Source: Auriscalpium vulgare (taxonomy: Eukaryota > Basidiomycota > Agaricomycetes > Russulales > Auriscalpiaceae). Taken from it: a stretch of 64,000 nt of DNA. The translations under genes and the position numbers were made by a program. The notes below the pieces were generated by a model. It had not been told where the DNA came from and ran no database searches. It saw only the letters and a program-made list of their open reading frames with translations. Position 1 is the first letter of the stretch; each line of letters starts with the position of its first letter. The stretch is from NCBI GenBank assembly GCA_019915015.1, contig JAHBBC010000017.1, positions 124,001-188,000 on the forward strand. The letters are read 5' to 3'. Positions 1 to 64,000 of this stretch are shown one piece after another.

Positions 1-865
1 CGTTCCGTGGCGATGCCCAGCTCGAACCCGCGCAGCACGAGCCGCTCGAGCACATGCATGCCCCTCAGCGCGTCAAGCATCGCCGCACACTCGCCGTTGT
101 GCGCGGGAACGTTGCCCTGCAGCACGACCTCCAGCGACACGAGCTGTGCGAGCAGCGGCGACGTCCATGGCAGGGTGCCGTATGACGTGACGCGCAGGTG
201 CCGTAGTTCCGGCGCGCCCGTGCGGCCGCCAAGCAGGCCATCTGGAAGCGGGGGCTGCACAGGTGGCGCCATATACTGGCGAATGAAGGAGAGATCGAGG
301 GTGTGTAGGAGTGGTGCGGGGGCGCAGAGGGTAGGGAGGACGGCGTCGGTGGTGGTGAGGCACAGGATGCGGATCCGTGCGAGGTTTTCGTTGATGACCA
401 TGAGCTCTGCGGGAGTCAACGACAAGCGTTGTACAACTTGCGGCCTCTGGATTGTAAGAGGTGTGCCTTGGGAGCGCGAGAGGAAAGCGTCAGCCCAGCG
501 GCTGCCAAACGCGAATGGGATGACGATGCTGGAGGCCCAAAGGGTCGGCTGATGGAGAGCGATGTGCCGCCATCGTTGACATACGTATGTGATCGACAGC
601 CAACCGGGATGGTATTGCGATGTCTTGCGGCGTTTCGGGCGGTCGATTGAGCAGAGGATTGTGAAAATGGCGTTGAGGATTTCGGGCGGTAGGCGCGCGA
701 TGGGGATAAGGTCGTTATGGGGAGGTGGCTGCTGGTCGATGAGCAAGCATGGTCCGGTTACGTTCTGGAATTGTTTCGCGTGCACTGTCAGTCAAAGGGC
801 GCATTGGCGACGGGTGCTACGTACACCTTCGGCTTCTGACTTGGCTGCGATAACTAACCGTGCAT
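1..865 (-). CDS. F-box/LRR-type protein, 5' part (3' end lies outside the window)
   Basis: Reads complement(join(<1..784, 859..865)). Exon 2 encodes an F-box: LPPEILNAIFTILC followed by VCQRWRHIALHQPTLW, the usual pattern of Agaricomycete F-box proteins. Leucine-rich segments follow (LARIRILCLTTTDAVLPTLC, LVSLEVVLQGNVP, LERLVLRGFELG) up to the window edge. F-box proteins bind Skp1 through the F-box and present substrates to an SCF ubiquitin ligase; the substrate here is unknown. Reading upstream, an in-frame TGA lies just before the acceptor CTGACAG, so the true start must be upstream. The best start is a 7-nt first exon (ATG CAC G, 865-859) with donor GTTAGT and a 74-bp intron, which joins in frame. 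That start is inferred; the F-box frame itself is clear. Confidence 0.72.
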
Positions 866-1277
866 CGCCAGTCGCTACCGCAACGCTGTCTGACTTCAGG
901 TGAGTGGAGCTGGTAAGTCTCTCCTGGCACAACTCGAGCTGAGGCGGCGCAGTTCTGGACACACTATACATGTAATGGATCAGAAGGTTGCAATCACGCA
1001 GGCATATGTCGCAACCTTTCAGTGTCGGGGACCTCCGTGGACATCATCTCGGAATTGAGAAGTCCGTTGTCGATGATGGGAGAAGAGAGGTCTCGGGAGT
1101 CGGTCATCGTGGCTGTGCATCGTATATTCATAATAGATCAACGCTGGGTAGTAGATAAGATGCATCCCTTTTAGATGCATTGCCGATCTCTAACTCTCGC
1201 CGCCCGGCACTAGATACAACATGTTAAAAAATTCCTCGTTTCATCCATCCTCCCGCCGCCTTCTTTCCTTCCGATTC
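866..1277. other. Intergenic: upstream of the F-box gene and downstream of the split peptidase
   Basis: No coding frame is convincing here. The last 70 bases before the peptidase stop codon (about 1208-1277) resemble the 3' flank of the paralogue at 20114 (tagatacaacatg here, ggatacaacatg there), so the paralogues share 3' untranslated sequence. Confidence 0.5.
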
Positions 1278-2161
1278 TCAAACGTACGAGATCGTGACGG
1301 AGGACGAGCCCGTCGAGACGGACGTCAGGACCGTGCCGCTCTGCTTCATATCGAGGATCGTCGAGCCGGAGGGGCCGACAGTACCCGAGCCAGTGGTGGC
1401 CGAGGCACCGGTGAAGGTGACGGTGCCGAAGTTCGCGAAGGGAACTTGAGAGTTGCCCGAGTCGTAGTCCTCGACGATCCACTCGGCATTCTTCTCGCAA
1501 AGCGCGGCAGACGATGTGAGCGACTTGGTCACCGTCTTGCCCGTCGTCACGTTCTCAATGACGGCCGAACCGGCCTTGGTGCTCGTGGCGGTCACGGTCA
1601 GCTTGATCGTGTCCCCAGCCTTGATCGGTATGCTGGAGAAGTCGTAGGCATAGTCCGGGTACCACTCGTACCAAGCTGGGCAGAGAACGACTGTGAGCGT
1701 AGGAAATCGCCAAAGCTGCGGTGGAAACGCACCGTCGTACGAGACGCTACCGCCGTCGATCGTGAAGTCGACACCAGTCTGCAGAATGGCCGTGCCGCAG
1801 GTGTCGCCGTCAATGCCGACCCACGCCGAGGCGGAGTATTCGCCCGAGCCGCCGCCCGAGGGCACCTTGGGCGTGGGCACAACGAACGTCCCGGTTACGG
1901 ACTTATAAGTGCCCTGCAGCGAAACGGCGAAACGTGAGCATATGTCGCTTCCAAGCGAGGGTGCAGTCGGCGCTTACCGCCGCGGAGTCAAACACGGCGC
2001 CGGCCCAGTTCGAGCTGTAGTTGGTGTTGACGCTGCCGCCGATCAAGTTCGACTCCTCCAGGCGCTGGCTGGGACCCGACAGGTGCGCGCCCTCGCGACG
2101 GCGGGAGAGGCGGCTCGCCATGCGAGCGCTGCGCGACGGAGGGGCAGCGAACGCGGACGTA

Positions 2162-2179
2162 CATCAGGAAAAGCCTCCC
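2162..2179 (+). repeat. Left terminal inverted repeat of the TA-flanked element
   Basis: An 18-bp terminus preceded by TA at 2160-2161. It differs from the right terminus at one base, position 7 (g here, c there). Confidence 0.85.
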
Positions 2180-2639
2180 GCGTTAAGCGGGTGTTAGCCG
2201 CTGTGAGGTTCAGAGAAAATTATCCGGCGGCTGTGAAGGCAGATAATGCGAAATAGGCGAAAGATAGCGCGACAGTCACATACGTCACAAAAGTAACACG
2301 GACAGAGGACATGGTCTATCCGCGCTCACAAGGACCCTTCGTATCTGAAACCTTTTGTGCAGGCTTAAGATGGCCATTGTATATATCCTACGCAGTTTTT
2401 GTGCGTTAAATCGGCAGGATCATCAGTGCAGGACTTTCCTTACGAGGATGCGCGAGGGCCGAGGCGGCGCGTAAGACTGATTGAAGCCGGCCCTAAATAC
2501 TCACGTGCCCGGATGTTGAATTTTGGCTCTGCCTCTCCCTGCCTCTCCTTCCGCCCGTTCGCTGTCGCACTCCACTCACCTCTGTGTTAACAACACGTAC
2601 ACCTCACGCACGAAGCATGCCCCTCACACTGCTTACTCG

Positions 2640-3400
2640 TTCTTTCTGCCTCCGCCGCGACGATGACGTTCAGTTGAAGTCTTTTGAGCAAGAACGGCGA
2701 CGTGGCGATGCTCTGGTTTGATACATGTGCTCTAGGTCCCGGTAAGTCTCTCCAGTGTGATACTCTGCCTTCACAAACCAGCCTAACATTTATATTCGAC
2801 AGGTAATTGAGCACACCTCGCCGCGGGCCTGCGGGGAGAGGTCCCCGGTAATGATGGACGGGGACGCGCTGTCGCTGGGAGTTCGAGGGGAGCCCGCATC
2901 AAGCACGAGCCGCCCGGGCTTTTTTGCGCGTTGAGATGCTCGAGGTGAGTCCCATCCGTTCACGGTGCGCAAGGGCTGCGCGCGCTCATGCGGCGGAGCA
3001 GATCTCTCCACTCGCAGGCCCTCGCGATGAGTCTCCGGCCACTGCAATCTATGACATGTACGTGCCTCTGTTTCCTGCTCTCGCTCTCGCAATGGTCTAC
3101 TTGCACCACACTCGCCACACGTCCTCGCGCTATGTAGCCGCTCCGCATCGAGCCTCACAAGCTCCTCTGTCCTCCGCGCACGGTGGATTGGGGCGGGGTG
3201 TACTATGTGATAGACCCGCAGGGCTCTGTTCACGAGCTCACACGGGGGCACGTTGCCCTCATCTCGGCACGTCGGCAACGCGTTCGCTCTGGCGCGCCTG
3301 GCCTCACAGCTCTATCCGCTCGCGCTCGCTTTCACGGACTCACTGCTTTGGCCAAGGTACCCTGATGCAATCACAGTTGAGCGCACATCATCCGGGGGGC
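2640..3400 (+). other. Possible degraded gene fragment carried inside the TA-flanked element
   Basis: Plus-strand open stretches are separated by splice-like signals: a GTAAGT...CGACAG interval (about 2741-2802), then an open stretch VIEHTSPRACGERSPV... from 2803 that goes out of frame at a run of six T near 2920, then GTGAGT...CTCGCAG (about 2945-3019) and a further open stretch (DESPATAIYDMYVPLFPALA). I do not recognise a family. The frame breaks suggest a non-functional remnant, perhaps host sequence captured by the element. This is weak: exon-like signals occur by chance. Confidence 0.25.
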
Positions 3401-3711
3401 GTTGGTGAGTCCAGCCCAGCAGGCTCTCGTTCCGGCTCCGGCTCTTTGCGACACAGTGTAGAGTTCCGTAGTTAGTCAAATGTACATAGTAGAAATGAAT
3501 ATATATTTATTGCCGCTTGAGAGAACGATTCACATGAGGATGCAAAGAAATTATATGAAATTTTGTATCGATTATGAGCGTGACAACCGTCAGTGCAGTC
3601 TTTGAATGTTCGCTAATTTACCATGAGCTTATGGATAGGCAGCGTTGGACTAAAATAATCGTCTAATCTGTGAATTCGGGTGAATTTCCAGAAATTCACG
3701 TGAATTCAGGG

Positions 3712-3729
3712 GGGAGGCTTTTGCTGATG
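3712..3729 (-). repeat. Right terminal inverted repeat of the TA-flanked element
   Basis: Read on the minus strand this is the partner of the left end with 17 of 18 matches. It is followed by TA at 3730-3731 and then directly by signal-peptide codons of the peptidase. Confidence 0.85.
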
Positions 3730-3851
3730 TAGCCAGCAGCGCAATGCTGAGGAGGGCGGAAGCGAGCATGACTATGAGCTGGCGGGGTGAAGCTGTGGAG
3801 AGCTGCAGGTACTGGAGAGAACCTGGAGAACAAGGGCAGCGCAACTTTAGC

Positions 3852-3858
3852 TTTTATA
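3852..3858 (-). promoter_or_regulatory. TATA box of split peptidase copy 1
   Basis: TATAAAAG on the minus strand, about 85 bp upstream of the ATG at 3769. The paralogues have the same TATA context and spacing (gene at 20114: TATA 21115-21121, ATG 21033). The promoter therefore survived the insertion. Confidence 0.6.
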
Positions 3859-4283
3859 CATGTGCGGGCACCTGAAGACGGACCTGTCCATGCGGTGGTG
3901 CGACGTCGCCGTCTGCTGAGGACTTTCTCGGAGGAACGTCCGCGCAGCAAGAAGCGGTGGGGTGTAGACCAGACGCATGCTACATCGTCATAGGACGAGC
4001 ACTTGCTGATTACCGGGATAATGCGTCGGCAAAGGTACGTTCCTCCGCATGATGGAGCAGGCCCCCGACGTCTGGCGAAGACGCAATTCGGGTTCCTCTG
4101 GATTTTGTGCGACTTCTGATAAGGGCTTCATGTGAGTGCGCCCGGATCCATTTGCGAAGCTGCATGATGAGCAATGTGATGCGACTACGTATTGCAGAGT
4201 TCACGTTACCTATGCTGGCGGCGGTGGCAAGACGGTCTGGAGGCCGCGCTCTCTTGATTTTTCAACCGTAGAGGCCTATATCG

Positions 4284-4320
4284 TTCAATCTTATCTCGCC
4301 TTGTGCGCATGGCACGCAAT
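4284..4320 (-). promoter_or_regulatory. Conserved GATA module upstream of peptidase copy 1
   Basis: The minus strand reads gccatgcgcacaaggc followed by gagataag; the GATAAG core is at 4295-4290, about 520 bp upstream of the ATG. The same module precedes the other three G1 peptidase genes. HGATAR is the target of fungal GATA factors (AreA/Nit2 type) that activate nitrogen-scavenging genes; that role here is inferred. Confidence 0.5.
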
Positions 4321-4379
4321 CCTCAATTCTTTCAGCGATTGAAATGCGCGATCGTAAGTGGTCATCTGGGAGGAGTCAC

Positions 4380-4930
4380 GCTACAGCATGAAGCGATCAG
4401 GACAGGCATTGTGCAGGGATAGTCAAAAGGTCACTCACCGCCCACTTAATTCTAACCGCCACCAGCGGGCGTTGGAGACGATTGACCGACGCTACTGCAG
4501 GCGCAGGCGGGTCGTATTGAGAAGAGCGGCCCGGGCGTTCAATGTTGCCAGGCCAATCATTGTGTAAGCTACCGACACGGGTTTTGCGGACCTTTCGGTC
4601 CATACGCATCTCGGCAACGCCACGCGGCTCGCTCTTACCCTCCAGTCGTCGGCCTCTCCTGGGGGAGTGAAGTGTGCGTGAGCACCGTGATAGCGCCGAA
4701 GGGTAAGCTAAGGGACTCTTGAATCCTGACCTCCGACGAGCTCGCGGAGACTGAGGCCGCTGCGTGCCACGACGGCCAAATCCGGCTTGAGCACCCAGGT
4801 CCCGCGCCGACCGGCGAACTTCCGTCCAAACACAACAAAGGTTCCTGCGATGCCCGCTGTGCGCCTTGCATACTACAGGATCCACCAAAAAAAATGCAGG
4901 CGCGTCGAGGGCATCCTCCAGGGTCGCCAT
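4380..4930 (-). pseudogene. Truncated F-box/LRR-like gene fragment upstream of peptidase copy 1
   Basis: The minus strand contains an exon-like end followed by donor GTGAGTGACC (about 4436), matching the fragment upstream of the peptidase at 20114 (donor GTGAGTGACCG, about 21617) and a third at about 25018. The frames are broken and no complete protein can be read. Because the same fragment, cut in the same intron, sits upstream of two peptidase copies, it was probably duplicated with them. Its F-box assignment rests on resemblance to the related pseudogenes at 23.7-29.2 kb. Confidence 0.4.
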
Positions 4931-6361
4931 CCTCTCGCAGCTAACCGTGCAACGTCACATTTCGCTGCGTTAGCGCAATCCGAAGCTCACCGGAAAGCGC
5001 AATTTGAGGCATCAAGCCAGGGCTACGTGGCGGGGGTAAAGACGTCCCTAATCTCCGTAGCTTGACCTCATTGTACCAGATACCGGAAGATAGTCGTTCC
5101 AAATATAAGACGTCCCGGAGAGCGCGGCCGCTATGCATGCCGTACTAGGCCGCAAGTAATGTGGTGGCCTTGAGTTGGAGAAGTAGTCGTCATTGGCTGT
5201 GGTCAAAATGGAAGAAGCATTCGCCCGTACCTCATAGTACTGCGTCACCGCGCTTCATTCCTGGCCGCAGCCTGACAATTATGTCCAAGAGAATTGGGAA
5301 CGAGCTCCATCATGTCGACTGTGTGAATAAACTGCCGTATTACTTCACACCGCAGAGCAGCCGATATCGTGCAGCGGTGCGTCGCCGGATGCGTATCGGG
5401 CTCAGATGGTGCGACTAGGCCCGCTCCTGAAGCTGCTTGTGGGTGATGAAAACGCTTTTGACATCCGGCGGAGGCGTCACGTGACCGTCGGTGCCGAAGT
5501 TTGCGAGATGGTGCAAATGGCGGGTGGAGGAGTGCAAATGGTGGGCGGAGGAGTGCGGGGCGTGGGGTGAGCCCAAGCAAGGCGCAGCACTCTGACACGG
5601 TGGCCTTCGATTGAGTGTGAGCTGGCGGGTGAAAGGCGGCGGTTCTGTGAGGCACGAGCGCGCGATCCGCAAAATGGACATGCGGAGCGTACCGTACTCC
5701 GCGAAACGCTCCTGGAGAGGTATATCCGCCGTCGTGGTCGAATGGTTGAGATTCCTTGCGCAGCATATCGAGTGTTAGACAAGGAAAGGAGTATCAAGAT
5801 GGAAACGCACCGACGAAAACTATGAGGTGCGCGCAAATACGGCGGGAGGCAGATGGACTTCAAGCTGACGCACTTCCTGCCTATCTCCTCCTTCGCCCTC
5901 GCACCTTCACCTGTGCTATCCTGTCGCGCGATTGTGGCTCCTGAATGGGTGCCGGCAAATAATGCGATCTTGACACGCGTCGTGCATATCGTAGGCTGCA
6001 ATGCGGAGGGCGAGCAGAGTTCATTCCATCAGAAATAGATTGAACCTATTGGGCTGCTGACTGCATGAAACTGTATTCGCCATTTGCCCCGGGGGTGTCT
6101 CCTGAAGTGATGGACTTGCGTGATAGTGAGAACTGGCTGCTGGGGCGACAAACAGACATTCGCTCGGTGCTGTCACGGTGGAAGTCGGTCAAGCCTCGAG
6201 TTCGCGGTCGCCCCGCCAATCTCCCGGTGCTTTCTGTCATGCCGCAGGCGTGCCGACGGCTATGACAAACTTGAGTTGCGTTCTCACCCGTAGTTTTTAT
6301 TTTGTTACACTATTTCCAGTTTACTATTACTCAACTTTGCGACTCCAACAGTCGCATACAT
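4931..6361. other. Region without a supportable gene
   Basis: Open frames of up to about 174 codons exist on the minus strand around 5.2-6.0 kb, but none shows a recognisable domain, intron structure or clear start context. I see no RNA gene or mobile element. Confidence 0.4.
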
Positions 6362-7315
6362 CTACGTACAGATGCGCCTCTCCTTCGCACGAGACGCCTT
6401 CAGCGCACACTTCGTCTGCCTGTTTTCCATATGGCGCTTCAACCCATCGCTTCGACGGAACTTCCTCCCGCACCCACGCGTGCACACCAGCTGAGGCGCT
6501 TGATGGGTAAGAGCGTGGCGCGCGAGATCCGACTGACGGCCGTTCGCCTGCACCCAGTCGCACTTCGAACATAGAAGCCGTTGGGGAGGCGACGGCGCAA
6601 GATCAGGGATGAGGGAGAACAACGGGGAGTGCAACGGTGTAGCGATCTCCGACCCGTAGGACGAGGGTGCGCTCGAGAAGGTCGTTGAGGTTGGGGAGGA
6701 AAATGTGGGGGTGGAAAGCGCTGAGGTCGACGCGCAGTATGCCGACCCAGGCCCGGATGAGAGGAAGGCACACGTCTGCAAGCGTGCCAAATTGGCGCGA
6801 GCAGGGGCTGTGCCGCGAAGATTGTCAGGCGGGCGGGCGCGGGTGTCGTCGTCCTTTATGACCGTGAAGTCATTGGGGGGCGGAGCCGCGTCGGGCGGTG
6901 AGGTGGGAAGTTGAAGAAGAGGCAGCACGTCGTGAAACCACGCGGAGTCAAGTGACCTAGTGATAAACGATCAGATTCTTGCCGCGCTAGTCGAGAAGTA
7001 AACGTACTCAGTGGCGGTGAACCTGCTTGGGCCGAGGTCCGAGGTGATCGTCAAGCCAGACGAAGTCAAGCTGGCATCGGCATACGATGACGCAGGCAGC
7101 ATGCCAAACGTTTCTTCGTACATCGCATTATCGTCCCAACCTTCGAGGAGAGAGGCCAGAGGAACTTCATGCTCTGTGATCGGGTTCTGAGCGCGGGTCG
7201 CGAGCTCATAGCCAGTGTCGGCAAAGAATTCAAGGCTGCGGCGCAGCTCTTCCTCGGCACCGTCTGGGTCTGCGTCGGGGGCGGGCATCGATAGTCTGGC
7301 GGGCAGTAGGGACAT
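6362..7315 (-). CDS. C2H2-type zinc-finger transcription factor
   Basis: complement(join(6362..6956, 7008..7315)), 300 aa, with one 51-bp intron (GTACGT...CACTAG). The C-terminus carries two fingers at about residues 233-285. The first is CSKC then 14 residues then HALTH (C-x2-C-x14-H-x3-H). The second is CTRGCGRKF...LKRHMENRQTKC (C-x3-C-x12-H-x7-C), followed by a basic tail KASRAKERR. The N-terminal 230 residues are acidic and Ser/Pro-rich with no fold I recognise. The protein should be a nuclear DNA-binding regulator; its targets are unknown. I chose the ATG at 7315 (context CTCACCATG) because a TATA box lies about 40 bp upstream; an in-frame upstream ATG at 7387 would lie before that TATA. 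Confidence 0.82.
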
Positions 7316-7354
7316 GGTGAGCTGGGGGACAGCAGGTCCATGGAATGGCAGGCT

Positions 7355-7361
7355 TTTTATA
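7355..7361 (-). promoter_or_regulatory. TATA box of the zinc-finger gene
   Basis: ATATAAAAAG on the minus strand, about 40 bp upstream of the chosen ATG at 7315. Confidence 0.5.
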
Positions 7362-7399
7362 TGGCCGAGTAACCCGCTGAGCTGCAAGTTTCAAAATAC

Positions 7400-10300
7400 G
7401 AAGGATTGGGTACAAATATAGAAACTGAAAACCGATCATCGGTCTATTAGGATGGCAAGATATGAGGGCAATCGCAACGACTTACGGGAGTAGCAGCCCC
7501 GATGCTGTGTGCAGGAACCACGAGTTGCCGCTGAGACGTGACGTCGGCCTCAGAATAACGTTAAGCATGCAAGAAGACCTAAAGGCGTTGAAAGCCCCGA
7601 GACACCCAGCAAACAACTGAGCGATCCGATGTTGATGTGCCCCTGGGAGAAAGAGAACAAACAGCATGCGTAGGTGCCGCCTGATCGCACGGTTATGGAC
7701 ATCTCACGTCACCGCGCTAAACGGATCTCTGCCGCGGGTTTCTGTGCACGAAAAGGACCATGCACATTCTCGAGAGTCGAGTAGCCTTGATAGCGACCGA
7801 TATGTGGAGGAGCTAGAGTGTGGGGTACAGAGTGAAGTATCTAGCATTGTTCAAGACGTACTGGTGGTGGGCACTTTGGCATGGCGGTTCCGACGTCAAA
7901 GGGCAGGGATCTGGAGCACTGTGCGTATATCTCGCACTAGACACCCACGGTTTGTGCGCGCAACCTGGCAAGCACGAGCGGCACGCTGGATGTCTATAAC
8001 ATGCCCTGAAGTTCTACAGCGCCCTGCTGTCAGATAAGCCGGCGTCTTTGAAATCGGGTCACTCACAGGACAGTGCAGCGCAAAGCTTCGCTCCCGCGCG
8101 CACCTAAAGCTGTCACGGAAGTGCTATGGGCCAATGCTGTGGCACGGGGGCCAGCACAATCAATGACATACAGCTAGTCCCAATTAGCATACACGGAAAT
8201 CAAAGCAGATGAAACAAACGTACCCTCGTTGTTGAGACCCTGGGAACGGCTCGCAGCACCGTGCACGGCCTTTGGGGGCGGGCTCGAAGCGCCCCGGACG
8301 GGCGAGCCGCTGGGAAGAGGAAGCGGCCGCACGATGTGCGAAGCAGCAGTGCGCCACAGCAGCAGGCAGCCAGCGTCCCTAGCGCTAATCACCGTTTCGT
8401 CAGAATGGACGCAGACAAAAGCATCACTGCAGCGAGGAGCGATGAATTCCCACCAGTGACGTGCAGACCAGAACGACGTAGCAGGCTGGGCGGTGCAAGC
8501 CTCCAAGTGAGAGGCGCGCCTGGGTATGCCGTGCGACAGCGCAAATTCGAGGCGACAGTAACATTCTGCCAAATCTGATATCGGAACGACATCGGTAGCC
8601 TTTCTCTCGGAGAGAAAGGTGGCACATACATGTGCACGGGCGTCTTGAAAGAGATGCCGCCAATAAGATGTCCGGTCGCATACAGCCAGCCCATTTGAGC
8701 CTGATGATTCTTAGCCAGGTGGGCCAGGAGGAAGATCAACAATCCGCACCATATTAACCTTGACGCCCTGCTGCACTGTATGCGTCGTTATTCGGGAGGA
8801 TCAAAGGCAGATGGGCGCCGCCTGGCGTTCATCGTTCCCGAGTGAAAGAAGACACCGCCCGCGTGCGACAAATGACGAGGTGCAACTTGAGCTCGACGAC
8901 GGCTTGCACATGGAGACGTGAAGAACGTGCATTCCTCTTCTACAATGTCATGAAGACCATAGAAAACTGGAGAAGGGATAAAAAGACTAGAGAATGGGTA
9001 AGCAAGTCCTGCTGATTGTCGGTCAGCGATGAGTTGTCGGTGAAGCAGCACATCACGCACCCCGTCATCAGTGCGTCCAGTCGATCCCACGAGAGTTCTC
9101 CTTTCACTATAGACGCATGGTTGAAGTATGTCTTGAAAGAGTTGAGAGCAGAAGTTCGACGGGACGGTCGAGACAGCGCGGCCGAGGCGCGCGTCGACGG
9201 CCATTTTCCCAGGCCCGCTGCTGCCAGTGTCACGGTCGCCTCTTCCCTCCTCCCAACTCCGGGACCCTCACCGCAGCCACACCTCCGAGCTTACACTCTC
9301 GCAATGCCGTCGATGTTGTCCCCCGAACCGACCGCTCTACTGTGGCGCGCGCGCGACTCACGACCTTACCGTCTTCCCATTGTTCAACTGCGCGCACAAG
9401 CCGTGCCCGTCGGATGTGACAGAATCAGATGGCCGCCCAACGTCGCGCGCGCGTAGGAAATCACTCGGGCCCTGTCACTGCTACCATCATCATCAACTCT
9501 GACCAACGCCTTATCCGGACTGATATCTCATTCCCAGCGTTCTGCTCTAGGTCCGACTACAGAGGATGTCGGAATGCGCCCCCTCGAGTTCGGTGGATGG
9601 TCAGCTATCATGCTGTGCATTGGTATGTCGTCACCTTCCCCCCCTTTCCCCTACACGTACGCTCCCCGCATACAGTATATTGCATTTCCACTTGATATTC
9701 ACGACCTGTATCTTTTAACCGTGGGTGGCACATCGATGGAATGCAGCGATCCTGGCGGAAGACGTGCTGGAACCGTGGCACTAAGGCTACTTCTGGGTTC
9801 ACATAGCCAAATGACTATCTCATATTTCTCCGTTGAAAACGGCATCGACCACGAGGAATCCATCTCTGACTATCTCCGACCGAGGCGAGGCAATTCACAG
9901 AATTTTCCGAGCCCATATACAGGTAAGCCGCGCCTCACCCCAGCTGGCCGGAATTGACATAACGCCGTGCTCACAGCCGTTACACGAGTTAACGAACGGC
10001 TAAGAATTATTTGTCCTGTCCTGAGTCTCAGTCTGACGACTGATGCTTATCTTAGTGCATGATCATAACGCTGTCCTGCAGATTCGGGACCTACCCCGCT
10101 TCTAGGAATATGCGGCGCGCGCCCCGCTCGCAGAACCTCAGTACCAGATTCGAGCTTGCCTGACGCAGGCACTGCAGATCTAGCCGCCCTGGATGATCGA
10201 AGTGAACTTCTCCACGATGGGCCCCCGCTCATTCGGCCGTAGCGCGGGCGCACTCGCGGAGCTTCCATTGTACGTTACATCCCTTATTCGCCGGCTCGAT

Positions 10301-13300
10301 AGACCGGAGTGATTGACGCCCCGCTCAGCTATATGGGGTCCTCGTACTTATCCTCGTACTGCCATGCCACGCAGCTTCCACTTGATGGGCACTATCAACG
10401 ACCATAAACGTTAGTGAACGCAAATTTGGAGCCTGCTTGCGGACAAAGCAGCATGATAGGGATAGGAGCTCGCGACTTACAGCTCGATCGGTGAGCATCA
10501 CATGAAGAAGGCGACGGCTACTGTCGTTCTGATTTGATTGCAGACGCTATGACATAGGATGCACGCGGACAATTTCCGCCACCGACCTTCGCTGGTGCGT
10601 GCACCGCACTTCCGGTCTCTTCAATTTCTGTCGTCTTTCTTTGAGCGCGGAACTGTCTTGCAGCTCCATGTGCCCTGGTATGCGATACCTTACTGCCCTT
10701 ATAACTTTGCTCCAACACCGTCTTTTTTCTTCAGCACGTCTTCTGGGCAGCGGACGACCCACAGGGAGCTGTTCGCGGCGGCCTTGGAGCTGATCGGTTG
10801 GGTGGCGAGGCGCGCAGGTGCACAGGTCCGCGATGCCTTCCTAGACCGGCTGCGTCACGTCGGCGGAGCGTGCATGTATGTTTCACGCGCCTCGTGGAGG
10901 CTGTCTTCAGCGCCGCGTACGGACAGGGACAGTCGTGCAGGTGGCCGGGATATATCAGGATGCATCTGGTTTCTCGGCACGTTAGCGGCCACAGAACAAA
11001 GCACGAATCAGACGGCTGCTAATGACGCCCAGGAATTCGAAGGTGCTGACCAGGCGGCCTTTGCTGTAGTAAGTACCGTTCAATTCCCTAATTCCCCAGC
11101 TTTCCATTCCCATGGCGTCTCTTTCCCCCCCGTCCACCTTACACCTCTCAGCGTCAAAAGCGCGCGCTATCTACATTGGTTTGCGCACCATCAAATTTTG
11201 ACGTCGTCAGAGTCCAGAGACGGTCGCTCTTCCGCCGGAGCACGCAAACAAGCGTACGCTCGGAGGCGCTCTGTAATAATCGACTTTTGTGGAGGCTTCG
11301 TCGTTTCGAAGGCGTAAACAACAACTCTGGGCGACGCTCGGCAGGCTGAGAAGTAATGCATGCAACATGTTTTACTTTTGGCTTCGGCCTGCTCCTTACG
11401 TAGTCATATGGGCAGGTGTGTTCTAGAGGTCAAAACAAGCGCCAGATTGCACACGTTCAAGCGCCTGAACAGGAGCGTGTAGGTTGGATTGTCCACGAGC
11501 TTAATTACACGAAGCGGAAGCCTTGCGCCGCGGAGCAATCACTGATCGCGTGAGGGGCTGGACCTCGCGAGGCGCGCGCTAACCAGGATCCCGGAGCAAT
11601 ATGTAGTAGAAAGACCACACGGAACACGGAATATTTGTGAATATTGCGGGGAAGCCCAAATGTACCGCACATACCACGCGATGGTGTGAATAGGCCGATA
11701 TTTGCTGCGAAATCGTAACCCTATCCTCTCCAATTGACCACCCCTTTCCACGACGGCGGGAAGCCCGGGGACAACTGGTATTATGGTGAGCGCTCGTAAT
11801 ATGAAAACACGCAATTCACGCACAGCATATGAGCTTCAGAGCTAGGACGGAGGGGACCAGAGTTTCAGACGGCAGACGGCCTGCGACTCGTGAAGTGAGC
11901 GGAGGGGCGGCATGGGCAGCCGGGGAGAGGGAACGCCACGAATTTGCGGAACGAGTGCATTCGGGCACTGTGCTCGAGTCGACAGAAGTTCGCAGGTGCC
12001 CAACGCTCCCTCGTCCTCGGATACAGGTGTTCGACGATGAAGGGGGATCTGGACGATGTCGAGAGGTAGTCAGTATCGGACGATCATACGCGTAGGTGAT
12101 GACTGGAAGAATGCCAAACGCAACAACATCGCGGCACTGACCATGGAACCACCCCTGCATGGGCCTGATTTCTCCTTGATGTCAACAGCCGGCCATGTCT
12201 CTTCTGCGGTCGCCGAAAGTGCTCAGTTGCAAACGAGGGAACGGCGCCGGGTGAAAATGCGGCGGAAGGCGTCAGCGAATGGCGAGCATTCGAGATGGAG
12301 GGCGCGCTAGGTAGCCTGACAGACTTTGCATGATAGACATCATGATAGACATCAACGACGTCAAATGTACGCTGTATGACGGGAATCTGTTGCAGTAGTA
12401 GAGCTGTGAAATTATACATCATAATGAGCACCTGAGCTGTTATACTCACGTGGCAGATTGGCAGTGGCCTCTGCCGTGATGTTGTCGCCTTCGGAGAGGG
12501 GGAAAATGGAATCATGTGGCATTTATACACAAATGGTGTGCTGAATAAGGACCGTCGTGTGTTGTGGTGATGGCGGTATGATTGACATGGATGGCGCAGG
12601 AGGCGTCGGTGGCGAGGCGGGTGGCGAGGCGGGAGGCGGTGGCGGAAGCGAAGCAGACTCGTCCCGAAGAGCAATGCACCGATTACGATTCCACCCGCGA
12701 ACCCGGAGGAATCCACGCGGTTCCGCAGCGACTTACGCTCGACGGGTTGGCTGATTGTTTGAATTGGCCAACATCGCGGGTCTAGAATAGGTGGCGGCTC
12801 GTTCGGAGAGTTAGACGCAAAGGCGTGGATAGGGACTCAACATACGCAGCTCACAAAGCGGGACGCATCGCTACATGCAGTCACTGGAAGTGTTCGCCCG
12901 ACCCTTCGTCAAATCTCTCGCAATGGGATTTAAAACCTGGGCATACTGATGCAAGGCCGTACAGGCGGGCTCTGCACCTGTCCTTGAGCCTGTGCGAGGG
13001 GTGCAGTGTGCTGAGAGATGCCCAACGCGATGCAAGACGGCAGTGCGTTTCTATGGCTAAAATTGAGAGAGTATTAGTGGATTAGCTCATTAGCCAGGAA
13101 ATAGACCCAATGAAGGGCGTACCGATGAGAACAAAATCATTGGCTGGTATACGCGGATCCTCCTGTAGCCGCGTCGTCCACTTATCGCCCGGTCCAGCGG
13201 AAAGCAGCGCTGCGCCTTTCTCCGAGAGATTCAAGCCAGTGTGTCTCACTTCTTGGACAGCCAACCGCCGTGGATGTGATTTCAGCAATCTGCATGGAGT

Positions 13301-13914
13301 GCGTCAGCAACAGAAGGACACACCATAGTGCAGCCGCCACAGCCAAGACGCGCCTGGTCTGGAGTACCGGTGCTACAGTAGACGAATACTTACCGTCCTG
13401 AGGCTGATTGCTGCGCGCCAACGCCGATGATCCACAGTCGTTGGAAGAAGGGGTACTAGGAGGGAAAGGGAAGGTGGTGAGCACTGTTCTCTGAGAGCAG
13501 AGGCCCGGGGGGAGCCGCGATTCCGGTACATATGTTTCCCGCCAATGACTTCAGCGCTGGTCAAACGTCCGAACATCTCTGAGGCATATCATGTCGATGG
13601 GTTGTTGCGAATGGCGTGTGACCGACTTGCGCTACGAAGGCTTGTGCCTCTTCCTCGGCGGTTCACCGTCAATTGGCACAGTCGCACCCACAGGGCCATT
13701 GTCCGCATACCTGGCGAGCTTCAACAGGCTGCCAAACGCGCGGGGGTACCTGAATAATACGACGAGGGTCACGTCGACTATGCAGATTCCTCCATCGGAG
13801 CTACCGCCTATCCTGACGTCTTGCCAGCGGCGCGGCTCGGACGGCCGCGTCACAGGGCACTGCACGTTCGTAGGGCTCAGCCAAAGATCAGATGAGAGGA
13901 ATCGCGACACACCC
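7400..13914. other. 6.5-kb region without a supportable gene
   Basis: Several open frames exist but none has a recognisable domain. The best are minus 8788-9204, plus 9016-9456 (overlapping it on the other strand), plus 10559-11317 (252 codons) and minus 12084-12716, which starts with a possible membrane segment (GFAGGIVIGALLFGTSLL). Overlapping frames on both strands and the lack of clean intron/exon patterns argue that most are chance. Around 12570-12660 there is a GGC/GAGGC-rich stretch. I see no tRNA or inverted-repeat element. Confidence 0.4.
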
Positions 13915-14798
13915 TCAAAAAGGCGGCAACTGTAGGGCCCTGAAGCGCAAAATCTCGTCCATGGTCTTTCGTCGCTTCTTTACAGGCTCAAGGGACATCA
14001 CCCGTTTGAACGATTCATAGCCGATCCACTATCATCGAGGATAAGCGTACTGAGACCACGGTACAGGCAATGAGCTCACCTTGATCGAGATGGAGACATG
14101 CTTGACGTCAGCGAGCATGCTCGCCGGCGTGAAGGTTTTCTCCGCGCCGGGGTGCAGTCTTAGGAGCTCGGCCGAGTTCGCCGTGTCGGATTGGAACAAG
14201 CACAACAGCACGCCAAGCTCGCCTTCTGTCATCACAAAGTACACGGGCATATGATTGCACACTAGGGGGTGAGGGATATGCTGCGGAACAATCCTTGCCC
14301 GGTCAGAGAGGAGGACATTGAACCAGCAGAACTTGGGATCCTTCGGCATTCGCTTGATCGCGACGAATTCGTTCACGCCGTAGACGAGGGCGAAGCGCAT
14401 GCGGTCGCGCGGGAAAGAATGTGTGGCGTCCAATCCGGTGAGTTGAAACAGATAGAAGCGCGCGACCGGAGGGCTGAACATCTTGGAGATACAACCCTCA
14501 CTGATGAACCTGCAAAATGCCGTAGATGGAGCGGCAGAGCTGGGGAGGCAGTCTCAATATAGGTGCGGCACTGAATGTCGGATGTCGCGTACCTGCATAG
14601 GGCGGTCGAATAATCCTCCATTGATGAAGACGCGAGCGAGTCGAGAGAGCTGGCGAGAGCAGTCGCAGAGAGTTGTGGCGGCTTCATGCTGTCCATGGTT
14701 CCCATGATCCGTGAGGCGCAATGGGCGAGACGGCAACAGGACTTGGCTGAACTGCGAGCAGCAGTCAGACTTTTGTAGTCGAGCGTCGGCTGTGGCAT
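13915..14798 (-). CDS. Conserved-looking hypothetical protein, three exons
   Basis: complement(join(13915..14028, 14080..14509, 14593..14798)), 249 aa. Introns are 51 bp (GTGAGC...GATAG) and 83 bp (GTACGC...TTGCAG), and all three phases join in frame. The N-terminus is Ser/Ala-rich (from MPQPTLDYKSLTAARSS). The core (RDRMRFALVYGVNEFVAIKR, FCWFNVLLSDRARIVPQHIP, MPVYFVMTEGELGVLLCLF) alternates hydrophobic strands and looks like a beta-rich globular domain. The C-terminus has a basic cluster, KKRRKTMDEILRFR, that could be a nuclear localisation signal. I recognise no family. Another open frame, minus 13632-13910, follows almost directly after the stop and could be a separate gene or chance; I left it out. 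Confidence 0.6.
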
Positions 14799-16124
14799 GG
14801 CATAAAGGCCTAGCAATCTTCATAGCTGTGAAGGTGGGCGTCGACGTGGCATAAGTGAAAATGCTTTGTCCATGAAATACAACGCACCTCACACCCCAAA
14901 ACGATTTCACGATCCAACTATTCAAAGGCAGCTCCGCTAGCAGTCAGCTCGCTTTCCTGCGCGTCTGCGCCGACGCCATCCTCTGGCCCACAGTGAGCAT
15001 TTTGGACGCCGCCCTCGTCCCCGAGCCGTTCATCAGGATCATGTCATAGCCGCCGACGGCACAGAGTTTCACTCGTATGATGTTGAATTGGACGATGATG
15101 ATATCTGACACGTAGACGCTCGCCACGGCGCGCGAATGGAATAGCGCCTATGGGCTGTAAAACGTATATGTAGGACAAAAATGCAGCATACTCAAGAAGA
15201 GTACGGGAGGGAAAAATTGGCCATAACAGCCCGAGAGTAGTCTGAATCGAGTTTCATGCCCACGAAAGGCACGAGCCGCGAAGTGAACTAAAGGACGCAC
15301 CCAGCACCGACATGACTGCACCCGCCAATACAGGCTCCTCGTACGCCACTCGGCGTGAGCCCTATATGCCCATACAAGCGACCTATAGACCCCGCGAACA
15401 GGGTAATAGTACCAGCCGGAGCAGGGCACAGCCAATGCAGTCCCACCCAACGTGCCCAACGAGCACGCCGAACACAGACCGCGCCCGAAGGACTTTCTTT
15501 GGCACTGCAGCGCACAAAGGGTCTCGACTGGCGCGCTGCGATGTCGCGGGACTTGGCGCGATGAAAAGGATCGGTTGTGAAGGTGTAGGGCGCCCAGCCC
15601 CCGCGACGATGCCAGCCCATGTGTGACACACCCTCCCCTGTTGGGATCTCTGGGCGAAAGTGCCGGACTGGGGGTTCTCTGGTACGTCGCGCCGCCCGAG
15701 AGGCGGAAGCTCAGCGAGAGCCGATCAAGGGGAGCGAATGCTCAGACCTTAGCCCGCTCACAAAAATGGATGCACAGGGCATCGCGTTTGGGATGAGCAT
15801 CGCGGCTTTCGAGCTGTCGTGTGTGGAAGAGGCCGCTCCGGATGCAAAATGCCCAGATTTCCCACGGTTCGTTGACCTCCATTTTGCATAAAAAGCATGA
15901 AACCCGCTCTCAAACTTCACGATACAACACAACGCATTATTTTCTCAGTACCTGGCTAGTAATGTTGACTGTCGACGGTGAGGAGCAGTGTGCAGAATAA
16001 CTCGATAAATTTCACCGTCACTTCGCAAACTGCCGAAGGGTGCCGCAAACACGGCCAAATATGAGTTCCGAAAGCTCGCGAACTTGCCTGCTGCCAACAC
16101 ACCAACCACTTGTCCGCCCGAAAC
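14799..16124. other. Intergenic region between divergent genes
   Basis: This is the shared upstream region of the minus-strand hypothetical gene and plus-strand QCR6. Short open frames occur near 15.3-15.9 kb on both strands, but none has support. I see no clear TATA close to QCR6, as is common for respiratory genes. Confidence 0.4.
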
Positions 16125-16766
16125 ATGAGCCTGTCTTCGTTCTTCTCATCCTTCGTTGGAGTCGTGCACGCCGACGCGCCTGAAGAAAAATCAGAGCCTG
16201 AGGCCAAGGAGGAGCCTCAGGAGGAGGAGGCTAAGGAGGAAGAAGAGGAAGAGGAACCAGAGGACGTGCGTCGCGTGCGGATTTCTTCGCGCCCAAGCAC
16301 TGACGGCCCGGGGCCGGCCTTCAGATCCATCCGGCGCTGCGCGAGGAGGCTCAGGAGTCGGCGAAGTGCAAGCCGTTGACGCACCACTTCCTGCAGTGCC
16401 AGGAGCGCGTACAGTCTGGCCAGGGCTTCAAGCACGAAGACTGCGTTGAGGAGATGTGAGTCTACTCCTCCCCAATATCTTACTGCTGCCGTTGCTTACC
16501 ATAATGTCGTAGGTGTATGTGCCAGCTATCAACTTTCGCATGACCATGCCGTACTGACTGCCCCGCTCCCTTCCGTTGCGTCTCGCGCGTTCTCTAGTCC
16601 AGTGCGTATATGCATATTTGATTCCCTGCGTTGGCTGACGCTGTACTGGATCAACAGCATGATGCACTGCACAGACGTAGACACTGTCCATTGCTGTAAA
16701 CCCGCACCTGGCTGACCAGTTTGACAGAATGAAGTTGCGCCAAAACTATTCGCTAAGCTGCGCTAG
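16125..16766 (+). CDS. qcr6: Ubiquinol-cytochrome c reductase hinge protein (complex III subunit 6)
   Basis: join(16125..16265, 16325..16455, 16513..16514, 16598..16601, 16658..16676, 16728..16766), 111 aa. The acidic hinge protein helps cytochrome c dock on cytochrome c1 in the inner mitochondrial membrane. Seen: a hydrophobic N-terminus MSLSSFFSSFVGVVHADAP, a long Glu-rich stretch, then IHPALREEAQESAKC, KPLTHHFLQC, HEDCVEEMFHMMHC and the end APKLFAKLR. The four Cys form a twin CX9C pattern, as the family requires. That pattern holds only if two microexons, GT (16513-16514) and TCCA (16598-16601), are included; they supply the end of Met plus Phe and most of His. Introns are 59, 57, 83, 56 and 51 bp; four have CTGAC branch points and the 57-bp one has CTTAC. 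The family call is very secure; the microexons are inferred. Confidence 0.9.
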
Positions 16767-17693
16767 GGAAGCTCATGCGCCCTTGAGATTTCGCGGGTGC
16801 TGGTGAGTCTCCCACTCCTTCAACCGGCTCCGCGCTCATTCATGAGGTCTAGCCACCTGTTGTTAGCGCGGGCAATGTACCTAGAGCCTGAGCATTACGA
16901 ACACCTGCGCTCCGCGATCAATTGAACGTTCCATGACACTGTTAGGCGGCTCGCCGTTCCGCGTTCTGCGACTGAAGCCATTGGCGAACTGAGTTGTTCA
17001 CCTTGTCCGCCTTGTTTGGCTAACGCTTCCCTCTGAGAATCTCGCCTTTGACGACTTCCCCGATCTCAACGTGAACAATGGCCATCGCCAGGACCACGGC
17101 CCTGGGACCTGGCCAAACTTACCAACTGATTACAACAGCTCGACACACATCTCCGAGTTGCGATTGAAGACACGTGTCTCCAGAAAATGGACCATAGTAC
17201 CAAGAAACGTTCTCGGAGTACGTGAACTTTATCTCTGAAGAGACGCAGCTCTAATGAATATCTGACAACCTGACCAGCCCATCGTCTCGAACTCCCCTGT
17301 CGCCTTATTATGAACAAATGCGCCAGATGGGGGTCCCTTGATGGCTCCTCGTCGTGGCGCTCAAATTCCTATTCAGCCTTTTCTGAGCCATATTGCTGCT
17401 GTGCCTTGGTCGTGCCCATGCTTGTCGTGACGTCGGCGGCTTTAACGCGGTCCATCACCAGCCAATCGCTAACGCTCAGCCTCGTCGACACGTGCGTCGT
17501 CGCCAGCCACAACTTTAAATCGCTGGTTGTCTCCCGCCACATGCGTCTCGTAGGCCTGGTGCTGTAAGTTTATGGAAGCCGCGGCACGACCTACACTAGC
17601 CGTCCTACGCTCGTTGGTCGATCATTTGGTGCGTCACTGCGCCTATATAAGGCCGCGCCGCACTGACCTATCCCACCTCAGCGTTACACGTAC
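16767..17693. other. Intergenic region upstream of the acid phosphatase
   Basis: No coding frame is convincing. The last 50 bases hold the phosphatase core promoter (TATA at 17644-17650). Confidence 0.5.
17644..17650 (+). promoter_or_regulatory. TATA box of the acid phosphatase gene
   Basis: TATATAA about 44 bp upstream of the ATG at 17694, in the context GCGCCTATATAAGGCC. Confidence 0.6.
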
Positions 17694-19422
17694 ATGACGA
17701 CCATGACGCGGCTGCGCGCAACCATGCTGCTACTCGCACATATCCTGGTCGCGGGTCTAACGGTGCCCTCCCGGGCCGCGACCACCGGCGTGTACAACTC
17801 GTCGAAAACACCGGTCGGACTCCCATGGAACACGTACAACTACTGCAACGCGCCGCACGTCAACGCCGCACACTACACAAGGCCGGCAGGTGCAGACGCA
17901 GGAGCAGAGCTAGTTTATCTGAACGTTGTAATGCGGCATCACAAGGTGTGTTGGTCCGCTCTCATCTGTCGACGCGTCTCAGACCCCTTTGCGACCCCAG
18001 CGCACGCCCGACAACTTGTACCCTGGCGAGAACGCGCTGAATCCCGCGGCGGGGTGGGACTGCTCAGACTTCCTGCAGTTCAACTACGGCGGCGGCGGCG
18101 CGCACGTGTACCACAGCACGTTCGCACCCGCGTCGCACCCGTTCCTGGACCAGATGTGGAATGGGACGTGCGATGAGGGGCAGTTGACTGCTGGCGGGCT
18201 GCGGGACGCGGTACAGCACGGGAAGGTTCGCGCTCGCGCCTCTTGTTTGCCAGTACGTTACTGATGCTGGGTGTGCATGTAGGATTTCTGGGCGGTTTAT
18301 CACCATAAACTGGGATTCCTGCGCAGCGTGGATCACAGCGAGATCTGGGTACGCACGTCGACAGAGGATAGGACGATGCAGGTCGCGAGCGGGATGTTGT
18401 TCGGCATGGACCCCGCCACTGCAGAGCGCTCATGGCCCGTGTTCACTCAGCCATCGACGGTACGTTCCTATCGTCTTCACGCACGTGCGGTACTGATGAT
18501 TGATTACCGACGAAGATTGACTCGCTGGTGCCCAGCTACTCGTGCCCAGGTGCAGACGCGATTCGCGCTGCGTATCAGTCCGTGCCCGCGTGGACCGATC
18601 ACCTCCAGCAAAACTCTGACTTGAAGGCGCGTTTGGATGCGACTCTTGGGACAGCGGGGCTGTCAGCTTGGTCGTCTTGGTGTACGTTGCCCTGCTCAAA
18701 TTTGCGAATGGCAGTAACCCTGATGCTACACACACAGATGACCACTTCTTCGACACGTTCGCGTCACGGACGTGTAATGGGCATGCGCTGCCATGTAATT
18801 CGACAGGCGCGTGTGTTTCGCAGGAGGATGCGGACCGCGTGTTCGCGATAGGCGATTTCGAGTACAAGTACGTCTCGCATGTCCTCCCAATGTCACACCA
18901 CCTCTTATTCCACGTGGCAGTTACATCTGGAACGCCGCACAAAACTCGACCACGTACAACCAGCTTACCTTCGGTACGTTTCTCGCACACCGTCGCAGTC
19001 ATGGAGCTGAAAACGGCGATGTCTACAGGCGTATTCTTCAGCGAGCTCGCGCAGAACTTCGCCGGATTTCGCGCGGGCGCCGAGACGCACCGCGTGCGAC
19101 TGCACGTCGGGCACGACGGCTCGATGGTCCGGCTTGCGTCCGGGCTCGGGCTTGGCAAGCTCGCGCCGCTGCGCTGGCCGGCGCTCGGGTCGGAGGTTGT
19201 CATGGAGGTATGCCGCATTACCGCCCCGCACGAAGCTGAGCTAACCTGCCGGCGCTCTAGGTGTGGAAGACGGGCGGGAAGAGCAGTGCGCTGTTTGTGC
19301 GCGTGTTGCATGAGGGCATACCGGTGTCGTCGCTGCAGTGGGTGCCGATAGACGATTTCATCGGGCTGCTGCAGGCGCAGGTACCTGCGGATATTCTCCG
19401 GCAATGTACACAGGGGAATTGA
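17694..19422 (+). CDS. Secreted histidine acid phosphatase (histidine phosphatase superfamily, branch 2)
   Basis: join(17694..17945, 18001..18225, 18283..18459, 18516..18681, 18738..18867, 18921..18973, 19029..19207, 19261..19422), 447 aa. Seven introns of 53-57 bp all join in frame. A signal peptide is clear (RLRATMLLLAHILVAGLTVPSRA). The active-site motif is VMRHHKRTPDN, split by intron 1, with the phosphorylated His at about residue 82; the common fungal motif is RHGxRxP, so the Gly is replaced by His. The proton-donor motif is VGHDGSM at about residue 363. Cys residues and N-glycosylation sequons (NGT, NST) fit a secreted enzyme. The expected role is phosphate release from organic monoesters outside the cell or in the vacuole. 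Whether it accepts phytate cannot be told from sequence. Confidence 0.93.
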
Positions 19423-20113
19423 CATGATATTATTGCGTATCGCCGCTATAGACGTTATAAGATACGCGTTACGACTCTTGAGACTACGATTGGGTGCAGG
19501 GGCGGTTCGGCGATGTGTACGTCGGCCGCATCACGATACCAGGCATTTGTTATCGTGTCCGCACGTCCCAAGTATCTCTGCATTGCCGCCATTGATCACC
19601 GATACTCCGCCAAGACACGGCCCAATGGTATGTGTGGGTGCGCGCCAGGAAGGACATCTGGCGTGCGTGGGCACAGAAAACGGGTGACCCAGAGGTTCGA
19701 CCTTGTTGTCTTGCATTTCAGATTCCATTGTCAGAGACTCTACATAGCTATACTAAATACCGCCGACTCCGGCTTCGGCGGCTCCAAATTGGTAGTCGGA
19801 GCGTCTGCGCGATGAACCAGAATGGGATCATATATATTCGTTAGACCAAAGTAGTGTTATAGATCTGCCGCGTCTGATGCCTTGTAGATAAGATAAATAT
19901 CCTTTTCCAAGGTGCAACCACGAAAGCTTGCGCTCAATTGATATTCCATGACCAGGTAAGTACAAACTCATGAAATATTCACAGCATATACATCTTTCCT
20001 CCACCACCTCAATTCCTACAAACGTATGAGATCGTGACGCTGGATACAACATGTCAAAACATTTCCTCGTTCCCCCTGTTATTGCATCGCCTCCCTTCTT
20101 TCCTTTCCAATGC
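19423..20113. other. Intergenic region between convergent phosphatase and peptidase genes
   Basis: No gene is supported. At about 20020-20037 (minus strand) there is a relic copy of the last codons of the G1 peptidase (gtcacgatctcatacgtt, encoding VTISYV), ending without a stop, just downstream of the real end at 20114. It looks like the trace of an older or partial duplication. Confidence 0.5.
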
Positions 20114-21033
20114 TCAAACGTACGAGATCGTGACGGAGGACGAGCCCGTCGAGACAGACGTCAGGACCGTGCCGCTCTGCTTGATATCGAGGATCGTTGC
20201 GCCGGAGGGGCCGACACTGCCTGAGCCCGTGGTCGCCGAGGCACCGGTGAAGGCGACGGTGCCGAAGTTCGCGAAGGGAACTTGGGAGTTGTTCTCGTCG
20301 AAGTCCTCGACGATCCACTCGGCGTTCTTCTCGCAGAGCGCGGCCGACGACGTGAGCGACTTGGTCACGGTCTTGCCCGTCGACACGTTCTCGATGACGG
20401 CGGAGCCGGCCTTCGTGCTCGTGGCGGTCACGGTCAGCTTGATCGTGTCGCCGGCGCTGATCGGGATGCCGGAGAAGTCGTAGGCGTAGTCGGGGTACCA
20501 CTCGTACCAAGCTGGGCAGAGAACGACTGTGAGCGTAGAAAAATCGCCAAAGCTGCGGCGGAAACGCACCGTCGTACGAGACGCTACCGCCGTCGATCGT
20601 GAAGTCGACACCGGTCTGCAGAATGGCCGTGCCGCAGGTGTCGCCGTCAATGCCGACCCACGCAGCGGCGGAATAGGACCCAGAGCCGCTCGAGGGCGCC
20701 TTGGGCGTGGGCACAACGAACGTCCCGGTGACGGACTTGTACGTGCCCTGCAGCGAAACGGCAAAACGTGAGCATATGTCGTTCCCAAGTGAGGGTGCAG
20801 GCGTTACTTACCGCGGCGGAGTCATACACGGCGCCGGCCCAGTTCGAGCTGTAGTTGGTGTAGGTGTTGCCGCCGATCAAGTTCGCCTCCTCCAGGCGCT
20901 GGCTGGGACCCGACAGGTGCGCGCCCTCGCGACGGCGGGAGAGGCGGCTCTCCATGCGAGCGCCACGCGACGGAGGGGCGGCGAACGCCGTGGTAGCGAG
21001 AAGCGCGATGCTGAGGAGGGCAGAGGCGAACAT
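20114..21033 (-). CDS. Secreted glutamic peptidase (family G1, eqolisin), copy 2, intact
   Basis: complement(join(20114..20511, 20570..20747, 20812..21033)), 265 aa, with introns of 58 and 64 bp. Signal peptide MFASALLSIALLATTAFA is followed by a basic propeptide (MESRLSRRREGAHLSGPSQR) and a mature domain from about YSSNWAGAV. The catalytic dyad is Gln118 (AILQTG) and Glu198 (NAEWIVED), 80 residues apart, close to the Gln53/Glu136 spacing of scytalidoglutamic peptidase. These enzymes are pepstatin-insensitive acid endopeptidases. There is no frame break, so this copy should be functional. Length and intron positions match the copies at 52762 and 63386. It lies tail-to-tail with the acid phosphatase; both would be secreted and active at low pH. 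Confidence 0.95.
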
Positions 21034-21114
21034 GGCTGTGAGCTGGCGGGTGAAGCTGTGGGGAGCTGCAGGTACTGGAGAGAACCTGGAGAACAAGGGC
21101 AGCGCACCTTTAGC

Positions 21115-21121
21115 TTTTATA
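21115..21121 (-). promoter_or_regulatory. TATA box of peptidase copy 2
   Basis: TATAAAAG on the minus strand about 82 bp upstream of the ATG at 21033. The flanking sequence is nearly identical to that of copy 1. Confidence 0.6.
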
Positions 21122-21479
21122 CAGCGAGAGACGAAGTCATGCCCCTCACGGCGCACGACATCGAGGCGTCGTCATTTGCTGCCGACCTCCTCGAAGAAAC
21201 ATCGGAGTAGTAAGAACAACCCTTCGTGATGCGTTCCATACGTTGACCACCGCGGAAAGCACTTCGTGAATAACGCCAGAGTTCGCAATTGCTCCGAATG
21301 GAACGGCACCGTCCTAACGTCTAGAAAAAAATCATTTCAGGACGAGGACAATTGTATTATAATGGGATTCTGATAAAGGCTCCATGCGAGTGCGCATGGA
21401 GCTGAATGCGAAAGACGCAATGGTGCAAGTAGCGTACCCCGTTTCCCGTGCAGCGCAGGGCTTCCCATGCACATGTAAT

Positions 21480-21514
21480 TCATTCTTATCTTGCCCTATG
21501 CGCATGGCACGAAT
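21480..21514 (-). promoter_or_regulatory. Conserved GATA module upstream of peptidase copy 2
   Basis: The minus strand reads gccatgcgcatagggc followed by aagataag; the GATAAG core is at 21490-21485, about 455 bp upstream of the ATG. It is the counterpart of the module at 4284-4320. Confidence 0.5.
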
Positions 21515-21549
21515 CACAGAAGGATATCTCAGCGACAAGTTCCAGCCGG

Positions 21550-22530
21550 GACGATTCACGTTGGAGTAGGCTGCAGTATGATGTGATCATTACAGGTATT
21601 GCGAAGTATTTCATACGGTCACTCACCGGCTGACCACCAGCGCAGCGTTGGAGCTGATAGGTTGACACTATGGCGGGCGCAGGGAGTGCGCCGGGGTCGA
21701 GCAGAAGAGCCCACTGCAAAGCCAGGTTGTTGCTTCTGTACCAGGCAATTATTGAACGGAGATCGAGCGATGGAGGCCGAAGCTTCGACGTGCCTGCTTC
21801 GATAACGCGGAGCCTCTCTGGTCCAATTTGAATTCTGCATAATCTCGGTCGACGCTCTTCTGATGCCGTGCAACCGCGTCCAACGAGCTCCAACGTGCCC
21901 ACTTGAAATTCGGTACTTCGATGTCGCGGCTACTCCCCCAGAGCGAAATCGCAAGCTAGGAGGGTCGCTGGGCCTCCAAGTCTGTGAAAATTCGCAGCTA
22001 GACAGCGTCCACGATGGCGAATTGAACGTGGATCAAGGATATTTGGCGACGTCCGAGTCTCGCATAAAGCCCCAAAGATGACCCGACGATGGTCGCTAAA
22101 CAGAGCGGGATCGTCAGTACATATGATTCAGCCCACGATCCGGGACAGCACATACATGCCGGGGAAGGCCGGGAACGATCTGGAATGACTGCGCATCGCT
22201 AACTGCTCCCGGGCATTATTGCATTGTATTGCATCACAAAAGATGTGCACCCGGTCATCTCGGAGAGGCGGCCACTCGCCATCTTTGGCGAAATAGAGGT
22301 TTTTGTGGATGGCGGCGAGGTCCTTCTTCAAGTTCTTGCGGACTGTGACGGTGGTCCTCCACGCGGCCGAGATTGCGGTGGTGTTCAGCAATGCAACATG
22401 GGGCACGACACCCTCGCAAGCCCATGTGCGCACCGCGAGTGCGGTTCGTTGCAAATACCGACAAGATTCCGAGCCAGCCTGAACCCGATGATCGAATAAC
22501 ACAGTCTGCAAACTGAACGATGAATATCAT
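21550..22530 (-). pseudogene. Decayed F-box-like gene fragment A
   Basis: Minus-strand exon pieces are recognisable by their junctions: a donor GTGAGTGACCG near 21617, and further upstream an intron GTATGTGCTG...TACTGAC...TTTAG at about 22158-22096. The exon after that intron reads DHRRVIFGALCE. Matching pieces recur at 25.5-25.7 kb and 26.6-26.8 kb. No frame runs through, and the fragment ends just upstream of the peptidase GATA module. The F-box/LRR family call is by association with the fragments at 24 and 29 kb. Confidence 0.45.
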
Positions 22531-22539
22531 GGCAAGAAA

Positions 22540-23700
22540 AACACTTAGTACTGTAGTGCGCTAACTGTTGATGCGTGGCAGCGGCTGGAGTCATCAGCAG
22601 GAGTTTCTAGGGAAATCATTACCGTCACAAATCCTCGAGACTAGTTTCTGTATCCGCGCAAACACGACGACAGCGAAAGGATGTGGCTGACGGTGCCAAC
22701 AGTGCCTGAATAAACGCTTGGGGATCTTCATAGGCTTATCAAAGTCAACAGCTCCGACTCTTCCTTCTTCCCTCCTCAAGTTGTCGCGTCGCCGCCCCAG
22801 CTGCGCGTAGCAGCGCGTAGCAGCGCGTCCAAAGTCCAGTGTAACGTATTTGCTGGCTCAAGCTCAAGAGCGATGGCGAGATGTCGATATGGCCCCAGGT
22901 CCGTACGGCCGACTGCATCTGCCAGCACACCGCGTTCACAAATCGCTATTCCTTTCAAGCCCGCGTCTCCCCAAAGCCAACCCTATGTCTATATATCCTT
23001 CCATTGTGCCCAAGGAATCCACCTGTCTATGTCGTCGACTCGTCGCCCTAACGCCCCACGTTCTTGACCGCCCCGTCATGCTCTGCGCACGCTAGGATGC
23101 CTCACCCTCACACTAGCCTGCTTCCTTTCTTCATACGCACTCTGGAGAAGCACGCAACAGGTTCAAACATGTTGGTGGTTTTACTTAGAGAGGGTTATGT
23201 TGCCAAGGGATGGAGCCCCAGGTGCGTCGCAGTGCTGCCTCTGCCAGCGTATCGCCACTCACGTATACTTACCCTATATCAGCTTGCTCGCCCGTGGGCC
23301 CTGCCCTGTTCAACGCCTCCACGGTTCATGGCCACGCTGCTCCTGCGCGCCACCGAAGGACCGACTGCCTCGACATATACTCTCAGCCTCTGATGTCTCG
23401 CCATGTACAACATCGAACCCTGCGCCGCCTCCAGGTGCGTGCGTCATGCCCTTCTATCTGCTCCTTAGCGCCAGGCTCCAGCTCCCCGCCATCCACACAC
23501 GCGCCGATCATGCTGCGGCATCGATACCCATGCGCAGACCCGGTGGCTGGTGCTGTACCGTGTTCTCGGAGGAGGAGCTCCCGTCTGTTGTACTTCGTGT
23601 TTATGCATGCACCTATTGAATTCATCCATTTCCATATCCCCCCATTTGGCATTGATATTGCCTGCACAATCGACACGCTCTGGAATAGACCAAAGCGCCA
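22540..23700. other. Region without a supportable gene
   Basis: Plus-strand open stretches near 22.9-23.6 kb include HATGSNMLVVLLREGYVAKG, which loosely resembles a loop of fungal multi-pass membrane proteins, but frames are short and no intron model joins them. It contains a short repeat (gcgcgtagca, three times near 22805). Confidence 0.3.
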
Positions 23701-23709
23701 GGGTAAGTA

Positions 23710-24940
23710 CGGCTAGTCAATCTGGGTGGCAATGCGGATGCTCTCTGAGAACTGATGATTGCGAAATACCGAGAAGTCGCGCACCCCTGGACCGTCTATC
23801 TGCACGGCCTGCGTCGCCTCAAATCTAGTCAATATTGCTCTACAAGCACATTCCACATCTCTTCCAGGGCCGCATAAATTACTGGTTCTGTCGTCGCGGG
23901 AATCACCGTAGATCCACCAGGAGGTGAGCGCGCGCACAACGCGAGCCTTTCCCCCAGGCGGTGCCATCTGAAGTAGCGCAGCGAGTTAGCAGCGAGCGCA
24001 ATGTGCCGCGCGGGAGGCCCCCAAATCGGACGAGGCTCTCAAGCTGCTCCAAGCTCGGAGCAAGGACATTCAAACTTCCCCGGAATCAATTGGAAACGAA
24101 CCATCAGATTCAGGAGTCTCCGTTGCCGACCTTGCGCGGAAGACAGTCGTTCCGTCACTACGTAAGCAGATTCAGTTGGCATTTGTATGCAGGGCATTTA
24201 TGTAATTGGAGATGATATCATTGTCAGGTTCGGAAGAGGGTTGTATACAGTCAACTGGCACCGTACGCGTAATATCCTCTGCGAAAACCTAGTAGGTCGC
24301 CCCCGCCTCCGCAGATCTTCCGCGCATCGTCGACAGCATCTGCCAGATTAGCCCACCTCGCAGTATCGCTGCCGTCAATCTCTCAGCGGATAGCTCGAGG
24401 GTCTTTATGGGCATACAGTACCCATCGGCCAGTGCGGCAGCATTCTCAGATGCTTGACAAACTCGTTCCGCTCGGCGATGACATGTGACAGGCCTAGCGA
24501 CGTCAACGCGGGCGGGGGCATCCAGAATCTCCCGCCATGTCTCCTGGAGCCACGCGTCGACCCCGAGGGCGAGATGGTCAACGTCTGCGTCCCGCACGCC
24601 GCGGGTCCGCACGCCAGAGTTTGGCGGGTCAATACCAACATTAAGGGTGTGCCGAGTTTCCATCTTTGTTGTTGCTGGAGCTTCTGTTGAGGCGCACGGT
24701 CGAGATGTACGCGGTCGACGGTGCGAATCGGGCGTGCCGCGAGAGCCAGGTTGAGATGAGGTCGAAGACCGTCGTGAGATCCTTCCTGGAGCGTGTGGGG
24801 CAATGGGGGAGGATGGCGATCTGTGACGACGCAGGAACGTCAATATGTCTGAGAATGTGAACACAGGGAAGAAGCGGGCCGTCAATGGGGAGGCTGGACA
24901 ACATCGGCAGCAGGACAAAATCTCGCTACGGATTGTCGAA
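23710..24940 (-). pseudogene. Decayed F-box/LRR gene (fragment D)
   Basis: The minus strand carries LRR-type stretches in changing frames: PIDGPLLPCVHILRHIDVPA, LTTVFDLISTWL, then VDAWLQETWREILDAPA, and further downstream LNVLAPSLEQLESLVRFGGL and RGTLRSLLTRC. The first two have close matches in the fragment at 28.3-29.2 kb (GGPLLSFVHILRHIDVPA, WPQETWREILDAPA). In-frame stops (a TAG just after the acceptor near 24945) and frame changes rule out an intact product. Confidence 0.5.
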
Positions 24941-24944
24941 AAAC

Positions 24945-26520
24945 CACGCTGGAGTAGGCTGGAGTATGATGATCACTACAGGTATTGCGAAATATTTCAA
25001 ACAGTCGCTCACCGCACCACCAGCACTGCGTTAGAGCTGTTTATTTGACACCATGGTGGGTGCAGGGAGTGCGCGGGAGTCTAGCGGAGGAACTCACTTC
25101 AAAGCCACGTCCTTACATGTCTACCAGGCAATTATTAAGCTGCCGGTGAGCGTCGAGAGGCCTAACGGAGATACAGCGACGGGGCCGAAGCTTCGACGTG
25201 CCCGATCCTTCGATAACGCGGAGCCCGAGCACCCGGCGGTCGAGTTCTGGATGGATCGTGAAGGGACCTGGGATCGGATATTATTATGTATTATCGAATA
25301 CACTTGATTATTATCTACGATCTCTCTGGTCCGATTCGCCCCTGCAGGATCACTACAGAATCCCGGTCGAAGCTCTTCGATGGCACCTTCCGCTTGACGG
25401 GACCAGCACGCCTCGACCCAGAGCGAGACCCCAAGCTGGGAGGGGGGGCACTCTTCGCTGGGCCTCCACGACTGTTGGCTCTGGCGAAATGAAAGTGGAT
25501 CAAGGGACTTTGGCGACTTCGGTGAGATCTCGCATAGAGCCCCAAAGATGACCCGGCCAGCGTCGCTAACAGAGCAGGTTCGTCAGTAAGATTCCGCCCC
25601 CGATCTGGGAAGCACATACAAAACCCCACACACTGGGGACGATCTGGATAGGTATGCGCGTCACTAACTGCTCCCGGGCAATATTCCATCACTGAAGATG
25701 TGTGCGGGTCGCCGTTCATATCGGACTGGCCGCCACGCGACATTTCTGCGGGCCTCGGAACCCGAGCTTGCGGACTGCAGTCAAAGTATAGCCCGAGATG
25801 GCTGTGGTTTTCAGCAATGCACATGCGCACGACACCTTCGCGAGGCCATGTGCGCACTGCGAGTGCGGTTCGTTGCAGATGCCGCGAGGGTGAAACACCA
25901 CAGCCTTCTGCGAACTGGAGTACTTGATTCGTCTGGATGACGACGGCGGGAACGTTGACGATCGGAATGATTTGTTCGCGGCATGCATGAAATCTGCCGA
26001 CGCACCTCCCGCGCACAGCCTTCTTCTCTCCTCCAAAACAGGAGAGCACAAGCTGCGCAACTCACTTCGGGGCTCGATACGCTCGGAGGGATGCTACAAG
26101 GACTATAATTACTTACTGTAGTTGCGGTTACAAAGGTCGCAAATTATCCACCGCCTCCAGGTGAGAGAACTTGGACTCTGACGCAGTGACGGTGACGTGT
26201 ATCAGCTGTCGGCGTTGACGACTGATTCGACACAGTATTTTCGCGAACATACTGAACGAGTCTGCAGCCGTGATGAGCATTGATCAATGAGACACCAGGC
26301 GCGTGCGTACCTATGTCAAAGTGTTGTCCGTAACGCCGTGTAGCCTCGGGGAGGCGCGTAGAAGAGCTTCCCCGCACGCCTTTGTAAGATGTCATATCTT
26401 GCAGGATCCTGGTCGACGCTCTTCTGCTTCTGATATTGTGCAGTCCAACGAGGAGGGTCCTGCGGTGTCGACTTTCCACTTGACGGCGCCTTGGCCCCAC
26501 AGTGATCATGAGAGCGAAAG
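24945..26520 (-). pseudogene. Decayed F-box-like gene fragment B (first tandem unit)
   Basis: The downstream part (24950-25200) resembles 21560-21800, including the donor GTGAGCGACTG near 25018. The middle keeps the intron GTATGTGCTTCC...TTACTGACG...CTGTTAG at about 25625-25564 followed by AGRVIFGALCE. The upstream part (26140-26520) matches 27290-27600. Frames are broken. It forms a diverged tandem pair with 26560-27600. Confidence 0.45.
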
Positions 26521-26559
26521 CTAGGAGGTGAGATCAGGGGTGAAATCGTCGCTCCGCTT

Positions 26560-27600
26560 CTGGGAAATTCCGCAGCTAGACATCATTGAATTGAGATTGG
26601 ATCAAGCGACTTCCGAGCCGATGAGATCTAGCAGAGCCCAAAGATGACCCGGTCAGCGTCGCTAACAGTCAGTGAGATTCAGCCCCCCCCCACCCGGGAA
26701 ACACATACCAAACCCTACATGCCGGAGACGATCTGGAATTGTATGCGCGTCACCTGTGCAATATCTCACATCAGCGAGTCGCCAGAGGCGGCCGCGCGAC
26801 GTTGTTTTTGGGCAGCAGATAGCTTCCGTGGCTGACCTTGGCACCGAAGATAGTCGTTCTGTTATAGACAACAGAGTGTCTCGTGGACGCCTCGGCTCCG
26901 AGCGCAGGAACCTGCAGGCTGCGGTCCAAGTATGTATGGCTCCACGCGGCCGACATGACAGTGGTGTTCAGCAAAGCCCATGCGGCACAACACCTTCGCG
27001 AGCCCATCCATGTGCGCGCTGCGAGTGCGGTTCACTGCGTATCCCGAAAAGACTCCGAGCCTGAACCCGGTCGAAAACCAGTCTACGAACTGGAGTGCTC
27101 GCTTCGTCCTGATGACGACGGCGTGCACGTCGCAAAGGTTGATCAGAATAATTCATTCGCGGCATACATAAAATCGGCCGACGCACCTCCCGTCTGTTGC
27201 GCAGCCTTCTTGGTCTTCGTCTCGCCGCCAAAACGGGAGGATACGGCCCCACTGAAAAGCTAGATTAGCGAGGAGTGATACCACAAGAAATATTTACTCA
27301 CTGTACTCGAGGTGGCACTTCATCCACTGCCTCCAAGCAAGAGAGCACCATGCGACATAGAGTCTGACCGTAACGTGTATCAGCTGTCGGCGTTGACACC
27401 GACTCGACACAATATTTTCGCGAAGATACTGAACAGAGAGCCGTGCGCGATGAGTGTGCTGATCGATGAGACACCAGGCGCGTGCGTACCGATGCTGTCT
27501 GTTGCGCCGTGTGGGCTCGGGGAGGCGCAAATTAGAGCTTCCCCACGCACCCTTGTGAGAATATCACATCTGGCATCCACGATGGTAGGGGCGGTACTGA
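26560..27600 (-). pseudogene. Decayed F-box-like gene fragment C (second tandem unit)
   Basis: It repeats the order of features in 25560-26520: the same intron (GTATGTGTTTCCC...CACTGACTGTTAG), now followed by an early stop, the block around 26990-27120 (equivalent to 25830-25935), and the block 27330-27590 (equivalent to 26155-26420), which includes the shared 21-base sequence gacaccaggcgcgtgcgtac plus c. It is more decayed than unit B. Confidence 0.45.
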
Positions 27601-28289
27601 GATCATTCCCGGAACTTTCAAGAGGCGCAGCTCTGCGGGTAGCGATGACGGTATATCAAAATGAGCGGAGGCCCAGTCACGTCATTCTCAGGCAAGAGAC
27701 ATTCAGAGGCTAAGTTGTGAAGGTGAAGGGCATCTTGAGCAGAGAGAGAGAGCGAGAAGTGTTAGATTACTGTGGGAGTGTACAAGAAAACGCGACTGCG
27801 TACCGTTCTGCACCTAGATCGACCGTGACCGCTACGGTCCTAGTGTAAGAAGCCCTCTGCTACGCCACATTGAGCTCAATAGCTTGTCCATCAGCGATGT
27901 ATCCATCCAGATGGTGCATATGTCGAGGGGCAGTTGAGGCCGAGTGCGCGTGCCAGCGGGAACGTCCGACCTCAGGCCTCAGACCTGGATTCGCTGGCGG
28001 ACGTTCCTAGGCGAAGCATTGCCGTTGTGATCCAATAAAAACGGCGTTTTCTCAATATTCGTTGGGGGTTTGTGGCATTGTGCGGATTCAGAAAGCGATA
28101 CAGCGAATTGAAGGTTGCAGACTCAAGTGGCGTCGCGGTTTGAGGATCTTATCTTATCGACGCAGCCTCGATGACTCATCGCCTGAAGGTCTGGACCTCC
28201 TCGTCACTGTGCGCTCGCCCTCACGCAGTATTGAAGGGCAATTAATTGAAGACGAGATGTCAGGTTCGGAAGAAGAGTACTTGATACAA
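27601..28289. other. Spacer with an inverted repeat
   Basis: No gene is seen. 27959-27968 (ggaacgtccg) and 27998-28007 (cggacgttcc) form a perfect 10-bp inverted repeat with a 29-nt loop. No flanking duplication is apparent. Confidence 0.4.
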
Positions 28290-29220
28290 GTCAACTATAT
28301 TAGTATCCGGAATTCTATTTGGTCTCCTAGGCACTCTTTCCGCGTATCGTTGACAGCACCATGCTTCCACCCTAGTCCACCGTCTCCGTCGTAAATATCA
28401 GCGTACAGCTCGAAGATCTGGCAGTATTCGATCCGCTCGGCGGTGACAGGCAGAGCGATGGGTGCGGGCGGGCGCTGCAGAGCCGCGCCGACTCTCTGCG
28501 GCTCACACATGCCCCAGTATCGCAGGAGCCCGAGGCCCGGCCCGGCGCGAAACGCGAGCACGCCGGTGGCGGCGGGGGCATCCAGAATCTCCCGCCATGT
28601 CTCCTGGGGCCACACGTCGCTCACAAGAGCGAGCTGGGTGAGGTATGGCGACGCGCAGACGCCGTAGCACGCCTCAGCCATCCCGCTGTCCTGCCACGAG
28701 AGAGCCTGAGGCGTCAATGTCCGCTGGAGAGAAATGGTCACGACTGCGTCTTGCACGCGAGTCCGCACGCCAGAGTTTGGGGCTCAATATCGACAACAAG
28801 GGTGTGCCAAGCCCTCCATCTTGACGTACTTGTTGTTGCTGGAGCTTCCGTTGAGGCGCACAGTCGATATGTACGCGGCCGTTGGTGTGAATGGGGCGCG
28901 CTGCGAATGCCCAGGTTGGAATGAGGTCGAAGACCGTCGTGAGATTCTCCTGGGGGATGGCGATCTGTGACGACGCAGGAACGTCAATATGTCTTAGAAT
29001 GTGAACAAAGGAGAGAAGCGGGCCGCCAAAGGTGACGCCAGACAGCATCGGCAGCAAGACGACTGTTCGCTCCGAATTCTGGGAAAGGAAGTCAGCGGGC
29101 GGCAAGCCTTCGCACCAAGAGAGCTTCTGCAGAGCTGTCATCCTATCGAGGCACGCGAGAACGTCCTTGAGATAGGATGGTGAGGAGCATTTGACATACG
29201 TGCAATTGTTATCCAAGACG
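28290..29220 (-). pseudogene. Decayed F-box/LRR gene fragment E
   Basis: The longest readable stretch on the minus strand contains LKDVLACLDRMTALQKLSWC, ERTVVLLPMLSGVTFGGPLL, SFVHILRHIDVPASSQIAI and LTTVFDLIPTWAFAARPIH, then after a frame change WPQETWREILDAPA, typical of Agaricomycete F-box/LRR proteins. It is the better-preserved sister of fragment D (23710-24940). No F-box or start codon can be joined to it upstream. Confidence 0.5.
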
Positions 29221-31299
29221 ACTGTATGATCGAGGGACCTCCATGGAATAAGAGTGAAGATGTGTGATCAAAAGCAACGCAGCTTCGGTGCGCGACCACG
29301 AAGGAAGTCTGTGGGATATGCCGGATATGCCAAGTCTGCTTCGGCTCCTGCTTCACAGTATCGGACATCCACTGCGGACGGCGGTTGATGCAGAGAAGCC
29401 TAGTGCGGTGGATGTCGGAATGGAGGCGGGAATGCTTCGTTGAGGTACGTGTCAACGTCAGTCCATAAGTAGGGCCGGACATGTCAGGCAGCCATTGCAC
29501 CAGCGCTGGCAGACATGTGTGGCACGGATCCAGGCCAAGGGCACCGCGAGAAAAGTACATCCCCGTCGACAGGCTTCGATGTGATGAGCAAAGAAAAGAT
29601 GTTGGCGATGGTTTCAGCTGGGCGACGAACCGCTCCGACTCGGGGAAGTTCCGGCTGGGGCACACGATTTTGGAGTGGCGCAGCATGGCGTCTTCCTCCC
29701 GTTCAAAGCGGGATGATATGTCAGAGCGGGTCGTAGCACTACATTTGAGAATGAGGTGGTGGGTTGGGGGATCCCCAGTCGAGTTGTTATAGTCGCATTG
29801 TCCCAGAAAGTGACGGCCCTAGTACTTAGTAGTGATTCCCTAGCAGAGGGCCTACTTGCATTGAAACATTGAAAGGGGTGAAGACGCACTCTGGGACGTT
29901 AGCTGAGGCCACATCGTTCGCCATGACCAATATTTGCAGCCTCAACAATGAACGCAAGAGGCTAGAGCAGATGGAGAAAATATGACGGCCAGCGCGGTCG
30001 CGTTTCCCACGGCTCTGCTCAACGAGGCACGGTAAGGAGCAGGTGAGACGGAGTAGAGGGACACGTAGGACATGCCAGAAATGCAGAGTGACAGGCAGAA
30101 GGCGCGTTGACGACACTGACATGGCTGGTCAAACAACTTGAAAGACGCAAGCACATTGCAAGCACACGATCTTGTGCAGTTCTAGATTAGCCGGTGCTGG
30201 CCTTGTAGATATTACCATAGCTCTTAGATTAGATCTCCGATCTACAAGAGACGAAGAATGCCACACGGCGTCGGAAGTCGGATCTCGCAGAGACACCCTT
30301 ACGGAAAGACATTGCACCTTGTCAACTCAGTTGCGACTCGGACTACCGTGACATGGCATTGATTGCCCCTCGTTACCGCGTCGGCTCCCCAGAATTTCCA
30401 AAGACGCTTAGATATTTGGCACTCTTAGTTTGGGGTACGACAGCGGCCGCACTACCTTACATATCACGCGCGGACAGCCCCGCTACGCTAGCACCCACCT
30501 GCCTCTGCGTATGCCTGTCCAACATACCCAATAATTGCGAGTGGACATCTATTCGCATTCGCAGCCGAACGCCCCTCTTCGTGAGGGCGAGTGATTAGAT
30601 TGGTGCAGGACGGTACTCAAAGAAAGCGCGCCCAAACTGCGCCCTCGACGACTCTCGTAGCTCGCCACGATCGGGCCGCACTGGGACAAGGATGAATGGA
30701 AGGATATGTGGCGGCGACCGACGAGTGGGCATATCATGAACAGGAGTCAGTCCAGGTCGGCGTGGCCCGGGGGCTGATCAGGCGGCCCCCACCTGGTGCT
30801 ATCGGTCAGCCGAAATATCATTGCAATCAGACGCATGATTAGCGTTCCACGTCCGCGCTAGCAACGACGTAGGAGAAGTTGATGCCAGTGGGGATCGCAC
30901 ATCGCCGACAGTGACACGGTCGGCGCTCCACGAGGCACGTACCGAGCGGAGCGGGCGCGTCTGCCTGTCCGCGACGCAAGCGCGAGCGCACCGCCCATCT
31001 GGCCGCCATGGCACCGGATCACATCCGTTCAGAGACGGGCAGGTGCCTGAGAGAACCGCCTGGTCAGCAACACTGGGGAGTGCTCCGAAATTCACCTGAC
31101 AATCGATGCGTGCCCTCAGCTCCATTAGAAATGTAGAGCGAGGCAAAGAAGGAGCGGCGACGTGCGGCGAGATTAAGGACGCTCTTTCCTTCAGGGGTTG
31201 CTGGCAGCACGTATTTCATCTGGAGAGGCGCCTGTACCTCGCCTGGCCAATCCAATCCAAGATCCATTAAACCAAAGATGTCACATGAAAAGTACAGCG
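29221..31299. other. Region without a supportable gene
   Basis: Minus-strand frames at 29.1-29.9 kb may belong to the upstream part of fragment E, but I cannot join them. Nothing else is supported up to the stop codon of the BRCT gene at 31300. Confidence 0.35.
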
Positions 31300-34200
31300 C
31301 TATCGCACGACGCGATGTGCCGGGACGTCCCAGCGGATGCTCTGCGTGAGAGCAGCGTTTAGCAGTAGCTCCTGCGTGTAGATCGGGTGTTGCGCCTGCG
31401 CGAGCGGCCGCCAAACCGGCGCGTCCTCCGGACACGACACAACGTAATGCTTCTCCTTCCCAGCGAAAATCCGCGTCGTCGGGTTTTGCGTGCGAACCTG
31501 CCGCCGCGCAGCGTGAGCAGAAGGAAGGAGCGAGAAATAAGGAGCTGACCTGGCCCCCGTGCGCAGCGACTACGTTCTTGAGCAGCTTCTTGTCGACGGG
31601 CACCTTGTTGGTGACGTAAAACACCATGCCCGCAAAGAGACGGCCCTCGTGGGATTTGGCGCGCGCGAGGGCGTCGGTCAGTTTGAAGTCGTACTTGCGC
31701 TCGTTTTCGGCATCATGCAAGCGGTACTTGTCTGGCGCTAATGTCATCGGTTGAGCAGCACATCTCCGCCAGGACGAGAGGGCAACGCACGTAGCAATTT
31801 CTTCGCAGCGGCTGACGCTGTTGCCCATTTTTCCGTGACAATGTGCGGTGCCACCGCCATCGCGCACAGAAATTTCTCGGTACGGACGACATTATTGACG
31901 ATCAGATACGTGCACTCATTCGCCTTGACCGCAGTCTTGGCGCCTAACTTCGTGAGAGCCTGCCATCAAGTACATTGGTGATCGGCACGTATCGCAAAGA
32001 AATGGGGGCTTGCCTTCGTTATATCGTCGCTGAGAGCGACCTGAGTGGTCAAGAACCTCACAGGCTGATCCCTGCTGGAAATTACACGCGCCGGGCGATC
32101 AGTGCGCCGGAGCGAAACGAGGCGGAGATACATACCTGCTCGAATCATCGGTCTCCACCTGCGCAACGGTCTTCTTCCGGCGCGCAGACGGTCCCGGAGC
32201 CTCCTCCTCTGCGTCGTCGTCGGCGGGGGCGTTCGCCTTGCCCTTGCCCTTCCCCTGGCTAACCCGCCTCTTCTTCGCATCACGGGCGTCGTTTTCCTCC
32301 TCCTCGAGCTCGCCATCGTCCGCGCGCGCAGATGACCGCCTCTTCTTCGTAGCGACCTCCTTCTCCCGCGTCTTTGCCTTGCCTGTGTCCGACGGGCCGG
32401 GATCCCGTATGCTGCCCTTGCGCATCTCCTTCGCGAAGCTGAGCAGGTCCGGCATGAGCACGTCGTGCAGTTTTTGCGTCGCCTTATTGGCCGCCGACCG
32501 CCGCGCCGTCTTGCGGACGGACGCCGGCACCTCCATCTCGTGCTCGACGTCGACGCTCGAGTCCGCCACAGATAGCGCCGGCGGGTGGCGCGGCGGGGCC
32601 CTGCGCGCGCCACCGGGCGTCTCCTCCACTGCCGAGGTCCCCGCCTTTTTCGCCGCCCCGGATTTGCTGGGCGACGGCGGGCGGGGGCTCGCCAGCGCAG
32701 GGCCCGTGCCCAGCGGCGGCATCACGACCGACAGCGTCCGCCGCGGGGTGGCGGCGGCGGGCGTCGTCTTCGGCACCGGCTTGGACGCCTTGCTCGGCGT
32801 GCTAACAGACTGCCGGGCGGCGCGACTGGCGGGGCCCGCGGTCAGACGGCGCGGCAGAGTCTCCTCGTCGCTGTCCTCGGTGTCGGACGGTGCGAGAGAC
32901 GGAGCGCGCGTCGTGCTCGATTTGGCGGGGGCCTGCCGCCCGACCCGGCTAGACGGGGCAGCCCTGTTGCTGGCCTTGCCTTTAGCGGGTGACACGCTCT
33001 GCGCTGGGGTGTCCTCGTGGTCAGAGGGATCGAGGGCGCGACGCCCTCCCCGGTTGGCCGGGGCCGCCTTCTTTGACGACTTGGCCTTCGTGGGGGAGCT
33101 TCGCGCTCCGTCGTCGTCCGAGTCGGAGTGCTCGAGGGGCCCGTCACGCTTCGCCTTGCCCGCTCGCGTGGACGGTGCCTTCTTGTTCTTGGGCGACTGC
33201 TCCACCGGCGAACCCGCCTCCCCGTCGTCCGAGTCGTCATGCTCGACGCGCTTCGCCTTGCCCGCCCGCGTCGACGGTGCCTTCTTGTTCTTGGGCGACT
33301 GCTCCACCGGTGAACCCGCCTCCATGCCGTCGTCCGAGCCGTCATGCTCGACGCGCTTCGCCTTGCCCGCCCGCGTCGACGGTCCCGCCTTCTTCTTGGG
33401 CGCAGGCGAACCCGTCTCCCCGTCGTCCGAGTCGTCGTGCTCGACGCGCTTCGCCTTGCCCGCCCGCGTCGACGGTGCCTTCTTGTTCTTCGGCGACTGC
33501 TCCACCGGTGAACCCGCCTCCCCGTCGTCCGAGTCGTCATGCTCGACGCGCTTCGCCTTGCCCGCCCGCGTCGACGGTCCCGCCTTCTTGTTCTTCGGCG
33601 ACTGCTCCACCGGCGAACCCGCCTCCCCGTCGTCCTCGCCGTCGTGCTCGACGCGCTTCGCCTTGCCCGCCCGCGTCGCCGGTCCCGCCTTTTTCTTGGG
33701 CGACTGCTCCCCGTCCGGGTCGTCGTGCTCGAGGGGCCCGTCGCGCGTCGCCTTGCCCGCCCGCGTCGACGGTCCCGCCTTTTTCTTGGGCGCAGGCGAA
33801 CCCGTCTCCCCGTCGTCCGAGCCGTCGTGCTCGACGCGCGTCGCCTTGCCCGCCCGCGTCGACGGTCCCGCCTTCTTGTTCTTCGGCGACTGCTCCACCG
33901 GCGAACCCGCCTCCATGCCGTCGTCCTCGCCGTCGTGCTCGACGCGCTTCGCCTTACCCGCACGCATAGTCGGGCCCGCCTTTTTCTTGGGCGCAGGCGA
34001 ACCCGCCTCCCCGTCGTCCTCCCCGTCGTCCGCGACGCGCTCCGCCTCGCCCGCCCGCGCCGCCGGCCCCGCCTTCTCCTCGGGCGCCGCGCCCGACGCC
34101 CCGCCGTCAGACTCAGAGTCGTCGGACAGCTCAATCACGGGCGCGGGGCGTGCTGCTGCGGGATTCCGCCGCGCCGGCGACGCGTCGACGTCCATGGGCT

Positions 34201-36239
34201 GGTCGATGCCCTCCGCGTCCGCCGCGGCGGCGTGCCCCTCCTCCTCGGGTGCAGACGCGTCCGGGGCGTCGACGTCCATGCGCTCCACGGGGCCGGCCAT
34301 GTCTTCCACCTCCTCCTCCTCCGCCTCCGCCTCCGCATCGCTGATCGCCGCCGCAGGGCCGCCGCCGTCGCCGCCGCCGTCATCGTCCGCCAGCGCCGCG
34401 AGCTCGGCGACGCTCTCGAGCACGACGGCGCGCGGGACGCCGCGCTCGCCGAGGTGCGCCGCAAAGTCGAGCCCGGGCGGGAACGCGACGTACTTGTCGA
34501 GCCCGACGGACAGGCTGCGCCACTGCACGAAGCAGTCCTCGAGCCACGTGTGGTTCACGATCGGGATCGCCCAGCTGCGCGCCTTGTGCGTCTTGTTCCC
34601 GTGCAGCCTGCCCGCGTTGTCGTTCGCGTTGGCGTTTTTTTTTTTGATTGTCGCGGGGTGCAGGGGTGCCAAACAAACGAAAACGAGGGCGCGTGGATCA
34701 AACTAGTCAGCGGGGCGCGGGAGCAGAAGCAGAGCAGATGGGGACGCATGATGGTGCGAGGACGTACAGTGCGGCGATCACAACGGTGTTCTTCCCCGTC
34801 AGGCTCGGCGTGAACGTCGCGCCCATGAGCGCGATGAGCCGCTTCAGATACTCGCGCGCCTCCCCCGTGTAGTTCGTCACCGTGATCTCCTGCACATCAC
34901 AGTCCGAAAAAAAAACGCAATGCAATGCATTGGCGGGTTCGATCAGCCCGCGCCGCAGCGAGAAAGATCGCGCGAAGACGCACATGCGCAGAAAAGCCGG
35001 GGATGGGGGTCCGGGGGACCGGGTAGTGGAGCAGCTGGCCCGCCGGCGCGCTGAGCGCGCCCGTCGCCTCGACGTGGAACAGCCACGCCAGGCTCCCCAC
35101 GAGCTTCTTCGCCCCCACCGCCTGCCCACACGCACGCCCATCAGCCTCCACACACACACACGCACAAATCAGAATGCACGCGCGCACCTGGACGTAGAGC
35201 GCCCCCGAGCGGTACCGGCACACCAGCACGTCGAACGCGGGATCGGAGGGGGGATCGTCGTCGTCGTGCAGCGGCGTGCCCCCGGCGCGCGCGATGCCCG
35301 CGTCGACCGCGCTGCGGCGGCCCTCGGACAGCTCGAGGTCCGCGCACAGGAGGATGCGGCGGCCCGCCCACACGTCCGAGCGCGCCACGCCCCCGCCCGC
35401 GTGCGCCTGCGCCTGCACCGCGCCGCGGAACAGCGCGCGCTTCGCGCTCGTGATGCGCGCCGCGCCCGCGCCCTCCCCCTCCCGCTCCCCCGCGCGGGCG
35501 GGCAGCGCGAGCACGCGCGGGGCGGGCCACTCGTACGCGGCGGTCGCGAGCCCGCGGATGCCGAGGCGCACCGAGTCGTCGAACCAGTGCGGCGCGAGGA
35601 TGCGCACGCGCGTCGCGGGCTGGTAGTGCCGCGCGGTCGCGTACTTGTCGGACGTGTCGGCGAGCGCGAAGAGGTGCGTCGCGTCGCGCGTGAGCCCCGC
35701 GCGCCACTGCCCGCCGAGCGCGGTGATGCCCGCGCTGAGCACCTCGATGTCCGTGGGGGAGATCTGCGATTGCGATTGTGCGCGTCAGCGTCAGGGGAGG
35801 GGGAGGGGGAGGGGGGAGGGCGCACGTCGGTCGCGGTGGCGACGATGCCGGAGAAGAGCATCGCGGGGTCCGGCGAGAAATACTGCGGCCTAAAGCACAC
35901 TGCTGGTCAGCGCCCCCGCGCCCGCGCGCTCGCACTCAGCCCGGCCCACTCACCCCTGGCGTTTCCCCAGCAGCAGCGAGCGCTCCACCCACGCCTCCTG
36001 CTCGCACCGTCAGCGCGCGCGCGCCTGGGGACGGCGACGGGACGCACCGTGACCTTCACCGCGTCGGGGCGCACGTCCTGCAGCCCGTCGAGGTCGTCCG
36101 CGTCCGTGATGATGTGCGTCGCGGCGCGCGGTGCGCGCTCTGTGGCGCCGTTCGCGGCGAGCAGGCCCGCGAGGACGGCCTGGCGGTCGGGCGGGAGCGA
36201 CGGGGAGAAGGCGAACGTGATGCCGTCGAACATCGCCAT
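31300..36239 (-). CDS. Multi-BRCT DNA-damage scaffold, Rtt107/Brc1 type
   Basis: complement(join(31300..31497, 31550..31737, 31791..31959, 32014..32074, 32136..34607, 34768..34889, 34984..35121, 35188..35763, 35826..35889, 35954..35997, 36048..36239)), about 1,407 aa; all phases agree. The N-terminal third holds several BRCT repeats: MFDGITFAFSPSLPP...THIIT; ISPTDIEVLSAGITALGGQW; DVWAGRRILLC; ITVTNYTGEAREYLKRLI...GATFTPSLTGKNT, ending SWAIPIVNHTWLEDCF. A long acidic/basic low-complexity linker with ten short repeats follows (residues about 560-875). The C-terminus holds a BRCT pair (FLTTQVALSDDITKALTKLG; GRLFAGMVFYVTNKVPVDKK). This layout matches Rtt107/Brc1, which binds phosphorylated H2A at stalled forks. 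One intron (31960-32013) is GC-AG. Another, 34608-34767, is unusually long (160 bp). Confidence 0.9.
33120..34060. repeat. Coding minisatellite in the BRCT-protein linker
   Basis: About ten imperfect tandem units of roughly 70-105 bp. On the minus strand the unit encodes STRAGKAKRVEHDDSDDG with variants, with optional insertions of SPVEQSPKNKK. Units differ by whole-codon steps, so the frame is kept throughout. Copy number is likely to vary between strains. Confidence 0.9.
35797..35819 (+). repeat. G-rich tract inside an intron of the BRCT gene
   Basis: Repeats of GGGGGA on the plus strand give a C/T-rich tract in the transcript between donor 35825 and acceptor 35764. Four G-runs could form a quadruplex in the template DNA; this is not tested. 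Confidence 0.5.
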
Positions 36240-39005
36240 CCGCGCGGCTGAGTCTGATTGCAAGCTGGAGACGGGGTGAGAAAATGATGATGAGAATGAG
36301 AATGGAACGGGGAAGCGGCGGGGGGGGGGGTGGAGGGCCCGTCGTCGTCGTGGGCCGCGATGAGCAAGCCCCGCTGTGCCACCATCACGCGTCACGGTCA
36401 CGCGTGATGGACGCGCTGTGTCACGCTCCGCTCGTCACGCCGACCGACTGTGCAGCGCCCGCGCGCTGCGGCCATCTCAGCGAGTCCGCAAGCATCACTC
36501 CCTCATCGACATCATCATCTGATTTCCTTTGCTTCTGATGTTGTGGCGGGACGCGGTGCGGCCGCGCCTGCGTACACGTACAGCGCGCTGTCATTGTCAT
36601 TGTCAAGCCACTGACGCCTGTGCATTGCATTGATGCCCCGCAGAGCAGGCTAGGACTTTGTTTGCATCGCTGCATATCAGCATCAGCGTTTGTCGATCGA
36701 CGCACGCACCGCCCAGGTGATGCTTATGATTATGATAGGAGGAGGCCCGCCGCGCCCTGGGCTCTCTGGCTGTCGTAACGTTAACGGCGGCGGGCCCAAT
36801 AGCTATAATATGTACAGTAGCTTTCTGGCTGTGAGTCTGACGTTATTATCGCTAGACTCGCATGGCGCAGGAGCCGGGCCCGTCCCCCGGTGCGCCTGCA
36901 CTGCGACTTACAGTTCTTGCGGCCCTGAGCTAACCGTCCACCCAGCGCAAGCAGCAGCAGCAGCTCCGGCGTGTCCGTCTTCGCTTCGACGCACCCCACC
37001 GTTCACGCGCACGTTCCCACCACAGCGCACAGCCGCGCGCGCATTTCAAATGGCCGTGCTGCCCACGTATGTACGTAGCAAGTCTTCCTTCTTCCTGCGC
37101 GCCTGCTTAACAGCCCTCTTGGCCTGCAGATCGTCGACGTCCTGCGCGTTCTGTTCGCCTCCCGCGCGCGCGGATTCGTTCCCATGGGTCTGAGTCAGCG
37201 GGCGCCCGCGACACTGACGTCCATTGATGCGCTCGCAGCTCGCCAGCCCGTAAGTACTAGCCCCGCGCAGGTAGTAGGTGTCCGCCGATCCTGCGCCGCG
37301 ACGACTTTACGTCACGGTCACGCCGTGCTCGCTGGCGAGCTGCAGCGCCGTCGATCCCGCCCGTCATGCATTCATCCCACCTACTTACTTATACAGTATC
37401 CCGCTCCGCATGAATGAATGCGATGGGTATGTGAACATCCGGACACGCGAGCGCGTCATCGCCGATAAGTAATCTAATACAGTCCGTTCGTATTGCGAGA
37501 TCTCGCGCACCGGGACCCTCGAAGCGTATCTGAGACTGCATCGGCATCGGCATCTGACTCGCGCATTAATTGAGTCGACGTCCCGAGGGAGCTCGGGGTC
37601 GGGCGTCGGCGCCTGGCAGTGTGTGCGCGCAGCCCCGCCGTGCGTGCAGGCCATGTCTTTGTTGCCAGCACGACACACACGTATGCGGGTGCGCGCGTGT
37701 TACCTCACCCCGCCGCGCCGCAGGATACCAAGGGGCAGCGGCAGTGGCGGCAGGCGCCGTCTGATGCCGATCGTCCGTCGTTGGCCGCGACGACGGCGAC
37801 GGCGAGCGCCCATTGGCAGTAGCAACGGCGAAAGCAGGACGCGCCGGAGCCGCCACGGCCCTCGAGATGGCCAGCCCCTGCCAGCCCCTAGAGAGCGATC
37901 CGGGGCGGGCGCCGCGCCTGCCGCGCCTTCCCACGTCTGCTCGTTTCAGCGGGTGCTAAGCAGCGCGTCGGTGATCAAGGACTGGAGTATGGAGGGCCCG
38001 CGCCCCTTTGCCCATTGATGGCGCGCGGGCGTTTCACCTCACCTGCGCGCCCGTCCTGCCTGCCCGCCGCCACGTCGATCTGAGAATAAGGTTGATATTA
38101 CGCCTGCTTCGGGCGGGCGCAATTCAGTCGCGCGTTGCAATGCACGCGCTCCGGCTGGCCACCGGCGCTTGCACGCCCCGCTGGCCACGAAGAGCAGGGT
38201 CGTGAGTCACAATGCAGGCATTCTAGACGGGCCCGAGGGGGATCGGATCGTGCCCGATACCGTCGAGCGTGGATCCAGATCGATCACCCGCCCTTACGTA
38301 ATGCGCGGGCGCTGCGAGCCTCGCGTCGCATTGCGCACCGCAGCTGGCGACAGCAGCTGCGCGGGGCACAAGGACGCGCTGGTGGGCAGCCTGCGTCGCC
38401 GAGGCGAGTGTGGGATGCCCCGCCCGCGAGGCCGCAGAACCCCGCGCCGCGCCGCGGGATCGAGATTGCGTGCATCTAGGCACGCGCCGGTGTGTCAGCG
38501 CCGCCCGCTTGCCTCTTTCCGGCGGCGCGCGCTCCCACGCGTGCGCCGCGCTGGCGGGCCGCGATCGGGCGGGCGGGCGGCGCTGCGGACGGGACCGAGT
38601 GCTCGTGCGATTCGCGGTGTGCGCGAGGTGCGCAGGGCTCGCGGGGCTGTGCCGCGGGCGCGCGACCGGTTCGCGCACGCGCGCGCAGAACCGAGCTGGG
38701 GAACACGGCCACGGACACGGTCACGGTTACGGGCGTGCCTGTGGGCCCCCGGGCGTGGAGGCTGGCTGCGCGCCGCTGGCCTTCGCGGCGACCGCTGCTG
38801 CGCCCCCGCGCTGAAAACGCGCACATCACCAGACGCCCCTTCCCCTTCCTTCCCCCGCCGCCTGGCCTGCCCCTTCGATTCCGCGTTCCCTCCCGCGCGC
38901 CCGCGCCCCTTCGCACTCCCCCGCGTCAAATACCCCGCGGCCGCCTGCACCTGCACCTGCACCTGCACCCACCCCCCGTGCCCGCCCACCGCGCCCCGCC
39001 CGCCC
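36240..39005. other. GC-rich divergent intergenic region
   Basis: This lies between the minus-strand BRCT gene and the plus-strand HMG-box gene. Long open frames occur only because the DNA is GC-rich with few stops; none has a domain. A (CCTGCA)n run of about four units lies at 38944-38968, in the HMG gene leader. Confidence 0.4.
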
Positions 39006-40408
39006 ATGGACCCCGCCGGCAAGCCGCCCCCGCGCACGCCGTCCTCCTCCTCCGACGCCGACTCCGACCCCGGCTTCCGCGCGCCCCGCAAGCCCTCGCC
39101 CGCCCCCGGTGCGCCCCCCCCCTCCCCTCCCCGTGTGCGTGTGCACTGACGCGGCGCAGAGGACACGCAGCTCACCGCGCAGACGCTCAACGCGGACGGC
39201 ACGCCCAAGCGGCCCATGAACGCGTTCATGATCTTCGCGCGCCGCCGCCGCCCGCAGGTCTCCGCCGCGAACCAGACCATGCGCACCGGCGAGATCAGCA
39301 AGATCCTCTCCAAGGAGTGGAACGCCATGGACACCGTGCGCCCCCTGCCCGCATTCCCACTAACGCAGCCGTGCTCACGCGCGCGCAGGCGCAGAAGCAG
39401 TTCTACCTGGACCAGGCGAAGCGGCTCAAGGAGACGTTCAACGCGCGCTACCCCGACTACGTCTACCGCCGCCGCCCGAACAACTCGCGCAAGAAGCGCC
39501 GCGCGGACAGCGCGCCCGACGCGCCCGAGCCCGCCGCCTACCCGCCCGCCGCGTCCGCAGACTACCCCGGCGTCTCCGGGTACGCGGACCCCGACTTCCC
39601 GCGCGCGTCGAGCGTCGCGTCGTCGCTGTCCTCCGCGTCGCACCCGTACGCGGACACCCCGTACCCGCACGCGCACGGCGGCGCCGCGCACAGCGTGTCC
39701 GGCGGGCTGTACAATAGCCCCCCGTCGACGTCCGCGGGCTGGGGCACCTGGCCCGCGCCCGCGCCCGCGCTCCCCCCGCTCCGCAAGAGCGACCCCGGCC
39801 CCGCGCTGTTCTCCCCGCCGCACCGCCCGTGGTCCACCGCCGCCGCCTCGCCCCCGCACGCCCACGCCCACGCCCACCTCTCTCACCCGCACCCGCACCC
39901 ACATCTCTCCCACACGCACAGCAGCGGCGGCCTCCCCCACACGCACAGCGGCGGCCTCCCCCACACGCACAGCGGCGGCCTCCCCCACACGCACAGCAGT
40001 GGCGGCCTCTCCCACACGCACAGTGGCGGCGGGTATGGCGGCGGCGGCGGCGGCGGCGGCGGGGCGCTGCCGACGCTCGCGGCGCCGTACTTCCCCGCGT
40101 CGCCGGGCCCCGCGTACCCGTCGTCCGCGAGCTCGGGCAGCACGCCCTCCGCGAGCCCCGAGACCGCGTTCTACGCGCACCCCGCGCTCCCCCTCCCCCA
40201 CTCCCACCCATCCCACTCCCTCCCCCACCCATCCCACCCGTCGCACGCGCACGCACATCACGGGCACGTCAACGTGCCGTACGGCGCGCGCGCCGCGTAC
40301 GAGCCCGCGCTGTACGCCGGCTACGCGGACGCGCCCGAGCAGCGCGGCCGCCTCTACGCCGGCCTCGCGTTCTGGGACCGCCAGGGCAAGCTCGACGCCG
40401 GCCCGTAG
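39006..40408 (+). CDS. HMG-box transcription factor with His/Gly-rich C-terminus
   Basis: join(39006..39108, 39160..39335, 39389..40408), 432 aa, introns 51 and 53 bp. One HMG box of the SOX/MATA class spans about residues 51-120: KRPMNAFMIFARRRRPQVSA, TGEISKILSKEWNAMD, KQFYLDQAKRLKETF, then YVYRRRPNNSRKKRR, which looks like a nuclear localisation signal. HMG-box proteins of this class bind and bend DNA in the minor groove; fungal members often act in mating or development, but which one this is cannot be decided. The rest is low complexity, with His-rich runs (HAHAHAHLSHPHPHPHLSH), repeats of LPHTHSGG and a run of nine Gly. The ATG at 39006 begins a Pro/Ser-rich leader; no earlier start fits the frame after intron 1. 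Confidence 0.88.
39905..40035. repeat. 24-bp coding repeats encoding LPHTHSGG in the HMG-box gene
   Basis: Five near-identical units (ctcccccacacgcacagcgg) with occasional extra Ser codons, followed by a GGC run. The array keeps the frame. Confidence 0.85.
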
Positions 40409-42042
40409 TGCGCGCGCGTTGGTTTGTTGTGCTTATGACTATGATTGTGATTGCGATTGTGGGTTTGGTGTTGGGTTTGGTGTTGGGGGTGGGGGGTGGG
40501 GGTAACTTATTCGACTGGTCCCGTCGTGCCGCCGTCGGTGTCGCACCAAAGTACTCTAATTTCTATCGCGCGCGCGCGCGCGCCGCCTGCATAATTCTCG
40601 CGCTCATGCCCCGATGTAGCTCAGCCCCTCTCCGCGTGTGTTATACGACCGTCCGTCCGCGCACTGCACTGCAGATTCCATTCCATTCCAACAGATGCAG
40701 ATGCAGATGCAGATGCAGTCAGACACGTCGCCCAGGCTGATTGCCGCGCGTCGGATTGCGCTGCCTCAGGGAGGGTCGGGTCGGGAGAGATCTTTTCTCT
40801 CTGTTGCGTGCTGCAGCTGCACCAGTGCGCGCGGCGAACAAAGTACTCCCCAGCATGACTGTCAACAATGCCATCACACCGCGCGCCGCATACAAATAGG
40901 AGCCCGGCGCAGGGCCGCCCGTCTTCGAATTCGAATTCGGGGGGCGGGGTCGTCGGTGGGTGAGCACATTTCGTGCTGCACGAAAGCAAATTCATTCAGC
41001 ATCCACGCCGCCCTGCCGCGCGCTCCTCGCCGCCATTACAGCTAGACACCGACGCCCGCCCCAGGCTGCTGATATCGATGCGCCCGCCGTGCGTTCGCGG
41101 TATAGCACCCGTGCGCTGATGAGCTCGCGCTGGCCCTGCGAGGGGCGCACGGCTGGGCTGGCTGATCCTGGCGCGAACCGAGGGGCCCAGCGCGCAGAGG
41201 CGGAAGATCGATCCCGCGCGGCGACCCAAGTGCTCCCGGCATCACGCCCCGCGCCCGCGCCCTGCTCTGCGCTGTGTGTCCCGTCCACCTGCGATTCTGC
41301 CGACGCCCCTCGCGGTTACCCCGCGACTCCAGAAGCCGCGTGCATGCGAATTCGAATTCGAATTCGCAGAGGACGCGGAGGAGGCTCCATGCCACGTGCC
41401 CTGGCGAAGGAAGGGAATAGGATTCAGGAAGGCGGGGCGGAGAAGGCGGGGCGCGCGGGGTGCGGGGTCACGCGGCGGCCCAATACGGAGTTAGCGGCGA
41501 ATCGGCGGGCGCAGTGTATGCACACCTGCACATACGGGTGGGTGGATGCGTGCGTGGGCGCGGGAGGCTAAATGCTACGACCTTGTTCTCGGTGGGTCTT
41601 TGGAATTGGCGCGAGATCCATCCGCAGAGTACCGTGCGTGGGCGTGCTTGGTCTGTGTTGGTTCGGGGCGCGACTGAATGCGCCGCGCGGCCGCACGCAC
41701 CGCGCCCCGAGAGCCTGGGGCGCGAAGACGGCGCCGTGGGCGACGAGAAGTGTTGCGAGGCGCGCGCGTGTGCGGTGGGAAGGCGGGGGATGCCGCACCT
41801 GCGCCCTCGCGGCGTGGGATGCAGAGGACGCGGCCGTCGAGGCGGGCGGGGGCTGCTGCAGCTGGGGGAACAGAGCTGAGAGCACTGGATGCGGTCACGT
41901 GCTGCTGCATGCACATGCCAAAGCCACCGGGCCCCGGCAACCGCATGTTGCCTTGGCGCGCGCGCCCCCGTGGGGAGCCCAGACTATAAACCGCGCGAGC
42001 GAGCTTGTCGCCCACGTCCGTCTTCCCACATCCCCCGCCGCG
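40409..42042. other. Intergenic region upstream of the reductase, with microsatellites
   Basis: No gene is supported. It contains (CAGATG) x4 at 40692-40718, GAATTC repeats at about 40924-40939 and 41348-41366, and a (GC)n run near 40570. The reductase core promoter is at its right end. Confidence 0.45.
41985..41990 (+). promoter_or_regulatory. TATA box of the dienoyl-CoA reductase gene
   Basis: TATAAA in GACTATAAACC, 53 bp upstream of the ATG at 42043. Confidence 0.6.
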
Positions 42043-43203
42043 ATGTCTTCCCCCCGCCCACCCGTGCCTGTCATCAGCTCCACGGCCGTCTTCAAAGAAG
42101 ACATCTTCAAGAACAAAGTTCTGTTCTGCACAGGCGGCGGGTCTGGAATCTGCAAAGTCATGACGGAGGCGGTGGTATGCCTGCTGTCCGATGACGCGCG
42201 CCCCAGCTGACCGCGGCGAATCCACAGATGCGGCACGGCGCACAGGCCACCATCGTCGGGCGCAAGTGCGTTGTCGTTGATCTGCCTGCCCGCGTCGCCT
42301 GACGCTGACGCTGACGCTGCAGCGCCGAGCGCCTCGAGCACGCCGCGAAGGAGCTCTCCGCGGCCACGGGCCGCACGTGCCTCGCCGCGCCCGCGGACGT
42401 CCGCCAGCCCCAGGCGCTGCACGACGCCGTCCAGAAGACCCTCGCCGCGTTCGGCCGCATCGACTTCGTCATCTGCGGTGCGCCGCCCCCCCCGCTCCCA
42501 TCCCCGCGCGTCTGATCTGATGCGCGCGCAGGCGCCGCGGGCAACTTCCTCGCCCCCATCTCGGGGCTCTCCGAGAACGCGTTCCGCACCGTCATCGAAA
42601 TCGACGCCGTACGTCCGCCCGCGCCCGCGCCCGCGCGCCCCCGCTGACGGACAGCGCGCAGCTCGGCACGTACAACACGATCAAGGCGACGCTGCCGCAT
42701 GTGCGCGCGACGCGCGGCGCGTACGTCCACGTCAGCGCGACGCTGCACTGGCGCGGTACGTCCCCCCCTTGCACGTGCGACCGGCGCTGGCGCTGACTAG
42801 GACTGGGCGCGCAGCGACGCCGTGGCAGGCGCACGTGTCCGCCGCGAAGGCCGCCGTCGACGCGACGTCCGCGGTGCTCGCGGTCGAGGAGGGCCCGCAC
42901 GGCGTGCGCTCGAACGTGCTCGCGCCCGGCCCGATCGGGAACACCGAGGGCATGCGCCGGCTCAGCCCCGTCGGCAAGGGCGGCGCGGCGGACGTGTGGC
43001 CCACGCCGCTCGGCCGCATGGGCGACGCGCAGGACGTCGCGAACGCCGCCGTGTGGCTGTTCAGCGACGCGGCGAACATGGTGAGCGGGCAGCGCTTCGC
43101 GGTCGACGGCGCGTCGGAGCATGTCAGGGGCATTGCGCTGCCGTATCCGCAGTCCGTGCTCGACCCTGCGTCGATGAAGGATTTGTTCAAGGGCAAGCTG
43201 TAG
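42043..43203 (+). CDS. Peroxisomal 2,4-dienoyl-CoA reductase-like short-chain dehydrogenase
   Basis: join(42043..42174, 42228..42265, 42323..42477, 42532..42608, 42662..42755, 42815..43203), 294 aa, five introns of 53-59 bp. The Rossmann motif TGGGSGI is at residues 30-36. The family-specific region YVHVSATLHWR...WQAHVSAAKAAVD resembles the SPS19/DECR2 reductases, which use a Lys in SAAKA and lack the usual SDR Tyr-x3-Lys layout. Later motifs NVLAPGPIGNTEGM and MVSGQRFAVDG are also typical. The C-terminus is GKL, a plausible but non-canonical variant of the PTS1 peroxisome signal. The enzyme would use NADPH to reduce 2,4-dienoyl-CoA during beta-oxidation of unsaturated fatty acids. Intron 2 contains four overlapping CTGACG units before its acceptor. 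Confidence 0.92.
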
Positions 43204-43452
43204 GGTTTGTGATTGGAGGGGTTTGCGTTCTTGGCGTTGTCGTGTTGTTGTTGTATCTTCGATTATGCATGCTGCCAGATGACTTGTCTGCGGACACGGA
43301 CATAACGTCCCACCCACATCCCGAACGAACGCGGCCCTCGCCTGCCTCCGCCGATAGAAAAAGAAGGCGGCCAGGACGTCGTCCTAGGCACGGCAAACTA
43401 GGTATCCACCCACGAGCAGGGGTGCAACGCCACTGGCAGCGAATTCAATGAG

Positions 43453-43815
43453 CCCGGACGCGACGCTCCCATACAAAGAACCTGCCGGGTCGGGCCTCGG
43501 GGAAATAAGAGTCCCCTATGTCTGTGTCTATGGCTATGTCTATGTGGAGGCAGCTCGATGCCTGAGGCGACCAATCATATGATACAGCGCTGTTCTACGC
43601 AACGCGGATCCCCGCTCCTGCGCGCAATGCGCCCGGACGCCGCCCTATTGCGCTCCCATACAAAGAACCTGCCGGGTCGGGCCTCGGCGAATTAAGAGTC
43701 CCCTAAGTCTATGTCTTTGTCTACGTCGATGTGGAGGCGGCGAATCGACGTCGATGCCTGAGGTGACCAATCATATACAGTGCTGTCTACTCGCTAGCGG
43801 ACCCCCGCAATTGCG
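43453..43815. repeat. Direct tandem duplication of about 179 bp, two diverged units
   Basis: Units begin with cccggacg at 43453 and 43632. Both contain cccatacaaagaacctgccg, tcgggcctcgg, aagagtcccctatgtct-like and gaccaatcatat blocks in the same order. The units differ by scattered substitutions and short indels. I find no coding potential or terminal repeats. Confidence 0.8.
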
Positions 43816-46690
43816 CGCTGCATCCCGCGAGGGGTGCACCCGCATGTGAGCAGCGGTTTGCCGATGTATTTGAACGCTGGGCGACACAGCTTGTATCGGT
43901 GTAAATCCGATTCGGGTCGAGAGCCACCGTATGCAATATTCGTATGCTCACGGCATCCGGCATGCGTCTGCTAAGGGCATCTTGGGTCTGCATACCTCGG
44001 ACGCCAGACACGCTGCAAAACGAACGCCAACGAGGAGGGCTGCAAAACAAATGCACATTCGAAGCACAGGAATTACATACAGGACCTCGGAAACGACGCC
44101 TCACGCCTCCCATACAAAGAACCGCGCAGGTGCAGCATACCGTGAGCAGCGTGGAGCCTGAATTCGACTAATTGCTGCGAGGAGTAGACGTGTTGCCCGT
44201 AGGACGGCCAAAGTAAGCATGGATGACCCCACGTGAGAACGCTGGGGGCGCGACGAGTAAGTAGCGCGTTCGGTCAAACGCCGTGAACCGCAGCCGCGCG
44301 CGGGATGGCGCGGGCAGCGGAGAGCCTGAGGAGAAAAGCCGCGCGTGAGCTGCGTTCGCTCTCGGCAGAATGTCGAGTGAGCACGCGCCTTGCCACACGA
44401 CGCCCGCTGGCCGCGGATCGTCGGCTGTACCGTCCCAGACAATCCGTTCCCCACGTCTACGCCGGCTCGACCCGGGACCCGCCGGGGTCCCCGCGTGGCA
44501 CGGCATGATCGTGGAACGGGGGTTGACGTGAACGTGCATCGCATCGCATTCCGCCGAGACGCGACGACCCTCAGATCCCTGAAAACAGGTGGGAAGCTGC
44601 ACGGTGCCACGGTGAGAACGCGCGGCCGAAACACGCACGCCAGCGACCGGCCAGTGCGCGGCTGCGATCAGCGCGCGCGCGGGCCCAGTGGTCCGAGCGC
44701 GCGGTAGCCTATGCGCGCCCTGCGGAAGCTAACCCCCCTCGCCGCAGGCCCCCAAACTCCAGGAAGCGCGTACGCGTTCCAGGGCGGCGCGATAAGAAAA
44801 GCCTCGCGCTGCAGCTGAGAGCGCGTCGGTGGAATTGCACGGTGCACCGTGCATGTGGCGGAACATTCTGGGAGAAGAATGGCGGCGGCAGCGCCCGAGG
44901 AATCAGGGAACAGCGCAGTGAGAATGGTCGTCTGACGAGCGCAGGAGGAACGAGGGCCGCTTCGGCCTGGTGATGGACTCGAACGCGGTTGTTGTCTGCG
45001 GTTTGGCTGCGATGCGGGCTATATTCCGACGAGCAGTCGTGATCGGCCAACCGAACGGCGAGACAAACGCCTGCTAGAGCTGCCAGCGCCGGCCCTTCTG
45101 CCGGAGATGCGGGCGCGCTGGGGGAAACGAACTGCTTCACCGAATCGAACGAACGACGGCCTGCGATTGGCAGGGATTCTGCGACGAGCGCATATTAGAC
45201 GGTGGAGACAACGGCGATCGATGACGCTGCTCACCCTGCACCATAAGGTAGATAGTCATCTCGGCGCGCGGGCACCAGAGAGCTGCTCGACGGGTCGCGT
45301 CCTAGAAAAAAACAGAGGGCCGATGAAACGAGGGGAAATATCGGACGGTGATCAACCACGCTGCAGGGCCCTTCGCAAAGCTCAGTAAAAATACGAACGC
45401 ATCAACCTCGCGCCCGGGACGTCAAAGGCTTTTTTCAGAGGACATCATACCGCTACGAACGAGGATATTCGTCGACGTACGCGCAGACGTTGGTGCTCTG
45501 GACGGTGTCCGAGATTATACCGGTACAGGAAATTCGAGCGGACAGATCGACAGGTCGGGCGTAGGCGCGGCTTTTATACGGCGCGGAGAACGACTGCTGA
45601 TGCATTGCGACGTTGCGGGTCGCTGTCTGGATGCTGCCTGCCGATATTCCGCGATGCAGATAAAGTCAGCTGCGCAGATAAATATGGATATTTGGAAACC
45701 GACCGGGTGGCGAACGGCCTGGATGTCCAGAAATCCATGAATCAACGACCACGGAGGGAAGGAGCAGATTGCGGTGGGACATGTCTCTTCTTGAGCTCTG
45801 TTGGAGCAGGAAATTCGTTGAGCAAGGGAGTCACGAGAGGGTCAATAACTATCACGTGTCCGTTAACGCGTCTCGCGTTGATTACGAGGCCAAAAACACT
45901 CCGGGATTACTCCTAGAGAGCCTCTTCGAGCCGTTGAGCAGGCGACACCGAGGCGTTCGGCGTAGCTGGCTTCTCGGCCTGTCACCAAGGCGTCGAGCTT
46001 CTAGCGTCGGAGGCTTGCTGGCATGTTCAACTTCGCTGACCCAGAAGATCGAGGCCCTGCCGAGCCAAGAGAGCAAGAAGGCGGGCATCCTGCTGCGCTC
46101 GGAATATTAGGGCGTTCGAAGCGCGGTCGACACGTACGCAGCAGACCTACGCAATCACCGCGCTCAGTCATGCGCTCTTCCAAGAGCACGTAATTGACCG
46201 TACCGTACACAGAAAGGAGCGCACCGATTACGACAGTTCGATGTACGATGAATTGCAATTGAAGCCTGCACCGTCAAATCTGCCAAGTGGTTCAATCATA
46301 TTTTGATGACAAAGGCTTTCAAAACGAACTTACAGGCGGATCGACTGAGATCAAGACCCTCGCGCGTGTTCAAGTGAGATACTTGTGCGGCTTGTATGCG
46401 GTCATGGCCTTTCTTCGCGATTGCAAACTGGAAGAGAGGCGAGGACAAGTCGGGGAGGGATTTCGGTCGGCAGCGTCGAGTCCAAATTATGTAAGGAAAT
46501 CGAAAGGAAACCCGCGGGAAAATGTTGCCTGCGAATCGAGCCTGAGCCTACTTCCGACCACCATCTACCAAGGGTGAGCTTCACACTATCTTCTGAATTG
46601 TCTTCATTGAGCGCATCTGACAAGGGGTTTTGTCATAGCAACGAACTGTGTGCACAGCAGCACAATCAGCTTTGTTCGCCGTGTTAACAA

Positions 46691-46698
46691 TATATAAG
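46691..46698 (+). promoter_or_regulatory. TATA box of the intronless F-box gene
   Basis: TATATAAG, 45 bp upstream of the ATG at 46736. Confidence 0.6.
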
Positions 46699-46735
46699 CG
46701 ACCCCTTGTCCCCCGAGCTGCCCGTACTCTCCAAC

Positions 46736-48718
46736 ATGAACCGTCTGTCGCCTGAAGCCCTCGCGCGCTCTTTGGACGTTGCATCCGCAAAGATCGAAGT
46801 TCTTCAGGGGCAGGAAAGCCGTCTTCTCGCCATGCTAGACTCTTTGCGCCAGGAACGCGTTAGCCTCGAACAGCACCGCGACGAGCTCGAGACGCAGCGC
46901 TACCCCATTCACTGGCTTCCCCCAGAACTCCTCATCCAGATCTTTGCAATGTCAACCGACTCGTACGACCCCGCGGTGTCCTTGGACGAGACCCCCGTTC
47001 GCATCTCACATGTATGCCGCAAGTGGCGAAGCATCGCGCTCGCCACACCCGTGCTCTGGAGACGCGTGTTCCTCAACGCCAGGGATCTCGTACGGAGGCG
47101 GCCCCCAGGTGAGCCAGCAGAAACTTTCCTGGCTCGTTCGAAGGGCCATGCCATCGAGGTTGTGTACACCAACCGCATGTCGAAATACTCCCCGCGGTTG
47201 GCCCCGGCCGCGCCTGTGCGCGGAGAAGAGGTCCCTACGCCACACCCGGAGCCTGCGGTACACATCCTCCCCCCTATCAGGTCCATTTACTGTCATGCCG
47301 AGCACGACGCCATGGACTACGTGCTCATGCAATTGAGACTGGACGACCCTTCACCGCAGCTGGAAGCCGTGGACCTTGCGCTGACCAACAGCACGGCCAG
47401 CAAACTCTTCGACGCCCTTCGCTTTGACCTCCCCGCCATCATGCGAAACCCCTGGGCCTCCGATCGCTTCCCCAATCTGCAGTCCCTCTCCTTACAAGAT
47501 GTCGCGCTCGGCTGCCTGCCCCTGGGGCAGCTGCCCAAGCTCCGCGAGCTCACAATGCAGGTGTCCGAGTGGCGTCCGGTGGGGCCGTACCGAGACGAGT
47601 TTCTCCGCGTTATTTACCTTGCACGCCTCCTCGCCTGCGCGCCGAACATCGAGCGCCTCACATTCGTCCGCGCAGGCCCCGCCTTCCACCTCATGGTCAA
47701 CCCAGATCTCCCGCCCAACTTTTGGGCGCAGAAGGCCGCCTGGGGTGTGCGCGGGCTGGAGAGCATACCGCCCGTGCCCCTGCTCGCGCTGCGCGAGATC
47801 GAGTGGACGGGCGCGCACCCGGACAGCCTGCACTACTTCTTCACCCACTTCCCCGCGCCCGCGCTTGAGGTCCTCGACGTCGGGTTCGTGGATGTGGACA
47901 AGCACAACGTGCCCATACACGGGCCGAGCCCCATCAACGTGGCCTCCCTGAGCACCGCGTCTGCGGGCCCCGCGGTGCTCCAGCCCGTGCTGGAGCTCGC
48001 GAACCTCAAGGTGCTCCGCGTCGAATGCACGTCCGGCGACGTCCTGCGCACGCCGTTCCTCAAGCTGAGCTTCCCCGCGCTCGAGATGCTCTCGCTGTCC
48101 AACTTGAATTTGCGCACGCGCTGGGACGCGCGCGCGCAAGCGGGGGGCGGCGCCGCGCTGCTGCCACACCTGCCGCGCTCCGAGTCGATGTTCCGCGACC
48201 CGCGCATGCTGCGCCTCGCGCACGTCGTGCTCTCCGCGTTCACGATCCTCCCGGACCACGCGGTCGCGATGCTCGGGTACATGCCCGCGCTCGCGCACCT
48301 CGAGTGCGACCTCCTCGACGGCGCGACCGCGCTGCTCGCCGCGCTCGGCGCCACGCGCACCGCCCGCGTCGGGCTGCCCGCGTTCTGCCCGAAGCTCCGC
48401 GAGATCCACCTGTGGTGCTGCGACGACGTCGACTTTGCCGCGCTCGAGGCCGCGGTCAAGCTGCGCAACGGCTTCTGGGAGCCGCCGCCGCCGGAGGAGG
48501 CGGCGTACGCGACGCTCAACGGGCGCCCCATGCGGCCGCTGCGCAAGACGGCGCGCGTCGACGCGCCGAGGACGGACTCGGTGAATATCGAGGAGAAGTG
48601 CGAGAGGATTGTGGAGGTGCGCGTGGAGGGCTGCGCGTCGGTGTCCGAGGAGCAGGCGATGTCGCTGGAGCAATGGGGCGTGGATGTTGTGTGGTTCCCA
48701 CCCGAAGACAGAGATTGA
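46736..48718 (+). CDS. F-box protein with N-terminal coiled coil, intronless
   Basis: 660 aa in one exon. Residues about 15-55 form a likely coiled coil (VASAKIEVLQGQESRLLAML, DSLRQERVSLEQHRDELETQ). The F-box follows at about 57-115: WLPPELLIQIFAMS ... VCRKWRSIALATPVLWRRVF. Downstream is a leucine-rich region (FPNLQSLSLQDVALGCLPLG, LPKLRELTM, LKVLRVECTSG, FPALEMLSLSNLNLRTR, FCPKLREIHLWCCDDVDF) ending in DVVWFPPEDRD. It would act as substrate receptor of an SCF ubiquitin ligase; the target is unknown. The first ATG after the TATA box was chosen. It is full length and in good order, unlike the F-box relics at 21-29 kb. Late codons are very GC-rich, which also creates a long open shadow on the other strand. 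Confidence 0.93.
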   Translation: MNRLSPEALARSLDVASAKIEVLQGQESRLLAMLDSLRQERVSLEQHRDELETQRYPIHWLPPELLIQIFAMSTDSYDPAVSLDETPVRISHVCRKWRSIALATPVLWRRVFLNARDLVRRRPPGEPAETFLARSKGHAIEVVYTNRMSKYSPRLAPAAPVRGEEVPTPHPEPAVHILPPIRSIYCHAEHDAMDYVLMQLRLDDPSPQLEAVDLALTNSTASKLFDALRFDLPAIMRNPWASDRFPNLQSLSLQDVALGCLPLGQLPKLRELTMQVSEWRPVGPYRDEFLRVIYLARLLACAPNIERLTFVRAGPAFHLMVNPDLPPNFWAQKAAWGVRGLESIPPVPLLALREIEWTGAHPDSLHYFFTHFPAPALEVLDVGFVDVDKHNVPIHGPSPINVASLSTASAGPAVLQPVLELANLKVLRVECTSGDVLRTPFLKLSFPALEMLSLSNLNLRTRWDARAQAGGGAALLPHLPRSESMFRDPRMLRLAHVVLSAFTILPDHAVAMLGYMPALAHLECDLLDGATALLAALGATRTARVGLPAFCPKLREIHLWCCDDVDFAALEAAVKLRNGFWEPPPPEEAAYATLNGRPMRPLRKTARVDAPRTDSVNIEEKCERIVEVRVEGCASVSEEQAMSLEQWGVDVVWFPPEDRD

Positions 48719-48940
48719 GATCGCAGCACATTGCTACTACTTCGCTACATAGTCGATGAGAACCTCTCGATCATATTCAAACAGTATATTTGGGGTTTTG
48801 AGACTACGGAATTGGAGCCCTTGAGGACGGATGGGTATAATAGGTCATCAGCAAACACAAGTACCGGATGTTTTGGCATACGCTGAGAAGTGCGGGTATA
48901 AATTGAAACCGAACAAGCATGGAGCACGACGACACCGTGC

Positions 48941-50275
48941 TCATGCAAACACCTGCCCCAACCACTTATCGACATCCTTGAAGGCCTGCGTGCGCTCCGG
49001 CTCGTGCCACGCCTGCGACGCGAAACAGTGCACCGCGTCCTCGTAGACCAGATATGTCACGTTCTCCTCGCCCGTATCCTTCCCGATGCGCTCCTTGAGT
49101 GTCACCATCGCGTCCAGCGTCTGCTCTGCACCGCCCGCAACGATTGCCGTCTTGGGGAACCGGGCGAAAAGACCCTCTGGGTTCGCAATCTGGAGCGACG
49201 CGGGCGAGATGTACGCGTTCGTCTGCGGGGAGGACGCGGGGAGCGCCCCCGTGAGCGCGCGCGCGGTGTATCCCTCCTTGAGGATCGGGTAGACGAAGTC
49301 CGAGGCCCTGTTGCGCTCCATCGAGCAGCTCGCGTCAGTGTCGTGCGTGCAGCCCCAGTCCCCCGTCGGAGACATGAGGAGCAGGCCGCCGGGCACTTGC
49401 ACCGCGGATGCGGGCGCCGCGGGCGTGTCGAGCTGCACGATGTAGCGTGCGAGCGCCACGGCGAGGTGCCCGCCGGCGGAGTCGCCCTGGATGATGATGT
49501 TGGACGGCAAGAAGCCGAGGGAGTGGGTGAGGTAGCGGTAGCCGGCGAGGACGTCGAGGAGGGCCGCGGGGAAGGGGTTCTCCGAAGGGAAGGGTGCGGC
49601 GGAGGAGAGCCGGTAGTCGAGCGCAAAGGCGCGGGAGAAGATGGAGGGCGAGTGTTCCAGGATGCCTTTCACGGTCTCAGCTATGCCTGGGGTATCTGGT
49701 GCACCAGAGCCTCCCTGAAGGCCGGTTCAGGATCATGAAATGCGAGATTGCGGAGTGACTCACCGTGTAGCTCCCGCCTGCATGGTGACAACTCCGTGAA
49801 TAGCCGTACCATGAGACAAGATAGGACACGCACCGTGAAGCGCATACAACACTTTCTCGCCCGCCTCCGCGGGGTACCCGTATCCTCTCTCAGATCTCTT
49901 CCCATACCAAAAGCCCGGCACCGTCGCCGGCTCAACCTTGTTCACCCTCGCCGCCTCCTTCACCTCGCCCACAACAAGCTCTGGTGGCACACCGTCCACC
50001 CACACCATGGCTACGCGGTCGGGGTCCTTCGCCTTTTTTGAGACATCCACGCGCGTGAGGAACGGATCGACGACGAAGCCCGACTCGACGACGAGCTTGA
50101 AGAGGCGGACGAGCACGGCACGCTTAAGCGTCCACGAGCGCCGTGGGCGCCACGCAGGCACGGCGGAAATGAGGATCCAGAATGGGAGGCGGACGAATAG
50201 GGAGAGGACGAGGAAGGTGTAGTAGAGGGCCTTGAGCGGCTGGTGCCGGAACGCGAACGTTGGGAGCACGCCCAT
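48941..50275 (-). CDS. Membrane-anchored alpha/beta hydrolase (fold-3, steryl/lipid esterase-like)
   Basis: complement(join(48941..49714, 49764..49777, 49834..50275)), 409 aa, introns 49 and 56 bp. A hydrophobic N-terminal segment (ALYYTFLVLSLFVRLPFWIL) suggests a membrane anchor. The oxyanion-hole motif HGGSYT is split over three exons, its centre coming from a 14-nt exon (49777-49764). The nucleophile elbow is GDSAGG (Ser at about 231); the catalytic His is probably in YEDAVHCFAS near the C-terminus. The family (alpha/beta hydrolase fold-3) hydrolyses esters of lipids, steroids or lactones; the substrate is not predictable. The start at 50275 precedes the anchor; an in-frame extension upstream has no support. 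It lies tail-to-tail with the intronless F-box gene. Confidence 0.9.
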
Positions 50276-52676
50276 GATGCTGGACTGCGACGGGGGCGAC
50301 GAGGGTGACGGTGCAAAGGAGGGAATACGCAACCAGGCGTGTGCCTGCGTGCGAGGTATATGTAGGCGAGGCATCACTGATCGGCACGGGCTCACCTCTG
50401 ATTGGGCAGCGGCGAGTACGGCGGCGGACATGCGCCCGAACGCCAGTCGCACCGCTGCGCTTCGCGGCTTCCATCGCCCGCGCTCGGTGGTCTGGATGTG
50501 GTCTGGTGAGGGGAGGGAGCGCCTAGAATGGCTTATGAAGCCGCGGTTGTCGCACGATCAACTGGGAAGAGTATAAGAGATGGCCGCGGGAAGATGTGCT
50601 ATGAATATCTTGGAGGGTAGACGGAATAGTTCCATGACACCTGCAGCAGTACGGTACAAATGTTAAGTTCGACGATGCTAGAACGGCATTGTGCACTCAC
50701 ATATAGTGCCAGTACACCCCCTTTTCCCCATCTTGCGCACACAAGGCACTTGTGTAGACGCTCTGCCTTTCCTGATCCCCCAAGAACACGCGCCGAGAAA
50801 GCGAGCCTAGAGCTCTGCGGTCTGTATATGCAGATCGCTTGCAGATCTCTGGTGGGTTGCATGTTGAGACGTCTCGTTGACAGGCCACGGGAACCGAATG
50901 AATCATCCCACAACGATGGGAATGTGCAGTATAAACGTCACACAGAGAGCTCTGAGCAACAATATAGCAGATTAATATGGGGTCCGAAGAGGGAGGACTG
51001 GAACCGTACCTGCATGAGCGCTCGATGCCTCCGAGTCGGACACGGCTCACTAAGTACAGAAGCTCTTGCACGAAAAAAGCCTTCAATCAAACCATGTCCG
51101 CTCACGCCGTTGAAAAGCATCGCATAAGTGCGACCATGTCCACAACGACTCCCGACTCCAGGATTGACACTGTGCAGGCAAGGTCTTTGTCATTCTCGGA
51201 AGGGCGAAAAAAGCTCGAAGTCGTCTCACCCAAACGTATATCCCTGCGCCCGGAGTATGCGGCAGACAAGTTCTGGCATCGTCCGTAGTTTTGTAGTCCG
51301 AAGGGAGAGCGAATGCACCAAGGGCGTGTTCTGGATGTGGGGGAGTTTGGGAGATTGAAGGAAGTTGGAAGGAAGAAGCTCAAGGACGCCGCGGTCTACG
51401 TCGATTGCTCTTATCTAGTAGCCACCTATTGACGTATCTACAAGCGACTACCAATCTATAACGCTAACATCTACAACGCGATGAAGCCTTCAAATTCGAC
51501 CGCAATCTCGCATTCCAACTCGATCTCCCACCCATCGTCTTCCTAATCCTTCCATGCGAGCTACACCTGTAACCTGTGTCCAACGCCGTGATCTGGCTGT
51601 GATGGTACGTGCTAGCAGGCGCAAAACACCAGCCTTCCCATTCCCTGGGACAAGATACCAACGTTCCTGATAGACTCGGAGGATGTCTGTATATCAGAGC
51701 CGACGCACCAACATGCGGACTTCCCTGTTATGCTCGCTGACATACTGAGTGTGTAGGCCTTGAATTGCAGGGCCAGTTGCCGGGATGCTCTGCTGAGCTC
51801 CGAGCCGAGTCGGCCCTAGGGATCCCTCGCAACGCCTGTCGACTCGTGTTCTCACCACGCTCTAGCTCGAATTGTCCCGCATCCGCCAAGTACTGGAATC
51901 GACCGCCATTACTCTTCGACGGGTCGCTTGGCACGCGCACAAGGCGAGATAAGCTCAAATGGTGCGGGCGCGGCGCTGGCAACAGAAAGGCTTGCTACGG
52001 CGTGGGGAAACGGTACGCTGCGGCGTACTTGCATCATATTTCTCGTGGCGTACTCATACGTAGCCCTTATTGGCAGGAGCGCAGGCGTCGGCCATTAATT
52101 GCAGGCGACGGTACCGTGACGCTCTACTGATGGTGCTTCACTCGATGGTGAGTGGCTATTTGAATCCCTCGCGACGCCTGTCATGATCTGAACTTGCTCT
52201 AGCGTGGATCGTCCCGCATTCGTCGATTGTCGTCCACGACTTCACTCTGAGGATAATTAATGGGCTTCGACGAATCGTGTGTGCCACGCGCACAAGGCGA
52301 GATAAGCTAAAATGGTATGGAGCGCGCTGTCTCGCAGCGGCGGTGCAGGCAACGGTGCGCTGCTACGTATTTCATCAATTCGCTCGTGGCGCACTCTCAC
52401 GTACTTGGCCCCTTATCAGAAGTCCACTGGCAGTCCCGTGCACAACATCCTCGTGCTGAGAAGCTGGATGGCGTTTCCTCCCGACGTTAGAGCTGCCATG
52501 TACGGCCCCGAATGCACCATCGATACTTGGAAGACATCAATAGCTCTGCCTATGACGGTCATGCACGCGTGAAGTGGCACGCACCGCCTAGGGCTTCTCG
52601 GTATTCGAGAAAGTCGACAGCAGATAGCGACGCCGCGATGTCGCGCATCGACCACGGATGCAGGAGCTCGCGGATG
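50276..52676. other. Intergenic region leading to peptidase copy 3
   Basis: 50.3-51.7 kb holds no supportable gene. From about 51.8 kb the sequence is two diverged copies of the peptidase upstream module (see next entry). Confidence 0.4.
51830..52430 (+). repeat. Doubled promoter module upstream of peptidase copy 3
   Basis: Two direct units share the order tcgcaacgcctgtc / tcgcgacgcctgtc, gctctag, tcgtcccgcat, ttcgacg, ccacgcgcacaaggcgagat or gcacgcgcacaaggcgagat plus aag, and a more variable tail ending in cttat near tagccc or ccccttatcag. GATAAG cores lie at 51948-51953 and 52301-52306. A single copy precedes the gene at 63386 (core 62875-62880). The gctctag/cgtggatcgtcc part matches the F-box-fragment intron end upstream of copy 2. 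Confidence 0.65.
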
Positions 52677-52684
52677 TATAAAAG
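52677..52684 (+). promoter_or_regulatory. TATA box of peptidase copy 3
   Basis: TATAAAAG, 85 bp upstream of the ATG at 52762, the same spacing as in copies 1 and 2. Confidence 0.6.
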
Positions 52685-52761
52685 TCTAGGCTGGGATGTT
52701 TGTTCTTCAGGTTCTCCGGCACCGTTAGCCTTTGCAAGCTCATCCCCGCCAGTTCACAGCC

Positions 52762-53684
52762 ATGCTCGCTTCCGCCCTCCTCAGCATCGCGCTCCTGGCC
52801 ACCACCGCGTTCGCTGCTCCATCGCGCGGCGCTCGCATGGAGAGTCGCCTCTCCCGCCGCCGCGAGGGCGCGCACCTGTCGCGTCCCAACCAGCGCTTGG
52901 AGTCGTCGAACTTGATCGGCGGCAACGTCAGCCACGTCGAGTACAGCTCGAACTGGGCTGGCGCCGTGTGGGATTCCCCGGCGGTAAGCAACGATCTGCG
53001 CCCTCGCTTGGGAACGGAATATGCTCACGATTCGCTGTTTCGCTGCAGGGCACGTACAAGTCCGTCACCGGGACGTTCGTAGTACCCACGCCCAAGGCGC
53101 CCTCGAGCGGCTCGGGCACCTATGCCGCCTCGGCGTGGGTCGGCATTGACGGCGATACATGCGGCACGGCTATCCTGCAGACCGGCGTCGACTTCACGAT
53201 CTCGGGCGGGAAAGTCTCGTACGATGGTGCGTTTCCACCGCGGCCTTGACTGTTTACCTGCGCTCACAGTCGTTATCCTTTTACAGCTTGGTACGAGTGG
53301 TACCCCGACTATGCCTACGACTTCTCCGGCATACCGATCAGCGCCGGCAACACGATCAAGCTGACTGTGACGGCCACGAGCACCAAGGCCGGCTCGGCCG
53401 TCATCGAGAACGTGACGACGGGCAAGACTGTGACGAAGTCGCTCACGTCGACTGCCGCACTCTGCGAGCAGAACGCCGAGTGGATCGTCGAGGATTTCGA
53501 GGAGGGCAACTCCCTGGTGCCCTTCGCCAACTTTGGCACCGTCACGTTTACCGGTGCCTCCGCTGGCACCAGCTCGGGCAGCGTCGGCCCCTCCGGTTCA
53601 ACGCTCATCGACATCCAACAGAACAGCAAGGTCCTGACGTCTGTCTCGACGAGTTCTTCCAGCGTCACGGTCTCCTATGTTTGA
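52762..53684 (+). CDS. Secreted glutamic peptidase (family G1, eqolisin), copy 3, intact
   Basis: join(52762..52983, 53049..53226, 53287..53684), 265 aa; exon lengths 222/178/398 equal those of copy 2, introns 65 and 60 bp. Signal peptide MLASALLSIALLATTAFA, propeptide MESRLSRRREGAHLSRPNQR, then the mature domain from YSSNWAGAVWD. Catalytic Gln118 (AILQTGVDF) and Glu198 (NAEWIVED) are present, as are WVGIDGDTC and WYEWYPDYAYDF. Differences from copy 2 cluster in the C-terminal third (EEGNSLVPFANFG, ASAGTSSGSVG, QQNSKVLTSV). It should be secreted and active at acid pH. It is on the opposite strand to copies 1 and 2 and has a doubled GATA module upstream. Confidence 0.95.
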
Positions 53685-54125
53685 GGGGAGTAAGGAAGAC
53701 GGCGGAGAGGAAGTGATGATGGTTTTACTTTTGATCTGTCTAGTTCCGTCTGCTATATAGTACTTCAACTTACTGGTCAGCGCGGGCTTGAATGTATTGC
53801 TGATTCGATGACAATTTGTGATCTAAAGACCACTCGTCTTATCTAGTGCACCGCCGTCGGCAATCTCCGATGTCCGTACCTTGCCCTCAACTTGAAGGCA
53901 ATTTCTGCCTTTCGGACCCTCTTGACTAAGAAAGAATAAATTCCATGTACATAAAACATAATATCCAATGAGATGAGGAGCATGTATTACTAAAGGCGTG
54001 GATGGAGATGAGCGTACGAAAGCGGTTATACGAAAGCGTCGTGATGTCATAAGTATGAGAACAGAACGAAATGTGATGTTTCTACAGTCATAAATACGAA
54101 AGTCTGTAGAGCAGTAGAGAGCGCT
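53685..54125. other. 3' intergenic region between convergent genes
   Basis: It separates peptidase copy 3 from the SH3-TBC gene. AT-richer than the flanks; no gene is seen. Confidence 0.5.
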
Positions 54126-57100
54126 CTAGGCCCTGGGAAGGGAGATGGATGGCGGTTGCGCCGAAGCACGCTGGCCCGGAGCTGTCGCTGCAAGTCGGCT
54201 TTGGGTCTGCCGTTTAAGTTGAGCCTCCATTTTGACCCGCTGTTTTCGGATGTCGTCGTCTTTGACCTTGAAAGAGTTTGCAAGCTCAATCAGATTGTCC
54301 GGCGACGAAGACATGAGGATCGCAGGCGGCCGCGCCAGGATGTTCAGCACTTGACCTTCGCCCTTGCCGTCCAGTACCACGCGACGGCACAGTGTCAAGA
54401 TGGCGAGGCCAACTCGGATGAGATATACGATGCCTACGACGCGATTAGACTGGAGCGTGGTCGACGATGGAGATAAATGACAGTACCTTCGCTCAGGAAG
54501 ATATCCCAGACTCTTTGGAAGTACTCTGTGGGCAGTGCTTCAACGAAAAGAGAAGAGAACCTGTGTCAAGGTCAGGGCGAAGGCGCAGAATCCATAGCAA
54601 TGACTCTTACCATGGGCGGATGACTCGTACAGGTTGAATGCTCATGTCAACGAATAGTTTCTTGGCAACAGATGCATCAGCCACCTCCAGGGCCTTTGCA
54701 AAGAGCGATGCGTCGACATCCATCTGGATGGCATTAGGCGAGAAATACGGTCGCAGATGGGTATCCATCAACGAGATAAATATCCAGAAAGCGTCTTCTT
54801 CAGGAGATTGCAACAGGAGCTGACCAGCAATATACGCCAGCCCTGCGTCACGCAAGTGTCAGCTGGCCACGAAATGTTAACGAACGATGGCGACACACCT
54901 TTATGATATTGGATATCAGGAACCATAGATAAATACGCATGAAGTAGGGAAACGATAGGACCGCCGGGCTCTGACATCCGCGCATCGGTCGGGAAACATT
55001 GTCGCACGTCGCGCTCGATATCTGCGAACGCGGGCACCTTCTCTCGCTTCGAAAGCTGGCCGTACAGCCCGTCTATCCGCTTGGCCTTGCTGTCCGTCAG
55101 ATGTGCCCACACCTGGTATCGCACCGACGCCGGCACACCGTCCTGGAGGAGCTTCCTGATCTTCTTGCTCTTCCGGGCCTGCGACGACGGTGTCGAAGCC
55201 ATCGCAGAAATCCACTTGAGCTCGCGCGCCCTATGGGCCTCGACCGTGGCGCCTCTAGGTTGCGGGATACCCTTTTCAGAGCCGCTTGCGGGCGAGCGCA
55301 GCGGGAAACCTGACGTCGATGATGCAGGGCTCTCTGCACGTAGAAATGTTGGGCGGTCTCCCTTCGCATCCCCATTTATGGAGGAGCGACCGTAGATGGA
55401 GGAGTCTTCGCTTGCGCGCGCCGCAGGAATGCTCGGACGGACCAGCTCAAAGTCCAGGTCCTCCACTTGTACAGTCTCGTTATCACGCTGCGCCGCGTCC
55501 TCGAACGTTGGCTTCTCGTCTCGAAAGTTCTGCGTGCTGCTCTTGGCGCGCAGGGCAGATAACGAGAGCTTGGACCGCAGAGATGTATTTCGGACGACGC
55601 CACTTGAGGATGCCGGGATTGGGGATGTGACTGAGCGAGCATCGCTGTGATTGGAGACATCAGTGTCCACCGACGTCCGCCGACGTAAGGAGCTCCTCGA
55701 AGCGCGCGCCATAGAAGTACCGTCGTTCGAGAGACCGCTACGATTTGGGGGTGTATATGAACGGAACTCTGAGGGAACAGACGATGGCGAGATTGGGGAA
55801 GACGGCCGAGACGATTTGCGCTTTGGTAGACCCAGACTCTCGCTGGCGGGTGAGATCGGAGATGGCGGCATTGGCGGGGAAGCAGCGTCACTTTGAGAAG
55901 GACCCAAAGACCGCGTGCGAGGGGCGACAAGAACTGCGGGTCGCGGACTCGTCGGTGTGGGTGGAGCGGGAGAGACAGCAGAAAGGGGAGATGGGGGCGC
56001 GCGAGGCACTGCTGTCGAGAGAGCCAGTGGCGATGGCGTGTACTGCCGTGAGCGAGAGCTGGCGCGCCGTCCCGATGCTGTACTTGCGCGAGGATTCACC
56101 TCCCGCTGCGTGGCTTCTCGTCCAACCGGTTCCTCTCGACTAGAAAATTTTGTAAGCGTACTGATGAGAACAGGATAAGTCGCGCTCACCTCCTCTCCTT
56201 TGGTGTGGTCCCGGGTACCAGCTGAGTGTCGAACCCTGAGAAGGAGCGCGATCTCGGCCGCGCAGCAGGCATGCGGGGGAAGAAATTTGCTCTTGGAATC
56301 GGTGTCGAATTCGAAGTTGTGAGCGTGCTCGGGCCAGCCTCCTGTTGCTGCTCGGCCGGCTTCTGCTCCTCCAGCACATCACCCGACGCAGGAATTGCAG
56401 CCAACGTCGTGGTGCGTTTGGGTATGTACCGATTTGCTGGGATGTCGTTGGGTGGATCAAGACTGAAGCGGATGACCACGGGCCCGAGGGATTCGCTCAG
56501 GTCGTGATCGGTGATACCGTAGATGGTGTTCAGTCGCGGGCGCCCGTTGGGTCCGTATCGCGGTGCACAGGCGGTTTGCAGGGTGGGGATGAGCGAACCG
56601 GCGGGGGCAGCAGCGGGCATGTTCTGAGTTGCCGGGTTCCGTCCGTACATGGGGCCCTGAGATGTCGGTGACGGCTTGGGTGCGTTGGGGTGGGGAAGAA
56701 ATACGCTGGTGCGTGCAGAGCCGAACATTTCTTCGCGGGAGGGTTGCGCAGATCCGGGCTGTTCTGGCTTGGGGGGGCGGGGTCGGGCTGCTGGGATGGA
56801 GGGTGTCGGCATGGCGTTGAAGGTCGCGGCAATGGGGCTGATGGGGCTCGGCCCTGCTTGAACGGGTGGCATGGGTGGGGACAACGGGGTGTACGGTGGT
56901 GGAGGCGCTTGGTTTACAACGACGAGTGGTGACGCTGGCCCTCCTCGCCTCTTCTCGCTCATTGAGGTTGACGAACTCGCGAAAGATTGATCCGGGTGTG
57001 GGGAAGTGGGCGGAGAGTCCCATTCCAGAACAGTGGGGGCCGGAACTGCGTGCTCTTCGTCGTCTTCGACTACTATATCCTGATGCTCAGTAGTGGTGGA

Positions 57101-58763
57101 CTCTTGTGTCGGAGAGGGCGCATGTACGGGCTCCCTTTCGACCTCGAGCCGCTGCCTGAGTGCGCTTGCGGCACCATTTGCAAAGGACGGTGACGTGGCT
57201 GTGAACCCTGAGGTGGTAGGCAGACCAGGTGAGGACATCGGCGAGCCAAAGGACGTGTGTAAAAGGGGGGAGGGAGCGGGAAGTTCCAGAGGTGCTGGTC
57301 GGAGCTTCGTACCACCCAGATTAAGGGCCGCGGGGGTAGCCTTCATATCTTTGGAGATAGAGCCAGACGCTGGGACCATGTTAGGAAACGTCGGGGAGCG
57401 AGGTGATGCCAAAGATGAGTGCGAATCCATTGAAGGCTGGCGGACGCTCATCGCGTCGGAGGAGTACGTTCTGTCCATTGACGGCCTGAGGTCGCTCGGC
57501 ACTGGAGGGGGGGCTTCCTGCCAGCCGCCTTGCCCGGAAGACTTGCTCATCTTCGACGAAACCGACATACGCGAGTACCTGTAATTGTCGTAGATGTCCG
57601 AGGCCCCTTCCCATTCGTCGCCGTCTTGCATCGATGTTGGACTCTGCGTGCGCTCCACTGGCGGTGGTGTGCCCGTCGGTGGCGCGATGGGAAGCGAGAT
57701 GGGAGTGAACGTCGGCGGTGCCGGAAATCCGCCAACGGTCGATGAGAAGGAGTTCCGCGAGCCTGGCCGCGCGTCAGAGTCGCTGCCCAAGTCGGACTCC
57801 GAGCTGTCGCCGTCGCCCCCCGTGATGAAGTCCTGCAGGAGTGAGAGGCCGATACCAGAGACGCCGTCAGACAGGGCAACGGAGATGCGCGATATGCGGT
57901 GGCTCGCAATCTCGTCGGCCGTTACGTCCTGTGTGAGCGACGGGTCCGCCGCCACGGGAGACGGTGGCCGGTCGCGTTCGGCTGCTTGTGGTGTGTGCTC
58001 AGCCGAGGGCGTGAGGTCATCTGCGCGATCTCCAGGGTCCGCCTTGGCGACGGGCTCCAGGCGGAAGTCAGATGGCGTCTGTGGCGATGCCGATTCCTGG
58101 GCGGAAGACGAAGACGAGTAGCTCGTGGACGGCGCCACAAGCGTAGTCACGTCCACAGAGCCCGAGGACGTTTCCGCCACGAGGGACATGTCTGAGGGCG
58201 GCGGGTCGATCGGTAGTGGGGCAACAAGCGAGAGGCGCTTCGGGACGGTGGGAGGGGAGCTGACGAACGCGCGCAGGGAGATGTTGTCCTCTCGGGACGC
58301 CGCACGCGCGAGTGACGGCACGGGGCTTTGGGACGCGGTGTAGCGCTGCGACGAGGATGCGACGACAGACGAGCGCGGCGACTTGGACGTCGAGCCGCGC
58401 TTGGTCATGACGGGGGTCTTGAGCTTGGAGTGGAAGCGGACGTAGCGGCCTTGGAATTGGCCGACAACGCCCTCGCAGTAGCCCTGCGTGGAGCATGTTC
58501 AGCGAGCTGCCTGCAGGTGTCACGACGGCTTTTACGCACCAAATACACGTCCTCTTGCTCTGGCAGCTGCATGAGCACCACGATTTCATCATCCTAGCGC
58601 GTCAAGGTCAGGGTCGTACGACGGACGCGAATCGGCGGCGACGCACCTTGAGAAACATGAGATCGTCTGAATCCTTCGCAACACAATCCTGCAGCGCTGT
58701 GCACTTTCCGATCCCTCCCTTTGCCGCGAACCGGGTCCAGCGCGAGAGCTGGGTTGCGTCCAT
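54126..58763 (-). CDS. SH3 and TBC (Rab-GAP-like) domain protein
   Basis: complement(join(54126..54433, 54487..54560, 54611..54842, 54899..56139, 56190..58483, 58540..58593, 58647..58763)), about 1,439 aa, six introns of 50-56 bp, all in frame. An SH3-like fold spans residues about 27-75 (CTALQDCVAKDSDDLMFLKD, DEIVVLMQLPEQEDVYL, GYCEGVVGQFQGRYVRF). A very long Ser/Pro-rich disordered region follows. The TBC domain is at about 1110-1400: KIRKLLQDGVPASVRYQVW, FADIERDVRQCFP, PDIQYHKGLAYIAGQLLLQ, EEDAFWIFISLMD, YFQRVWDIFLSEG. In active TBC domains the arginine finger is in IxxDxxR and the glutamine finger in YxQG; here these positions are Gln1202 and Lys1235. The protein is probably a scaffold or non-catalytic Rab binder. 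The start MDATQLSRWTRFAAKGG has good in-frame context. Confidence 0.92.
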
Positions 58764-61700
58764 CGAGTGTGCGCGATATTATGAGCTGGATATGATCACG
58801 GTGATGGCGTCCGGCCGATGTGGCACGGAAACAGCGCCAGAATGCAGCAGGCGGTGAAGGAGCGACGTGAAAAGAAAGGAAGTGAACTGGACAAAGCTAG
58901 GACGAGCGAGAGTTTGAGAGACAAGAGTTGGCTGAGAGCCTAGGCGCCGAGAAATCCCGCGCGTGCGAAGTTCCGAGCGAACATATTCTGCCCGTATATT
59001 TGATTGAGCTTTTTACACTCTTACCATGGAAAGCAAAGGAGCTTGGTGACGCTTAGCTTGGTGTTATGCTCAGGATGAATGACAATTTTTACTATGCAAG
59101 CCATCCTACACCGTCCTAACCAACTGAACACGCCACACAAGTACGGAAATCCTACGACATTTGCCGTACGTACTTGTATCCACGGGCACCCGTGCGGCCG
59201 CCACCCCATCGGGAGGTTGTCATGGGATAGAATATGATTGAAGCTCTTGAAGGGCGCTCGGACAATTATGCGATCGAGGACTTGCAGTTTGATCATTTTC
59301 AAGCCGGCGCTGGATTGCGATTGCCGTTAGCTGGAGGCTTCAACAAGTTCCGTGGGTAGGTCAGCCACAGTCACTAGCTGGAGGTGACGAGGAGCGAATC
59401 CAAGCATACCAACGATGGGTGAGAAAGTCGAAGGCGGAGAAGATTAGATCATACGAGACGGCCACGGGTATCAACGGAGAGGTCCTGAAGCGCAGCGTGA
59501 CGGGTTGATGGGTCCACGATCAGTCCGCGCACATGCTAGAAAGACTGAGGCCTTTTTGGGGGGGTACCAATCTAGGATGATGCATGATGGCCGCGACCGT
59601 GAAGTTGCCAAGAGTTGCTATCGGCGTTGTTCGGCCGATGGTCGGCGCTGTCGGCGTTCGTTCCTCTACGCCCTCCGCATTGAAGCGTCCTTGCTCTGCG
59701 AGAATGCCAGGAAATCGAGGATTGGTGTACGAATGTGGTTGGGGGGCGGATGGAGAGGAGGGGTGAAGCCTAATCACGAGCGACGTCAATTCTATGCAGT
59801 TGGTGATGACGCAAAAGATCCTTCCCGCACATCTCAGAATTTCCGTGAGCCTGCAGAAGACCAAGAGGAGAGATCTTGGTAGAGTCTGTCTACGCTCCAG
59901 AATGCCGCACGAGAACAGGGCGGGCGTTGTGTGGGACAATCATTCTCAACGTCCCGCCGGTTTGGAGATGTCGCAGTGGCGTGATGACGCCAGCTTAGAA
60001 AAACAGTAGGTAGTACTCAACCAGTGTCGATCGCCAAGAAAAAAGACAGAAAATGTGCGTACATCACGGTCCGCCACGAGGTGATATCAACGAGGCAATA
60101 TCAAGTGCTTCCAAATTGCATTCGTCAGATCTCCTCTTATTCTTCCCAATATCCTGGAAATCATGATGCTACGTCTTGACAAGATAGTATAATAAGTTTC
60201 TGTGCGCCTTGCGATAGCACTGAAGCGGCACTCACCCCGCGTGGCTCGGAAGGTATAGAGAGAGATAGACTGCGCACTCAACGTCTACGCCTGTTACCCT
60301 TCGGACGCCGGCCGGGCGGCCGTCGGCACAGAATGGGGCGGCAAGCAAAGAAAAGCTGGGTTGCGATGGAATGCGATGGGGAGGTCATGTAGTTGTCGAA
60401 TGTGAACCTTGACCGTGACTTGAAACGTTCCGGCTCTCAGGCGTTTCCTGGGGTTATGGCTACCAGCGGGCTAGCACAAAAATATACAGAGTATCCCAGG
60501 CCAATTGACCCGTAAACCCTGATGGCAATGAAAGGGGTTGAGGGCGAGCCGTATGTACGGTAGACAGACTAGAGGACCGCTCGCGTTTGATGTACCGTGG
60601 GAACATCGTCTCTACGTGTCTTGAACGCAGCGGCCACGAGCGTGCATCGAGCACCAAGGTCACCATCGCCAGGGCTGGCCATTGGTTGGATAGAGAAGTG
60701 CGGACTGACAATATGTGCGTGCTCTGATTTTCGGCTCCCTTTGCTAGTACCTGACAACAAAACATATTGCTATAAGTACAGTCCGACGCCGGCAAAATTT
60801 TCCCTGGTGCGTCGACTACTTATGGCCACAGCCTTGACTTACGGATCTCCACCGTCTCAGTTAAGGCTCACCTGAATAAACTGTGGGGCTCAATGGTGGT
60901 CGATAGCATGGACGACCCTCAGCGAGGCGCTGAAGAGGCGCCGTGAGGCTTGTATCTCGAGCTCAAGGCCATAATGCTCTTCCCCCCGCCTATGAACATG
61001 ATGTCGATTGCTGGCGTGGCACTGCTAGGGGATCCCGTAGACCGACTATAGGTCAGTCGATACCACGAGGGGCAGTCACGACGTGCTCACCAGTATACTT
61101 CCAAGCGTCGATATCTGTGAGGAGACACAGAGTTTGCTGATGATGATTTAGACAATTCGTCGCCGAAGATGGTGGGGAATCATAGGTGGGATGCCATAGG
61201 TGGTCCTGAATTGTGAGCAAGCTTGAACGAGCAAGGCAGTGGGGGTGCGATGACGGCTCTGATCTCGACATGCCGCGGCCGACGCGCCCGAGCCTTGCTC
61301 GTGTAGGACTGATTTGATGTGTCCTGACTCCTACATCTCAGCTCATCAAGCCGTCGGCGCCGCCACCTCAACAAGGAAGGACATCACGCGCGTATACCAC
61401 ACTGGCCGCTGGCGTGAAGATAACGAACTCTCCCACCTGCTGCACCCGTCGCCCATGTGTTCCATTTCGATGCATCTCGTTTGCGGAGCAGTACGCGTAC
61501 CTCCGGTGGGTGCCGTGTCTTCGTACATAGGCATATTTTACCGCTCTGACCATATGGTGGTGGACGTCTAGATGTCGCAATTCGTCCTGCGCAGTGCGCA
61601 CGGCTTGGAAACTCCGTCCACTTGCGGCATAATCGACCGAACCAACCACGAGGTGCTGTGGTGCCATGGTGGCTGGAGGGATCTTCGCTGGACTCATGGA

Positions 61701-63296
61701 CGTCTCTTCGCTGGACTCGTGGACGTCGTTGGCCGCGCACAAATGCCGACTCCCTCGATTGACAGGAAGTCGCCTTCTCGCAGGAGCTGATGATGCACTT
61801 CGGTGGCCCCACTGTCTAACTGCTACGGGATACTGTGAGGTCGTCACAATGAATTGACCTCAACCCTCTATGCACGTCCTGATATCTGGGTCCGATGCTG
61901 TGCCGACAATACGACGCTGCAATGTCGCCATCTCGCCTCATAGTTCTGCATCATTGAATGATTCTTCTGGCTTGCACGGAGAGAAGACAGCTTGGATTCG
62001 AACAATGGACTCCACACGGGAAATGTGCAACGTGAGGTGCAGGAGATCAACAGGCGCGTCCGCATCTCATACTGTACTTTTCGTTTGTCGCATAAACAGA
62101 GATCGCAGACAGGGAAGCTTTGACTGATCTCGGTGCCGGGTGCGCAGGCGTCTGCGCTGACCTCTCCGCGGCATGTGAGTACAGCGTGCTCCCGTCTTTT
62201 CGTTCACGTTCGCATATTGATAGACCTGTCAGATAGAATACACGACTGCCTGGAATGGCAGGCATCATCCGCGGCTTTCGACGACGCGCGTGCTCGCAGA
62301 TCAGATGATTTGCGAGCGGAGCTTTCAATTAGGGAGCCGAAGGCGACGGCAGGACCTGCGCTCGAGGTTGACGCGAACTGGCGCCGGAAGAAGGACCGAG
62401 GCACGTCGAAGCCGTCTCCCTCCACAAGCCTCCATCCCCGATCTCGGTCCCGACTGACATTAGCATGTGCATTGCAAGCCTTCATAATTCCATCATGTAC
62501 GTTAGCTCGCCTATGTCTCGAGGGCTCAAGCAAGGCTCAAGCGCTCAATAAAGGTGTACTCGGAAGGATTACCGCCGGTCATCACGTGGATTCGGAATTG
62601 GCTTCCCCTTCTTTGAAGTTCTCATGTTGACGAGATCTCCTACTTGTGGTCGTCGCTACATACTCTGCGCTGGACATGTATTTGCTCCGACTGCTAGCGG
62701 TTCATGGCACTGCGGCGAGGCGGTATGTTACTGCTTGAATTCTCCGCCACATCTATGATGATCGCATCATGCTCTAGCGCGAGTCGTTCCGTATTCGTCG
62801 GCCGACCACTCACGGCCTACTGAAAGGGTCTATAAAGGTGCTTCTAAGGATTGCGGGCCATGCGCAGAAGGTGAGATAAGATCAAGTAGTATGGAGCTCG
62901 CCTCCTCCAGAACGGCCTGCCAACGGCGCAGGCAACGGTAGCATCGCAATATCCCTCACAGCAGCTTGGCAATTATTATTTCCGGACGCACACTCACATG
63001 TAGCTCTTATCAGAAGTCCCTGTTTCTCACAACGTCATCATGCTAGGAAACTGGTTGCGTCTCCCTCGGACGCTAGGACAGCTGTGGACGGGGCCATTCC
63101 ATCAGCCGGAGGAGGTCGCCCCTCGCGTTATCCCGGAAGGTACCAATTTCTCTCCCCATGAGGGTCTAACATGCGTTTGGCACGCACCAACGAGAGCCTC
63201 CTGCTCTGCCGATGTTCATTCGAGCGCAGATGGCGACGCTGCGATGTCGCCGCGCATCGCCAAAGGGATGAACTGGTCTCCAGGTGCCCGCACAGG
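58764..63296. other. 4.5-kb intergenic region upstream of peptidase copy 4
   Basis: No gene is supported; open frames of up to about 165 codons (for example plus 62133-62630 and minus 61368-61847) lack domains. The last 0.6 kb resembles the upstream region of copy 3. Confidence 0.4.
62855..62880 (+). promoter_or_regulatory. Conserved GATA module upstream of peptidase copy 4
   Basis: Reads gccatgcgcagaagg followed by tgagataag; GATAAG core at 62875-62880, about 510 bp upstream of the ATG at 63386. This is the fourth occurrence of the module shared by all G1 peptidase copies. Confidence 0.5.
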
Positions 63297-63303
63297 TATA
63301 AAG
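63297..63303 (+). promoter_or_regulatory. TATA box of peptidase copy 4
   Basis: TATAAAG about 89 bp upstream of the ATG at 63386. Confidence 0.6.
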
Positions 63304-63385
63304 GCTACCATTGCGCTTCCCTCTTTCACCAGGTTCCCTCCGGTACCGTCAGCCTTAGCCAGCTCACTCTAACAAGCTCACCGCC

Positions 63386-64000
63386 ATGTTTGCTTCCGCC
63401 CTACTCAGCATCGCGCTCTTGGCCACCACTGCGTTTGCCGCCCCTCCGTCGCGCAGCGCTCGCATGGAGAGCCGCCTCGCCCGCCGTCGCGAGGGCGCGC
63501 ACTTCTCGCGTCCCAACCAGCGTCTGGAGTCGGCGAACTTGATCGGCGGCAACGTCACCCACGTCGATTACAGCTCGAACTGGGCCGGCGCTGTGTTGAG
63601 TTCCGCGTCGGTAAGCAACGGCCTGCGCTCGTGGGAATCGCATATGCTCACGACAGTCGCTGTCACGCTCAGGGCACGTACAAGTCCGTCACCGGGACGT
63701 TCGTGGTGCCCACGCCCAAGGCGCCCTCGAGCGGCTCGGGTTCCTACTCCGCCTCGGCGTGGGTCGGCATTGACGGCGACAGCTGCGAGACGGCCATCCT
63801 GCAGACCGGCGTAGACTTCACGATCTCAGGCGGTAGCGTCTCGTACGACGGTGCGTCTTCACTGCAGCCTTGGCGGTTTTCCTGCACTCACAGTCGTTTT
63901 CTCTGCCCAGCTTGGTACGAGTGGTACCCCGATTCTGCCCACGACTTCTCCGGCATCCCGATCAAGGCTGGCGACACGATCACGGTGACCGTGACGGCCA
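63386..64000 (+). CDS. Secreted glutamic peptidase (family G1, eqolisin), copy 4, cut by the window end
   Basis: join(63386..63610, 63673..63850, 63911..>64000). Signal peptide MFASALLSIALLATTAFA, propeptide MESRLARRREGAHFSRPNQR, then YSSNWAGAVL. Exon 1 has one codon more than copies 2 and 3; exon 2 is again 178 nt. WVGIDGDSC and the catalytic Gln in AILQTGVDF are present; the catalytic Glu region lies beyond the window. Introns are 62 and 60 bp at the conserved positions. Small changes (DSCETAILQ; WYPDSAHDF in place of WYPDYAYDF) show divergence from the other copies. Confidence 0.93.

Follow-up and report, generated by a model that had tools for sequence, protein, structure and literature searches.

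Two tandem microexons of 2 and 4 nt predicted in the QCR6 gene of Auriscalpium vulgare

Exons of 1–5 nt are on record and the ultra-short exon is, as a kind, already known. The accessible text on Arabidopsis APC11 describes a single-nucleotide exon that is constitutive and was at first missed in annotation; its authors favour intron definition with removal of both introns in succession, and the exon was tested with constructs (PMC4674806). In fungi, Fusarium CYP621A P450 genes contain a 1-nt exon within a conserved motif, backed by SRA reads according to the available portion of the report (PMC12940212). Exons below one codon are mentioned for genes of Phlebia radiata (PMC6540522), and P450 genes of Phanerochaete chrysosporium have microexons, the shortest named being 6 bp (PMC1184071), both as given in the accessible parts of these reports. 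Stwintrons, as described in the available sections, are fungal complex intron units that are removed consecutively and in which a splicing element of one intron is split by a second intron (PMC9024468, PMC6616335).

We analysed a 64,000-nt stretch of Auriscalpium vulgare DNA (the window), in which a preliminary description had proposed two consecutive microexons of 2 nt (GT) and 4 nt (TCCA) in QCR6. As far as the accessible text on APC11 goes, the two cases are alike in having an exon below codon length that annotation missed and in that intron definition is the likelier mode of recognition. Whereas APC11 is a plant gene with one 1-nt exon that was tested with constructs (PMC4674806), the QCR6 case is fungal and has two exons in tandem, of 2 and 4 nt, predicted from sequence. 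With CYP621A, in the portion of that report available, it shares a fungal host, a position inside a conserved motif, discovery via motif spacing together with an over-long intron, and wrong public models; but CYP621A is a Fusarium P450 with one 1-nt exon, and QCR6 belongs to the respiratory chain of an Agaricomycete and has two exons of this kind (PMC12940212). P. radiata and P. chrysosporium are Agaricomycetes, as is A. vulgare, and the accessible parts of those two reports gave no gene-level case of tandem 2- and 4-nt exons (PMC6540522, PMC1184071). A search of one collection of open literature returned no paper on QCR6 microexons, basidiomycete QCR6 introns or Agaricomycetes microexons with introns. 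What seems new is that the gene is QCR6, that the exons stand in tandem, that they are likely to be old and that the database error recurs. The 2-nt exon had been counted among the smallest known. It is indeed very small but no record, as the accessible texts on APC11 and CYP621A report exons of 1 nt (PMC4674806, PMC12940212).

The gene (Table 1) is QCR6, encoding the hinge subunit of mitochondrial complex III. Its joined 111-aa model matches Pfam UCR_hinge (PF02320) over profile positions 1–65 of 65 with 90.5 bits against a cut-off of 27.2, and a profile search across the 51.6-Mb genome reported this locus as its one UCR_hinge match. Checked against the sequence, the coordinates and letters of 16456-16657, of GT and of TCCA are as the preliminary description gave them, and the three introns of 57, 83 and 56 nt, with their GT-AG ends and CTTAC or CTGAC sites, are all where it had placed them. 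Translation also bears out its contrast between a direct splice from 16455 to 16658, which yields a CX7C, and inclusion of both microexons, which yields a CX9C (VEEMFHMMH). AT, GT, TCCA and C join to read ATG TTC CAC, completing the second CX9C, and the twin CX9C of fungal relatives is present in the QCR6 model with both microexons and absent from that with a 202-nt intron. The predicted junction stretch is GAGGAGATGTTCCACATGATG in the first case and GAGGAGATCATGATG when 16455 is joined to 16658. Both microexons are flanked by usable sites (TAG/GT/GTATGT and TAG/TCCA/GTGCGT). We estimate a probability of about 0.9 that GT and TCCA are two tandem microexons between three short GT-AG introns and that both would normally be included in the QCR6 mRNA of A. 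vulgare.

Table 1 Predicted features of the QCR6 gene in the window. Donor scores are based on positions 3-6 alone and are compared with those of 54 introns inferred in the same genome.
Feature	Position	Strand	Description
QCR6 whole gene	16125-16766	+	full 111-aa hinge protein once both microexons are spliced in
QCR6 exon 1	16125-16265	+	start codon, acidic N-terminal part; from translation
Intron 1	16266-16324	+	59 nt, GTGCGT...TCAG, CTGAC branch-like site
QCR6 exon 2	16325-16455	+	first CX9C and first Cys of second CX9C
Intron a	16456-16512	+	57 nt, GTGAGT...GTAG, branch-like CTTAC; donor 3.93, at or above 33/54 inferred introns
2-nt microexon GT	16513-16514	+	third base of Met and first base of Phe
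Intron b	16515-16597	+	83 nt, GTATGT...CTAG, branch-like CTGAC; donor 4.54, at or above 38/54 inferred introns
4-nt microexon TCCA	16598-16601	+	remainder of Phe and bases one and two of His
Intron c	16602-16657	+	56 nt, GTGCGT...ACAG, branch-like CTGAC; donor 3.85, at or above 30/54 inferred introns
19-nt exon	16658-16676	+	(H)MMHCTD, holds last Cys of CX9C
Last intron	16677-16727	+	51 nt, weak donor GTAGAC; resulting TDNEV also found in P0001
Last exon	16728-16766	+	NEVAPKLFAKLR and stop

The splice reading was examined by enumeration, with exon ends varied between 16443 and 16676 and up to four GT-AG introns allowed, each 35 nt or longer. Among 387 combinations, 37 are open to the stop, two have a CX9C before CTDNEV and one has FHMMHC. 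The two with a CX9C are VEEMFHMMH, from the 2- and 4-nt microexons, and VEEMCIMMH, from a 6-nt exon GTGTAT. Adding GC donors with free ends gave 2,533 combinations (260 open), four of them with a CX9C (VEEMFHMMH, VEEMCIMMH, VEEIPVMMH and VYVAYIMMH); FHMMHC then appears in four readings, and the 2- plus 4-nt form is the only one with nine residues between the cysteines. When the ends were fixed at 16455 and 16658 and the minimum intron length was set to 20 nt, two solutions were obtained with GT-AG introns, three with GC donors added and 45 with AT donors and AC acceptors added as well. Readings with IFH among these 45 were rejected, as all depend on AC acceptors or on AT or GC donors. The proposed pair of consecutive microexons is the sole GT-AG reading tried that gives FHMMHC, the peptide seen in relatives, and of four QCR6 models it has the top UCR_hinge score, 90.5 bits compared with 76.0 for the direct splice and 81.2 and 81.8 for models with a single 6-nt exon. 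The 202-nt stretch was also dinucleotide-shuffled 20,000 times, with its first 6 and last 4 bases fixed and 40 nt as the minimum intron length. At least one GT-AG set that adds 6 nt existed in 4,131 of the shuffles, [MI][FY]H was produced in 5, and in none of the 20,000 did it come with GTRNGT donors and YAG acceptors. An extra 6 nt alone is therefore not rare; what is rare is the correct peptide in combination with good splice sites.

For comparison, 54 distinct introns were inferred by spliced alignment at this genome's genes for histones H3 and H4, calmodulin and actin; the set includes paralogues, five introns with AAG and one probably false 40-nt intron in L025, and none were removed. The actin-like places L019, L020 and L021 have near-equal scores (64% to yeast actin) and lie on two contigs, in addition to two places with 85-87% identity. 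The inferred introns have a median length of 56 nt and a maximum of 123 nt; YAG is found in 49/54 and GTRNGT in 32/54. Introns a, b and c lie within this range, in agreement with the earlier statement that they are like others here, and the 202-nt intron is longer than every one of the 54. The branch-like CTGAC of intron b is 40 nt from its acceptor, a small weakness of this intron; one of the 54 inferred introns has its sole such site at 39.

Competing donors fare poorly in the same comparison: GTGTAT, GTGCCA and GCGTAT each score at or above 2/54 inferred introns on positions 3-6. Two of them, GTGCCA and GCGTAT, would be needed if the gene contained one 6-nt microexon instead, either GTGTAT at 16513-16518, which reads VEEMCIMMH, or TCCAGT at 16598-16603, which uses a GC donor and reads VEEIPVMMH. 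The CX9C is kept in both versions, which account for two of the four such solutions found when GC donors are allowed besides GT and the ends are free, and pairs comparable to theirs (such as YV or CV) occur in 6/119 annotated models among the homologue matches listed. Besides the poor donors and the lower Pfam scores given above, neither CI nor PV is found in any of the 26 short-contig homologues among the matches listed, and we consider a 6-nt microexon highly improbable.

These homologues number 145 and are the best 120 of 287 and the best 120 of 357 matches from two protein searches, merged, with strain copies of the same species counted separately. The query of the second search was itself a seven-residue model, which enriches the seven-residue form among the matches listed. 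Their genera fall within Russulales, Polyporales, Boletales, Agaricales, Hymenochaetales, Corticiales and others. We sorted them by source column into short-contig (jgi, lgn, ena) and genome-annotated proteins; judged from their shortness and intact frames, the short contigs are probably transcripts. All 26 short-contig homologues among the matches listed have nine residues with FH or YH between the cysteines. The 119 genome-annotated ones among the matches listed comprise 70 with seven residues, 36 with nine (28 FH/YH, 6 with a false-looking pair and 2 others), 10 with longer inserts and 3 (P0048, P0106 and P0140) that were unparsable at the site and were kept in the denominators. In the first search alone (best 120 of 287), nine residues with FH/YH are found in 25/25 short-contig proteins, and the 95 annotated proteins divide into 47 that have seven residues, 28 that have nine including FH/YH, 18 other and 2 unparsed. 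Indels among the matches listed follow the same division: annotated proteins have them at the microexon site in 83/119 and elsewhere in the domain in 5/119, with the alignments of P0048 and P0106 stopping just past the site, and short-contig proteins in 0/26 and 2/26, respectively.

The closest protein among the matches listed is P0001, from Auriscalpium vulgare (Russulales) itself, and it has the CX7C form. Since it equals the direct-splice model of the window bar one A/V change, it is a public model without both microexons. This near-identity would also be expected from a single 202-nt intron at 16456-16657 and a protein that is truly CX7C (VEEIMMH, 109 aa), which would stay in frame and give the seven-residue form of 70/119 annotated homologues among the matches listed. 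However, that form is found in 0/26 short-contig homologues among the matches listed, lowers the UCR_hinge score from 90.5 to 76.0 and calls for an intron exceeding all 54 inferred ones. Lentinula edodes, moreover, appears in the database with both forms (P0044 with VEEMFHMMH; P0115 and P0142 with VEEIMMH), and four solved-structure chains aligned to the 111-aa model are gapless here, two of them with Tyr for the second Cys. We regard the 202-nt intron as very unlikely.

Probable traces of skipped microexons can be read from the models of the relatives. The junction residue in the 70 seven-residue models among the matches listed is L in 31, F in 21, I in 18 and M in 0, whereas the same residue in the 54 full-length models among the matches listed is M in 26, L in 20, F in 7 and I in 1. 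L, F or I in 70/70 is explained if NT is joined straight to C and the microexons are skipped, so that Met becomes Ile just as it does in the window, and suggests that the relatives share the outer boundaries NT/ and /C. Six longer models among the matches listed have VH or DH ahead of MMH or LMH. The preceding residue is codable as NYA in 6/6 of them, which fits YAG/xCCA, where the acceptor is followed by TCCA or ACCA; estimated roughly by hand, this fit would arise by chance in ~1 case in 100. We take the CX7C in 70/119 annotated homologues among the matches listed for gene-finder artefacts. Within Agaricomycetes the two microexons probably go back a long way and have often escaped annotation, and from protein models we infer the 2 + 4 split in the relatives. 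A scan of viral contigs for related fungal DNA found no relative. Public fungal proteomes would thus contain a recurrent error, two residues missing at one place in these 70 of 119 listed annotated homologues, and the signature of two lost residues with an NTC-coded junction may be used for seeking ultra-short exons in further genes.

The short introns suggest intron definition. Each of the three 56-83-nt introns would probably be recognised in this way, and the tiny exon size would then be no obstacle to splice-site pairing. Because a 2-nt exon hardly holds two spliceosomes at once, the introns would probably be taken out in succession, and either end could go first. Such stepwise splicing, raised as a possibility in the preliminary description, is plausible and is the likely course for introns a, b and c. 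If intron a were removed first, GAGATGT/GTATGT would be left, with a score of 4.54 for the true donor versus -1.1 for the alternative AT/GTGTAT, so that a precise second step seems easy; a start from the opposite end of the microexon region would be equally possible. As an alternative route, zero-length recursive splicing was rejected: by coding logic GT would stay in the mRNA, as its loss with TCCA kept leads to an early stop, and the required donor AT/GTGTAT scores at or above only 2/54 inferred introns.

A stwintron, a nested twin intron with no exon between its parts, is resembled by the short adjoining introns, with a donor nearly directly past an acceptor. Exonless removal of the whole stretch would, however, leave the same CX7C product as the 202-nt intron, and inspection by eye revealed no internal GT-AG intron dividing the first donor. 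We consider a stwintron highly improbable here. Unlike in stwintrons, as the available sections describe them, the GT and TCCA of QCR6 would be retained in the mRNA (PMC9024468, PMC6616335).

In translated QCR6 variants, dropping either microexon alone or retaining any one of the three introns a, b and c results in an early stop, while dropping both microexons together keeps the frame and gives the CX7C product. This pattern would permit two isoforms, full inclusion and an in-frame skip of both microexons, either regulated or noisy and compatible with inclusion as the normal form. Given that the 202-nt intron is atypical in the genome and that the skipped form occurs in 0/26 short-contig homologues among the matches listed, we think a second isoform unlikely. 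We lean towards an ancient, constitutive pair of 2- and 4-nt microexons across several Agaricomycetes orders, misread in many models, in which ordered intron removal guards a respiratory-chain protein. QCR6 would then be a natural housekeeping-gene substrate in which the spliceosome of a short-intron organism faces an exon that lacks room for two complexes.

Three exons in a row in QCR6 are shorter than 20 nt, namely GT, TCCA and the 19-nt exon at 16658-16676. The donor of the last intron, GTAGAC (16677-16682), scores under all 54 inferred introns, yet the residues joined there match P0001.
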